DNA from: Epichloe hybrida
Lineage: Eukaryota; Ascomycota; Sordariomycetes; Hypocreales; Clavicipitaceae
Direction of reading: 5' to 3'
Length of the DNA stretch: 64,000 bases
NCBI GenBank assembly: GCA_019022495.1
Contig: JAFEKR010000021.1
Coordinates: forward strand, 248,001-312,000
Every line of letters begins with the position of its first letter. Position 1 is the first letter of the stretch. Shown here in pieces: positions 1-64,000 of the stretch. The notes under the pieces were generated by a model. The model was not told the DNA's origin and searched no databases. It worked only from the letters and a program-made list of their open reading frames with translations. Both the position numbers and the translations under genes were made by a program.

Positions 1-933
1 CTTGCTGACCTGAATGGACAAGTTGACATCTGCCCCATTTAAATAGAATACCGTAGAAGACGGGTCGATGGATCATGTGCGGCGACCAAGGACAAAGAGA
101 AACAAACTTGTTGAACATGTGAGTTTGAGTTTGATCAGTGGGTATGCCAGACGCCTCCATTCTCAATGTATCAGGTCTGACGACCCCATGCGTAGACTGT
201 TCGAATTGCAAAGCCTGCCGAACTCGCTACACGAGCATACAGTCACCTGGGCAAAGTGTGCATCGTCACCCGAATAATGCGGTGCACGATGACACGATAA
301 GGTGGACGTGGTACATGATAAGGGAGCGTCTGACGATTTGCAAGCGTCACAAGTACCTGAATGTGTTGGCATGTTAGTAACAATAAAGGTCTTCATGTGC
401 CCGAGGCTGAGGGCTGAGGAGCAACGAGAGACCTGATGCTGCTAAACTAGGCGCAGAACGGGCAATACGTTATCACGTAATTTCAGTCGCAGCACCAAAT
501 CTTTCGGCCCGGGGGGGGGAATGGCAAGGAGCTGATGCAGTCCAACCCGAAAGAGATCCTTCGGAGATAGACATCGTACTCATGGCAGGGGGTTAGTTGC
601 TGCACGCAGAATGACAGGTATTCATATGAACGGTGAGTCAGCCACCGACAGGGTGTCCAACCAACAGAATGAGATTGAGAGGTGCAATGGCTGAGGTGAA
701 GAGGGGCTTTGCGTTCAGTTCTCCCGTCGGGGATATTGATGGACTGGCTCGGAAAAATCGACTCTACGGCTAGAGGCCCATGAATACGACGCTCGATATT
801 ATCGAGTCGCGCTGATTTGGCATCTACTTCATCACTTCAGAACACTGGTCGAGGGTTTAGCAAAGGCTAGATTTGATACTATATCAGATCGCTCTGATGT
901 TAATGCACAGGAGATGATGAACATCGAGTTGCT
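1..933. other. gene-free left edge
   Basis: No convincing gene is visible. Open frames here are short, lack recognisable domains and overlap each other on both strands. A run of nine G sits near 511-519. The right part is probably the 3' flank of the SEN54 gene. Confidence 0.5.
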
Positions 934-2331
934 TCAACTTCGACCACCTCTTCCTCTGCCACGGCCCCTTCCTCTCCCACGCCCTCCTCCACGGCCACCT
1001 TTCTTCCCACCCCGGCCACTATTCCTGTTGTCGAATCTCTCAAAGAGCTGCTCCTCGCCGAATGCCGCTTCGCCGAATCGCATGAAATTCACTAGCCCCC
1101 TGTCCACAACAGCTATGAGTACGTTCCTGTGACCGTGTTTCAGCCGCTGGTAGAGTCTTCCGGGGCCTTGCCATGCTGGGTTTGGGGGGTCCAGCGGTGT
1201 AGATTCCAATAATGCTTCGACCTGCTCCAGGGTGGGCACACTGGAGTCAGCAGTGTCAGAAATAGCAATGAGGAAATCGGGTGGAGGGGGATTTTTCTTG
1301 GAGAATGGAGCACCGTTGCCTTTCCAGACGTGGTAATGCACGCGAAAGGGCTCCTGAACTTGTCGAAGTGTCGGCGTGGCTGATGATGGCTTATGCCGCG
1401 GGAGCAATGCTAGCTGTTGATAGATGGGTCGATATGCTCGATATATGCCTGGCGACACGATAGGGCCGAACGGTTCAGGTGGCGGAAGTCGTTGCCGTGG
1501 GATCATCGAAAAGAGCCATTCCCACAGCGAGGTTGATGGCGGCGTCGAAGAACCTGGCCCTCGAGTCGGGGAAAGGTCGTTCAATGGCGCGCGCATGACG
1601 TGGAATCCAGCACGTTTGAGATGTGTATACACCTGGAACTTGGGCAGCGTGGTCTTGCCACGCTCCCCTTCATATCCGATGAGGAAACTATACGCCGCTT
1701 CCAATGTGAGCGGTAGTCCGGCATCGTAGTCATCAGGACCGAACATGTTCCTTGTAGATCCGCCGCCATCTGTGACTTTGGGCAGCAACTCCTCAAACTC
1801 CTTGTCCGGCCACCACACGTCCACCGTGCCCCTTTCAATCAGGTACAGCGCTTCTTCAGGCAAGAGCCATAATCTTCCGACCCCCAGCTGGTCTTTGCTC
1901 CCCGATACGGCTCGGCCAATATCTCGCATCCAGTTCCCGCGCTCGTGCTCCATGACGACGACACGGTCATGGAGCAGGGCATCGTCCGACTTGCTGTCCG
2001 GTGAGTGCGTAGTCCACCAGTCTGGGAAATACCAACCTCGTAACCATGCGTCTGGTCTATGCACTCTTGTGTAACTCAAAACCTCCTCCAGAGCTAGGCG
2101 ACTTGCTTCGAGCGTGTTCTCCTGTGCTCGTGTCCCGTGGGATTCAAAGTCTTTTTCGCCCTTGCGAATCACTTTGCTAGAGACGCCTTTCTTGTTGAAC
2201 ATGGAGGCGAAGAGCTTGTAATCGGGGATACCATCTTCCAGGGCCTCTTCGGTCGATAGCCCACCATCTTGAATTGCTGGAGCCTGGGTCGCGTTGGCGG
2301 CGGCGGGATTGTCTTCGTCGTCAAAGGGCAT
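934..2331 (-). CDS. SEN54: tRNA-splicing endonuclease subunit Sen54
   Basis: Non-catalytic subunit of the nuclear heterotetrameric endonuclease that excises introns from pre-tRNA. One uninterrupted exon of 465 residues with an ATG start and no sign of introns. The N-terminal half carries the Sen54 N-domain signature: a segment beginning near residue 37 (PDYKLFASMF), a conserved W-rich stretch around residues 95-110, and then GRLWLLPEEALYLIERG near residue 150. A linker follows, and then a C-terminal half with the family's YHVWKG and VLIAVVDRGLVNFM segments. The last 25 residues are an unusual RG/RGG tail. The gene points away from a tRNA-Leu gene that itself contains an intron, 490 bp upstream. 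Identification rests on family motifs and is strong; the role of the RGG tail is unknown. Confidence 0.92.
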   Translation of the reverse strand: MPFDDEDNPAAANATQAPAIQDGGLSTEEALEDGIPDYKLFASMFNKKGVSSKVIRKGEKDFESHGTRAQENTLEASRLALEEVLSYTRVHRPDAWLRGWYFPDWWTTHSPDSKSDDALLHDRVVVMEHERGNWMRDIGRAVSGSKDQLGVGRLWLLPEEALYLIERGTVDVWWPDKEFEELLPKVTDGGGSTRNMFGPDDYDAGLPLTLEAAYSFLIGYEGERGKTTLPKFQVYTHLKRAGFHVMRAPLNDLSPTRGPGSSTPPSTSLWEWLFSMIPRQRLPPPEPFGPIVSPGIYRAYRPIYQQLALLPRHKPSSATPTLRQVQEPFRVHYHVWKGNGAPFSKKNPPPPDFLIAISDTADSSVPTLEQVEALLESTPLDPPNPAWQGPGRLYQRLKHGHRNVLIAVVDRGLVNFMRFGEAAFGEEQLFERFDNRNSGRGGKKGGRGGGRGRGRGRGRGRGGRS

Positions 2332-2821
2332 AGTGGTGATGGCTGCCCGTTTGTTGAGCGATCACCCTGACTTGCTGGGGAATGTTGCGTGTGATCTTCA
2401 AACCTAGCTAGATTGCTTTCAATGAGCCAGGAACCTCCTCCAGTGAGTCCCAGTGAGCATTGGAGAGTGTTCTTCCGAGAGCAGGACCAAGTTGAAAAAG
2501 ATACAAAAGCTGCGAGTGAGATTTCACTTAACGTTGATTTTCCCCACGTGAGCGGGCGACCTTGAAACCATGGAACTATCTGCAAGAATAAGTGAACAAG
2601 TGGGAAAGTCTCCGGATACTGTGAGCGTGATGCCAATGGAATTTGAAATTTGCTGGCTTTTCGATCAGGCTCGGACGAACAGTTCATCAGCATGGGAACT
2701 CTAGCATGGAGTTGAGTCAGACTTGCACAAGGTGGGTCACTCTTAATCGCCAAAGTAAGTCGTCTGTAAGAGGTGTATGTATGTAAGACGTGTAAGTGGA
2801 GTGTCCAGTCACCTGACAACC
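2332..2821. other. divergent intergenic region SEN54 / tRNA-Leu
   Basis: 490 bp between the SEN54 start and the tRNA-Leu gene, which are transcribed away from each other. A minus-strand open frame spans it but has no recognisable domain and overlaps SEN54 in another frame, so it is treated as promoter and 5' UTR. Confidence 0.5.
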
Positions 2822-2934
2822 GCGAGTCTGGCCGAGTGGTTAAGGCGTTGTGTTTAGGTCAGCCTGGTAATCCCAGAAACATGCTTAAACCGCAATGGGC
2901 TCTGCCCGCGTAGGTTCGATCCCTACGGCTCGCA
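2822..2934 (+). tRNA. tRNA-Leu (anticodon UAG) with intron
   Basis: A full cloverleaf can be folded. The acceptor stem pairs GCGAGTC (2822-2828) with GGCTCGC (2927-2933), followed by discriminator A. The D stem is GCC/GGC and the anticodon stem is TTGTG (2848-2852) with CGCAA (2891-2895). The anticodon TAG lies at 2855-2857. A long variable arm (GGGC-TCT-GCCC) fits a class II tRNA, and the T arm is GTAGG-TTCGATC-CCTAC. The 31-nt intron, about 2859-2889, lies one nucleotide 3' of the anticodon, which is the canonical eukaryotic position cut by the Sen complex. Internal A and B boxes are present. Confidence 0.95.
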
Positions 2935-2940
2935 TATACC

Positions 2941-2947
2941 TTTTTTT
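2941..2947 (+). terminator. RNA polymerase III T-run terminator
   Basis: A run of seven T begins six bases after the tRNA discriminator base, the expected position and form of a Pol III terminator. Confidence 0.85.
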
Positions 2948-3662
2948 AATTCCCAAGCAATCAATCTTTTTGAGTCATGGATCATGTCAGATCATAGCTG
3001 TCCTATAATTATTTGACAACTGACCTAAGTAAATTGATTAGATAAATAAATGAGCAAAACTCTTTGCATTCAGAGTACCTATTGCATGCATTTCGGGACA
3101 TAGTAAAGTCGGCCCCTATTCCGAGCCTGTTCGACAGCTGCGTCGTGAATTGCCGAGTGTGCAATGGAGAGTGTGGAATGAATGCTAAGTTCCGCGGCTG
3201 AGACGGGCAATTTTTATCGCCAATTTCCGCATCACCTGCGCCTGCCGCCTGCGAGGCAACTTATTACTCTCTGTTTCGCTATTGCATTGTTGACATCTGA
3301 AGCGAGTCCTCAAATCACTGCACTCGTTGTGATATCTTACAAAGCCGCGCGCATGTGTTTGTCTGTTTACGTTTCTCCGGCTGAACTTTCCGCCTGCAAA
3401 CCCCACCCCAACAATAGTCCACGACGCAGAGCTGCGTTTCCACGACGACTTGTTGATGTCGTCAGTAAGGCTAACCTTAACCTTGACCTTGACCTCGACT
3501 CCGACTCCAAAACCGACACCAACACCGACAGCTGCGCCTTGCTGTCCTTCATGACGACTTCGGCTGCCTCGGACGGCTCCATCCCTCTGATAAATCCCCG
3601 TTGCCGCTGTCTGCAGCCGTCACCGCCAGCTTCCCCGTGCTGGCGGCCGGCCCAACAGCACC
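2948..3662. other. intergenic, upstream of arrestin-like gene
   Basis: No gene recognised. Near 3467-3515 there is a degenerate tandem of TAACCT/TGACCT-like hexamers drifting into CGACTC units, a simple-sequence tract in the promoter or 5' UTR of the next gene. Confidence 0.45.
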
Positions 3663-5083
3663 ATGGCCTCAGCGCCATCCAGTGTGAGATCCAGTGTGAG
3701 GGTGTCCGGCCCTCCAAACAGCAGCTTTCTCGTGGGCTACCCCGGTATTTCAGCAACTCTGGTACGTGTTTCACAATCTCTACCGTGGTCTTTGTGCGCC
3801 TAGTTGCCGTGTCGACATCACCAGATATCTTCTAGCAAGGATCCCCCGGGCTGTGACCACCTTTCCTCTATTAACCTCTGCATGTTACCAGCCACGAATC
3901 GAGGGCAAGGTCGAAATCCGGCCCGGCCAAGGGTTCTCCATGCCTGTACCAGTATCACTCGTGCGGATATGCTTGCAAAGACGAGAGACGATCCATCCCG
4001 ACGCCGACAGCCTGACGAAACGCCATCTCGGCACACCCCGAAAGGAGGCAACAGACGTGGTGGGCAAAGAGGTTCTACTGTTTCGGTGTGCGACAGGGAA
4101 GGAAGCTGAGAAAGTCATCGCCATGGACCTACCGTTTGTTCTCTTCATACCCTTTGGGCGCGGCGGAGAAGAAACGAACCGCAGAATTCCACCCGCATCG
4201 TTACAGCTTCCTAGCAGGACAGCAGAGACCTTCTACGAACTCGTGGTAACAGTACAACAAGGCCACAGCAGCCAATACAAATACAGTTTTCCCGTCCCAT
4301 TGCAACGATATGACACGTTGTCCACATTCGGCATGTACAATAAGCCAGAGACCAAGCTCGTTACTTCAGACAACATTGTCCATCTGGGCATCAATCTGCC
4401 GCGGTGGAGCTATGGTCCAGGAGACCCTATTACGGTCTACATCAAACTATCGCCGAACCCAGACTGGCTCAGCAAAGCAAAACGAGTCAGCATAGAAAAG
4501 ATCAACCTGACGATAGAGGAGGAAGTCACTTACAACCCCGAGGGAGACGAGCCGGTAAAGAAGATCAACAAGCTGTCAAAACAAGTGCAGGTGGTCAAGA
4601 TGAAGATGCCGGAAGCTGGGTACGCCACTAATATTGGACTTGTGTTTCCTTCCAAAGATTTGAGAGACGCAGATGGCATCGTGAAGAGAGGCAAGCCGGC
4701 CTTTCCATCGTACGAAGTCTCGTCTTTTACCACCACGTCGTCGCTCTACAAGATCGAATTCTACTTGAATATAAAGGTACTGGTCCGCTTGGACTCGTTC
4801 ACTCGACCCCAAGACAACATGCTGACACTCAAATGGATAGGTTCAACTAAGTGGTGCCCGCGACGTGACCTTGCGACAACCCATCGTGATTTGTCCGCTG
4901 GATCAACAAGCCTGCAAGGAAGAAATGGACGCTATTGAGCAGGCCGCCAAGGACGCATCTCACGTCGACCCCAACAATCCCATGTTGCCAGCTAGGACCA
5001 TCATCTTAGCCAGCGACCGAGATTCATTACGGGCTCTTGGGCTGTGCATCGTGGGAGGTCAGAAGAAGCCGTTTATAGATTGA
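3663..5083 (+). CDS. arrestin-domain protein
   Basis: Arrestin-fold proteins act as adaptors, typically linking membrane cargo to ubiquitin ligases or pH signalling. Exons are 3663-3761, 3892-4776 and 4841-5083, giving 408 residues. All junctions are GT-AG and keep phase. The second exon opens with PRIEGKVEIRPGQ and carries the beta-sandwich pattern of arrestin N-domains, including YKYSFPVPLQRYDTLSTFG and the segment LPRWSYGPGDPITVYIKLSPN. The third exon continues the C-terminal strand with LSGARDVTLRQPIVICPLD. No PPxY motif was seen. It is shorter than PalF/Rim8 proteins, so it is better called a generic arrestin-like protein. The start ATG is chosen because it begins the only frame that joins smoothly to exon 2. 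Confidence 0.8.
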
Positions 5084-6048
5084 CGCTGATCGGGCCGGAT
5101 CCCGAGGTTTCATTCTTTTGGGCGCGTCGCGCTGAGTGATGGCGCGCGGTACAGGCCACGGCCCCTGGACACCCCCCCAATCGGTACCAGCCACTCACTG
5201 CCCAAAGACGTTTGGCCACGACGACTGTGAACCAAGCAGAGCGTTTCTGACGCTCCTCATGACCAGCGGCACTCGGCAAGCACATCAGAATGGCATAGCC
5301 AGATGTGTACGCCAAGAAGAGGCCACAAAATGGCAAATGGCAAATGGCACGACTGATGCTCACGAGGCAAAGGGCTACCACGTCCGTGAAGGAGATGTTT
5401 CATATCGCCTTTATACTCTGATGTGGCCAGGCCAACAGCGAGACTTGAACTACTCTTTTCTGGAAAGGCATGGAAATTTGGCGTTATGTGGGAGTAATGG
5501 ATATATATCCTTATGCAGTGATGACAAGTTTTGGTACGTACGTCCGGCTGGGACCTGGGACCCGGCCGGGACTCGGGACGTATTATCTGGACATGGCGAG
5601 TGATTTGGCCAAATCGCCTACGAAACGGAGAAGATGATTGGTGTTGGAAGGTAGGCAATCCGTATACCACAATGAATTACATAGAAGCCATTACTCCGTA
5701 TGCATGTGCTCCGTAATAATGAGACGCCTTGGCTTGGAGAGCTGGTTGGCTCGAGCTCTACAAACGTCGCGCCCCTTGCAGCTCGCAGCTACAGCCGCTC
5801 CATGTCTGCATTCGGGCAGGCAGGCGGGGTCTTCTAAGTGCGCATACCGCGTTAGTCCCAAAACGGAAGAGATATCTTCCCACGCAAATTTATAAGATAC
5901 GTGACCTCTTGTGACTCTTAAGGCATAGGAACTAGCTAGTCTACTTAGAAGCTCTGTATTAAATGAAGCCTAGAAACACGTTTTCTCTCTTATGTGTATA
6001 TTTAATGAAACAGTTTGGAATCAATAAATTACGGGAGGTCACTCCCCG
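5084..6048. other. intergenic with TA-rich stretch
   Basis: No gene recognised; one 155-residue plus-strand open frame has no identifiable domain. From about 5890 the sequence becomes TA-rich, including a CTAGCTAG tract near 5934. One exact copy of the 9-mer TACTCCGTA is at 5692-5700. Confidence 0.45.
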
Positions 6049-6118
6049 AATAAATTTGCGGTTGTGGGTACCTCTTCTGCTTTAGGCCTAACTACTACTG
6101 CATGATTAAAAAATCACC
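6049..6118 (+). repeat. 70-bp dispersed element, copy A
   Basis: Aligns without gaps over 70 positions to 49671-49740 with about 55 identities, counted by eye. The best-conserved blocks are CTCTTCTG, TTTAGGC, ACTACTGCA and the 3' end AAAAATCACC. It lies 224 bp before the start codon of the SSP120-like gene and has the same orientation relative to the downstream gene as copy B. It could be a transposon relic or a shared upstream control element. Confidence 0.6.
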
Positions 6119-6342
6119 ACTGCATGTTTACGTGTTGGCCAATCCAAGCCAAGCCAAAGGCGACCTAGCACCCAGACCAATTGATCGATAGACGAGATGA
6201 TATGTACATAGGTGGCCCATTTGAGCTCCCTCCCCTTGCAATGTCTTTCTTCATCTGGCATTCATATTCGTACATACTCACAAACACTCGCAAAAGCGCA
6301 CGTCGTTGCGCCAGGCCGAGCGACTACACGGCGCGATTCATC

Positions 6343-7108
6343 ATGCGCACAACATATCTGTTATCATTCGCTCTTTCAGGGCTCGCCGCCGCTCACGGCA
6401 GCCACAACCAGAAGCCCATTGTCAGCGACGATGCAACATGGATGGAGAAACACATGGCCGGTAACGTCTCACCACTTCTTGCTCTCAGAGAATAAAACGA
6501 ACTGTCAAAACACACGAAACCCCAAAGACTCGATCGAAAATGCGACACAAACTCCCCATTCCCAATCCCGTTCCCGTTCCCGTTCGCGCCAGCCACTCCC
6601 CCCCACTGACATGTACTCCCAGAGGAACATCATGATCATCGACACCTGGGAAGCAGGCGCCTTCTTCGCCCTGCACGACTACAACTCGGACGGCGAGTGG
6701 CAGGGCGAGGAAATCATGCGCACGTACGGCCTCATGGATCCTTCCAACAAGGACATGCCGCAAGACAAGAAACAGGACGTGCTCCAGCACCTCATGGGCC
6801 TGCTGGACGCGAACCACGACGGCGTGGTCGGCCACGACGAGTTCACAGACTTTATCAAGCACGGCGGCACGCTGCCGGATATGGGGACGGGGCCGGGCCA
6901 CCACGGCGACGACGAGTACGAGTACGAGATCCACCACTGGGCCAAGTACCATGATGAGAACACCAAGTTGGAGGACCTGACGCACCCGGAGGACATAGAG
7001 CACTTTAAGCATCATGAGGAGATGGAGAGGCAGGCCGAGGATCAGGAGCGGAGGGACAAGATGGCGGTTTTTGAGGAAAATATTCCTGCTAAATTCAGGA
7101 GGCAGTAG
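6343..7108 (+). CDS. SSP120: Ssp120-like secretory EF-hand protein (frame problem)
   Basis: Resembles the fungal Ssp120/MCFD2 group: calcium-binding proteins of the early secretory pathway that partner with lectin cargo receptors. Exon 1 (6343-6460) encodes a signal peptide (MRTTYLLSFALSGLAAAHG) and the conserved TWMEKHMA segment, ending at GTAACG. The second exon starts at 6623 after TCCCAG and has two EF-hand loops at 6677-6712 (DYNSDGEWQGEE) and 6806-6841 (DANHDGVVGHDE). A conserved acidic His-rich tail follows, ending in FRRQ. Joining 6460 to 6623 first yields the family-like EEHH but then leaves the EF-hand frame, as if 1 or 4 extra bases (GATC at about 6634-6637) were present. A weak alternative donor at 6466 (GTCTCA) keeps frame. 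Either an indel or unusual splicing is required. Confidence 0.7.
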
Positions 7109-7380
7109 TAGTTGTGGGTGCTTTTTGGGCACCACGTGGATATCCTTTTTTTTTCACTTTTTTCTGGCGGGGGAGGTTTGTATTTTTAGTATTTCCCTCA
7201 AGGGGCCATTCTGATTCGGAAAGATGATGGGAACCGGGCGGTTAGGAAATCAACACGAGGACATGGGAAGCATTCATGACGACGGAGGAGAGGGAAGACG
7301 CCAGGGATTCAGGGCGAACAGGTAATGACGAGCGGCCTCGTCCCCCCTGTGCAAACGAAACAGTACATGTAGGTAGGTAG

Positions 7381-8649
7381 TCATTCTCGTCTGGTAACAA
7401 GGACGTCGAAGACGCAATGCCACACACCGGGCGCATATGTCTTGACCTTCTCGACCCTGTCCACGCGAATACACCTGTTCAGGCCATCCTCGCCCGGACT
7501 CCCCCCCAAGAGCAGCTCAATCTCGCGCCGTCGCGGTTCCACGTCGGCCTCGGCCACGTTCTCGTGAAGATGCAGCCACGCCGGCTGGCCTGCCGCGGTG
7601 GTGGTCCTCGTCAGGGACAGCGCGCAATCCCACGTCAGCCTGCTGGTCGGTAGCAGTCCGCAGTTGACGTGGCGCACGTCGCGCAGCCATGACGGCCCGC
7701 CCCGTCGCCTCATGTCCTCGGTCCTCCAGCGCGCGATGCCATTGTCCTCGGCCAAGAGGACTATCCGCGCCGTGCTCGCCATCATGGCCTCCGAGGGCAC
7801 GCTCTTCCCCGGACGGGAGAAGACGTCGACGCTCCACTTGTTGAGGCGCGCGCCCCGGCGGAGAGCCTCGACGCTCCACGGGTTGAGTTCCCAGCAGAGC
7901 ACGCGCATGCCGAGCTTCGCATAGCAGAAGGCGAAGTAGCCTATCCCCGCGTACAGATCCACGGCCCAGACACGGCTCCGGCCGCCGCCGCCATCCTCCT
8001 CCGAGCCGGGCCGAGCGCGGGGGAACCCCAGCAGACGCGCCTTCTCCTTGACGTTGCCCCTGCTGAACATTGTCCACCGCGGCGCCCACGTCTGCAAGAT
8101 GCCGTTCTGCTTGGTGGATACCCAAAAGGCGTTTGCAAAGTCGTCTCGGGACGGCGGACAGTCCGGCTCGGGGGGGCCAAAGTCGCCGTGCAGCATGCGC
8201 AGGCCGCTCGGGCTGCGCATCACGTTTTCTTCCCCTCGCTTGCCGCCGCTGCCGCCGCCGCCGCCCTGGTCTCGGTCGTCTCGGAGGAGAGGGATGCCCT
8301 CGTTGGCGGCGAGATGCGTCAACGACGGGCTTTTTGATCTCCCCCCGTTCCGGGAGAGCTCTTGCAGGAGCGCGGTCCAGAGCGAGTCGGTGACGGCGGC
8401 GCTGTGACGGGCGAGCTCGGCTGTCCAGGGCGGGTTGCCGAAGCTGCCTGCTGGGAGGAGGACCATGGGCTCATAGATGGTGAAGCGTTTGGGGGCGTTG
8501 CTGCTCAATTCCTGCGCCCAGGCTGATGCGGCGGCGGCGTCGTCCGTGGGCGGGCTGATGGTGGAGGTCCATTTGGAGATGGCATTCTGGATGGGGTCGG
8601 AGTGAGGTAGACGAGGTTGACGAGGTCGATGATGAGGCTTGTCGGGCAT
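7381..8649 (-). CDS. TYW2: tRNA wybutosine-synthesizing protein 2
   Basis: Transfers the 3-amino-3-carboxypropyl group of S-adenosylmethionine to the tricyclic base at position 37 of tRNA-Phe (Trm12 in yeast). Single exon, 422 residues. The ATG at 8649 is preferred over the upstream non-ATG codon. The central part has the SAM-binding motif VDLYAGIGYF followed by LCWELNPWSVEALRRGARLN, typical of the Met-10/TYW2 Rossmann fold. The C-terminus ends with the family's RVEKVKTYAPGVWHCVFDVLV. Gly-rich insertions near residues 135-150 and 225-235 are probably loops. It converges with the SSP120-like gene (272 bp) and lies 327 bp downstream of PPG1 on the same strand, with no gene in that gap. Confidence 0.9.
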   Translation of the reverse strand: MPDKPHHRPRQPRLPHSDPIQNAISKWTSTISPPTDDAAAASAWAQELSSNAPKRFTIYEPMVLLPAGSFGNPPWTAELARHSAAVTDSLWTALLQELSRNGGRSKSPSLTHLAANEGIPLLRDDRDQGGGGGSGGKRGEENVMRSPSGLRMLHGDFGPPEPDCPPSRDDFANAFWVSTKQNGILQTWAPRWTMFSRGNVKEKARLLGFPRARPGSEEDGGGGRSRVWAVDLYAGIGYFAFCYAKLGMRVLCWELNPWSVEALRRGARLNKWSVDVFSRPGKSVPSEAMMASTARIVLLAEDNGIARWRTEDMRRRGGPSWLRDVRHVNCGLLPTSRLTWDCALSLTRTTTAAGQPAWLHLHENVAEADVEPRRREIELLLGGSPGEDGLNRCIRVDRVEKVKTYAPGVWHCVFDVLVTRRE

Positions 8650-8976
8650 GGTCAACTTCTTGGCGAATTTGCGGGCAGGTACATTTTATGACAGAGTGGT
8701 GGAATGTGGTGGATGTGCATGTGGTGGATGGAGCCAAGTCACTCAGTCCTTGGCGGCCCACCAACTTCTGCTCATGAACTTGTTGGAGAAGCAGCTGGGC
8801 TCGGTGTCACCTATTATTGCACGGGCGCATGCTGAGCTTGTTCATTCATTCGTTCATTCATTCTATACCAAGAATAATGATTCATACAATGAATGCAATT
8901 ATGAATCATGGATATCTCATTCGTATGTTAATATACATCAGGGCCTGATCCTGTAACAATCCTGTACCGCGCCGCC

Positions 8977-10190
8977 TCACAAAAAGTAGTCGCTCGGCCC
9001 TCTCCTGCTTGCAGGAACGTGTCTTTGGTCATCGGGAACGGCCGAGAATATGCTGAACCTCGGGTTCAAGTCTCTATCTACAGTCATGATGGAAGCGACG
9101 TTGCCGCATCGGTAGCAGTAATTTGGCGCAGACCATACTGTAACAACAGAGCTTTCGGCAAAGTGATACTAAGCCCAAAGTCAGCATGCCACATCCCTTG
9201 GTGCAACATGCAGATTCGTCAACTCACCTTGTACCCTTCATTCACGAGCTGATGGGCTCGCGCGATGAGTCTCAAACCATTTACATGGTTGAACTCATGA
9301 GCGACTTTGTCGCCGAAAAGCCAGCCGGCGCCACGTGGACTGATAGCCCACGTCTCAACGTCTTCAGGATCTGACCACACCAAATCGCAGAATGCTCCCT
9401 CGTGGGGAATTTCTTGGGCACGGGCAACGACGCGAATTTGGTCTATCGTTCGGATTTCCGGACTTAGGCCGCCGTGCACACAAAGAACTTCTCCGTCGAC
9501 AATGGCCGCCAGGACCAGGAAATCAAACACGTGGCAGCATGCCTTCCATACCGATGCGTTGCCGTACTTTTGTTGACATTCTTCGTAAAAGCCGTAGACT
9601 TGGGTAATTTGTCGGGACTCGTGGTTTCCGCGAACGAGAACTATGCGATCGGGGTATCTAAGTGGGATTAGCTTTGCCAACTTCCCATGGCCTTCAGTGT
9701 GGTAGTTTGGCTCACGCACTTGGCCTTCAAGCACATAAGCAGCGCAAACGTCTCCAAGCTAAAGTAGCCTCTGTCCACGAAATCACCCAAGAAGATGAAC
9801 CTGGTCTCCGCACTCTGAGCAGACGTCACGTTTGCACCAGACAAGGCCGTTTCGGGACAAGGAGCGGTCGGCGCATCGTTTTCTTCATCATCGTCGACAC
9901 CGCTCGCACCACCGACGGGAGGAGATCTTAATTTTCTTCGTAGCTTCGGATTTGTGATTTCGGTTGGGGGTTCAATATCCTCAGACGTAATGACGGTTGT
10001 GGCAGTTTTGGGGGCTTCAACATTGCTTTCGCTGGCATACCACCAGATACTCTGAAGAGTTCCAAGAGATCATAAAACTGGCCGTGGATATCTCCACAGA
10101 CTGTGACGGGCGTGCAGACGGGTTGAATGTTGGACTCTAAAAGGACGAGGGCATCTCCCGTGTTAGCCAATCCAACACGACCCTGCCTCC

Positions 10191-10231
<41 letters not shown>

Positions 10232-10408
10232 CAATCGATCTTGTCCGCAAAGCTCACCTTCCATCAGGATTTCCTTGACCTTCTCGCACAGCTCCTTCAT
10301 GGCCCTTTCGGGCAAATAGTGACATTGTTTGGCCTCCTCGAGCCATTGGTCCAGGCCGGCATCGGGACCCAGGTTGGCGGGGCCAGGTCGAGGTACGTTG
10401 GCTGCCAT
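8977..10408 (-). CDS. PPG1: PPG1-type Ser/Thr protein phosphatase (1-nt frameshift)
   Basis: Catalytic subunit of the PP2A-like family. Exons in transcript order are 10258-10408, 9720-10136, 9228-9657 and 8977-9168. Metal-site motifs are all present: GDIHGQ, GDFVDRG and RGNHE, plus a C-terminal DYFL resembling the carboxymethylated tail of PP2A relatives. An acidic insertion between GDIHGQ and GDFVDRG is typical of Ppg1 rather than PP2A or PP4. Exon 2 (9720-10136) is 417 nt but its phases need 418. The frame breaks after GGMP near 10031-10033, where one G seems missing (GGMP-GE expected), and resumes with ESNVEAPKT. All other junctions keep phase. Either a sequencing error or a recent inactivating deletion. 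Confidence 0.88.
10191..10231. repeat. TGCT tetranucleotide microsatellite
   Basis: About ten copies of a 4-bp unit within intron 1 (10137-10257) of the PPG1-type gene. Confidence 0.9.
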
Positions 10409-10968
10409 AGTTTGCGAGAATGCGGCGATGGCCTCGTTGAGATGGAGGCAGATGGCAGGGATCCCGTTGGGGCCATTGGGAGATGAGCCAGATGGATCGA
10501 ACCGGACGCCCTGGGGGAGGTCGTACACGGATCTTCTTCGGGCTTTGATGTCATGGCATGGGCACCCAGACGCAAGACCGAGACGCAAGACGAGACGCGA
10601 GACCCAGACGCAAGCTGGATCCACTCTGTGCAGCTGTGGGGCCACTCAGAGCCGCAACTCGTCAGTGCCCCAATTATTAGTCAACTTACCGAGTACGGAT
10701 AATTATGTACGTATGTAATAAACTTCTAGTGACTTGGCAGCCAGCTGTTGGGCAGAGCTTCCTCTCAACTTGACCAGAGGAACCAACATCGCTTCGCCGT
10801 CCTCGACCAGGCTGGCCACTCGACAAATTTGCTTGCCTTGCCACACACGACATGCGTCATGTCCGCACCGGCGCCTCAAGTCCTGTCGCGCAAGGCAAAT
10901 GGGACGTCCTGCGGTACCCCCAGCCAGGCCTCTGATCAAGCCAGTGTGAGACAAAGAGTAAGATATAC
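10409..10968. other. divergent promoter region PPG1 / UPF3
   Basis: 560 bp between two divergent start codons. No separate gene is seen. Repeated AGACGCAAGAC/GAGACGCGAGAC-like units occur at about 10570-10615. Confidence 0.5.
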
Positions 10969-13118
10969 ATGTTCAGCTTCACAAGCGGGCTGCGACGCAA
11001 GATTGACTCTGACCATCATGAAAAAAAGGCCAAGGGAACCGAAGAGAACAGCACTGCCTCGAAGCCCGGCAAGGGCAAAGGAGCAGTGGACAAACGAGGC
11101 TCGGCCAAGGTACGTATGAGCAACACTTTCACAGAGTTGCATCCAGCATGAACTTGTTGTCAAACAGTCCCCTGATCCTGCCACAGAACGCCAATGAGGG
11201 AGAGGCACCACAAACCAAGACCTCGCGGTCAAAAGCACACAATGAAGGTGAAAAAGTGGTCATTCGTCGCCTGCCGCCAGGCATGACGCAGCCAGAGTTT
11301 GTGACCATCCTAGGGTCGGACTGGGAGGTGTCCAACGGCAAAGTCGATTGGTTATCATACATCCCCGGCAAGGTCTCCGCCGAGTATGTCATCTCCCTGA
11401 AAGCAACACCGCTTTTGATTTTCTGTGCAGCTTCTAATGATGTTTTGATCTCAAGCCCCTCGAAGCCTTCTCGCCCCAGCAGAGCGTATCTTCACTTGAT
11501 GCGAAAGGATGACATCATGCCTCTCAGCGAAGTGGTCAGGAGCTCGACGTGGGAGGATGCAAAATCAACCTTTACCGATCCTGCCCTGGTCGGACCGCCC
11601 GTCCTGGAATTTTCAGTCTACAAAAAGATCGCAGGAACGAAGAAGCGGACCGATGCTCGGCAAGGCACCATCGACCAGGATCCCGAATTCATGGCATTTC
11701 TCGAGGACCTTGCCAACCCTGCACCCATGCGAGAAAGTATCGACGTTGAGGACCCCAATGACACTGCCAAAGTGGAGGCAAAAGTCACAACAACTCCTCT
11801 GGTTGAATATCTTAAGGAGAAGAAGGCAAACAAGGGCAAAGATGGCGCATCAGGCAAGATATCCAAGTCGGGTGGTAAAGGCAGGGGCGGATTTAAGGAC
11901 GACGACACATCGAACAAGAGGAAGGGCAAGGATTCGAAGGGCGACAGGACCGATAAGACTCCAAAGGAAACGGTCAAGATTCTCACCAAGAAAGCTGCCA
12001 CGGAGCAAGCTGCCGAGGCGGCCAAGGAAATAGCCAGCCAGATTGCAACTACGAATGCCTCCACCACGGCCACCACAGGCGCTGGTGCCGGTGCCGGTGC
12101 CAGTGCTTCGTCCGACGTACCGAAAAGTCGACGAGCTGGAATCGCTGCCGCTGCACGAATCTTGCAACGAGACCTTGGTCTTAGTCCTGGAAGTGCCCAT
12201 AGGCGGGCTCGTCACGATGCGGCCAAGGCCGAAGCAGACGCCAAAGGAACGGTCTCCTCTACTAAAGAGAGTGACACGGTAGCCATCGTAGCACCTCTGG
12301 CAGCAGTGACGGGGAAATCATCAACAGCGTCCGAAGCAGCCCCTGCGAGGTCGTCAAAGGGAAGACCCGAGAGTCCAGCTACCACCAGGTCTCAGTCCGG
12401 ACGAAGGATTCGTGGTGGAAAGAACGCTGACAAAGGGAAAGGAACCGCCGCGACCGAAACTGCAAACGCAAGTGCACAACCGACGGCAGTCAATCCTCCA
12501 GTCATACTCAAGAAGAGGAACGATTCCGAGGTGACGACAAAGGCCCCCCCCACCATCACCACCACCACCACCGAAACCCCGTCGTCAAGTCAAGTGCCGA
12601 GCTCGAATGCCACCAGCAACAAGAACAACAACAAGCAGGGAGCAAGGGAGAAAGGGAACACGAAGCAGTCGCAAAAGAAGCCATCTTCGGTATCCGCAAG
12701 CGCCACCCGCGCATTTGTCAAGCATGTCAGCGCCTCACAGGGAGTGAACGACGCGTCTCTCAGAGAAGCGCTGGAAGCTTTTGGTACCATTACACTCGTT
12801 GAGATTGACAAGCGCAAGGGATTCGCGTATGTAGACTTCTCCGAGCACGATGCGCTCGCCAAAGCAGTGACAGCTAGCCCGATATCCATCGGCCAAGCCT
12901 CTGTCCAAGTTCTGGAGCGCAAGGACAAGAAATCCGTCGCGGCTGCACCATCGACGACATCCTCGAAGGAAGGCTCTCTAGCCAACGGCGAAAAAGAGAA
13001 ACCCTCTGGCGGCAGAGGACGGCGGGGCCGTGGTGGTGGAAAAGCAGGGCACGGCGCCGATTCCACAGCAGCAGCCAACAAGGAACCAGCAGCAGCGGCA
13101 GCGAACACAGGCGGGTGA
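10969..13118 (+). CDS. UPF3: nonsense-mediated mRNA decay protein Upf3
   Basis: Bridges exon-junction or terminating ribosome complexes to Upf1/Upf2 in nonsense-mediated decay. Exons are 10969-11109, 11187-11383 and 11456-13118, giving 666 residues. Intron 2 is 72 bp, a multiple of three without stops, so it reads through; splicing restores the conserved join SADPSKPSRP. The Smg4/UPF3 domain spans about residues 70-190, with KVVIRRLPPGMT, DWLSYIPGK, RAYLHL and VGPPVLEFSVYKK. A long Lys/Ser/Ala-rich disordered region follows. Near residues 528-598 there is a second RRM-like fold (AFVKHVSAS, KGFAYVDFS), then a short RG-rich tail. The start codon is the first ATG of the frame joined to exon 2. 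Confidence 0.9.
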
Positions 13119-14448
13119 GAACAGAAGCCGCCACGGTATGGGAGAACAGAGCTTTACTTTACTCTTACAATTTTGTTTCGATTCTACACGGCACCTGGTG
13201 CGAGAAGCAGCATCCATTCACACCATCCATGTACGACTACCTACCTACCACCCGTCAACCTGAAAGAGGGGAGGGGGGCGGGCCGTTAACCTAAGAAAGC
13301 AACACAGGGCCAGACCACCTCATGGCGAACAAACAAACCACAAGATTTGGATTCCGCCGATGGACGGACACGTCTGAAGTACTTTTACATTTAAAGGCGT
13401 GGAAAAGACGGCTTTTGTTCCAATATTCAAGTACAGAGGCTTGGTAGGCGAGGAGGGCGATAAGTTGGGAGCCATCCAGCCAGCAGCGTGGAGAGGGTGA
13501 CGACGTGGTTCTGGCCGAACATAGACAAAAAAAAGTCCTTCGCTCGTAAGAGACGGGAACGCAGCGTATTTTTTTCAGCGCGTTGTCCTGCTGGCAAGTC
13601 CCCTCCATCATGGTTGGGCATGTCAATCATTGGGCACGAACAAGACATGTTTTCGTTTTCCCCAGACTTTGCATCGCTCGTCAATAGCAACACTTACTCC
13701 TTGGAGTCTTGATGCTCACTGATACGGGTGATGTGATGCGCCCCTTTGTTCGACCCATGTGAAAATGCCACACTCCTTGGTAATCCACCTTTTTCCCATT
13801 TAAAACGCGGACCCAGCAATACAAAAAGACAACCACTTACCCGAGGTGCCGCCGACGTTCCTGCTGAGACCGCCCGACCGGCCACTTCGGGCTCCATGCC
13901 CCGCCTTTTTCGGCCCCCTTCCGCTTTGTGCTCCGCTGGGTCTCCGTGTCCTGCCCTCTTTTCCCGGCCACCGTTTCGACCACCTCCTCCGATATCGAAG
14001 CGCCCACTGTCCCTTGCTGGTGTGTCCACGATCTTAAATAGGGCAATACTTTAACCTCGCTGGCCTGGAGTAGCCTCTTTGAAATTTCTAGCTCATCTTA
14101 ATTCTTGCACTTGATCTGATTGCAAGACTCGTCAACAATTGGAAATGTCCATAGATGAGTTTGGAATTTGTCAGCGTTTAACGCGTGAGAAACTCGTGAG
14201 CATGAGCATAAGCTCGACACTTGCGGTGATTGCCTTGACCCACGTGTCGAGCAAACTTGATTCATATAGTATGCCTACTACAACCAATTGCTGCATGTGG
14301 TTCGTATCTGAGAGTTGTGCTCATCAAGGATTGCAGAGGGACGGTGTATAATATTAAGCGCTGCATTTTCGCAAACTTATTTAAGCTGTTTGATTAATCG
14401 AGACTCTTTTCATCAATAGTCGCCAACAAGCGATTCTTTCCAAAAACG
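13119..14448. other. intergenic
   Basis: Probable UPF3 3' UTR, then sequence without a recognisable gene. Several overlapping 60-110 residue open frames occur on both strands at 13700-14050 but have biased, Pro/Arg-rich compositions typical of chance frames. Confidence 0.45.
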
Positions 14449-14721
14449 ATGCAGTCTCGTTGGCACTACCAAGCATTCTTTTGCTTACTCCTCCAGTCCG
14501 GTGATTGCCGTTTCTTGGACGGCGAGAGCCGGGTCGGACTGAGCAATCGTGATCCCAATGACAAGCACCTACCTTCTGATCAAATTGGCACACTGTTCCG
14601 TCCCGAGTTTGACGGCGTTGCTTATCGTGGCAATGTGAGGCCCTTTGACGGTATCAAGATCGGCTTTGATCGGTGGCGGCGGTTCAACGAGATCACGGAG
14701 GAATATAACAAGAAGGAATGA
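14449..14721 (+). CDS. small hypothetical protein, possibly secreted
   Basis: A 90-residue frame starting at an ATG preceded by AAAAACG. The N-terminus has a short hydrophobic stretch (FFCLLLQ) after a basic start, a weak signal-peptide candidate. The rest is hydrophilic with a charged C-terminus (EITEEYNKKE). No family is recognised and no intron is needed. Its neighbour at 14869-15263 is a better supported secreted protein. It could be a chance frame. Confidence 0.3.
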   Translation: MQSRWHYQAFFCLLLQSGDCRFLDGESRVGLSNRDPNDKHLPSDQIGTLFRPEFDGVAYRGNVRPFDGIKIGFDRWRRFNEITEEYNKKE

Positions 14722-14868
14722 TTTGCACAAAACTTAGATATAGCGAGACGCCATCGTGGGGCCATGACGACACAGCCACCTCAATGGGCAAACCTCATGA
14801 CACTGAACTATATGTGTATCGACAGGCTTGGTTAAGTGTGTAACACTCGCCCTGGTCATGCACGTAGA

Positions 14869-15263
14869 TCAAGCTTTACACTTTTTCGAGAAGCAGTAGC
14901 CGCAATCCTCTCTGCCCAGCCCGTGGGTCACGCCGATGCCCCCGCTGCCGTCACTGTTCTTTGCGCAGCACTTGCCGTCTCCATTATTGCTGTAGTCGTA
15001 CGCGTGATTAGCCCCATCATTGCGAGTACCAAGAACCAGACTGTTGCGCGCCCGTCTAAGGAGCGAACTCACCAGTTGTGGAACGAGTTTTGTTTCCGGA
15101 GTTTTTTGCCGCCGCAGTGGTCTTCCGGCTTTCGTTCGCCGCTACAGCTCCTGCGAGGCTCCAGGATGTTGCCTCTCGGGCTGATGTCTACGCCTTCGTC
15201 TGGCGTGGGCGTTGCCACGACCAGAGTGGCGATTGCGAGAGCGAGGGTAGTGGTGAACTTCAT
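14869..15263 (-). CDS. small secreted cysteine-rich protein
   Basis: Two exons, 15073-15263 and 14869-14989, joined across an 83-bp intron (GTGAGT donor, branch-like CTAAT, TACAG acceptor), giving 103 residues. The first 18-20 residues form a clear signal peptide (MKFTTTLALAIATLVVA) followed by a propeptide-like acidic stretch. The mature part has eight cysteines at residues 40, 50, 64, 71, 72, 93, 96 and 101, spacing C-x9-C-x13-C-x6-CC-x20-C-x2-C-x4-C. Pairs of cysteines in both exons and preserved phase support the model. Size and cysteine content match fungal effector-like or antimicrobial small secreted proteins, but no family is recognised and no function is claimed. Confidence 0.7.
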
Positions 15264-16900
15264 GTTGATCAAGATGAGGTGCGTTAGTTAAAGTCACTGT
15301 CTGTTGCTTAAGATGGAATTTTTCGAGTGTTGCGAGTTTGTAGAGACAAGAGTTTTGGCCGTAGTGTCGGGCGTCATGCTCTTATACCTGTCGGCTCCTC
15401 AGCTCGGCTTCTGCCCGGTCAGCTCTACACTCGTCGCTCCCTCGCGCCAGGTCTTTTTCTCATTCATGCAGCATTTCAGACTGGCTAGGGCTTAGGTAAT
15501 AGGAGGTAGTATTACTATTACTTTATATTACTATTACTTTACTATAGAGACTTGGTAGCTAGCGCACAGAGCTAAGAGAAATACAACTTGTCATTTACCA
15601 CCCTTTCTTTTTGGGAAGACAAATGCCCCCCCCCCCTCTATTTCTCCGGCTTACTGCCCTTTTTATTCAAGAATTTCTACTTCAAATAATGAGTTAATTT
15701 CACACGAAAATGGAAACAAATTGTCCTTTTCTTCAGATATTTGCGGAGATAATGGTATATCCAATTTCTACGTGACTTTTCCTAAGACTTTGTAAGGACT
15801 GACCTGAGGGGGCCGTGTTTTTCTTCCACCACTTGGCCCAATATTGAGCATGACTGTCGGCGTGGTTCGTCTAACTACGAACTACAACATCATGGGGTGC
15901 TGAGGCAGTTGATTGGGCAAGAGATCAAAAGGGCAGAGAGTTATCAGAAGTGAGTGACAGAGCTGCCATGAAGAGGCTTACTCGTCTTGTGTCGCATTTG
16001 AAGTTCATGTCGAAGATGGTCCGAGACTGTATGGAGCGTGTAAGCTCGACATGGAGTGTGGGCGTCTGCAGAGTCGATGGGGAGGCAATGAGAAGAGTTG
16101 CACTGTTGCTGACGGCCGAATGGCCTGTGAGCTAAAGTCAACAACTTTTCACAAGACGTTCTCGTCATCTGAGTTTCTTAGTCAGTGTGATCGGCGAATG
16201 TCGACATGTCATCTGTAGGCAGTTCATGTTTCACATCGGTACAGACGTCGTCGCCGAGAATCACTAGATCTGGTCATCATCACGTCCGCCGAAACGGAGC
16301 ATCTTTGGTTCATGTCCATGTTTTCTCGTTTGCGCACATGGTGCAGCACGGGGGTACACAGTGAATCACGGCTCTTACAGAGCTTGTCTCGTATCTAGGA
16401 ATGGCCTTGGGTCCTTACTTAGGTGAGTAGTGAGGAATGGTCGTAGGTAATGAATCCTATACTATAGTATCATATAGTACAATATAAAGATGCTTAATAC
16501 ATAGCACATAATATTGTCAGGAGCGCAGAGGTCAGGGACACGGCGATGACATGATGGAGCCTCGGATAAACCTCGGGTTTTGCGGACAGAGAGATAAGGC
16601 GGGGTATTCAGCCAAGACGGCCCACGAGTTCGAGACCTACATGTACATGTATTATCCAGCACCCCTGGTTCGCCGGCGAGGTCGATGAGGAAGGAGAAGC
16701 AACCGGTGGTGGAAGGAGCGAATGCGACATGTACAATGTACAATGTATGTGACCGACAGTAATCCGTCCAGCACGGATACATTCCGACTGCCAAAACCAG
16801 CGCGCGGGGAAACGTGCAACTGTCACGACACGGCCACTGCATCCTCGACCCGTGGACTCGACCCGGCCACAAAACGACGCGCCCTCACATCACCGCCGGA
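15264..16900. other. intergenic with TA-rich patch
   Basis: No gene recognised. 15490-15560 is a TATTACTATTACTTTA-type simple sequence, and 15500-15800 is generally AT-rich. The only open frames are short. Confidence 0.45.
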
Positions 16901-16969
16901 AAGCACACAAAGCACACAAAGCACACAAAGCACACAAAGCACACAAAGCACACAAAGCACACAAAGCAC
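16901..16969. repeat. 9-bp tandem repeat (GCACACAAA)
   Basis: About 7.5 perfect copies of a 9-bp unit just upstream of the F-box start. Because the unit is a multiple of three, it would read as a Lys-His-Thr repeat if translation began upstream. Confidence 0.9.
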
Positions 16970-16990
16970 CCGTTAAAGCACCCGTTCGCC

Positions 16991-18466
16991 ATGGTCGCGC
17001 CGTCCGCCCCGTCCGCCCCGTCCGCCGGCGGTTGGCCGGTGCTCGTGCCCGAGATGCTCCTCACCATATTCGACCATCTCCACGGCCACGGCCCGGCACT
17101 GCTGCTCGCCGCCATCCGCGTCAACCGGCACTGGTTCTCGTGCGGCACCGACGTCTTGTGGCGCAGACCCGAGTGGGAAGCTCTGGTCGCGCTGCCCCCG
17201 GACCGCCGCCAGTTCTACGCCCACAAGATCGAGCACCTGTCCTTCAACGGCGACGAGCAGTCGTCGTACCATGAGCACTTCAAGGACATTGCCTTTACAA
17301 ACCTCAAGTCCATCTCGCTGGATTCCTACCGTCCCGGGCCTGACGGCTATCCGCTGGAGCAGTACCTCTCGCCGTCGCTCGAGTCCTTTGCGCTCTTCGG
17401 CGGCAACATGACCGACCGAGTGTTGCTGCAGCTCCAGACGACTTGCTGGCGGCTGCGGGCCATTCTCATCGATTACCCGGGTCCCAAAATCACTCCCTCG
17501 TCCTTCTCCGACTGCATCCGGGCATGCGAGCACCTGCAAGACGTCCAGTTCATGTACGGCATGCACCATCTTCTCACCCACGAGTTCCTCATTCATCTCG
17601 CCCAGCGGCCCAAGCTCACTTGTCTCCGCGTCGGGAAACCGTGGTCGGACGAGCTGATGCAGCGCATCTCGGAGCAAGTGCCGACGCCCTTTCCGGCCCT
17701 GGAAAGTCTCGAGGTCGCCGTCGCGTCGCGGGCCGTGCCGACACTCGTCGGCCTCATCGGCCGCGTCACGGAGCTCACCGTGTCCGTGCTGGACAGCGAA
17801 GCAGACGTCATCGAGGCGCTCTCGTCAATGACGCAGCTGGTCAGCCTCACAGTCAGTTTCGCGACGACGACACAGCTCTCCAGAAAGGACATCTCGGCGC
17901 TGAAGAGGCTGTCCAAGCTCAAGGTGCTCGTAGCAGAGGCCGCCCCGGACGCCCAAGTGTCGGCCATTCACGAGGGTTTCAACGACGCGGATTTCCACGA
18001 CGTGGTTTCCTCCCTCCCCGCCCTGCGACGACTCCATTTCACCGTCCAATGCGACTTGTCCGTCGCCGCCATCATTTCCCTCTCCAAGTACTGCCCACTC
18101 GTCGAGCATCTTGTACTGGCCCCGGTGCTCGATCTGCAGACGTTGCAAGCGCGCGCAGACAACAGCGTCATTCTGCCAGAGCTGCGCGAGCTATCCTTGG
18201 GCGGCTTCGGGCCTCCGGGCGAAGACAACGAGTGAGTAGCTTCCCCCCCCCCCCCCCTTTTTTTGTTCTCCACGTGCTCCTGTATCAGTAGCAGGACAGA
18301 AGGGGCTGACAAGTTGGCAAGGCGGGCCCCGCCAGAACACCTCGTTTCTCTGCTCCAGGCCTGGTTCCCCAAACTCACTCAAGTAGACTCGCTCAACGGA
18401 GACGAGCACTCCGAGGCGCTATGTGACGCGTTCGCGACGGCAATTTCCCAGCGGGCGTGCACTTGA
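16991..18466 (+). CDS. F-box / leucine-rich-repeat-like protein
   Basis: Probable substrate adaptor of an SCF ubiquitin ligase. Exons are 16991-18231 and about 18289-18466, giving 472 residues; the acceptor could also be at 18294/18295 without changing phase. The F-box lies near residues 18-55 (VPEMLLTIFDHL, then LLAAIRVNRHWFSCGTDVLWRR). The remaining sequence has irregular Leu-rich repeats (LRRLHF, LVEHLVLAP, LRELSLGGFG) that continue into exon 2 (LLQAWFPKLTQVDSL). The ATG at 16991 is chosen because the frame upstream is only a 9-bp tandem repeat and low-complexity sequence. The exon 2 junction is inferred from coding character. Confidence 0.72.
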
Positions 18467-19363
18467 GATGCTCTCCATGATGGAAACGGAACTGGTCTTG
18501 CCGACATCATCTCCTCAATCAAGAATGCAACATCATCTCCTCAAATCAAAGAATCCAAGGGCAAAGGTCCCGTCTACCTTGAGACATTCGCTTCTCGACT
18601 ACCTTGAGAAAAGTAGCGCAGAAAGAATCGGAAAGTTTCCACCAGACTATGTAAATCAAGGAGAGTCTACATACCATTCTCAGTGTACAGGTACCTCCAA
18701 GGTTTCTTTTCTCCTGTAACGCCTACAACGTCTGCAGCAGTCCAAGCACCTGTGCTCGTCTTCCCCCGTCAACCAGCCATCAGACGGATATCCAATCCAC
18801 CCTCTTGGTCCGTGTCGGATGAAGGAGGCCGGGATGCGGACTGCTCACAAAAAGCGGGGACAGCATTAGAGGGACAAAAGCTGAGTGAGGGAGGCGCTAC
18901 GTAATTTACAGGCATTGACATGAGTTGTTAGCAAAATGGAAAGGAAAACAAAATATACAGCTAGCAGATACAAGTTGCGCCTCTTGAATCAAACCAAAAA
19001 ACAGGCTAGAGCCTCCATGATTACCAGACCAATTCCCACCACGACGTTGCAACGCGGCTCTCGAGATGGCCCAGCCGGATATCGGGGGTTGGTTTGCCTG
19101 CACGTACGGATCCGTACTCCGTAGTACATATGCATGGCCATCTCTCTTCCAGCGTCGCATTCCGTGAATCCGTGCCATCAATGGCCCATCATTCGACCCC
19201 GCGCCGGCCCCGCCCTCCACGCTCGACAAGGCAGCAACTACCCTACCCCGCTTGCTCGCTGCCATTTTCTTTGTGCACATGAAGACTTGTCGCTGATTGA
19301 TGCAGAATCAATATGCGCCCTCCCGAAACAAAGAGAAAAAAAAACAAAAAAAGTGCGTGCCTA
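18467..19363. other. intergenic
   Basis: Between the F-box gene and the first coiled-coil gene. No supported gene. One exact TACTCCGTA at 19115-19123 lies next to a GTACGGATCCGTAC palindrome. Confidence 0.45.
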
Positions 19364-20272
19364 TTACCGACCCACCGGGAATGGGCGATAATTGCCATCG
19401 TCGTCGTCCGTATGCGACGATGCAGCCGCGCTTGTTTTGAACAATGCCGGACTCAAGGGCGCCATCGTTCTTGGTACCGTCGAATAAGCGACGTTGTTGT
19501 ATGGAGTCGTTGCAGCCATTGCCACGGCCGGCATCATCTGGCCATCAGGGATGCTGGGTGCCGGCGCAAGCAATGGTGCTTGTCCCGACCCGGAGCCCCA
19601 TTGCTCGATGAAGCTTTTTCGGCCATGGGTAGATGGTGAGGACGTTGTGGAAGGCAGAGTCTTTCTTTCCCCAAATCGCTCTTTGAGACGTTCTCTCTCC
19701 GCCTTGTATTCTCTCGACTCTCCGTCCTTGTCCCTGTCCTTTCTGCGGCTGCGGTCCTCACGGTCACGGTCACGGTCACGATGTCGCTCTTTGTCCTTCT
19801 TGCTGCTGCTCGATTTGCGACATGACAACGTGGGTGATGGGGCCGCCGGTGCATGTGGAACACTGCTTGAGCTGGCTGCACTGTTTGTTGCGCTACTCAG
19901 TGAAGCGAGCGCACGATATCGTGCTTCCAAAGCCGTGTGTTTCTGCCCAAGTGCTTCATTTTGACGGTTCAGTTCGTCATTAGCATCCTTGTACCACTGG
20001 ATTGCCTCGTTCAAGTCCGCAATCTCGGCCTTCAATGTGCACAGCTGCGTCTTCATATCGCCATTGACCTGGTGCGTCTCGGATAACTTCTTGTTTGCTT
20101 GTTCGAAAAGCAGCTGGTAGCGATCACGTTCTGCATAGACCTTGTTGAGTTCGGTATTGTATAGTGTGTCGCGGGTAGTGTCATCGTATTCGTGGCCTGA
20201 TGATGAATGCCCGTTGCTCGTGCGAGTTCGGCGACCAGTGTTGGCCGAGGCCCGCTGTGTGCACGACGGCAT
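19364..20272 (-). CDS. coiled-coil protein, unknown function
   Basis: 302 residues if translation begins at the ATG at 20272; the frame extends further upstream but only from a non-ATG codon. About residues 35-135 form a heptad-rich coiled coil (NTELNKVYAERDRYQLLFEQ and onward). A Ser-rich linker follows, then a strongly charged Lys/Arg/Asp/Glu tract with KDKERHRDRDRDRED-type repeats, and a Pro/Ala-rich tail. No enzyme domain is seen. The layout is similar to the next minus-strand gene (22480-23192), so the two may be related. The function is not known. Confidence 0.65.
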   Translation of the reverse strand: MPSCTQRASANTGRRTRTSNGHSSSGHEYDDTTRDTLYNTELNKVYAERDRYQLLFEQANKKLSETHQVNGDMKTQLCTLKAEIADLNEAIQWYKDANDELNRQNEALGQKHTALEARYRALASLSSATNSAASSSSVPHAPAAPSPTLSCRKSSSSKKDKERHRDRDRDREDRSRRKDRDKDGESREYKAERERLKERFGERKTLPSTTSSPSTHGRKSFIEQWGSGSGQAPLLAPAPSIPDGQMMPAVAMAATTPYNNVAYSTVPRTMAPLSPALFKTSAAASSHTDDDDGNYRPFPVGR

Positions 20273-22479
20273 GGCGGCGGCTTCTGCGCTTTGCTTGTTC
20301 GATATCCTACGCAGATGCAGAAACAAGCCAAACCCCCTTATTAGTCCCAAGAGGACGGAATTACTTGCGGTAATTGAACTGGTAATTGAAACGCTGGGAG
20401 ATTTAGGCTCTTGGGCACTCAAGAAGCCACCAGAAATCGCGCGCAAATCTGAGGGCACTTTTTCTCTCTCTTTCTCTCTTTCTCTCTTTCTCTCTTTCTC
20501 TCTCTCTCTCTTTTATTTTTCTCCCTCCCCCTTCTCTTCCCGTCCGTTGCCACTCAAATAGGCAGTCAACCGGTCGGTGCGGGGAGCACAATTCGGAGTA
20601 TGGAGTACGGCGTACAGGCAAAAAGACTAGCGGTGGTGGGCCAGGGTCCGGCAGGCAGACTTGTAAGTGTAATAAGACTACAAGAGTCACCACAAGATTG
20701 TATGTCCGAATCGATGAGAAGGCTGGTTTGCTGTGGTGGTCAACGAGGAAGAGCGGTGCAGGGTATTCTTCACAGTAAACTGATCGTCTGTAGACAAGTG
20801 AGAAATGCAAAAACAAACAGAGAAAGAGATGAGTTTTCAGGAAAGAGGACGTGGGAAATATATTCAGTCATCATTCAGAGGTGGGATGTGGGTGGCCCTT
20901 TTTGCGGCTTGTTGCCTGCCTGGTAGCCTAGTTGGTTCAACTGGTTGTGATTTGTCATTCGCCGACTCTAATCGAGTTGCATTTCCAGGCATCACTGTTC
21001 AGAAAGCTTCTGGGGATTCCAGACCTTGGAATGGCGCCAGGCAACCGAGAACCTTGCCTGTTCACAATGTGTCCACCATCACTCTCCAACGGCCATGCTC
21101 GCGTCCTTTCTGCGCGAGGCAGTCCGCCAGGCATTTCGCCCATAATGCATTGGCCGTTCGTTCCCTGAGACACCCTTGTTCCGTCATTGCAGCCTGGGGC
21201 CGCGGCCGCGCCGTGTGACTCACTCACCTATTCAACGCCAATGAACCGATTTGCTTCCTGCCGGGGTCGGTTCGCGATAGCTGCTCGCCAGCAGATTCTT
21301 CTTCTGCCTGAATCTCCATCTTTTTCGTCTCGTGCTCAGAATGCCCAAAAGGGATCGTCGGTTTGTGGCGCTGTCCTTCCCGTACAACGCAAGTGGAACG
21401 ACGCTTTTCAGCTTTTCAGTCAGTCGGATCAGCGAAGCTTGCCGAGTCTCTGGCCGGCTGCATCTGCAGACTGCAACAAAGATGAATACCCGCACGGACA
21501 CATTATCAGGGCACGAGCGACGAGGAAGCGAGGAAGGCACGGCTTAGCGTTTGACAGCTCAGAGCGAGCCCAGCTCGGCTACGGGCTATCCCGCTCTTTC
21601 CCTGTTTGGCGATGCCCGTGGCAATGCAGAGCAACAGCGAGCAACTTGTGCTCCGTCCGTACCTGCATCTTGAACTGGATATCCAGCCCTCAACCCAGCC
21701 CTCTCCTCCTCCACCCATTTTCGCAACTTCGCCACCTCGTGGCTGTAAATCACCAGACCAGCCGCGCGTCTGACCCCCCCCCCCACCCCCCCTTGTCCGA
21801 GTCTGAGAGCCTCCATCTTACTATGAATTTCAGACGCAGCCCGCTCCTTCATTTCTGCTGCCTCTTGTTTCTTCTCTACAGGCCTTCCGCTTGCACTGCC
21901 CCCACATGATGCCTGGCCACGCACCTGCGCAGTGCCGTCGTCAACAAGACTGCTCGTGGGCAGATGGCATGCACTATTGGCGGGAGACATGTTCTAAGTT
22001 TGGTGTATTCGGCAGAGTCTATCCAAGTGTAAGAAACGGGGGTGTCGACGCAAAGTCTTCTCTGTTCCGGTCACGGCGACCACACCCCGAATAATGATGT
22101 TAAATGGTAAATACATGCTATGGCCTGTAAAACATGCTTGTCTGCATCGCCAAACTGGACCAGGAGGCGCTCGTCGGGCATTTGGCCAGATGTAGTTTCA
22201 AACGAGACGCTGTACAAAACGCATCACAGGGCTTCCTGTTTATCCATAGCGCCGTGAAATCAAACGGAACCCAGGCTGGCGCCGAGTTGGGAAAATAATG
22301 AACCCACATCATCTTGTAACCAACCTGTATCGACGCAAAATCGGTCGTCAAAGTCGTCAATCTTGCAAAAAGAAAAAAGAAAGAAAAAGAAAGAAAAAGA
22401 AATGGTGGACCCTCCAGTCAAGCCCTGGTACTCAGAGTAGAGTAGAAAGAAACACGGATTGAAAAAAAAAAAAAAAGCA
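20273..22479. other. intergenic, about 2.2 kb
   Basis: No convincing gene. A 240-residue plus-strand frame (21187-21909) lacks conserved-looking segments and is rejected. The region holds a CT-rich tract at 20460-20515, poly-C near 21776-21792 and an AAAGA-type tract at about 22372-22402. Confidence 0.45.
20460..20515. repeat. CT-rich microsatellite
   Basis: A run of CTCTTT and CTCT units immediately upstream of the first coiled-coil gene (purine-rich on its coding strand). Confidence 0.85.
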
Positions 22480-23192
22480 TCAGATGATCCGCCGCCGTTT
22501 TAATATCTCCTCATACGCTTTCATCTTCTCCGTTCGGATATCGAGAGTGACAAAGATATCATCGTGCGCCCGTTTCGTATCCGCGCACTTGCCCTTCCAG
22601 TACCGACACTGATCACGCCAGTAGTCAATCTCGCCAAGAAGCTCCGACGACGGCCGGCCGCAGCTCTGCTCGAGCTGCCGCTGCAGGTGCTCGATTTTGT
22701 CCTTGAGGCCGCAGTTCTCATCGCCGAGCTCCTTCTTATCCTCTCCAGCCCGTCAATCGTCTGCTTCAGCTTGTCTTCCTCGCGGCAGTGTCTGCCCTCG
22801 TTGTTGCTGGCGTTATCCAGGGACTTGCGGAGGGCCTCGTTATCGGCTGCGAGGACGCTGATTTGTTTCTGGAGCTGCGGCACGACGACGTGGCACAGGT
22901 CGTGGGCTTCTGCTTGGGCAGCGGCGAGGCTTGCCTTCAGGGTGTTGACCTCGGCGACGAGACGACTGTTTGTGTCCTGGAGGCAGCGCTCCCGCTCTTT
23001 GATACGGTTCCATTCATCAATATGGACCTTGTAGTAGTCTCGGGTCTCGAGACAAGGGTCGTGTTTTGGTAGGTGGTGGTGATGGTGGTGCTGGTGGTGC
23101 TGGTGGCGATGGCCGTGAGAGCGGGAGCGTTTGATGGACACAAATTGGTTCTTGCCGGCTGCCGATGTTTCGATGTAGAAGCGCCTAGACAT
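22480..23192 (-). CDS. coiled-coil protein with C-terminal frameshift
   Basis: The ATG at 23192 begins MSRRFYIETSAAG. A His-rich segment follows (residues about 35-60), then a long coiled coil starting near YYKVHIDEWNRIKERE. The frame from the ATG runs into an Arg/Ser-rich chance extension after about residue 150. Moving one base at about 22738-22743 (GAGAGGATAAG, where GAGAGGGATAAG would keep frame) opens a coherent coiled-coil continuation. That continuation includes EIDYWRDQCRYWKGK and ends in LKRRRII at the stop 22480-22482. The span is 713 nt, one short of a multiple of three. No intron that repairs this was found. Function unknown; possibly related to the upstream coiled-coil gene. Confidence 0.62.
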
Positions 23193-23550
23193 GTGAGTAT
23201 CGGCTTCGGCTCTCGGCGCCGGTGTGCTCTGTTGTGCACCCACTTTGGCGGTGGTGATTCAGACTTGAGGTGGTTTTTGTTTGGTATCATAGACGGGACC
23301 GACGCTTGCGAGACCTGGCGAATGTCGCAATGAAACAAGCGGGTGTGGGTGCTCGAAAGAAAACGGCTTCTTTGAGTAAGAGGAGAGAGGTAGAGGGAGT
23401 GAGAATAGCACCAGACAATGATGGAAGAGCTTGTCTTAAAGTAGTCTGCGTGCAAGAGAAACGGGGAATGAGATGGGAATTTCATATATGATGAAGCAGG
23501 CAAGTAGGATCTCTGATGTCTTGAAACAAAATGAGGAACAAACAATACCA

Positions 23551-23552
<2 letters not shown>

Positions 23553-23585
<33 letters not shown>
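23553..23585. repeat. GA dinucleotide microsatellite
   Basis: About 16 GA units. Confidence 0.9.
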
Positions 23586-23586
<1 letters not shown>

Positions 23587-24322
23587 CACTTGGTCACTGC
23601 AGGTGATCGATGAATGAAAGAATGATATATGTAAGTGAGCGGCTTACAAGGTCACGACAAAGGAGCATGGGTTATCTATCAAAGAGGCAGCCTGGAGCAC
23701 TCCTCAGCCTGACTGACCTTGTATCATGTCTCTGGATCACCGACTGCGCGCGACGAGAATGAAGAAGCAGGCCTCTGAGAGCATTACATGGCACGCGGTC
23801 TAAGCAGATGGTCCTGATCCTGGCCTACATACAGAGCCCTTCCTGGTGGTTGTTTGTTGCACACCAGTGGCTGAGGGCGGCGGGCAGCAACTGATGCGTT
23901 CATCCGCCCGTCCGGCATGCAGCCCAGCGTCCGAAGTCTCACCTTGCTTGCTCACTTGTTATAGTCTTTTTTTGCTTCCTGTGGCTGGTAAGGCTGGGAG
24001 AAGAGGCTATGAGAACGGGTGAAAGCCGAGCTGAAAGTGAAGGGCACGAGGCTGAAAGTCATCCTCCATGTCTCTGTCTCGACTCTCGAGTGGATCGCAT
24101 CATCCGCCTTTGACTGGACGCCGCCTTTGTGCTTACGGATGACCGTCTCTTTCTCTCCATTGATCGCTGCCGCCTAGTCAGGTCTGTGCTGATGAGAAAA
24201 AAAAAAGGGAAAAAAGAACCCTTTTCGCTCCGACAAAGCAGGTGGCTCAAAGCGCGGTCGCGATGCGTCCATTGATTCCAACGGCTAAGTTGAACGGGAC
24301 GGATGCAAGAGCAGCGCAGGCA

Positions 24323-24323
24323 C

Positions 24324-24360
<37 letters not shown>
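24323..24360. repeat. 7-bp tandem repeat (GATGCGA)
   Basis: About five copies of a 7-bp unit. Confidence 0.9.
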
Positions 24361-26663
24361 CACCAAGTTAGCGTCTCGTTGGCGCCGCCGTGGGTGCGTG
24401 CAACGAAAGACGGGACATGCGGATGCATGACTGGGCTCTTGTCCAGGCGACAACTTCCTGTGGCATCGTCATTTGACAGTCCTTGATTCATAAGGCTGGC
24501 CGGTAAGCACTGATTGTGTATTTGTGAATGACGGCCCGGCCACGTGTCCAACGAAAGGGCGAGGCAACCCCATTTGCGTACATTTGCGTACAGTGCGAAG
24601 CAGCAAGCTACTGTGCTGTCACAAATCGTCGTCAACTCATTCAGGAGCCGGGAACGAATCTTGGACTGTGGACTGTGACGACATGCCAGCTCCCGAAAAT
24701 GAGTCTTTGCATCGGCGGCTGCGAGACCATCAGTCTAGACGGGAACGAGAATGCTTCATACCATCTTCACAGCATGCGACGCCATGTACAGCTATACATA
24801 TGCCTTTGTTCTCCCAAAATGAATCACATCGACATGTTACCGCAACGCGCAACGGGAGGAACGGCAACCATGGGCCCAAAGACTTTGAGTTGCAAAGAGG
24901 CGCCGGTCAGCCGCGTCTTTCCTTCCACAATATGTCGAGAGGGTTCTCAAAGTCAGACGCAGTCCGTCGACCCAACTGGTCACTGCCATGTTCCAGGCCA
25001 TTGTACGTGATGGTGTCCGAGCTCAGAAGCAACAGCTCGCAGTGAGTCTGTACCAGATCTTGCCGAGTGCTGCCGCGATACCCTCTCGAGGTACGGTTCA
25101 AACTCTCTGCGGCGAGTGTTTACAGGAAAAGCAAGAAGCTGGCTTTTTGTTGCCCTCGGACCGGCACACTTTCAGCTTTTTCTCATGCCGCAAAATGGAG
25201 AAACAGCCCAAAGACGCAAGGGCGGTTTTGATCAACATAGCAGGCTCGACTGATCTCCCAAGAGATACTTCGTGCAGCCCTTCCCTCGGGTATACGAAGT
25301 GGGAGTCGACTGCACAGTCACACCGTGATGGTGAAGTATACGCATAGCAGTGCTGTAAGATATCAAGCAGTGGACGCAAGGGATGACACTACCTCATTGT
25401 GCGTCATGCGTCATGCGATGCGTGCATCTCAAATATTCCGTGATTGGAATTCGTTGTGCTGACTGGGGCATCGCTGATGATACACGACTGATAACGAAGA
25501 AGTCTAGGACCATGGCCAAGAAAGGCTAATGACCGCTCACGCCTCAAATCGACGCCACAGGTCAGGTCAGACACCGGTTCCCGAGTCCCCAAGTTTTTAC
25601 TCATGTCGTACAAAGCAGATTCGACCCATTTGGAAAACCCTTCAATCTTGCATCGCCCCGCTTCAGAGATTGTGGGATTTGGGAACTTGGACGGCAGGAA
25701 CGATGTATGGAGCTGGTCCCTGGACAAGGGGGAAGGAAGGGGAAGGAGGGGGAAGGAAGGCGCACTCCCGAGTCCCAGACAAGGATGAGGTCATTTCCCC
25801 CTCTCGCATCTGCTCGAGAATACATAGAAACGTAGAAATGCCAATGTCCGTCCACGATGCGATGCCTTCATTTTCTACCGCGACCTGCCGGATCCGTCCA
25901 CATGACCCACGCCTTCGGCCGCCGGCTTGACCTTTTCTTGTTTCTCTGTCTCATGGCGCTCCACTCACACCAAACACCAAACCAACCGCGCCGGACCAAC
26001 CACATCGCGGCCGCCACCGACTCGGGACTCGGGAGAACAACGTCAGGTCTGACAGCGCGCGGCCCTCCGCAGGCCGCCGCGCCGGAGCCAAAGGGCATCA
26101 CTGTGCTTATACCAGACTGAAATGGCGATGGAATGGCGATTTAGTGGGCGGGAGCAAGACTTGGTCGAGATTAGGCGCAGCTGACTCGCATCACAGGACC
26201 ACCAAGGTACGTAATGGCCTTGTGCAACTTGGGCCAGATAATACCGTATTGGCAGGCAACGAGAGAAAGTCCATGATGCTTTTCCAGGGTGTCTGACCAG
26301 GATAGCGCTCTGGGGTTTGCCATCTCTTCTCGGTGGGTACGGAGTACTGCACATGCATCGCAGTAGGTACTGAACAGATGGATCGTGCCATCATCCATGC
26401 ATGCCATGTGTAACTGCCAGTCCGCGATAAAGGCTTCCCTCAGGTAATCAAACGGCGGGCATCCGGAAACGAGCTCCTGAACTTGGTTTTTCTTGCCTCA
26501 AGCCACTAAAATCCCCACACACTGCTCCCTCCTCTTATTCCCCCGCAATTCAACGTTTTCTTCCTTGAACCTGCCTACATTGCCTCGTCAAGGGAACTGG
26601 TATCCCGAGTTTTCTCCCAGGCCACACAAGCAGATCATCAACAATTTGGAACACACGCACGAA

Positions 26664-27342
26664 ATGGGTTCCCAAGGCACCACCATTCAACCAGAGGGCG
26701 AGGCCCATTCCTGGTGCAGAGACAACTTTTTCCTCACCACAGATAAGACGTATCTTGACCCAAAAGCCGTCAACGATATCTTCCGATCAGACCTCATGTG
26801 GTGGAATGACCCGCTCGAGATGAAGCAGATGCGCAAGATGCTCGACAACTGCCTGACCTTGTCGCTCTTTCACGTACCCGATACAGAAGAGGAAATGAAG
26901 AGTGAGTAGCGCCATTCTGCCACTGTCTAAGTCTTCTTTTACTCGCGTAAGCCAAAATCCTCGTTTCCAACATGTCTGACGCTTTCCCAATGGTCTAGAA
27001 AACGATGGCATGCCTCGCCACGTGAGCGGACCAAACTTCAGAATGATCGGCCTGGCGCGAATCGTCACTGACTACGTCACATTCGCTTATCTCACCGATG
27101 TCTTCATAATGGAAGAGTTCCAGCGCCGTGGTCTCGCGTCGTGGATGATGCGTGCCCTCAAACAGCTCGTCGATGGATGGCCAAACCTGCGCGGACTCAT
27201 GCTCATGACCCATGATCAAGCAACCGCTCGCATGTATCAACGAACCTTGGGTGCCGTCGATTTCGAGAAGGGCCCTTCGGCCGGGCTGGTGATGCTTGAG
27301 ATGGGCGGCAAGGGACAGAAAGATGTGCCAGCAGGTCATTAG
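26664..27342 (+). CDS. GNAT-family N-acetyltransferase
   Basis: Predicted acetyl-CoA dependent N-acetyltransferase of unknown substrate. Exons are 26664-26901 and 26999-27342, giving 193 residues; the junction is GTGAGT to TCTAG and keeps phase (Lys80). The acetyl-CoA-binding motif A is visible around residues 112-132, with DVFIMEEFQRRGLASWMM and the loop Q121-R-R-G-L-A126. After it come the usual ARMYQRTLGAVDF segment (motif B, aromatic plus GA) and a short tail. The ATG at 26664 is preferred; an in-frame ATG at 26493 would add a low-complexity stretch more likely to be 5' UTR. It converges with TRM7 237 bp away. Confidence 0.85.
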
Positions 27343-27579
27343 GCTCGGTCGCTGAAACGAAGAGGGAAGTATCGAAACGATGACGAACCATTCCTGAGCA
27401 TTCCTCACATACTTGTTGTTCTGCTGGTTCTTTTCCAGGTGGTGTTTGTCTCTTTTTCCTCTAGAGCGATTGGGGAAACTTGCATATTTAGATTCAGTTT
27501 GGCATCGTGGACTTGCCCCCCCCCCCCCTTGTCCTTCCCTTCTTCATTCTCCAACTCCATTGTCTCTTTCTGTTTTGGT

Positions 27580-29040
27580 TTACCGTACAGTCTTGGACTG
27601 CGCGGCTCGCAGTTCCACAGCACGTTTGTACGGCGGCGCAATGGGGGGCTGCACAGGGTCCAAGGAGACATAGTCCTCAGGGAGCACGTAGGAAGCATCG
27701 GAATCAAAAGCCGATAAATCTCCGCAAGAAATGAAGGGTGCAATCCATCGGGTGCTCTTGTCACTGCCAGTAGTGGTGGTCGTGTTGGCCAGATTGTCTG
27801 TCTCATCATCATCATGGTAAAGTTCGATTTCCGTGATGCCAGCATTGCCATTGCCCATGAACCCAAGCCCCGGCTGGGGAATGCAATCCCACGCGCCCGT
27901 GTCTGTATTCTGCATTCGCGTCTGAGCAACCATGGGCAACTGTAGCTCCCTCTCCTTGACCATGGCATCCAGCCGCTCTCCCACACCCAGCGGCTTCTCC
28001 AGACTGGCCTTGAAACCCGGCGGCGGTCTAAAGTTCAAGCACACGATGAAGGCCTCCATACTGCTCGCCCTCGAGCTCCTCGGCTTAGCCACCACGACGG
28101 TTTCGAAAAAGATCTTGAGCTGCGCATACAGCACATCCACATTCCTGCCCCTGAAAATCTTGGCCACAAACTTGCCGCCCGGCTTCAGCACACAGAGGGC
28201 CAAGTTGAGCGCCGCAAAGAGCAGCTGGCTCTGCACATAGATGTCCAGGTCGTGCAGGCCCGTCACGTCGGGCGCGCCATCGCTCAGCACCAAGTCCACC
28301 GGGTGCGAAGCCTCGGCCTTTACCTCCCCCGCGCCCCCCTCGCCGTGACCCTCGTCGTCGCGACCCTCGTCGCGATCCGCGTCAAGGGCCCTCAGCAGCA
28401 GCGGCACCGTGGCAGGGTGCGTAATGTCGGCCCGCAGGGTGGTGATTCCTTGCAGCGGCGAAATGGGCTGCAGATCAACAGCCACGATCTTGACGCGGTC
28501 CCTCGGGCGGGACGCCTCGTGCTGCGAGGCAATCGTCTCGTCGAGCGAGTCGTCGAGCGACGGCGGCGCTGCGTCGGACGAGGGGAACACGGAGAGCATG
28601 CGTCTCCGGAGGCGCGCCTCCTGGTCGTGCCAGCTTTGGAGGCCGAGGGGCTGGTTCTGGATGAGGATCCGAGAGAGGACTTGCGACCAGGAGCCTGGGG
28701 CGGCGCAGAGGTCGACTACGCGGGAGACGTGGGCGAATAGATTGAACTCTGGGGTTTGTTTCGGTCTGATTAGCTGGGGGTTTTTTTTTAAATACTCCCT
28801 TTACACCATCCCGAGAATCGGGACAGAGGAGAGGGAAGGAAGGAATATGTGATAGTCTTCGAGCGCCATCGTTTTTCCTTGGAAGGATGCTAGCTGTTCT
28901 GTATTGTGTTCTGGGTTAGGGATCTCTTTTTTTTTACCTTCGTCCAGCTGGAGAAGCTTAAAGGCGCTTCGGGCCCGCCATCCTTGCTCTTTAGCAAGGC
29001 GGTAGTATGCGTCGCGCTTGTCTTTGGAGGATTTTCCCAT
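27580..29040 (-). CDS. TRM7: tRNA 2'-O-ribose methyltransferase Trm7 (FTSJ1)
   Basis: Methylates the riboses at positions 32 and 34 of the anticodon loop of tRNA-Phe, Trp and Leu. Exons are 28938-29040 and 27580-28748, giving 423 residues. The 189-bp intron is long for this window; splicing restores LDE-EFNLF. The N-terminus [24 protein letters not shown] is diagnostic, followed by Lys28 of the catalytic K-D-K-E set, the SAM motif [11 protein letters not shown] near residue 45, and the catalytic Asp in [17 protein letters not shown]. The catalytic Lys is in [11 protein letters not shown]. Two insertions (a Ser/Asp-rich one after LSVFPSS and an acidic Gly-rich one near DADRDEG) enlarge the Rossmann fold compared with the compact yeast enzyme. 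Confidence 0.93.
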
Positions 29041-29315
29041 TGCGATCTGCAGTTGGGGTCCTGCGGACGGGCACGTTGGCGGGAAAGGTGATGTTGGTTG
29101 AGGGGCGAGGTTTCATGAGAAGTGATGCGATGCGATGCCCCTCCATGTCCCGCCCCACCTTGCTTGGATTTGACTCAACATTGGAGATGCTCGACTTTGT
29201 TCAATACTACATGACGAGATGGGGCCGTTTCTCTAGATGGAAAAAAAACATGGGGGAAAATACTTTGAGTGAGCTTGGATAAATCCTGTTGACGACGTCC
29301 CTTGTCTATCCATGT

Positions 29316-32300
29316 CTATGCAATGCCCAACTCCCCCCCCACTACCTCCAACGCTTCTCCCAGCGACTTCAAAATCACATCGTCTCTTCCAACCCCCAAT
29401 GCTCTTACCAACAGCGGATACAGCTGCAGTAAATGCTTCTTTCTCTCTCCCTTGGCCTTCTCCAATGACGGGATAGCCTCGCCGCGGCTCTCCAGCTCTA
29501 TCAACTTTGTCAATGTCCAAATCAGCTCCTTGCGTTGGCTTAGAGGCTGCGGCATGTGCCCCCTCAACGGTTGGTCGGCGACATAGGCGCGAATGGTAAA
29601 GGCGCACCGGAGAATGAAAAATGGCGCCGCGGTGCTGGCGATGCGGTTGCGCAAGGCGTGCGCGTCGTCGCTCACAGGGCCCTCTTTGGTCTTTCTGCAT
29701 TTGGGCGAGGCCCCGAACCTGACTTCTTCGAAGGCGGGAGATTTCTCATCGTCGTCCCGGGCAGAAACGAGAGCGAACAACTCTTCAAAAGCAACATATG
29801 CCATAGCTCTTCTCCTAGTTGGCGACGCAGATGCTGTGCGACCTGGTCTGGGTGTATACAGTGAAGGGAGTCCGAATTCATTGCCTTCCTCCGAGAACTC
29901 TCGCTCTGCAGGTGTGAAATCGTGCATCACCGAGTTCCTGAAGAGGCTTGCAGCATATGTCTTTCGCGCTTCATCGGGGATGTTTCCAGCACCCAGGGCG
30001 GGAATCATCAGTTTTCGTAACTTGTAGAATGACGATATGTCAAAGCGCTCGTCTTCTTCCAAAGCTGCGCTCGTGGGAGCGTCACGACACTGAGCGCTGA
30101 GAATGCCGTCCGCCAGGTCTACCACTGCCATCCAGATTTCTTGGACTTTCTGGCGAGAGATTCCTAGAGCATTTATTTGAGGAAGAGTGCCATCTAGGAT
30201 GGACAGCGCAGACGTCGTTGCAAGTCGCCATGGCTGCACTGATTTCGTAACGATGGGGAAGCCGTATTTCAGGGCAACGGGTCGATGAAGAGCTGCCAAG
30301 GCTTCTGAAAATACCCCACTGTCGTATATACCCTTCTCAGCAGCATGGCGGAGGATAACCTTTTCAAGGAATTGCATGCTGCATTTGGACATTGCCACGT
30401 AGGTGCGTTTTGAACCGGATGTGAAGAGCTCCCGGTTGTACGCCATCGTGATGAGCTGGGAGACCTGCTTGATGATGGCAGATGGAACACCATCAACATC
30501 CGTCCTGATCATTTCTACAGCAGCCAGAACTTGGCTCTGGAGATTTGTGGTGTGCTCGATATCCTGGGCAAAAGTGCCCATGGTTTCTTCTTCGACCGCC
30601 TGTCGTAGCAACGTCAGCATACGCTCAACGTTACCTGCGGTGAGATCTGCCTGAATCAGTCTGTAGACCTCTCTCAATGCTGCTACGTATGCCACCAGAC
30701 AGTTCTGGTTATCTTCACTCCTGCCTTGCACGAGTTTCGAAGTTGGGATGCCTCTGGCCCACAGATCCCACGCAAATTGAACGGTGGTCTTGTTGAACAC
30801 CGGTTGCTTGTCCGCTCTCGTTTGAGAGAGAACATGGCTCAAGGCTTTGAACGTAGCTGTGTTGATGTCTAGTACATTGAAGTCGAGTAAAGTTGCAAAG
30901 TGTTGGAGCAATTCTCGCCATAGTCTGTCGAAAGCCGAATGAGACGTCAGAACATCAATGTGATTGGCGAGGAGTGCCGAGACACCATCGAGTATCACAA
31001 CGGCAGTGCCGTGCCAATCTGCCCGATCTCTCTCGTTGAGTTCGTCGCTGCCGGATGTAGCGGCTCGTAGTTCTCCCACTAATGACGTAAACAGCTTGAA
31101 AATCACCGACTTGGTGCATATTGACCAAGCTTCTGGGCTGAGTCGGTCCCCGTAGGCATCGAATATTCTCAAAAGAGTCTGAATGGCCGAGTTCCGCAAG
31201 TCGAGCCTCCCATCCGAAGTCACTGCTGCAAGTCTCAGAAGCAACAGCATCCATAGCGCAGCATCAGATCCTTTCTGGGTATGATCTGCTGCCTTCTTCT
31301 CCAGCTCTGACCCGTCAGAGGTCTGCACGAGTCCTGCAGTGATTGCCAATGTGTTTGCTTTCGAGGACAGGAAATCAGATAGCAGCCAGAAGAATGTTAT
31401 AGTCTAAAGCCATGTTAGCAAAAACAGCTTTACCCCTTCGTCGCACTACTACATAGACTCACGGTGAGCGCAATGTTGAGATCGTCATCCTGAGAGCAGA
31501 ATTTGTACAAGGTGTCTACTAGGATTAAGAAGCAAGAATTGGGAAGAGATGAAAGAAAATCCGAACAGATGAGCTGCAGCGACCCGAATGCTGAGCGAGT
31601 CAGCTTGGGTGATCTCGTGGAAAGCAGCCCAGCTTCCGAGTATTTCTTCTGTTCCTGCGTAGTCTGGACTGGTGAAAATACGCTGCCAATGATTTCAAAC
31701 GCAATATCCCAGCCGCTGACGAGGGTTTCGCCGCAACCCTCCATTATACTCTTTAGTCCTTCAAGAATAATCCGGTGAACATCAATGTCCGTGGCGACAC
31801 TGGAAACTAGTGCAGAGCGCACATTTTTGTTAAGAGCTTCCAAGGCGTCTCGTAGCGATATCAACAATCGCATTTGGACTTCGCCTCTGCTTTCCTCTGG
31901 TATCGATGAACTTGCCGTGGCGGCCTCTAGAGCCAGCCGGGATAGAATTTCCGCTGCCCTAACCCTTACAGCAGATTCGAGGACCGGGGAATCCAGAGTA
32001 TGAATGATCTCTTCTGTGAGAACAGTCCACCCAGAAGCACTAGGAGCATCCATCAACAGCCTCTCCAAATTCACAGAAGCAATATCGCCCAGTTTGGCGA
32101 GTGCAAACATAAATTCTTGATTTGACGATGTGGAAGCGGGACTTGAGAAGCTCAGTAGTCGATGATTTCCATGGCCTGATATTTTCTGTGATTCACCTGG
32201 TGATGGTGATGGTGATGTTGGGTCGCTCGCTTCTATTCTTTCTGGGGCTAGTTTCTCCAAAAGCCTACACACTGCATTAACCACTTCCACAAACGAAGCG

Positions 32301-34824
32301 TTAGGGAAGTCGACGGTGCTCTCGATGAGCCTCGTGGCCGCGGTTTCGACAGATCTTATCTCAGTATTGAAATTAGCCATCAACGCATCGCTGTCCAGTG
32401 CTTGGTCTGCCGACCGACCAATCGACGGAGTCCGACCCGGGGTTTTGCCTGTTGAAAACAGAATAAAGTCTGCTTGTTGAAGTGTCTCAAAAACAATACC
32501 CCATGCAGGGCCCAGAGTTGGTCCCAGGGCGATGCCTAGGTTGAGAAGTGCTCGCAAGCACAAAAGATTTCGGGTATTAAGAGACCCGGCACTAATATCG
32601 AAAGATGGCTGCCGTTGCCTTTCAGCAGCAGGAGAGCCAGGGTTCAAGCTCTCGACGCTCAATAGGCCGCGGGCATTGCTCAGGAGACTGTTTGTGGTGT
32701 CTGAAGGGGCGCTGGGCGTTGTCGGGCGCGGCTGCCCAGCGTTCAGACAGGCAGTGAGAAGATTGTGAGGCACAGCAGATTTGCCAAGCGTTGTTAAGAA
32801 AGCATCCCTGGGAGTATTCAGTTGAAGTAAGCCAGACACATGCGCAAACCTTTGGAACGACCGGACCAGGCCGTGATAATACTCTGAATCCAATGAGGCG
32901 TACAAGAAAGTAGAGAACGTGGCGAGTATGGCGGGCCAACACTCATCAACGAGAGCAGCACATATTTTCACATCTTTGTGCATAGCATGGTCTTGCATGT
33001 GAAGCGGATTGACGGGTACTGTGTTCTTTTTGAACGACGTTGCTCGTTCTCGTCCACTTTGCGTCCTCCCTCCTGGCGCCGGAGAATCTCGACCTTCGTG
33101 TTTGGAGGCTTTGCGGCGGTTGCGGCTCTCGGTTGGAACTGTCAGGGGCAGAATGAATTTCGCCAGGCCATCAGACAAGGATGACAGACAGGACAGAATC
33201 AGACTGTATACGTATGACTCTGGGATCGACGGCGGATCCGTCTTATCGAGTTGATCGATACAAGGAACGCGGATAGAACTCCATTGTGTGCTGATGCCTA
33301 CATGAGAAGCCTCGGATCCCATAGCTCCGCTAATGATACCACTCATTCCGGCTTCTAGCATGGCATGATCCGTCGGTGTGCCCGAAGTATTCGATGCCTC
33401 CATCATAGGAATCGTGGATTGATGGCCAAGGCCAATCACTGCAGGCTTCTCTGTGCTAAGACGAACAAAGGTAGCTGCAAGAGTCTTGATGACATTTCTC
33501 CCATTCTTTTGTGCATCGTAAAGGGAATATATTTTCCGAATCAGTGCAAAGTCACCGAATACGCCTCTGAGGAGCTCCATGCAGAGGGCTCTCTTCCATA
33601 ACGCGGAATCTTGGTCAAGCAGGTGGATGAGGATGTCGAGTGCATCACCACATTCGTCCGGAAGGATATCGATATGTCTTCGAAGCATCGTATAGAGAAT
33701 ACGAACAAGTCTCACCGTCGATGCAAAGGATGGTTTCCCTTTCAGTGCACTAACAATCAATGGCATTGCTCTAATACGAAGAACCTGAGCTTGTTCGGGA
33801 TGCGTGGAGAAAACAGATGCATGATTTGTAATCACCGATTCGATCAGTTCCAGGCCGAAGGTTTGAGGCAGGTTTGAGAATCTCAAGAACTCGGGCCGTT
33901 GGTTCTCCGTCATGAGACACAGGTCATTGAAGATCTGCCTTGTGGTCAGCACGCGCTGTCATCACCAAGGGTCTAGGAGTTCCCTACTCGGTATGCATCA
34001 AGAGCAGCAGCGTGGAGCTGGATTGATCCAGTCGCTGAAGGCACTTCTCCAGCTATAGGCGAGCCCGAACCATTTTCTGAAGAAACCATGCATTAGCCTG
34101 AACACTGTTTGGTACGTAGCCAGTCCTCTGAGACTCACTGTCCTCGGAAACCACCTTGTCGAATACGGAAACCACCAGCTGCTGCAGCGTTGCAGCACTT
34201 GTGTTGTTTACAATCGCATTCTTGCTGCTTTGCAAAATAAAGCAGATATTCAACGCCGTCACCAACAGGTCCCCCTTTAATCCAGACGAGTAGTTCTGTA
34301 AAAAAGACGGCAGAGCTTGCAATATCTTTAGCTGAACATCCAAGCCAGCCGAGGACGCTTGCATCAACGCCTCGAGAACTTGGTCAAGCTTTGCCTCGGG
34401 CAAGGCGCGGGCAACGATCAGGCGCTGCAGACAGACGATGGCGATGCTGGTAAATTTCGCGTTCTTGGTGCCACATGCTATGATAAAGGGATTGACAAAG
34501 CTGGATTTCTGTGATAGCACTGTCATCAGGCTCGTTAGCAGAGTAGCTTGATAATGAATGATGTCGCCATCTTGGGCAGTCACCAAGAACTTCATACATT
34601 CTGGGGCAGTTTGCTCGGTCACGTTGCCAAGCTGCTTGAGCTCTTCCAAAGACTTTTCAGCAGCCTACATACTATCCCGTTAGTCACCGATTTCTGTTTT
34701 TCATTTCTAAAATGACTCTGAAAACGTTGTGCACGCAAACGCATACCTGTCTCAAGTCATTATGCTTCCTCCTACTCTCCTGGACGAGATTCGCTAGCTC
34801 CGTGGCTAGCAGCTGAGTCGTCAT
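29316..34824 (-). CDS. MON2: endosomal/Golgi trafficking protein Mon2
   Basis: Large peripheral membrane scaffold related to Arf-GEF (BIG/Sec7) flanking regions but without a Sec7 domain. It acts with Dop1 and Neo1 in Golgi-endosome recycling. Five exons: 34747-34824, 34139-34664, 33988-34076, 31463-33934 and 29316-31403. All junctions are GT-AG, phases agree, and the product is 1,750 residues. The N-terminus MTTQLLATELANLVQESRRKHNDLRQ and the following DCB-like region (SLEELKQL) match the family. Exon 4 carries FSNLPQTFGLELIESV and the conserved HPEQAQVLRIRAMPLIVSAL segment. The C-terminus ends in LLQLYPLLVRALGVG. No frameshift in over 5 kb of coding sequence. It lies 275 bp upstream of TRM7 on the same strand and diverges from PRS. 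Confidence 0.93.
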
Positions 34825-35747
34825 GTTGGACTGTCCAGCCCGGCAAACCCCCCATACAAGCGCATGTAGAGTTGTTTACCGCCCATATAGTTTTTTGCAG
34901 TGAATGAAGAAAACGGTTGCTATTTTCTTCAACATGAGCTTGGCCAGGAATAGTTGTTGAAGTCGTTTTGCTGAAACGCGCCAAGGACGTGGCAGGTTAA
35001 ATGCCCCACTATGTCGTGCAGTTTCGAGCTGATTGATTGGACTACGTGTAATCGCAATAGCTGACTCATCTCTTAGTCTTTGCCAAGCCAAGATGCTTTA
35101 AGGCAGCATAGTTAAATGTGATGCGAAGTTGTAGGAAGGATTAAAACATTCTATGCACTTTGTTCTAATGCAGTTGTATCTTTGGTGCCTGTTGATTTAT
35201 TTTTATAGGACCACATTGTTCACGAACGACTCGATTAAATGTACCTAACACGTATTCATTCATTTGTTGCTTAGTGTGCATTTGCTAGTTTCACAAGGCT
35301 CCTGATATTAGGACTCCTACTTGCATAGGGACGGAGACTGAGAATAGATCGTACGCATTGCAACTACTTATCTATTCTAGGCTACCTAAGAAGGGAAGAA
35401 AAGAGGTTACAAAAGAGAGAATTCCGCACGATTATATCAAGGGCGCGGGTAATATTGACCGTGTCTACATAAGGAGATAGTTAGCCCGCGCGTACATGTA
35501 GGCGCGCGGACCCCACAGGTGGACCCGCAATCCGGCCCCGCGCTTGTGGTTACGTGACCCACACGCAATCTTTTCTTTCCCTTTTAAACGCCTCGGCTTC
35601 TAACCTCTTTCTTCCTTCCTTTCTTCCGTAGTCTAGAATAGAAGTGTAACAGCGATACTATTCTTCAGGCTCACAACGTTACGACCCTGATAGACACCAA
35701 CAGTCTTCCTTTGCGACTGCCCTCACCCCGCCACAGATTCCACGGCA
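34825..35747. other. divergent region MON2 / PRS
   Basis: 923 bp between divergent start codons. 35100-35460 is AT-rich without a gene. A CTTTTAAACG (TATA-like) is at about 35580, and a CT-rich leader follows before the PRS start. Confidence 0.5.
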
Positions 35748-37100
35748 ATGTTAGACCAAATGGCGAATGAAATCAAGCTCATCTCCGGGAGCTCTCACCG
35801 GGAACTCAGTGCCAAAGTCGCTAGCCGGTACGTTTTGACTTGTTCACCCAGCCGTGGCCAGCCAGCAAGAGACCATCCCTCCGATGCCGCGTTATCAAGA
35901 AACTTACTGACGGGGACTCCAGACTGGGCATTGAGGTTGCCAACACGATGAGCCTCAACTACTCAAACCAAGAAACTAGTGTTTCCATTGGTGAATCTGT
36001 GCGAGATGAAGACGTCTTTATTCTTCAGTCAACGGCCCCCGGGGACGTTAACGACGGGCTTATGGAGCTTCTCATCATGATCCATGCTTGTCGCACGGCT
36101 TCTGCTCGTCGTATCACCGCTGTGATTCCATCTTTTCCGTACGCGAGACAAGACAAAAAGGACAAATCTCGTGCTCCTATCAGTGCAAAACTCATTGCAA
36201 ACATGCTGCAGGTGTCTGGTTGCGTTAGTTGAGCTTCCTGGGGGCCCTCCCAGAAGTGGCGGAAAACTGACACTTGGCCGCTGACTATGTTTCAACAGAA
36301 CCATGTCATCACTATGGATCTGCACGCTTCACAAATCCAGGGGTTCTTCAACGTCCCTGTCGACAATCTCTACGCGGAGCCTTCTGTTCTCCGCTGGATC
36401 AGTGAGAACCTTGAATCAGAAAATTGCGTGATTGTGTCCCCCGATGCTGGTGGCGCCAAACGAGCCACTGCCATTGCTGACCGCTTGAACGTTGGATTTG
36501 CTTTGATTCACAAGGAGCGTCCTCGTCCAAACGTTGTTGGCCGCATGGTACTTGTCGGAGATGTTCAAGACAAGGTGGCAATTCTGGTTGACGATATGGC
36601 CGATACTTGCGGAACTGTATGTGCATCTCTTCAGCTAAGCTCTCAGAAATTTATCCCTGAGAAGATGAAAAGAAAAAGAGGACAAAAATACTCACTACGC
36701 TCTAGCTCGTCAAAGCAGCCGAGACGGTCAACCAACATGGCGCCAAAGAAGTCTATGCCGTTGTCACTCACGGCATTCTAAGCGGCAATGCCATCGAAAA
36801 CATCAATTCATCCTGTCTAGCTGGCCTGGTTGTTACCAATAGTATGTATCGCCGACTTAACTATTCAACCTTCAACATGACCTATTGACATCTGTGTTAG
36901 CTGTTCCTCTCGGTGACAAGACGGAAAGGTGTCCCAAACTCAAGGTGATAGATGTATCGGCCACACTGGCAGAGGTATGTGAATTGCAGCTTTTGTTTGT
37001 TTCCGGCCACCATCGCTAATCAACCTTCCGTGCAAAGGCTATCCGCCGTACTCATAACGGTGAATCGGTCTCTTACCTTTTTACAAACGCCCCTGTCTAA
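35748..37100 (+). CDS. PRS: ribose-phosphate pyrophosphokinase (PRPP synthetase)
   Basis: Makes PRPP from ribose-5-phosphate and ATP for purine, pyrimidine, His and Trp synthesis. Six exons: 35748-35827, 35923-36223, 36299-36616, 36706-36841, 36901-36974 and 37038-37100. Every junction is GT-AG and in phase; 323 residues. Motifs seen are the ATP site [26 protein letters not shown], and the PRPP-binding loop [10 protein letters not shown] at residues 224-233. The C-terminus [18 protein letters not shown] is typical. It resembles yeast Prs2/Prs4 more than the longer isoforms. A second in-frame ATG at 35760 may be the real start. Intron density is the highest in the window after UBC8. Confidence 0.92.
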
Positions 37101-38251
37101 GCGCTTATCACGTCAACTTAATTGTATTTTTTGGACGGCGTCGGGTATGCTAGTACCGCCTCTCGCAGATCGATTCCATGCTCTTTGCAACACTAACCGG
37201 ATTTTACTAGATGGATTTTGTGTTGTTTAGGAAATTTTGTCGGATGAAAATAACCACCCGAAAATGAAGAATTTGACGATGATGATGTCGGCGTGCATCT
37301 TAAAAGGAGTCAATATCGATATCCAAGTCTGAGGTTTTCAATTGATCGCGAGGATTTAAGCACTGACAGGGGGCTATAGCTAGTAGCTAGGTAATCTTAA
37401 TATATCTAATTAGATATAAGGTTATCTTTTTAAGCGAATAATCTAAGCTAAAGGCAACAATGGGGGAGTTGATTTTCTATAAAAAGGGAAGCAATTAAGG
37501 GCTTCTATTGTGTGACTAGGATTATGACCCCTCCAGGGCTCTCTTACATAGAAGCTCTACTTTCTAGGCCTCGGTTCAATCAGCTGCATTTGATCCCTAG
37601 GTGTGTGACCTAGCCTCCCATTGTGACTTGGGTTATGAATGTAAATAAACAAACTTTACTAATTACCTTACCTAGAATACATATAGCTATCTAGTAGCTA
37701 GCTAGTCTTTCAGTTATTCGCAAGACCTAAGCTTTATCTAAGGCTTTATTATATGATCACCCTGTCTGTGACCTCTGCGCTCGTAACACCTACTTTCTGC
37801 TGCTAACAAAGCCAAGTTGCCGCTTTTTCGTTAACGCCGAGCAGTCGAGTCATGTGATGCAAATTACCAGTGTCTGATCGGTACCCAGCTGGGGATTGCT
37901 GCACGCTGCACGATGCACGTTGCAGTGGACGTGACGCTAAAGCAGCAGTTCCACCGGCCCTGGAGCCTCTCAACTTTTGCACTGTTGGGGCCCTGGACTG
38001 GAGCGCTCAACTCGGCAATGGGCAGTGATTTCAGCTGGCCATCTGAATTTGCCTGTCCTTCATTGGATCAGCCCGCATCGACTTGCGTTATCCTCCCGTC
38101 ATCGATGATCACCAGAGAACCAATCACTCCCGTTCCCCTCTATCGTCCGCCCACTGACATAAAGGTGCCCAAAGGTGTCGCCGCAATCGCAAAATTAATC
38201 CATTCCTCTTCTTTCACTCAACGCACGTACACGTTACACACAGCCGCAGCC

Positions 38252-38282
<31 letters not shown>

Positions 38283-38377
38283 TACACACCGCCGATTCGA
38301 CGTAATAGGCCTCTACTTTCGAGAGCCAAAAGCCCCGGGCCGGTCACCATGTCCCCCGATCCGAGGACTACATCATC
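37101..38377. other. intergenic with TA-rich island
   Basis: 37230-37770 is markedly TA-rich, with repeated TAGCTAG/CTAGTAGCTAG tracts (37375-37400, 37685-37710). A near-duplicated segment is centred on TATTGTGTGACTAGGATTATGA (about 37507-37528) and CATTGTGACTTGGGTTATGA (about 37619-37638). It looks like an eroded repeat. A GCACGA hexamer repeat is at about 38251-38281. Confidence 0.5.
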
Positions 38378-40156
38378 ATGGCGAACTACCAGTCTGTCCA
38401 GCCGCGCCTGATATCATCGGCATCATCATGCTCGTCCTTGCATGACATGAAATCCAAGCATCGCAAACTGCGACTGCTAGTTGCCGCCACAGGCCCCCGC
38501 GACACCTCGTGGGCTCAGGCTTTGGTCGTGCGACTGTCCAAGAACCCCAATATCGACATGCGTGCCATTATCGAAGATGTTGTCCCGCGGCTCACTCAGA
38601 CCATCATCGTCATGGAAAACCGGAGTCTGGCTCTTGGCCAAGGAGAGCGGGCTGACGATGTGGAATTCTTTCGACAGCAGGCATTTGAATTGGTGGACTG
38701 GGCAGATCTATTAGTCTGCGTCCCACTGGATGCCGATGGAATTGCCAAGATGTTGGCGGGTATAGCAGATACGTTTCTGGGCGAAGTGTTACGGGGATGG
38801 AACATCCAAAAGAGCATAATTCTGGTACCTGGCATGAGTACGTACATGTGGTCACATCCGATGACGAAACGACACGTCAGCAAATTGCATAGAAAATGGA
38901 ACTGGATTCGCGTCATGACGCCAATTCTATGGCATTACGAAGGCCAGCTAAACCCCAAGCGAGTCCCCAACTGGAACGGCTTCAACGAAGTCCTGGGCAT
39001 TATCAAAAACCAAGCTGATCTTCTAGGTCTGGGAAGAGATGTCGAAATGGCCACAAGCTCCGTCGTGGCGCCAGAATCTCATGGCAAGCTCAGCTCGAAA
39101 TTGCCACCCGAAATATGGACAATCGTCCTTGACCATGCAGGCGACTGGGAATTAGCCAAAGCACTTGGCATGTACACTAACCTGCCCATGCCGTCTGCAT
39201 GGTCTCTCGAACCCAAAGATCCCACGGATCCTCTCAAGGTCTACGAACACGAACTAGAATGGACCGTTCTCGCATGCAACTCGGCTGCCATATGCAAAAA
39301 GCTGTCTCAATCTCCCCCCAACTTTCGAGACGTGCCTGCCCTTGTTGTCAAGCTCATCATTCGCTTCGCTCTGATAGATGTCCTCGCATACATGGAAGCC
39401 AACCGGCCCGACCTTTTCAAAGCATTTGATGGCACTACCCTGCCCACCAACGCATCAGCGTATTATCCGCGAACCGATGTCCTCGAGTTTTGGAAACAGA
39501 GCAAGTGGTTCCGCGAAGGGCATATGTACGATGCCGAAGCTGTAGACGGCGCCTCCAAGAACGGCCACGTGCGCATTCTCGATTGGTGGTGGCGACGGTC
39601 CGGTCTCCCTCTCCGCTACACCGAAGCGGCGCTTGAGCAGGCGAGTGGCCGTGGTAACCTCCTAATTCTCGAATGGTGGCGAGATGCCGCGGCCTTGGAC
39701 GAAGAAATCGTCCTCCGACCCGGGCGCGCCCTGCTCTGGGCCACCCAGCACGGCCAGGCAGACGTCCTCAGATGGTGGGACGCTTCAGGCATACCCGTAG
39801 CACACGGTGATGCCGTCGCCAAGGTTGCATCCCGATGGGGTCAAGTTCAAGTCCTTGAGACCTGGCGCCGTCTCAAAGGCGACAACAAGCTCGTCTTTGA
39901 TCCGGAGGTGCTTCTCAGCTCGACCATCCACCAGCACGTTCATGTGCTCGAGTGGTGGCGCAAATTCGCTCATGGCGAACTCGAAGGCATGGAAGGCAGG
40001 AAACAGCTGGTCGAGTTCCGCACGTGTAATATCGAAGAGGCGCTGGAAGACAGCATTGGTGATCAGGATCAGAACCGAGCGCGCAAGTGGTGGGCGCAGT
40101 ATGGCCTCGATTTGCGAATGAGGAACGAAGAATGGCTCGAAACGAGGTACCTCTGA
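38378..40156 (+). CDS. Hal3/PPCDC-like flavoprotein domain fused to ankyrin-like repeats
   Basis: Single exon, 592 residues. Residues about 30-215 match the flavin-binding fold of phosphopantothenoylcysteine decarboxylase and Hal3: LRLLVAATGP near 31-40, ELVDWADLLVCVPLDADGIAKMLAGIADTFL at 104-134, and VPGMSTYMWSHPMTKRH at 150-166. The residues needed for decarboxylation seem absent: the His before the WAD motif is Ala102, the PAMN Asn is Ser154, and no active-site Cys loop follows. Residues about 238-255 (LSSKLPPEIWTIVLDHAG) are F-box-like. From about residue 385 there are five or so W-rich ankyrin-like repeats (ASKNGHVRILDWWWRR). It is therefore more likely a regulatory or scaffold protein than an enzyme. 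Confidence 0.75.
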   Translation: MANYQSVQPRLISSASSCSSLHDMKSKHRKLRLLVAATGPRDTSWAQALVVRLSKNPNIDMRAIIEDVVPRLTQTIIVMENRSLALGQGERADDVEFFRQQAFELVDWADLLVCVPLDADGIAKMLAGIADTFLGEVLRGWNIQKSIILVPGMSTYMWSHPMTKRHVSKLHRKWNWIRVMTPILWHYEGQLNPKRVPNWNGFNEVLGIIKNQADLLGLGRDVEMATSSVVAPESHGKLSSKLPPEIWTIVLDHAGDWELAKALGMYTNLPMPSAWSLEPKDPTDPLKVYEHELEWTVLACNSAAICKKLSQSPPNFRDVPALVVKLIIRFALIDVLAYMEANRPDLFKAFDGTTLPTNASAYYPRTDVLEFWKQSKWFREGHMYDAEAVDGASKNGHVRILDWWWRRSGLPLRYTEAALEQASGRGNLLILEWWRDAAALDEEIVLRPGRALLWATQHGQADVLRWWDASGIPVAHGDAVAKVASRWGQVQVLETWRRLKGDNKLVFDPEVLLSSTIHQHVHVLEWWRKFAHGELEGMEGRKQLVEFRTCNIEEALEDSIGDQDQNRARKWWAQYGLDLRMRNEEWLETRYL

Positions 40157-43100
40157 GCGAGAGTAAGGGACACGTATCGGACTCTTATTCTTTGGGTCAT
40201 TTTCTCACCGTGGCGTTTGATCTTCGCGATGTACTTCATTTCTGGGGGCTGGCATGAGCGCGGCGCAAGGGCAACGAATCTATATTGATGCGTTTTCTCT
40301 GATGGAGATTTCGGCTGTTGTAAAACAACAATATATGAACCAGGTTCTCCGAATATGCATATCCTAAGCCTCGGTGGCCCGCCCCCTGCTGGTCTCGTCG
40401 AGACATGGGCAATCTGTCACAACTCGATCGATACCAGCGGCCGCGGCCGCAAAAGCAAACAAGAATGCGACTAGCGTGCCATTGGGACCTTCCAGGTTTA
40501 GGCCTTGGTGGCTCAGATCCTGATCCAAGTTCCTTTTTATGCATTTTCATCCAACTGTTTATATAATCTACCTACCACTCTACGGAGTATCACGAGACGA
40601 TAACTTTGCTGGGCTACGCCGACATGGTCTTCCCATCACATGGGAGGGACACGACATGATGGTTTGTTTTCATATGGGGGTTTTCAGCTTTGGTCCGTGC
40701 TGGGTGACAATGACACGTGCAGACGGCAGCGAGCAAACATGCATGCTCTGGCGTCTTGTTGACTTGCCGCGTTGGGAGGACAAGCCACCTTCACAGATGA
40801 CAAAACGCCAGGTCAGGTCGTCTTTCTACCCCAGCACACCAGAAAACCCCCCCTGATGATGTCGGGAGTCTAGAAGGTCGAGGTTGAAAAAATCATAACA
40901 AGCCACTCAACCCCTTTTCGGAGTTTGCCCCTGTCAATCCGTGATCCGTTCTGTTCAGATTTTTGCAATCCACTTCCATTGTGTGCCACTCCGCTCAGAG
41001 GCCAAGGCGGGAAGTGACGGACTTGAAAGTGGCGAATCCGACTGACTTCCGTCACGGTTGCGAGACACGTTGAAAAATAGCACTCGTGCCACGCTCACGA
41101 AGCAGAAAACAACAAAGAAAAGCAAACACGGAGATTAGGATGGGGGGACGGGCATGGGGGCAAAATTCCCTGAATGGCGTAGTTTGTTGTCATCTCATCT
41201 CCCGGTGGCCCCACACATCTGGCAAGGAGCGCACCGGCAATTAAGAAGTCTTTTGACTAAAAAACGGATCCCGGGGATGCCATACATACGCCGTTATGTA
41301 AGAAGTGAGGAGTCGTCGGCGTCAGGGAACACTCTGCAAACATGCGGACTACTCCGTACATACATGATTGTCTCGAAGAAGAAGAAAGAATACGTGTACC
41401 ACTCAACCCAGGCTGGCCTGCCGGGGGATACGGACTCGAAGATTGACTTGTGAACTTGCTGCAAGGATCAGGGTTCCCGAGACAGCCCCCACCTCCCCCC
41501 CCCCTCCTCCAGGGGAACGAACTCGTCAGGGCGTTCGGGCTTCACCACGACAATGATGGGCTATTATTACCAACGGCACGCACCAATGACCAATTTGACA
41601 AGTTGGTGCCACGCTGTCAATCATTTCCACGTTTACCAAGCGCCACCTTACGTTATAGGCATAGGCAGTATGTATTAATCGGAGCAAGCTCCGTGTTATG
41701 TCCATGACACGACTCAGCAACACGTTCTGCTGAGACACCCGGCGTTGCTGGTCATTGGAGCCTGGAGAATTCTTGGCTTCCAGAAGTCGAGCTACAAGCC
41801 AGCGATGTTTTGGGTGAAGAGCAATTCTCAAGACTTGCCGTCATCGTGGACCATGCCGTACAAAGGTGGGCAGAATATGGAGTCGTACGGATTAGTAGGT
41901 CTTGATCATGACTTGTTACCGAATCCAGGGAGGGGTTCCCGCCGGTTCGCAGCCTTGTGGACGAGGGAAATTTTACCGTCATGTCATGTTTCGTGATGAA
42001 TGAATGGGTACCATTGAAGAGTTCCACTCGGGACTCTGCATCCATATCGAGTAGCCGACGGAGCAATTCCTTTGCAGCAGGCAAGAGACCAAGGGCAGAT
42101 CTCGTCAGCTCGCCTGGTGCGTTTGCGCCATCGGGAAGGATGAAGTGACGTCCTCGTGATGGTAACCCGATGCAGGCACACCAGGCACACCAGGCACACC
42201 AACGGCACAGGGTTGCATTTACATACGCAGGCGTGCAGAATGGAGTCAAAGCTTGGCCAATGCTTTATATAGCTCACAGCCATGGCCGAGTCGAGCTAGC
42301 GCGAGCAGACTAAAAAATGATCCGTACATACATACATGTACATACATACACATGTACGAGCAGCATCACGCCGCCATCTCGAGCGTTTTCTGAATGCGAC
42401 TGGAGAGGCTTGGCAGGATCCGTCGGTCCCTCGCAGCCCGACCCGACCCCAGACCGGCCTGACCAGACCTGACCCGCCCTGCCACCTGCCTGGCCCAAGC
42501 TGGCCCAAGCCTCGCCGTCCATGTCCATCCCGAACCAACGCAATTGACCATCCATGTGCTCTGTACCGACCGTGCCCGCTGGCACGAGTCCACCAATTCA
42601 AACAAGTGCCTTCGCTGGCTCTTCTCTTCTCGCGTCTTCGTTCCTCTTTTCTTGCCTGATGTTTCTTGCACACGACACCTTCGTGACCAGCGGCTCTGTG
42701 TCATTGTCGTCGTCATCGTCGTCGTCGTCGTCGGCTCTGTTTTCAATATATATATATATATTCAGCTGTGGGTCTGCAGCTCACCAACAAGCAAAACACC
42801 TCTTCTTCGTTTGGTCGTCTGACCGTGCCATGAGAGTTCCGCAACATTCATCAAAATCAATAACTACCTCAGTGTCGGACTGTCATTCCCCGTTACCTAC
42901 CACAATTTACATCCTCCATGTCAAATGACATTCAGCGGTCATCGCAACCCTCATCTCGCCCAGAGGACCCAACAGTCAGTCGCCAAGTGGACCAATAACT
43001 CCGAGTGCATCATCAAGACTGGAGGGGGTGACGACCAACAACAATCGGCTCACGCTCTGTTGATTCGACTCGGCCAAAGGGCTGGCTGAAAGGGCTGGCT

Positions 43101-43220
43101 AATCTACTCTCATTCTGCACACGGTTTTTTGGCTTGTGTTGGGATTGCTGTTTTTGTTTCTGGCATAGCGCCACCAGGAAGCTCTCTAAGCCTTCGACGA
43201 GGAGACGACGGGGCGCAACC
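40157..43220. other. gene-free stretch, about 3 kb
   Basis: No gene recognised. It holds exact TACGGAGTA at 40581-40589 and TACTCCGTA at 41350-41358, a CAGGCACAC repeat at about 42172-42200, TACATACATG repeats at 42326-42356, and GTC and AT microsatellites at 42706-42762. The last 300 bp are probably the promoter and 5' UTR of the next gene. Confidence 0.45.
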
Positions 43221-45929
43221 ATGGCTCGATTCTCATTCTCCATCGCCGGCCGCAAGAAACAGCCTGTCCACCCACCTACACATTTGCCGCCTACAAGTAA
43301 GGCACACAGGATTCTAGGTTCGACGCCACTCAGCATTGATGCTCCCGCTGGCTGGGAAAACGCATCGATCTCGATTACGGCTGACGATAGGTCTGCCACT
43401 GCCGCTGCGAGATATAGCGAGTTAGACCTGGGAGCCGACAACTATACAGATGACGACCAAGTCGTCTTTGCAAATCAAGACGAAGTGTGGGGTGAGGCAT
43501 CGCATCTCGCGCATCCTTTGCGACTCAACGCTGTCGACGCCCCGACCCCAACAGAGACTGCGCCTACAGACACAACTGTGCGATTGAGGATGAGTCGTTC
43601 CTTGTCCACGATTCGGTCATGGTATGAAAAGTCCAAATCGCCCCCGGTACTTTCTCAACAGACCTCTTCTTCGTCCGTGGCAAAGGGTCTGCCCCCATAT
43701 ACTTCAGATGAGGGCACGGCCAGGACCAAGAAGAAGAAGCCTGCTATGCTGGACCTCTCTCGCACTAGGATACAAGAACAGGACGCAGTAGGGAGCGGCC
43801 CGTGGACCACATCTAGGATGGATCGCATGCTGACATCTCCGTCCCTGCTGCCCCCCTCCTCGTCAATGTCGACACACTCTTGTGATTCTCGGAAGCGAAC
43901 AAAAAAATTCACCAACGAGACTTTGCAAATCCCAGCTCCTGAAACACCCCGGTCAAACAGGAGTGGGAGTGGTCGGCTCGGTCACGGAAGCCCCAGCGAC
44001 TTGCCTTCTCTGTATGATCACTATGAACAAATGTCGATGAGACATGTCATGAACCAAATTTCCACGCCGAACCTCCAGGTGACTGATGACGGACCGTCGA
44101 TGCTGGAAGATGTAGTAGAAGGGGAAGATGAAGACGAGGTAAACAATTTTGAAATTTACCCTTGTCGATCGACCCCTGACTTTTCAGCGACCCCTAGGAC
44201 TGGGTCGGTATTGAGGTCCGATTGGCAATCATCACCTGGCGGTGCAGCACGAAGTGTTTCCAGTCGCCAGACCAAAACGTCGAAAAACACAGAACGATCC
44301 ATAGAAGGCAGAGACCTGCTCCAAACTAGCGTATTGATGCTTTCGTCGGATTCTGAACAAGAAGATTATGACGACGAGGACTTGGAAGAGCCGGGGCTGC
44401 TTGCTGCTGGCCAAAGTCCGGCATCGGCATCGGCATCTTCACCAAGGCCATTTAATGCGCCAGGAAGATTGTCTTCCTCTACAGAATTCCGATCCAGGTC
44501 AGCTCGAGATACAAGACCTGGCGCTGACTGTGGGGCAGGCTGCTCGAGTAGGCAAGGCAAACGCACGAGTTTTGCCAAGAACAATACGTTCATCATTGTT
44601 CCGAACTATGAATGCAGGCGTGACGCCTCGGGAGGCGTCACCTCTAGGTCTGCCACCGACTGCGGTGACCAACCTCTCTCATTAGACTCCCCAACAAGCT
44701 CTGTCATGTCCGATCATTCCAACTCTACAGCTGCGACCTGGCAAGACGAATTAGGGTATGATATCCAAGAAGCTCGAGCCATAACCATGCTACCAGCACG
44801 TCGCCCCTCAGACGTAGCGATCGAGACCAGGCATACTGCATCTTCAGTTGCTGGCGTCGGCGTACTCAAGTCCCCAAGTCTACATCGAGCTTCATCTGGA
44901 GATCGACCGACTCCTCCCCTCAGTCCCACACCTGTCGACTGCTACATTCGCTCGGCACACTCATCTGTTGATGGCTCTGGAAGGCACAGCCGATTGATGG
45001 CTGTGACACACCAAGAAGAAATGCTTCTCTCGGCGTTGCGAAACAAGCAACAGAGCAGTCGGCAGGCGCTCATGTCTCAAGTATCAGAAGGAAACGTGCA
45101 GGAAAATGACATGATACAGGAGACCAAAGTCGAAATAAAGAGCACTACACAAGCAGGCCACGCGGTAGCCGCTCCTGATTCTGCGGACTCGCCAGTAGAG
45201 GAGGACACAGCTGCAAATGGTCATTGCTCAAATGGTTCCCAAACCACCGCCACCTCTGGGTTTCCCGCGCCATCCTCATCACCATCTCCTGAGAGCACAC
45301 ATTCGCAACGGAAGCGCACTATTGATGCTCGAAAGCGTTTGGTGCCCCCTATCCTGACGTCGGGATTCGGCCTCGGAGCTGCTGTCGTGCCCCCAACCCC
45401 TTCTGGACCCCCGCCAAAAATGTCATTGCCAGCGCTGCCCAAAGCAAGAAAGTCTGTCAGATACTCGGCGAGCCACGAAACAGCCAGCACGCCAAGTCAA
45501 CAAGAAGTCCCCTTATTTTTAGACGATGTTGAGCCCAGCCCCGACTTGGGCGATATCCGAGACTGGCAATTAGCGACATCGCCGGTCGTTGAGCCGCCCC
45601 TGAGCCCCAGAGCCCTCCGGACCATGCCATGGCGCGATGAGGACAACCAATCTGGAAGCGGTTGCAGTCCTTCTTCATCACCAAGAGCAGACTCGCCGGC
45701 GCTCCTCCACCCGCACAGCTTCCCTAGACCAAATGTCAGAAAGCAAGACTTGGCCGGGAAAGAGGACAAAGAAGGCGTCCCCCGTCCGGATAGTCCCGTG
45801 TCTGCCGATTCGTTCCCGCCTGTACCAACAAAGCGAACAACCCGCACCAGCATGGCCCGTTTGAGTGCTTTTGGGCCTAGCTCCCTGATCAACGGCGGAG
45901 AACTTGGATGGTGGGGTGATGATGATTGA
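43221..45929 (+). CDS. large disordered hypothetical protein
   Basis: 902 residues from the ATG at 43221, no intron needed. The frame upstream of this ATG has only a non-ATG start. The protein is rich in Ser, Pro, Thr, Asp and Arg, with few hydrophobic segments and no recognised domain or membrane span. Points of note are the basic N-terminus ARFSFSIAGRKKQPVHPP, an acidic patch near residue 300 (VEGEDEDEVNNFEIYPC), a second acidic patch (SDSEQEDYDDEDLEEPG), and the C-terminus SSLINGGELGWWGDDD. The uniform codon use and length make it a real gene. A regulatory or scaffold role is possible but not shown. Confidence 0.75.
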   Translation: MARFSFSIAGRKKQPVHPPTHLPPTSKAHRILGSTPLSIDAPAGWENASISITADDRSATAAARYSELDLGADNYTDDDQVVFANQDEVWGEASHLAHPLRLNAVDAPTPTETAPTDTTVRLRMSRSLSTIRSWYEKSKSPPVLSQQTSSSSVAKGLPPYTSDEGTARTKKKKPAMLDLSRTRIQEQDAVGSGPWTTSRMDRMLTSPSLLPPSSSMSTHSCDSRKRTKKFTNETLQIPAPETPRSNRSGSGRLGHGSPSDLPSLYDHYEQMSMRHVMNQISTPNLQVTDDGPSMLEDVVEGEDEDEVNNFEIYPCRSTPDFSATPRTGSVLRSDWQSSPGGAARSVSSRQTKTSKNTERSIEGRDLLQTSVLMLSSDSEQEDYDDEDLEEPGLLAAGQSPASASASSPRPFNAPGRLSSSTEFRSRSARDTRPGADCGAGCSSRQGKRTSFAKNNTFIIVPNYECRRDASGGVTSRSATDCGDQPLSLDSPTSSVMSDHSNSTAATWQDELGYDIQEARAITMLPARRPSDVAIETRHTASSVAGVGVLKSPSLHRASSGDRPTPPLSPTPVDCYIRSAHSSVDGSGRHSRLMAVTHQEEMLLSALRNKQQSSRQALMSQVSEGNVQENDMIQETKVEIKSTTQAGHAVAAPDSADSPVEEDTAANGHCSNGSQTTATSGFPAPSSSPSPESTHSQRKRTIDARKRLVPPILTSGFGLGAAVVPPTPSGPPPKMSLPALPKARKSVRYSASHETASTPSQQEVPLFLDDVEPSPDLGDIRDWQLATSPVVEPPLSPRALRTMPWRDEDNQSGSGCSPSSSPRADSPALLHPHSFPRPNVRKQDLAGKEDKEGVPRPDSPVSADSFPPVPTKRTTRTSMARLSAFGPSSLINGGELGWWGDDD

Positions 45930-46568
45930 CTCAAATCATGAAACACTGTAACAAATATGTACACATCCCTCTCACATCAAACCCCTCAATTTTCGTTTTT
46001 TTTTTTTTTTTCATACCATTCCCTTTTCATTGTGGATGTGTTGACAAAGAGCCCACACCTCGCAATTTCTACGGGTAGGGCACATCCATTCACCCATTCG
46101 AGCATTAATACTTGATTCCTCATTTGCCATGCCTTGTCATAACTTCCCCTCCTATAGAGTGCATCATGATGGAGTTGGAGGGGACGTGATTATATCCTCG
46201 CATTGGCCTGGAACTCTCAAGTGCTGAGATACCCCTACGCAGTTTTTATAGATCTAGGAGAGCACCATAGCACGCAGGCCAGAGACAAAGGTGCTCGCAT
46301 GACCGCAAACCATAATTCGATGAATCTTTTCTTTCATTAATAGAGGATCTTGTGGCTTCTCTCTGTAAGATTGAAATGAGTTAAAACTGGGTGACTGCTT
46401 GCGCTAGCAAATCACTCGTCGGTTTCTTGATTCTCCATGGTTTCAAAACAGCATGTTGGAATTTGTGTCGTGCTTTCCTTCACTTTCTCTCGACATGTAC
46501 TGTATCGCTTCAAGTTGCTCACAGTGTACCGACCCCTGTTTATCGTATATTTTCCGCATTTCTAAGCT
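45930..46568. other. intergenic, convergent 3' ends
   Basis: Between the convergent disordered-protein gene and MMS2. Holds a poly-T run at about 45996-46011; no gene seen. Confidence 0.5.
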
Positions 46569-47352
46569 TTATGAGTAAGTCGTGCCTTCGGGTGGCTGTG
46601 GGATCTTCTTGTTCATCGGGGCAGCCATATATCTCAACGGCAAGTCAGCAAGCCCTGGTCAAGGGAAATCAAATGAAAAAAACCCTGGGGGCTCGATTAC
46701 ACAACCACTACCTTCTCAATTCAATAAGAACCGTCTCCATTGTGTTTTCTCGCTTCCACTGCGCAAGACAGGGCAGCTGCTTGGGGTCTACCACGCCGTT
46801 GCGGGCATCGACGCACGGCAGGTTCACCTGGCTTACGAACTGGATCGTCGGCGGCTCATCGGGATAGTTGTCGCCGCAGTGCATCTTGACGCTGTAAATG
46901 CGGTTTTCGTGAACGGACTGTGATGCGCAGAGGTGGTATTAGCGATGATGAGGCTGCGTTTTGTTCTCGACACGCTTCCTGTTTTTTTTTATTCTTGGTT
47001 CTCATGCCGTCTATGAGTGACGCCCCTGGGGACATGGGTCGGCAGGCCATTTGTTTGTTGCCCCTTCCTCCCATCTCTTTTTGTGCCCCTCATCGTGGGA
47101 ACTCGAGAATATGAAACTGACGAGCATGGCGCGATGTTCTTGCCAGTCTGACCGGAGAGAGGAGAAGGAACGCGGGGGGAGATGAAGGAAATGGCTCACA
47201 TGAGGGGGTCCGAGAATGGTGCCGTTCCAGTTACTCATCAGGAGATCCTCGCCGTCCTCGAGACCGTAGCTGCATGCCTCGGCACCAAGACCCTTCTCGC
47301 CCTTCTCGAGCTCTTCTAGGAGGCGGAAGTTCCGGGGAACCTTGGCCGTCAT
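46569..47352 (-). CDS. MMS2: ubiquitin-conjugating enzyme variant Mms2
   Basis: Catalytically inactive E2 variant that pairs with Ubc13 to build Lys63-linked ubiquitin chains in post-replication DNA repair. Exons are 47200-47352, 46712-46917 and 46569-46632, giving 140 residues; all phases agree. The N-terminus [21 protein letters not shown] and exon 2 ([21 protein letters not shown], then [13 protein letters not shown]) are diagnostic. The C-terminus reads [20 protein letters not shown]. The E2 catalytic Cys environment (HPN...C) is absent, as expected for a UEV. A poly-T tract and the divergent SLP2 gene lie upstream. Confidence 0.95.
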
Positions 47353-47864
47353 GTTGGCGATACGGAGGTGCGGTGCTCAATTTTTTTTCTTGGTTCCTTT
47401 TTTTTTTTTTTTTTTTTTTTCAAGGGGGATGTTGGTTTCTTTGCTGGGTTGGCGGGAGAGGTGGTTGCAGGGGCGGATGGTGAAGCTGGTGGGTGAGGAA
47501 CGTTGTTCAGGGGATTCTGGGGGTTGGATTTGTCCCGCTGCAAGCTCGGGGGCGGGGCAAGCTTTGCCGTTTGAAGTCGGATGAGAGAAGGAGGCGAGGC
47601 GGCAGCTGGCTTTGCTGGCGGGTAAACGCCGGCCCTTCTTTCTTCCTTTGCTCTCTCGAAAAGTTAGGGTCGGGGGTGCACTTCCGGCCGGTTTCGTGGA
47701 AGCTGATTGTTTCGACCCGTTGGCATCTCTCGGCGGAACGCTCTTTTGGAAAAAAAAAATCCGAGACGACAAAACATCCCAACAACCCACATCGACCAGC
47801 AACCGGCTCTGCGCGGCGTCTTCTCGCATTGTGCGGCTCCGACGTACGCAACAGCCCGCCCAGC
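47353..47864. other. divergent promoter MMS2 / SLP2
   Basis: 512 bp between two divergent start codons. It contains a 22-base T run at about 47399-47420. Open frames here are extensions of the flanking genes in other phases. Confidence 0.6.
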
Positions 47865-49200
47865 ATGGTGGCCTCATCTCTGACGAGAGCTGCCTTGAGG
47901 GCACCGCTGCTCTCACGGCAGGCTCGCCTCTTCACCTCGTCTACCCGCACCCTCCTTCCAGCCAGCTTTGCCGGACCACCCCCTTCATATTTCCAGAAAC
48001 CCAGACTGCCGGCCAATACCGTTGTTCGCTTTGTCCCGCAGCAGACAGCATGGATCGTCGAGCGCATGGGCCGATTCAATCGCATCCTGGAGCCTGGTTT
48101 AGCTGTCATGATACCGTTTCTCGATCGCATCGCCTATGTCAAGAGCCTCAAGGAAGCCGCCATTGAGATTCCTAGCCAGAGCGCCATCACTGCCGACAAC
48201 GTCACGCTTGAGCTGGACGGCGTTCTTTACACGCGAGTGTTTGATGCCTACAAAGCGAGGTGAGCTACCTACCTTTTTTACGGGCTACATTGTCGTCACG
48301 CATGATGCTTCACAAACAACACCGCTCCAGTCGCATGTCTGTCATAAAGAAGAGCACAATCTTTGCTAACAACCTTTTTTTTTTTTTTCCCCTTTCTGTA
48401 GCTATGGCGTAGAGGATGCGGAATATGCCATTTCCCAGCTTGCTCAGACGACCATGCGTTCCGAGATCGGTCAATTAACATTGGACCACGTCCTCAAGGA
48501 GCGTGCCGCCCTCAACACCAACATCACTGCTGCGATTAACGACGCTGCTGAAGCGTGGGGCGTAACCTGTCTGAGATACGAAATCCGCGACATTCATGCC
48601 CCGGCCGCTGTTGTCGAGGCGATGCACCGACAGGTGACGGCAGAGCGATCCAAACGAGCCGAGATTCTTGACTCAGAGGGTCAGCGACAGAGTGCCATCA
48701 ACATCGCCGAGGGTAAGAAGCAGAGTGTCATCCTCGCTTCGGAAGCCATGCGTGCCGAGCGCATAAACGGGGCAGATGGCGAGGCTGAGGCCATTCGTCT
48801 CAAGGCCCGCGCAACGGCCGAGGGCATTGACGCCGTCTCCAGGGCCATTCTCGAGGGTCAGGAAGGTGCCAAGGGAGCCATGAGCTTGACGGTTGCTGAG
48901 AAGTACGTCGAGGCGTTTGGAAGATTGGCCAAGGAGGGCACCGCCGTTGTTGTCCCCGGCAACGTCGGTGACATTGGTAGCATGATCGCCACGGGGTTGA
49001 GCGTCTACGGCAAAGTGGGCGAGGCTCAGGCCAAGACCATGGCGAAGAACGTCGTCGACACCTCGGCCTCGACAGAAGCGAGCGAGAACACCAACAAGAA
49101 GGCGCTCGAGGAATCGAAACCAGAAGATGCGGAAGCAAGAAGGAGGGAGATGAAGGAGTCCATGCTTGACGGCTTCAACCAGACTGCTGGCAACAGATGA
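47865..49200 (+). CDS. SLP2: stomatin-like protein 2 (mitochondrial, SPFH domain)
   Basis: Inner-membrane SPFH/prohibitin-family scaffold of mitochondria. Exons are 47865-48259 and 48402-49200, giving 397 residues; the junction restores KAS-YGVEDAEYA. The N-terminus is Arg/Ser/Leu-rich without acids (ASSLTRAALRAPLLSRQARLFTSS), a mitochondrial presequence. The SPFH core runs from about residue 55: VPQQTAWIVERMGRF, GLAVMIPFLDRIAYVKSLKE and ELDGVLYTRV. The conserved ERAALNTNI and the alanine-rich coiled segment (SEGQRQSAINIAEGKKQ) follow. The C-terminal tail is charged and variable. Confidence 0.93.
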
Positions 49201-49670
49201 TGGGGATGTGCACTCCCTTCCGCTGGCCCCTCGGCTCTTTATCCATCAGATCGCCACAGTTGGAACACACAACACATATCCACCCTACTCACTTGCACAA
49301 TACCACCATCGAGGGCGATGATGAAGAAGAAGAAGAACTGTAACTTTGTTTATTTAGGACAAGCTCAGACTTGGATGCATTCATATGCAGGCGTCCTGTA
49401 TGGTATAATAGCGATGCAAAATAGCAGAAAAGAGGCCCTTGTTTTTGGTTTTGGGCGGTAGGTAGGGGTAATAGGCCTGTAATTCCAACTATTTTTGTTA
49501 CTAGGGCGTGCCATACAAGTTTGGGGTACGTGGGATGTGAGATGTTGGCTATATCACATGGTGGGTACAAGCTCTGGTAAGCAAGAAGACGCAGCTCCGA
49601 ACAGCAACGCTCTTGAATAAAATAAGTAGTGTGGAATGCATGAATTGGGAGAGCTCTTACATGTATGTAT
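49201..49670. other. intergenic, SLP2 3' flank
   Basis: 470 bp with no gene seen. A GAAGAAGAAGAA tract is near 49323-49335. Confidence 0.5.
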
Positions 49671-49740
49671 AATAAAGTTGCGTGCGGAGGCATCTCTTCT
49701 GTTTTAGGCGTAGTGACTACTGCACGATTGAAAAATCACC
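49671..49740 (+). repeat. 70-bp dispersed element, copy B
   Basis: Gapless match to copy A at 6049-6118 (about 55 of 70). It lies 132 bp before the UBC8 start codon and in the same orientation relative to its gene as copy A. A TATAAG box-like sequence follows at about 49788. Confidence 0.6.
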
Positions 49741-49872
49741 TTAAACGCCCAGGCACACGTGACATCATGGCGAGTCCCCGTCTTGGCTATAAGACAGCGA
49801 CTCACACGCACAACGCACTCGGCCCTTGCCAGGCTATCCACAGTCTTCACACAGACCGCCAGCTCGTCCACC

Positions 49873-51067
49873 ATGAGTAGCCCTCGTCGTAGAATCGAGA
49901 CTGATGTGAGTTACTAATGCCCTCTCGCCGACGCGGGGGACGCTCCGTTGGCTGTCTTGGAACGCCTAAACACTGACGTTGGTCCTCCGCAGGTCATGAA
50001 GTGCGCCGCTTCCCGCATCTTCCGCTCCACGCGTCCCCCGATGTCCTGAACCAACTGCTGACTCTTTTGATAGGATGTAGGATGGAAAACTCCAGCCAGC
50101 TTTCGAGACGTTGATCGATGCTGACCATCATAGGCTCATGAGTGACTATGAGGTGACCCTTGTCAACGATAACAGTAAGTGGAACGTCTAGTGCTGGGCC
50201 TGACAAGTACTAAACGCTCATAGTGTAAGATGTCAAACTGCCGCAGCTCTCGCTCGCTTCGCTTTCCCGAATGATCGATTCTTACCCGAAACATCAACAG
50301 GCAGGAATTCTATGTCCGATTCAAGGGTCCAGCGGAGAGTACGTGCAACGGATGTCTGATGCCAAAATTCCCGGGCACGGGCGCATGCATGATTGGGGAA
50401 AAGGTCACTGACTATATACCTCAGCTCCCTTTGAAGGGGGTCTCTGGAAAGTCCATGTCGAATTGCCCGATACCTACCCGTACAAGTCGCCGAGCATCGG
50501 TTTCGTCAACCGCATCTTTCACCCCAATATTGATGAGTTGTGAGTTGAAACCTGGTGGCTACCGCAACATGGACTCACACAAAATGGAATGAAGCGTACA
50601 AGAAAACACTTGCAAGTCTCTATTGGAAAGCACTGCGAATGCGGATACTGAGACGCTTCACCTTGGACAGGTCCGGATCCGTTTGTTTAGATGTTATCAA
50701 CCAGACTTGGTCCCCAATGTTCGACATGATCAACATTTTTGAAGTGTTTCTTCCACAACTCCTCCGCTATCCCAATCCAACTGATCCTCTCAACGGAGAA
50801 GCCGCTGCTCTGCTGATTAGAGAACCAAAGAGCTATGATGCCAAGGTCAAAGGTGCGTTAAGAGGAACAAGAGGTGTAGGAACGGTGGATGTGGCTGCTG
50901 ACAATTTTTGGGGGTTTGCAGAGTATGTCCGAAAGTACGCCACTAAGGATGCTGCCGACGAAGCCGGTGCCGAGAGCGAAGACGACGACGACATGTCTTC
51001 TGTCGCCAGCTTTGGGGACGACGACGACGACGACGACGAGCCCGCCGGACAGATGGACGACGTATGA
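49873..51067 (+). CDS. UBC8: ubiquitin-conjugating enzyme Ubc8 (UBE2H) with micro-exons
   Basis: E2 enzyme; in yeast Ubc8 serves the GID/CTLH ligase. Nine exons are inferred: 49873-49905, 49993-50000 (8 nt), 50074-50076 (3 nt), 50134-50174, 50224 (1 nt), 50301-50338, 50425-50539, 50671-50852 and 50922-51067. They total 567 nt, 188 residues. The product begins [11 protein letters not shown] and continues with the family's [36 protein letters not shown] (catalytic Cys85) and an acidic Asp-rich tail. Without the single T at 50224 the frame is lost. Without the 3-nt exon one residue of a conserved segment is missing. All sites are GT-AG, and intron 4 has TACTAAAC near its acceptor. The gene identity is certain; the micro-exons are inferred. 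Confidence 0.9.
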
Positions 51068-52305
51068 GCGTCGAGGGCGGACTCGGAGCGTCCGCTCCAC
51101 TAATTCCCAGGGACACACGGTTTTAGATGCTGCCTTATGTTTTGATCTCTTCAAACGGCAGTCAAAGCGGATTCACAGGCACAGCACAGGAGCCATAGGT
51201 AATTACATACGGGTTGGAGTTGCATAAGCCGATAGGTTATGAAATTTCTGTTTGGTTTACTTCCATCATTACTTTGGTTCGATCAGAGAATATCCACCGT
51301 CCTAAGTGACGCCTCGTATACGGATGGGATGTAGTAGGGAAGGAGGGTCTGGCCCGCTGATTTCTGCTCGTCGACGCAAACCAGACGATTTTGCTACAAG
51401 CGAGTGCACAAGGAGGCAACGAAATAGGGAAGCAAAAGGCTTTTCTTTTAGGACCAAGGTTCCCTCTCGTGGACCCAACGTATATCAAAGTTCGGCCTCT
51501 CTTTTACGGAGAATGTTCATCAGGACTCCCAGGCGGCTGGTAGATAGCACAATTACACAAGCAAACACATGGATCACCTGATACCACGCAGAATTTCTAT
51601 TGAAGTGACATTTCTTCATCTCGCGAGAGAGCCAGGCGAGCTGCTTGTTTTTCTTCCCAGGCCTCCAATTATTAGTGTTCGATTGCCGCGGACAACGCAG
51701 CAGATCTACGGATTATTGATTTGTATTTTTTGGGGGTCATTAGTTGTGGCCAATGCATCTAATTTTTAAAAATAAAGAAAATTACTAGCAATACCTAGCT
51801 AGTATAATAATTAATAACTAAATGATAAGCACTGTAGTAATAGGTAAAATATGAATAAAGGAACAAGCTTTAAGCCATAAATATAGGGGGCTATAAGGTT
51901 AATATAAAGTTTATAATAAAGTTTATAGCTATGTTTGCGCAAGATAAAGTCATAATTCGCGACCGTAGTCAAACTCAAATCCATTCGAGCTTTACTCACA
52001 GCATAAATTGACGTGATTCCCCCTCTGCGACCGTGTTTGTTTCCATGTCTCTTCTGCAACATCTCTTGCGTCTTACAGGGACAAATCTGTAAATCTGCCT
52101 GCCGCTTTTGTCTTCTCCACTCTGGACCCGATTTCCTGGGAACCCCCACCCACCCAACCAAGACCAAGCCAAGTCTTGGCGCCCCCACCAACAAAGCAGG
52201 CAAGGCCAGACCCCCCCCCCTTGCAACTTGGAACTTGCAACCACCAGATTCATCTTCCACGACAGACAGCAACCACCAAGTTCATCGTCTTGGCCTCGCC
52301 CCATT
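51068..52305. other. intergenic with TA-rich island
   Basis: No gene recognised. About 51740-51990 is strongly AT-rich, with CTAGCTAG and repeated TTATAATAAAGTTTATA units. The last 200 bp are the SAF4 promoter and 5' UTR. Confidence 0.5.
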
Positions 52306-53415
52306 ATGCAGGGCTTCAACATGGGACGTCATGTCCCGCCCGACGTCGAAGGCACCACGTCGGCCAACAAACTTCACAAGAAGCACGCCCTCGGCCAGCG
52401 CGCGTCGAAGCTCGCCTCCCATGGCATCCTCACGGTGCGCTTCGAAATGCCCTTCCCCATATGGTGCTCGTCGTGCCCCAGGCCCACCATCATCGGACAG
52501 GGCGTCCGCTTCAACGCCGAAAAGAAAAAGGTCGGCAACTACTACTCCTCGCCGATATGGAGCTTCCGCTTCCGCCACGCCGCCTGCGGAGGCACCGTCG
52601 AGATGCGTACAGACCCCAAAAACACGGCTTACGTGGTAGCGGAGGGCGCTACGAAGCGGGACACGGGTCAGGATGGGGCGCGGGAAGGGGACGAGGCCCT
52701 CGTCATCATGACGGACCAGGAGCGCGAGGCGCTGAGGAAGAACGCGTTTGCGAGCTTGGAAAAGACGATTGAGGACAGGGAGCGGCTCATCATGGCGAGT
52801 GAGAGGATCGAACATTTGCGGGATGCTCAGGATAAAGCGTGGGAGGATCCGTACGCGATGAACCAGAAGCTGAGGAAGGCGTTTCGCGTCGGCAGGGAGG
52901 AGAGGGAGAGAGAGGAGGTGAGGACCGAGGCGCTGCGTGATAGGATGGGCTTGGGCATCGAGCTGGTGCCGGGCACGGAGGAGGATGCCCAGAGGGCCAA
53001 GCTGGTAGATTTCGGGCCGGGCTTCGACCACGATGGTGGCGCGGACAAGGCGCTGGCCAAGCCCTTGTTTGCTGCTGGTGCTGCCAACGCAGGTCTGTTG
53101 TCTTCGACGTCGACTCCGGCCTCGGCCTCGGCCTCGAAGCAAGATGGGGGAGTAGTGCGGCGGCTCAAGGCCGACAGGGCGGCGGCGGCGGCGGCCAGGC
53201 GCAAAAATGATTTCGTGGCTGCCATGACGAGAAATGCGCGCGCTGTTCAGGATCCCTTTTTGCAGAAGCGCAATGGGGTCAAGATGGCCGCCAAGTTGCC
53301 CGGGGCGAAGAGGAGGCGCGTTGATAAGGCGCAGATGAAGAAAGGGGCAGCAGGTCCTCCCGCGAAACTGGCTCAGAAGAAGTCGGCGACGCTGGTGGCA
53401 TACGATTCGGATTGA
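52306..53415 (+). CDS. SAF4: splicing factor Saf4 (CCDC130/Cwf16 family)
   Basis: Zinc-ribbon protein of the Yju2/CWC16 family associated with the spliceosome. Single exon, 369 residues from ATG 52306; the upstream in-frame extension is 5' leader. The N-terminus MQGFNMGRHVPPDVEGTTS identifies the CCDC130/Saf4 branch rather than Yju2. Conserved segments are TVRFEMPFPIWCSSCPRP (Cys54, Cys57), QGVRFNAEKKKVGNYYSSPIWSF, HAACGG (Cys94) and EMRTDPKNTAYVV. The C-terminal half is a charged helical region with Lys/Arg-rich nuclear-targeting sequence (AKRRRVDKAQMKKG). An Ala-rich stretch near residue 290 is low complexity. Confidence 0.92.
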   Translation: MQGFNMGRHVPPDVEGTTSANKLHKKHALGQRASKLASHGILTVRFEMPFPIWCSSCPRPTIIGQGVRFNAEKKKVGNYYSSPIWSFRFRHAACGGTVEMRTDPKNTAYVVAEGATKRDTGQDGAREGDEALVIMTDQEREALRKNAFASLEKTIEDRERLIMASERIEHLRDAQDKAWEDPYAMNQKLRKAFRVGREEREREEVRTEALRDRMGLGIELVPGTEEDAQRAKLVDFGPGFDHDGGADKALAKPLFAAGAANAGLLSSTSTPASASASKQDGGVVRRLKADRAAAAAARRKNDFVAAMTRNARAVQDPFLQKRNGVKMAAKLPGAKRRRVDKAQMKKGAAGPPAKLAQKKSATLVAYDSD

Positions 53416-54449
53416 TTTTGGCGACGGGCCTCATTCTCTACATATTCCCTCCTAGGCGGAGGCGGAGCTACACGAGACGTTGTTGTTGTTCGCAACGGGT
53501 TACACGGGCATAGAAAAAGATCTGGTAGCATGACATGGGGTGTTCTGGGACAAGGTTATCGGTGGTCGGGCAATATACCCCCTTTCTGCTGACCACGGGC
53601 ATTGTTTTCTTTCTTCCCGATACTGGAATGGGCATCATGGGGGTGATGATGGAGTTTGTGAGGAATATACCTCATTATTAAATTGCCATATGTAATCGCA
53701 CCCACCTTTCTCTGCATCTCTTTCCTCGTCGTGAGATGGGTTGCTCTCCGTTCGGTTTCCGTCCGGTTTCCGTTCGGAGCGCACACGCTTTCAAGTTCGT
53801 GCTTCGCGGCAACGAGCCCGCCGGCCTATGTGCTGTCTTCAGCCTGGATGGAGGGAAAGGCGCGTCTTGATGTGTTGATCGAGGCCGGCTTGCTGCCGAG
53901 CCGTCGTGCCGCGATGTGTAGATGGATGCGTTGGTTGATGTGTTGACTTCCCGACATTCAGAAACGACCGTGTTTCTGCACAATGACAATGTTCCGCATT
54001 GGGTCCTGACGTTTGAAGATTGCCAACCTGAGTTCAGGGCCACTCATACATGTACAGTCAAGTATAGTAGATCTAGTCTGACAAAGCTGCATTGCACAAC
54101 AACTGCGGTATTAGTACTGCCCACGGGCCGTACTTGAGTCATGTCTTTCTAAGCCCTCATTCAACTTGGCCGTGTCATTTGGCCAATGCCAGCCCGCCAG
54201 GTGATATCTGATCAAAAAGGTGTGGCACGTCCTGTCATAAAGTACATACACATCTGCTCATCATACTTGTTTCAATATAAGTAACGCTCTCAATCCGATG
54301 GAGTGATTGACCAGATTTCTTGGCGTTCCGCCGTCTGCCCACACAACTGATCCATCCCTCTTGAGTCTTGACTCGTTTTGCTGACCGCTTAGCAATTTCG
54401 AACCTTGTGTCCAGGCAAATAATAATACCCCAAGCTGTGTCGCTTGGCA
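53416..54449. other. intergenic
   Basis: No gene recognised; overlapping short frames on both strands without domains. Confidence 0.45.
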
Positions 54450-55440
54450 TCAGGGCATTTGATGCGTGATTCCAACCATGGTTCCAACAATCTCTTCGCA
54501 AACAAGCCGAATTCGAATCTTCTCCCCTGGTCCTGTCTGTAAGCTGACAACCAAGTCTTTCCTCCCGTGAAGCTTCTTTACGCTCCCGCGCCAAAACCAT
54601 AACAATCTGCCGTCACCACCCTCAATGACCAAAGTGACCCAGGGGTTGTTCTTCTTCTAGAAGGGCGGCTGTTCGTTGTCGTAACCCATCATCACTCGAC
54701 AGATCCAAGCACAAAACCTGGACGAGGAAGGCTCTTGCTGCACTGGAATTGCCGAAGAAGACACTCGCTCAATGACGTCGAACTGACATGAAAGGCGCGG
54801 AAATCCAGCAAGCTGTTGAAGAAGTTGGTGACCAAATGGAGGTTCCGGCTGAGCAACCTCTCTATGTGGAAAAAATCAAGCTGCTGAATCTCTCGAATGG
54901 TCCTGACACCAGCCTTGGTCAACTTTTCCAGTTTCGCAACACCTATACCATCGATCAGGAGTAACTCCCTGCCGTCTCCCTCCCACGTACGTGACCGCAC
55001 ACTTCGCAGCACATCCAGTGCTGTATTGATGCCACTTCCATCTCGCCTTAGTCCGATGATGTCGATTGTGCATCGCAGTATCCGATCGAGGAGGGCAAGG
55101 ATCCTGCCGAGATCGTGATAGAGCTCTTTCCTTGCCGCGGCCGATATTTTGTTTGGCCAACACGTTCGCAGGAGATCCACTTGAACCAATAAGAATACCT
55201 TATGCCATGGCTGAGTGATGGTTTCTTTGATGGTGTATGGTATCGCCGTGTGGTCGTTGACTTCGCGGAAAAATCCCTTCTCAGCCTGCTTCAGAGGAAA
55301 AGAGCGAAGCTCACTCGCAAGACAAGCTTTATGGAGAACTTGCTGTCGATCAGGAGTTCTCGGAATGCTTGATAGAATCTTAATGGTGGCTGGAGAAAGC
55401 TTGTATCGCACCTGTATAGCGTGAAGGTCGTCGGCCATGG
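54450..55440 (-). pseudogene. MER3: MER3/HFM1 DNA helicase fragment, decayed
   Basis: Mer3/Hfm1 is the meiotic helicase that promotes crossovers. Only the Sec63/Brl-like C-terminal part is present. Recognisable pieces are KAEKGFF-like Q(A)EKGFFREVNDHTAIPY, TITQPWHKVFLLVQVDLLRTCWPNK, the helix-hairpin segment LLLIDGIGVAKLEKLTKAG and LLSRN. At about 54840-54843 one C seems lost (the frame resumes with PPFGHQLLQQLAGFPRL). At 54657-54659 a TAG replaces the Trp expected before KKNNPWVTLVIEG. The remnant then runs to LVCEEIVGTMV and a stop at 54450-54452. No DEAD-box, Walker A or winged-helix region exists upstream on this strand. It is a truncated pseudogene, possibly a duplicate of an intact copy elsewhere. 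Confidence 0.82.
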
Positions 55441-56719
55441 TGCTTTTGCCACGCGATGAGGAAGGTACTGCCGGCATGTCCATCCGCCAGCACAGCTTTC
55501 AAGAAGCCGCAACGCAGTATTATTGTTGGGTCAGGCAATCGAGAATACTCGGTTTTGGCCGATATCAGCAAGCAAATGCATCAAGATTTGGAGCGGAGAC
55601 GCAAAGCGCGGCAAGCGCGTGACTTCAGATGGCCAGCCATGGAGGAGCGATGCGAAAGGAAGGAGCGGCACATGGGCACCATGAAAATGTCTGATGTCTG
55701 GTGGCAGTCACGACAACAACTCGGCAAGCGCGCCTTTGATTCCAGATGACAACCAGTCACAACCAGTCACAACCAGTCACAACCAGTCACAACCAGTCTC
55801 TTTCGCTTGATCAATCCACCACGGCGAAGATAGACTTCGGTGACAGGAGCTCCACAACGGGCATTCCCATAAACTTTTGATTGCAAAAACTCTAAGCGTT
55901 GCAAGCGCTTAGCCGGTACAGCCGCGTGACAAGATCTACTTATCTACAAAGCTGGACCCATAATCAAGAACTCCATGAGTCTTTGAAGCGATGCTACACA
56001 CGTGTGCGGTGGCCTCGTGCGCTCAGAAGGCAGTCAAACGAGGTGTGAGACATTGGCACCTGAGTTTCGGCTAGGTCTCGTTTATGACGCAGCCGTTTGC
56101 CCGCATTCGCACCACGACATTGCCATTGCACCTGGGTAGCATGGTCGTTGTTGCAGGATACTGGTCCAGCAATCCGACTAGATGATCTGAGCGCGGGGCA
56201 GCAGGAGCAGCAGGGGCAGCAGCTGAGTTTAGCCACTACATATGGAGAGGAACTAACAAAAGCTTAATGTTGACTTCGTCGTCGTGTCAAACGCTATGCA
56301 AAGTTGTTGTTCGTTGATCGACGACGACGACTGACCCCAGGTAGCATCACGAGCTAATCAAACTACCAAGATGCTTTCCATTGGAACATCGGGTTACGGA
56401 TGAGCATGAGGGGTATGGCTGGCCAGCTGATGGAACTGTGTCAGGAGCAAACAGCTGGTCACAGTTGTGCCAAGGTCGGGAAGTGGCGGACAACGAGACG
56501 CTCCTGCCCTCGATACCTACTCATCTGACCCAAAAGACAGCGTGGATATAAAGAAGAGGGCATCCTTCAGCAACTTGAAGAATCCGTCTTTTGTTTTTGG
56601 TACTCGCAACATTTTCCCAACCAAACTCACCTTCTCTGACCTCACAAAAGCTAATAATATCAGTACCCGTTCCTTTAACAAGTCGGGGCCCTTCGTTACA
56701 GCATTACCTGTATAACATC
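55441..56719. other. intergenic
   Basis: Upstream of the MER3 remnant, where helicase sequence would be expected in an intact gene; none was found. A TGGATATAAAG TATA-like box is at about 56543 before the M4 peptidase gene. Confidence 0.5.
55748..55798. repeat. 10-bp tandem repeat (ACAACCAGTC)
   Basis: Five perfect copies, in the gap between the MER3 remnant and the peptidase gene. Confidence 0.9.
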
Positions 56720-58161
56720 ATGTCTTGCCAGTGCTTCATCGTCCCACCTCACCTGCTCAAGGCAATCGCCACGTCTACACACAACGATGAAGCCATCAGA
56801 AAGTCTGCTCAAAAATGCGTGGACTTTCATGAGAAGTTGACCACTGCCCGCCGCGAGCGCGTGGCTATCTTGACTCAGCCCCGAGGCAAAGGTCCTTCTC
56901 GCGTCTCTCCTTTCGTTCCACAGATTCTTCTACAACAGATCTCGAAAGCTAAGGCCGTTGATGATACCCTCCGCTCGCTGGCAGAAAAGGACTTGGCCCA
57001 CGCCCAGCAGCTGATGAAGCCCAACAAAGGTACCTTAGCTGTCATCCATGTCACGGCCATCATGGTTTTCCTTGGGACTAACAGGATCGAATAGACGCAG
57101 GGGACGTAAAAGACCCATCCCAAGAAGATAAGGAAGCGGACAAGCCAAAGAAAGATCCCAAAGAGTCCCCTCATCGAGCCATCTACGATGCTCAACACAC
57201 TCAGGATGAAAGTGCGCTTCCAGGAGAATTAAAGAGGTCAGAAGGAGGGCCCAAAAACAAAGACAAGGCCGTCAATGAGGCTTATGATCACGTTGGTGCT
57301 GTGTTGGAGTTCTACAAGGACAAGTTCCACTGGAATTCCATCGACAACAAGGGGTCTGATGTCACCTCTTCTGTTCACTTCGGGGAGCAGTATGAAAATG
57401 CTTGTGCGTTGGCCCGAGTTTCTTCCTTCTGGTACATGTGCTAACATCGTTGTCTAGTTTGGGACCCCGAGCGCTTACAGATGGTATTTGGTGATGGCGG
57501 CGAGTTCCTGAACAATTTCACGAACTGCGTCGATGTTATTGGACACGAGCTCACCCACGCCATCACCGAACACACGAGTCCCCTCGAGTATCAGGACCAA
57601 CCTGGAGCATTGAATGAACATGTGTCGGACGTCTTTGGCATCATGATCAAGCAAAAGGCCGAGAATGAGACGTCTGACAAAGCCGATTGGCTTATTGGCG
57701 AAGGATGTCTCGTGCCGGATGTTAAGGGTCTCGCTCTACGCAGCATGAAGGCCCCAGGGACTGCCTACAGCGACCCCCGATTTGTACGATGCTTCTTTCG
57801 AGTTCAGTTCCACCGAAACATGCACTAACTCTTTTTTTTTTTTCCGCAGGGGAAAGATCCGCAGGTCGACAACATGTCCGCGTACGAGAAGAGCTGGGAG
57901 GACAACGGCGGAGTCCACATCTACTCTGGCATTCCCAACAAGGCATTCTACCTGGCAGCTAAGGCGTTTGGCGGCTATTCTTGGGAGAAGGCGGGGCAAA
58001 TCTGGTGGAAGGCGATGAACAGTGGAAACATCCCGGCTCGATGTTCTTTCAAGCAGTTTGCCGATGTGACTGTTGACTGCGCCGAAGAGGAGTTTGGTGA
58101 AGACGCTGCCAAGATTGTACGCAAAGCATGGACTGACGTTGGTGTCAGCCGCAAAGTTTAG
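56720..58161 (+). CDS. protealysin-like M4 metallopeptidase
   Basis: Zinc peptidase of the thermolysin family. Exons are 56720-57029, 57095-57403, 57458-57783 and 57850-58161, giving 418 residues with consistent phases. The short N-terminal propeptide carries the protealysin-type FIVPPHLLKAIA motif (residues 6-17), and no signal peptide is seen. Zinc ligands are His236 and His240 in HELTHAITEH, with Glu260 in GALNEHVSDVFG; the 24-residue spacing matches thermolysin. NGGVHIYSGIPNKAFYLAA matches the family's active-site His region. A Lys/Asp/Pro-rich insert (residues about 105-150) is unlike bacterial relatives. M4 peptidases are mostly bacterial, so an ancient bacterial origin followed by intron gain is likely. 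Confidence 0.92.
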
Positions 58162-59382
58162 AAGAAGGACAATGGGTGCAATCCTTGGTAAGGAAGGTGG
58201 TGGTGATGGTTAGCTTTTATCCTTGCTCGTGGTACGACTTGTTCGTTTGTTCCTATATTTTGCTGAAGTCCTATCAAGAATCATTTTTGCTGCCAAAGTA
58301 CTGTACTCCTTACTCCCCATGGCGGGGCATTGTCATCTGTGAGAAACTTCGGCCAGGAAGGGGCTTGGCCCACCTCTCACCGTTGCCTGCCTTGCCTATG
58401 TATGTAGTTCAGGGGGAAGAAAAGAAAAGAGAAGGACCGGGGGACAAGATGCGAAACAAGGACTTGCATCGTCACTTTGAGGACCCCGCAAGATGATGCG
58501 GAGTGTCTCCTCTTTTCTTCCTCTTGAACCGCGCCGTGTCGAGCTCTTCATACCAAGTTGGTGGTAAAGAGGTGGGTGGGATGGCGGCCGACGGAGTAGT
58601 GCATGCACTGTGCAGCAAGGATTGAATCGAATTGGAAAAAAAAAGGGGGAAGGGGGGGCGGGCATGTTCATGCACGTCAACGCAGCAGAGACAAAGACGT
58701 CTGTCTAATTGGGGTGTGGACGAGGCTTGATATGACCACACAAGGCATGCTCGTGAAACACTGGTCACGCCGCTATTGAAACAGGTGCGGGAACACAACA
58801 GTTTGAAGGTGACGTGGGGAGGCAAGAGAAAAATGCTTGGTCCAAAATGATTCACTTTTATTTCATTAGATGGGTTAAAGTACGACGAGAATTCTACAAA
58901 TTTATACAATTAAAAGTCCAGTCCAAAAGCAGGCTTCCACCAAACATGTCCGCCGTGCGTAATCCGAAGCAATAGTATCCACAAACACCTCTTGTTCTTG
59001 TCGCGTCGTTGCACTCGCTTGCTGAGCCTCCTCATTCCATCGAATCTAGTCGGCTTACATAATGCAACTTCAGATCTCGACTGGCCCAGCATGTCCATCG
59101 AGACCAAACAGAAGATAGGTAAGACCCCCGCATTAAAATCAGCGTAAAAACATATCGTATTTCGTGGCCACCAACAGGGAAAATCAAAGATGTTGAAGAT
59201 TGTAAAAAATGGGCCCCGAGTCGAACTGTACATGATATTAGATGGCACTGCTCTGCGCTCACAGTGCGCTATGTCCATTGTGTCATCCTACATGTTTTCT
59301 TCTTGCGGCCAAGCGAAAATAGTACATCGAATAAAAGCGGCAACGTGTCTTTGTAAATTTCCAATTCTTGGACCCAAACTTC
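58162..59382. other. intergenic
   Basis: 1.2 kb without a recognised gene, between convergent M4 peptidase and CRH genes. A poly-A/poly-G tract is at about 58636-58660. Confidence 0.5.
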
Positions 59383-60614
59383 TTACAGGGCCAAAGCCAG
59401 AATGGCACCAACGCCAACCAACAAAGCACCAGTCATGGCAACAGAGCCGCGAGAAGCGGCAGCGCTGACAGCAGTGGAGGTGGGCCGGCCGGAGGTGGAA
59501 ACATTGGCGGTGCCTGAGGGGCCGTTGGTGACGGAGGCGCTGTCGGTAGCGCTGGCGCCAGAGGAAGCAGCGGTGCTCATGGTGTTCGTGGCATCAGTCT
59601 TGGAATTGTCAGAAGTTTTGGTAGCGGAGCCGGTGGCGGAGCCGGAGGCGGAGGACTCAGTCTTGGCCTGGGTGGAAGAGGCCTTGGAAGAGGCAGAAGA
59701 GTCGCCGCTTCCAGACCCACCAACGACCTTGATGCTCTCCCATGAGCCAGACTGGTCACCGTAAATGTACTCCTTGACACCGCCATTGGCAGGGCTGTCC
59801 TTGCCAGCGTAGTCGACGATGCTGATGCTCTTGTAGTAGGCGTTGAAAGGAGCCTTGGAGAAGTCGGTGTAGCCGCCAGCCCAATCACGGGTGCCCTGCT
59901 TAGAGTCTTTCCCACCAGCGCACCAGGTGCCGAGCTTGATCTGCATGGGAGTCTGGGGGAACTTGTCCTTGACAGTGGCGGAGGAAAGAGTACGGACAGT
60001 CTTGCCGTTGATGATCCAGTTGACGGCCTTGGAGGTCCACTCAACAGTGTAGGTGTGGAAGCCGGTAGTTGGGCTGTCAACGGCGTGATTACCGCCACGA
60101 TCGTAGGTGCTCACGTCACCCTTGCTGAAGTAGTTGGTCTGAACGTGCGTGTTGTTGCTGCCAACCCACTCCCAGTCAATCTATGCATCAAGTCATTCGC
60201 ATTAGCTTTCTGTTGCACACATGACGGTGTATTTCCCTGGTTCTCATTACAAACCTCGTCAAGATCGGCAGACTGGAGGACGACGGAGGTGACAATGCCG
60301 GCACCAGGAGCGGCCTGGACCTCGACCTCGACCTTTCCAAAGAAGATGTACTTGTCAGAGGAGATGGTAGGGGCGTTGGTCTCGGTCTTGATGCTGAATT
60401 CAGCGCCTTTGTCGCTGAAGTCCAACTTGGTTCCAGCGGCTTCCTTGAAAATATCGGAGGGGCCCTTGGAGAAGTCGCAGTTTGCCGACTTCCCCAAGGC
60501 AGGGGCAGCAGGGCAGGTCTTCTGGGTAGGGTTGCAGTCAGTGTAAGTCTGAGCATCAACGACAGCCGAAGCGGCGAGCGCAATGGTGGCGACGGAGAAG
60601 GCCTTGGAGAACAT
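59383..60614 (-). CDS. GPI-anchored Crh-type cell-wall transglycosylase (GH16)
   Basis: Cross-links chitin to beta-glucan in the cell wall. Exons are 60255-60614 and 59383-60180, giving 385 residues; the 74-bp intron falls inside the catalytic motif. A signal peptide (MFSKAFSVATIALAASAVVDA) is followed by a short Cys-containing segment and the GH16 sandwich. The catalytic motif is D-E120-I-D122-W-E124-W, as in Crh1/Utr2. The conserved HTYTVEWTSKAVNWIING and IKLGTWCAGG support family membership. After about residue 290 comes a Ser/Thr/Ala-rich stalk, and the hydrophobic end GALLVGVGAILALAL is a GPI-attachment signal. No chitin-binding CBM18 domain was seen. Confidence 0.94.
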
Positions 60615-61028
60615 CTCGTCGAGAAAGTATGATATATCGAATCAAGGTCGTGTACAGCAGGAGTATGACAAGATGATATCGTTTGAACTGTAGCGCGCGA
60701 GAAATGGGCGGCCAATGGAATATGTATGTGCCTTGCTGGGCAAATATCAAGAGAAACAATAAAAAGACTGAGATATGTTTAGCGAGAGACAGGACGGTTA
60801 ATGAGAAAGAAGAAGCACACGCGCGAGTGGCAAGGACAAATGATGAGGTTTCGGGATATAGAAGGCAGGAAAATCAACAGGGCGTCGAGGGAGAAAAGAC
60901 GGCAATTTTATTATCTCCGGGGGGACAACACCTGTGGCCATCCATCTGGAACAAGACCGAAGAGCCAATGACACGAACGGCATCCGAGTTGGCCCATCCA
61001 TCTTGGGCCACCCGGCCAAGACGTGCCA

Positions 61029-61045
61029 GGGGGGGGGGGGGGGGG
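61029..61045. repeat. poly-G tract
   Basis: 17 consecutive G; its length is error-prone in most sequencing methods. Confidence 0.85.
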
Positions 61046-62288
61046 CGTATGTATGTACATAGTATGTTGTTGTAAGTGCATCCATTTCGTGGATCCCCGG
61101 CGCATCGACTTCTCTCCATTGCTAGTCATGGCCGTGGTCTGGGCAGTCTGGGCAGTCTGGGCACCCGCCATGACCAGCCAGGGCCCACGCTTGACTCGAC
61201 GTGCCTCATCCCGCTACTCGAGAGGTGAGACAATTGACACGCCCAGAATCACCATATTTGGGCGTATCTCAAGCGGCTCCCTTCTGGACGCGCCAAATGG
61301 GTCTGCCCCAGCCACCCCCCTTGGCCCTTTGATGGATTCCATCCATTAGGAAGGGGTCAGCACGCCCTAACCTAACCGTAAACTGAAGTGGTCAGCTGAT
61401 GATGTCTTGGGGTGAAGACGGCCTGCCAAGCAGTGTCATCAGTCCGTAGCTCGTATTTATTTCCGGCATGGGGCTGTACACGTACTCCATAGAGATCACA
61501 GTTGTCAGTGATAAAAGTCGGTCGCGAAGAGATGGGGGGAGGGGGGGACACTACCAGACGTTTTACGGGCACGTCGCCGTAGTGAACGCCAGGCTGCATG
61601 CGCGGCTGGAGGATTTGACAGCTGCTCAAGCTTCAGTCTGGGTCGGTTGGGGCGGGGAGGGGGGGGGTTCAAGCCATCATTTCTGATTGTTCAAACGTGC
61701 GTGGTTGGCGATGGCTGGCTGACTGATGCTGATATGCACAGCAACAAAAGAACTTGGTGCAACGACGACGTTGTGGCACGGTGTGGATCGATTCGCTTGG
61801 CGGCGAGTGACCGGGGAACCGACGGGTCGGATGTACAGTGTGGAGACGGTGCGTTTGCGACGCAACAATGTCTGCACTGTGCAGATTCTAGATTCTGACA
61901 GTCCAGACGAAGTAGGTATGGACCTTCCCTAGCGTGCGCCCTGGCAGTCCGTATAGGCGCGGCTCTTTGCCTTTCCGGCCGCTATTATCCCTTGCCTTCC
62001 CTGAGGCGAGAGGGCGAGAGGGTGAGATGGCGAGAGGACATGGCATCAACAGCGAAAACAGGCTCGGCCACCGCATCATCACTTTTGCCTAGACACGCTT
62101 ACATACACTGACACGCACAAGACGCATCGTCGAACCACACATGTCTGGACTCTGGGGTAACGCGCGCAGGCCCGCACAGAAGGATGCCGGAATGGCCCGT
62201 GGCTGTCCTGTGATGTCTTCAACTGCAGGCGAAATTCCTGGCTCCAATGTCTCAGCCTTTTTCAGCAATGGCCGTCGCAAATGGACAT

Positions 62289-62323
62289 GACGGCGAGACG
62301 GCAAGACGGCAAGACGGCAAGAC
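62289..62323. repeat. 8-bp tandem repeat (GACGGCAA)
   Basis: About four copies, the first slightly diverged (GACGGCGA). Confidence 0.85.
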
Positions 62324-63140
62324 GTGCGTCCACTGTTGCTATATTTGGAAAGCCAAGGTCGTGATTTAACAAACTTGATGATGGGGCGCGCTCGTTGTTG
62401 CCGTCTGAAATGATGTTACCGAAAAGTTGGAGTCAGTAGTTCGTCTAGCTAGTCTAGCTCCATAATAACTTCTGATTACCGTGGCTGTGTACGGATTGTT
62501 CCAAGACACTCCGCACAGCAAGCAGTGTTGCCTGGGTTGCCTGGCCCACACGGACCACCACTACGGATCCGTACTTATGTACTAATTACTGCGCCACACA
62601 AAGGTTTTCATGACCAAGATTGAAAACTTGCAATGGCACGATAAGATCTGAGAGGAGTAAGAGGACTGATCCAGGCAGTACTCCGTATCCGCACATGTGT
62701 TCTCTCCCCAATGTGACTGTCTCGCGCTTATTATCATCCATCTGCTGGGGTTTGTTGTTTCTTGCCTGTAGTCTACATGTTGTAGCGCTCGTGTCCATCA
62801 ATGCCACCGATGATGGTATGGTTGGGCACGTCCACGAACAAGACGGAGTACAATATAATCCGTACATAGACCACAAACGCCTAACGTCTCAGTCACGTGC
62901 CGCCATGAGCCAGCGTCAATTTTCTTAATCATGAAACGATGCGTTCATGCCGCTGACAATTGTGGCTTCACCTCACCTGTGCAACAAGTGACACGGCGAG
63001 ATGATGCAATGGGCGCCCATGCGAGGCACCAGACAGTTTGACTGCATGGACGTGTGTCGGGTGCATGTATGCATGCAGCGGGATGGTGCAACTACCCTGC
63101 CACCCGCATCGCTTGACTCGATCTACTACTACGCAGTACG

Positions 63141-63332
63141 GAGCACAGACAGACGATAGACGACAGACGACAGACGACAGACAAGAGATGACAGATAATA
63201 GACAACAGATCACAGACGACAGACGACAGACGACAGACGACAGACGACACACGAACACGACACACGACACACGACACATGACACACGACACACGACACAC
63301 GATAGATGACACACGACACACGACACACGACA
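63141..63332. repeat. 7-bp minisatellite with two unit types
   Basis: About 190 bp of near-continuous 7-bp units. The left half is mostly ACAGACG and the right half mostly ACACACG, with degenerate copies between them (GATGACAGATAATAG). The lack of unique spacers rules out a CRISPR array. Confidence 0.9.
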
Positions 63333-64000
63333 GACCCCATCATGCTCGACCTGTAGCTGCCAGCTTGGCCCACGGCGCTCGGAAGCACCACCTCATCTCA
63401 AGGCCTGGCAGTCCGTCATCCATGTAAACCCGCCGTGATGATTCCTCGCCGTAGATCAAGAGGACGCTGGCCGAAACTGGCTTCCTAGGTCCGCCCTGAT
63501 CATTGTGCCAACCATCAGATGACTTTGTCCCATTTTCTCCGGATATCCCAGGAGCGAGCTCGTTCGTGTCAACTCTGGGTGTGGCACTTGTCTCGATGTG
63601 CGCATGGGCTTTCGGACGGGGTCTCGTAGTTGATTCTTCTTCTGAAGGCGAACAATCAAATTGGGTTTGTATGCGTCGTATACGGAGTACCTACCATGAG
63701 AGATGCCCGTCGCAGAGGAAGCCACGCGTCTTTGCTGGATGATGCTCAAATGCACTGCGAGTCAGCTGCCTTTCAAAAGGGATGTGATGAGGAAGTTGAT
63801 CATGTATGAGACGACGTCTCATCTCTCAAAAAGCACCAGTCCAGCTCGCCTATTCTTCACGAGTTGCTATATAATCATGTAAATCAGCAGCACATCGCGG
63901 AAGCGAGCTCTTGGTAATGGGATTTCTGAGCATGCCATGTTTTTTATTCAATGCGCGCTTTACATGGTTTTCTTTTTGGGCCTCCCGGTGTATCCATGAC

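Follow-up and report, generated by a model that had tools for sequence, protein, structure and literature searches.

A probable one-nucleotide exon in UBC8 of Epichloe, with signs of wide conservation in Pezizomycotina

The ubiquitin-conjugating enzyme gene UBC8 of Epichloe very probably contains a constitutive exon of one nucleotide. This exon, the T at position 50224 on the forward strand of the window (the whole 64,000-nt stretch of DNA analysed), is predicted to lie between a phase-1 intron of 49 nt and a phase-2 intron of 76 nt. As modelled, UBC8 (49873-51067, forward strand) has nine exons and encodes 188 amino acids followed by a stop codon (TGA, 51065-51067). Its product belongs to the UBE2H-type E2 enzymes: it carries the E2 core domain (PF00179, 132.7 bits), and its nearest solved structures are of that type, namely 8pmq_E (2.6e-72), which has the database label 'Ubiquitin-conjugating enzyme E2-24 kDa' and which we take to be yeast Ubc8, and 8pjn_2 (E2 H; 1.6e-67). 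Six exons, of 33, 8, 3, 41, 1 and 38 nt, together carry the first 41 codons, and the full reading frame is obtained when both the T and the 3-nt exon are included; omission of the T destroys it. A further E2-domain match (PF00179) stands on the reverse strand about 3 kb upstream of UBC8, at 46714-46926, with a counterpart at 1298067-1298279 of contig C46 of the same genome.

The evidence begins with the frame. The 41-nt exon at 50134-50174 ends in AACA and the 38-nt exon at 50301-50338, which opens GCAGGAATTC, starts with G-CAG-GAA-TTC; direct joining of the two loses the reading frame. The 126-nt interval between them contains TACTAAACGCTCATAG-T-GTAAGA, in which one base needed by the frame stands between AG and GT (CATAG-T-GTAAGA). 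As the middle base of an ATG codon, T50224 would restore Met29, a residue found in all 55 transcript-like homologues listed (defined below) and in 8pmq_E, to which the protein including T50224 aligns without gaps through NDSMQEF. The frame break in its letters and coordinates, the two intron sizes and, with 8pmq_E taken as yeast Ubc8, the Met at the yeast position had been put forward in the first-pass annotation, and all three hold; the six other introns of the gene, as modelled, measure 57 to 131 nt. Full intron signals, i.e. donor, branch motif and acceptor, are present on both sides of the T. The first intron (50175-50223) has the donor GTAAGT, CTGAC at 50200-50204, the conserved motif TACTAAAC at 50208-50215 and the acceptor CATAG; the second (50225-50300) has the donor GTAAGA, CTTAC at 50281-50285 and the acceptor CAACAG. 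The branch motif CTTAC is modest, which counts against the T exon.

The 126-nt interval was subjected to 20,000 dinucleotide shuffles, of which one produced the pattern [CT]AG-T-GTRNG, with each half at least 40 nt long and provided with a branch motif. None produced it with GTAAG as the donor, and 0.195% did with a bare GT. The improbability by chance claimed earlier for AG-T-GTAAG with a branch-like TACTAAAC is thus borne out. Among 371 pseudo-introns of 116-136 nt, drawn from other DNA of the same genome and including some overlapping loci, none had a GTRNG form and four had AG-T-GT with a bare GT. An intron-end-like string, TACTAACACTACATTGTAG, recurs on contig C1, at about 15 of the places listed there, and is probably part of a dispersed repeat.

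A second hidden exon of UBC8, absent from the first-pass annotation, appears to be read in the same way. The GAT at 50074-50076 (forward strand), in the context GATAG/GAT/GTAGGA (slashes mark splice sites), would restore Met15 (VMK-M-LMSD) and gives a gap-free alignment to the presumed yeast Ubc8. It follows the 8-nt exon GTCATGAA at 49993-50000, with VMK found in homologues. The 73-nt intron before GAT (50001-50073) has CTGAC at 50058-50062 and an acceptor, GATAG, that is identical in a second UBC8 copy on contig C46; the 57-nt intron after it (50077-50133) has the donor GTAGGA, CTGAC at 50121-50125 and the acceptor CATAG. A single intron of 133 nt (50001-50133) leaves VMK-LMSD, one residue short of both 8pmq_E (VMKLLMSD) and most listed transcript-like homologues (VMKMLMSD). 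AG-GAT-GTRNG with branch motifs was found in none of 20,000 shuffles of the 133-nt interval.

The second UBC8 copy, diverged from the first, lies near 1.294 Mb of contig C46. Its corresponding exon likewise starts without a T (GCAGG), and both micro-exons are kept together with the AG-T-GTAAG block. The two copies differ at 39 of 618 aligned intron positions (about 6%) and by 10 substitutions, with no indel, in the 126-nt interval, where CTGAC (50200-50204) reads CCGAC and CTTAC reads CTCAC on C46. Coding differences comprise 15 synonymous and two nonsynonymous changes (pS 0.129, pN 0.0044); both copies are under strong purifying selection and neither resembles a pseudogene. A run of 33 bases around the T (50202-50234) is invariant, which at the local divergence has a probability of ~0.065 and by itself speaks only mildly for the T exon. 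The donor of the first intron differs between the copies, being GT at window position 50175 and GC near 1.2945 Mb of C46 (GTAAGT versus GCAAGT), and the GC donor counts against reading the T as an exon.

The genome as a whole (80 Mb, 156 contigs) yields E2-family matches mostly as pairs whose members score almost alike and lie on different contigs. Together with the intron difference of about 6% between the UBC8 copies, this pairing suggests a hybrid (allodiploid) Epichloe with two parental gene sets. BLAST against the C46 loci covered only positions 23334-63994 of the window, partly and in order. Positions 1-23333 had no match among the C46 loci expected opposite them, a stretch in which the two gene sets are perhaps arranged differently.

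The C46 copy bears directly on the alternative named in the first-pass annotation, in which the exon at 50301 should begin with a T that mutation or an assembly error has removed, the interval being one 126-nt intron. A single intron is the simpler model, and frame-changing indels between the gene sets do occur elsewhere in the window, at 47822 (1 nt), 47858 (4 nt) and 54843 (1 nt, entered twice); these are three cases out of 430 gaps listed, within candidate frames, possibly genes, of at least 200 aa from stop to stop with local identity above 0.93. Set against this, the two copies both lack the T, share the AG-T-GTAAG block and are constrained and otherwise intact, which speaks against both a wrong base call and a pseudogene, and an identical sequencing error in both copies is not credible. 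The loss of a T is extremely improbable, and the protein records of other fungi weigh against it as well.

Alignment-based scans of viral contigs and genome contigs found no relative, so that conservation of AG-T-GT in other species is read from translated intron edges in protein records. Two protein searches (the best 120 of 4,612 and the best 120 of 4,598 matches, clustered at 90% identity) listed 185 distinct proteins, of which 183 were used: 111 from genome annotations of Pezizomycotina, 17 from those of other fungi and 55 transcript-like. The first two labels were assigned by hand according to the organism names shown. The third is our reading of lgn, jgi, ena or merc records without an ncbi source that have an uninterrupted frame and, where given, contigs of 913 to 7,280 bases; at least five of the listed transcript-like proteins stand closest to a rust fungus, not to Pezizomycotina. 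P0114 (labelled Pyrus) and P0001 (labelled Quercus suber) were left out of the counts, the latter being the top match by E-value in both searches, yet 61-63% identical. A third search, with the first 60 residues including both Met (best 120 of 808), was also left out of the counts because its query favours Met.

Among these listed matches, the Met is intact at the Met29 codon in all 55 transcript-like proteins, in all 17 proteins of other fungi and in 18 of the 111 Pezizomycotina annotations. In the remaining 93 of 111 it is absent at exactly this codon, a figure that gives no per-species rate, since wrong models stay separate under clustering at 90% identity, and right ones may be merged. An error at the same codon in so many annotations again argues against a T lost from the Epichloe exon. 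Of the 111 listed annotations, 4, 3, 3 and 3 show a disturbance at the respective other intron sites and none at three control stretches; four of the 55 listed transcript-like proteins show one at the site that precedes Ser81. The site of the 3-nt exon is wrong in 66 of the 111 (56 with indels, 10 with at least three residues changed).

Many of the wrong models carry residues expected from intron edges. Ser directly after DN, found in 43 of the 93 wrong listed models, is expected from A/GT (AGT). Arg directly before QEF, found in 36, fits an intron-final AG translated with the exon G (AGG); in five of these 36 the model has a bare DN-R-QEF, for which read-through gives no simple explanation. 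Met-Tyr after DN, in seven wrong listed models from Fusarium (two), Beauveria, Sclerophora, Kuettlingeria, Hortaea and Aspergillus, is expected from A/T-GTAY, i.e. from reading on past the T exon into the donor that follows. Met-Tyr also occurs after MK among the listed matches, as GAT run into GTAY, in P0014, P0084, P0136, P0171 and P0175. Val before QEF, in 11 listed models, counts against the T exon: in these species a T could stand at the exon start, and the T-exon arrangement may thus be absent in places. Twelve listed genome models from several orders (P0019, P0028 and P0144 among them) have DN-KF instead of DN-MQEF, a form with no splice-site derivation.

Transcript-like proteins were also paired with their closest listed genome model, closeness being judged on the sequence that follows the site. 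Among the listed matches, 14 pairs with a Pezizomycotina partner reach at least 95% identity; Met is present in all 14 of their transcript-like members and in four of their 14 genome models. A threshold of 90% gives 29 pairs, with Met in 29 and eight, respectively. The pairs are not independent, since several use one partner. In the cleanest, transcript-like P0026 and P0040 of Ilyonectria destructans are identical over the 156 residues from QEF onwards and read DN-M-QEF and DN-TPFLPTDTSSTSNRSSR-QEF, respectively. P0026, on a contig of 2,660 bases, begins at the MK of VMK and so is without the first 12 residues. Ilyonectria destructans belongs, like Epichloe, to Hypocreales.

This pair bears on another alternative, not considered in the first-pass annotation, in which a donor 4 nt downstream (AACAGTAA/GTGGAA) would define one intron of 122 nt and Ser-Lys would replace Met, reading AACAGTAAGCAGG. 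Such splicing is in frame and possible in both copies, and the upstream donor of the C46 copy is only GC. The closest listed protein by identity, P0002 of Epichloe bromicola (97%), is modelled with Ser-Lys for Met, and Lys precedes QEF in 10 of the 111 listed models. Nevertheless, none of the 55 listed transcript-like proteins has the Ser-Lys form, and the pair P0026/P0040, taken to be within Hypocreales, has Met in its transcript-like member. The donor GTGGAA is also weak compared with GTAAGT, and its use leaves TACTAAAC...CATAG-T-GTAAGA unexplained. The Ser-Lys form is therefore improbable as the product of UBC8, and sequence comparison supports the one-nucleotide exon, as the first-pass annotation had interpreted it. 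Judged by the protein records, the T-exon arrangement probably dates far back and occurs widely in Pezizomycotina; the T and GAT exons were likely both present in the common ancestor of the group and have likely been kept in many lineages since.

How the spliceosome might handle this site can be proposed from the signals. Since both introns are short and equipped with a complete set of signals (donor, branch motif and acceptor), each would be recognisable across itself (intron definition). With a single base between them, the acceptor and donor flanking the T could hardly be bound simultaneously, so the introns would probably be removed in turn. Removal of the second intron first would give CATAG/TGCAGG, an ordinary acceptor; removal of the first would give AACAT/GTAAGA, an ordinary donor; and either order would yield A-T-G. 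The Met form, excluding the Ser-Lys donor, would have the junction AACATGCAGG, and skipping of the T the junction AACAGCAGG. The computed products of splicing errors are unproductive: skipping of the T causes a frameshift with a stop after 85 residues, retention of the second intron gives ATG TAA and retention of the first gives a stop after DNSKWNV.

It is tempting to propose that the T exon, while real, also makes the locus a splicing switch, in which skipping or retention would yield unproductive mRNA and so set the level of UBC8. Overlapping donors are present, the products of skipping and retention end early and the C46 copy has its GC donor. No alternative form appears among the 55 listed transcript-like proteins, which is weak counter-evidence since only long-frame forms would show among them. 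Regulation of this kind is a tentative and rather unlikely addition to a constitutive T exon.

One-base exons are known from nuclear and mitochondrial genes. In Arabidopsis APC11, the precedent given in the first-pass annotation and borne out by the available text of Guo and Liu 2015 (PMC4674806), cDNA and reporter constructs revealed a single-nucleotide exon; in the available part of PMC8208691 this case appears solely as a cited reference. As in UBC8, the APC11 exon is constitutive, lies between AG and GT, restores the frame and was overlooked by annotation; it differs in being in a plant gene, in a longer interval (422 nt) and in its cDNA and reporter proof (PMC4674806), whereas the UBC8 exon is read from sequence comparison. 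The available text of Nelson and Syed 2026 (PMC12940212) reports RNA reads across a single-nucleotide exon in Fusarium CYP621A and counts it as the second exon of one nucleotide and the first from a fungal gene. Both it and the UBC8 exon are fungal nuclear one-base exons (AG-G-GT in CYP621A) with two short introns, a conserved codon and other models in error; they differ in gene and base, and the G of CYP621A is reported for Fusarium species, whereas UBC8 encodes a conserved E2, also contains a 3-nt exon and shows signs of the arrangement in several classes. Mitochondrial cases, as far as the available texts describe them, also retain one base between two introns, in placozoan cox1 (PMC5436844) and in a fungus (PMC12308204), the latter between group II and not spliceosomal introns. 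Stwintrons (spliceosomal twin introns) of Pezizomycotina, from the available parts of the literature, resemble the UBC8 introns in being adjacent and possibly spliced in consecutive steps, but in a stwintron a splice element of one intron is split by the other, and the mature product retains no base between them; in UBC8 the introns are complete and one base stays. A stwintron reading of UBC8 was rejected, as removal of the whole 126-nt interval breaks the frame. A literature search taking in few subscription papers found no report of a one-nucleotide exon in UBC8.

The T exon of UBC8 would thus join APC11 and CYP621A among nuclear one-base exons, with signs of much wider conservation. It would explain a recurrent annotation error, and many Pezizomycotina annotations would have a wrong UBC8 protein because of the T and GAT exons. 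Its signature, a codon wrong in many genome models and right in transcripts, may serve to find further one-nucleotide exons, and the site offers a natural test of how the spliceosome deals with an acceptor and a donor separated by one base. If ancestral, the T exon would be far more widely conserved than the one-nucleotide exons in the cited papers. A case in a conserved E2, probably common to several fungal classes, would indicate that one-base exons can be stable over long evolution and are not only recent accidents.
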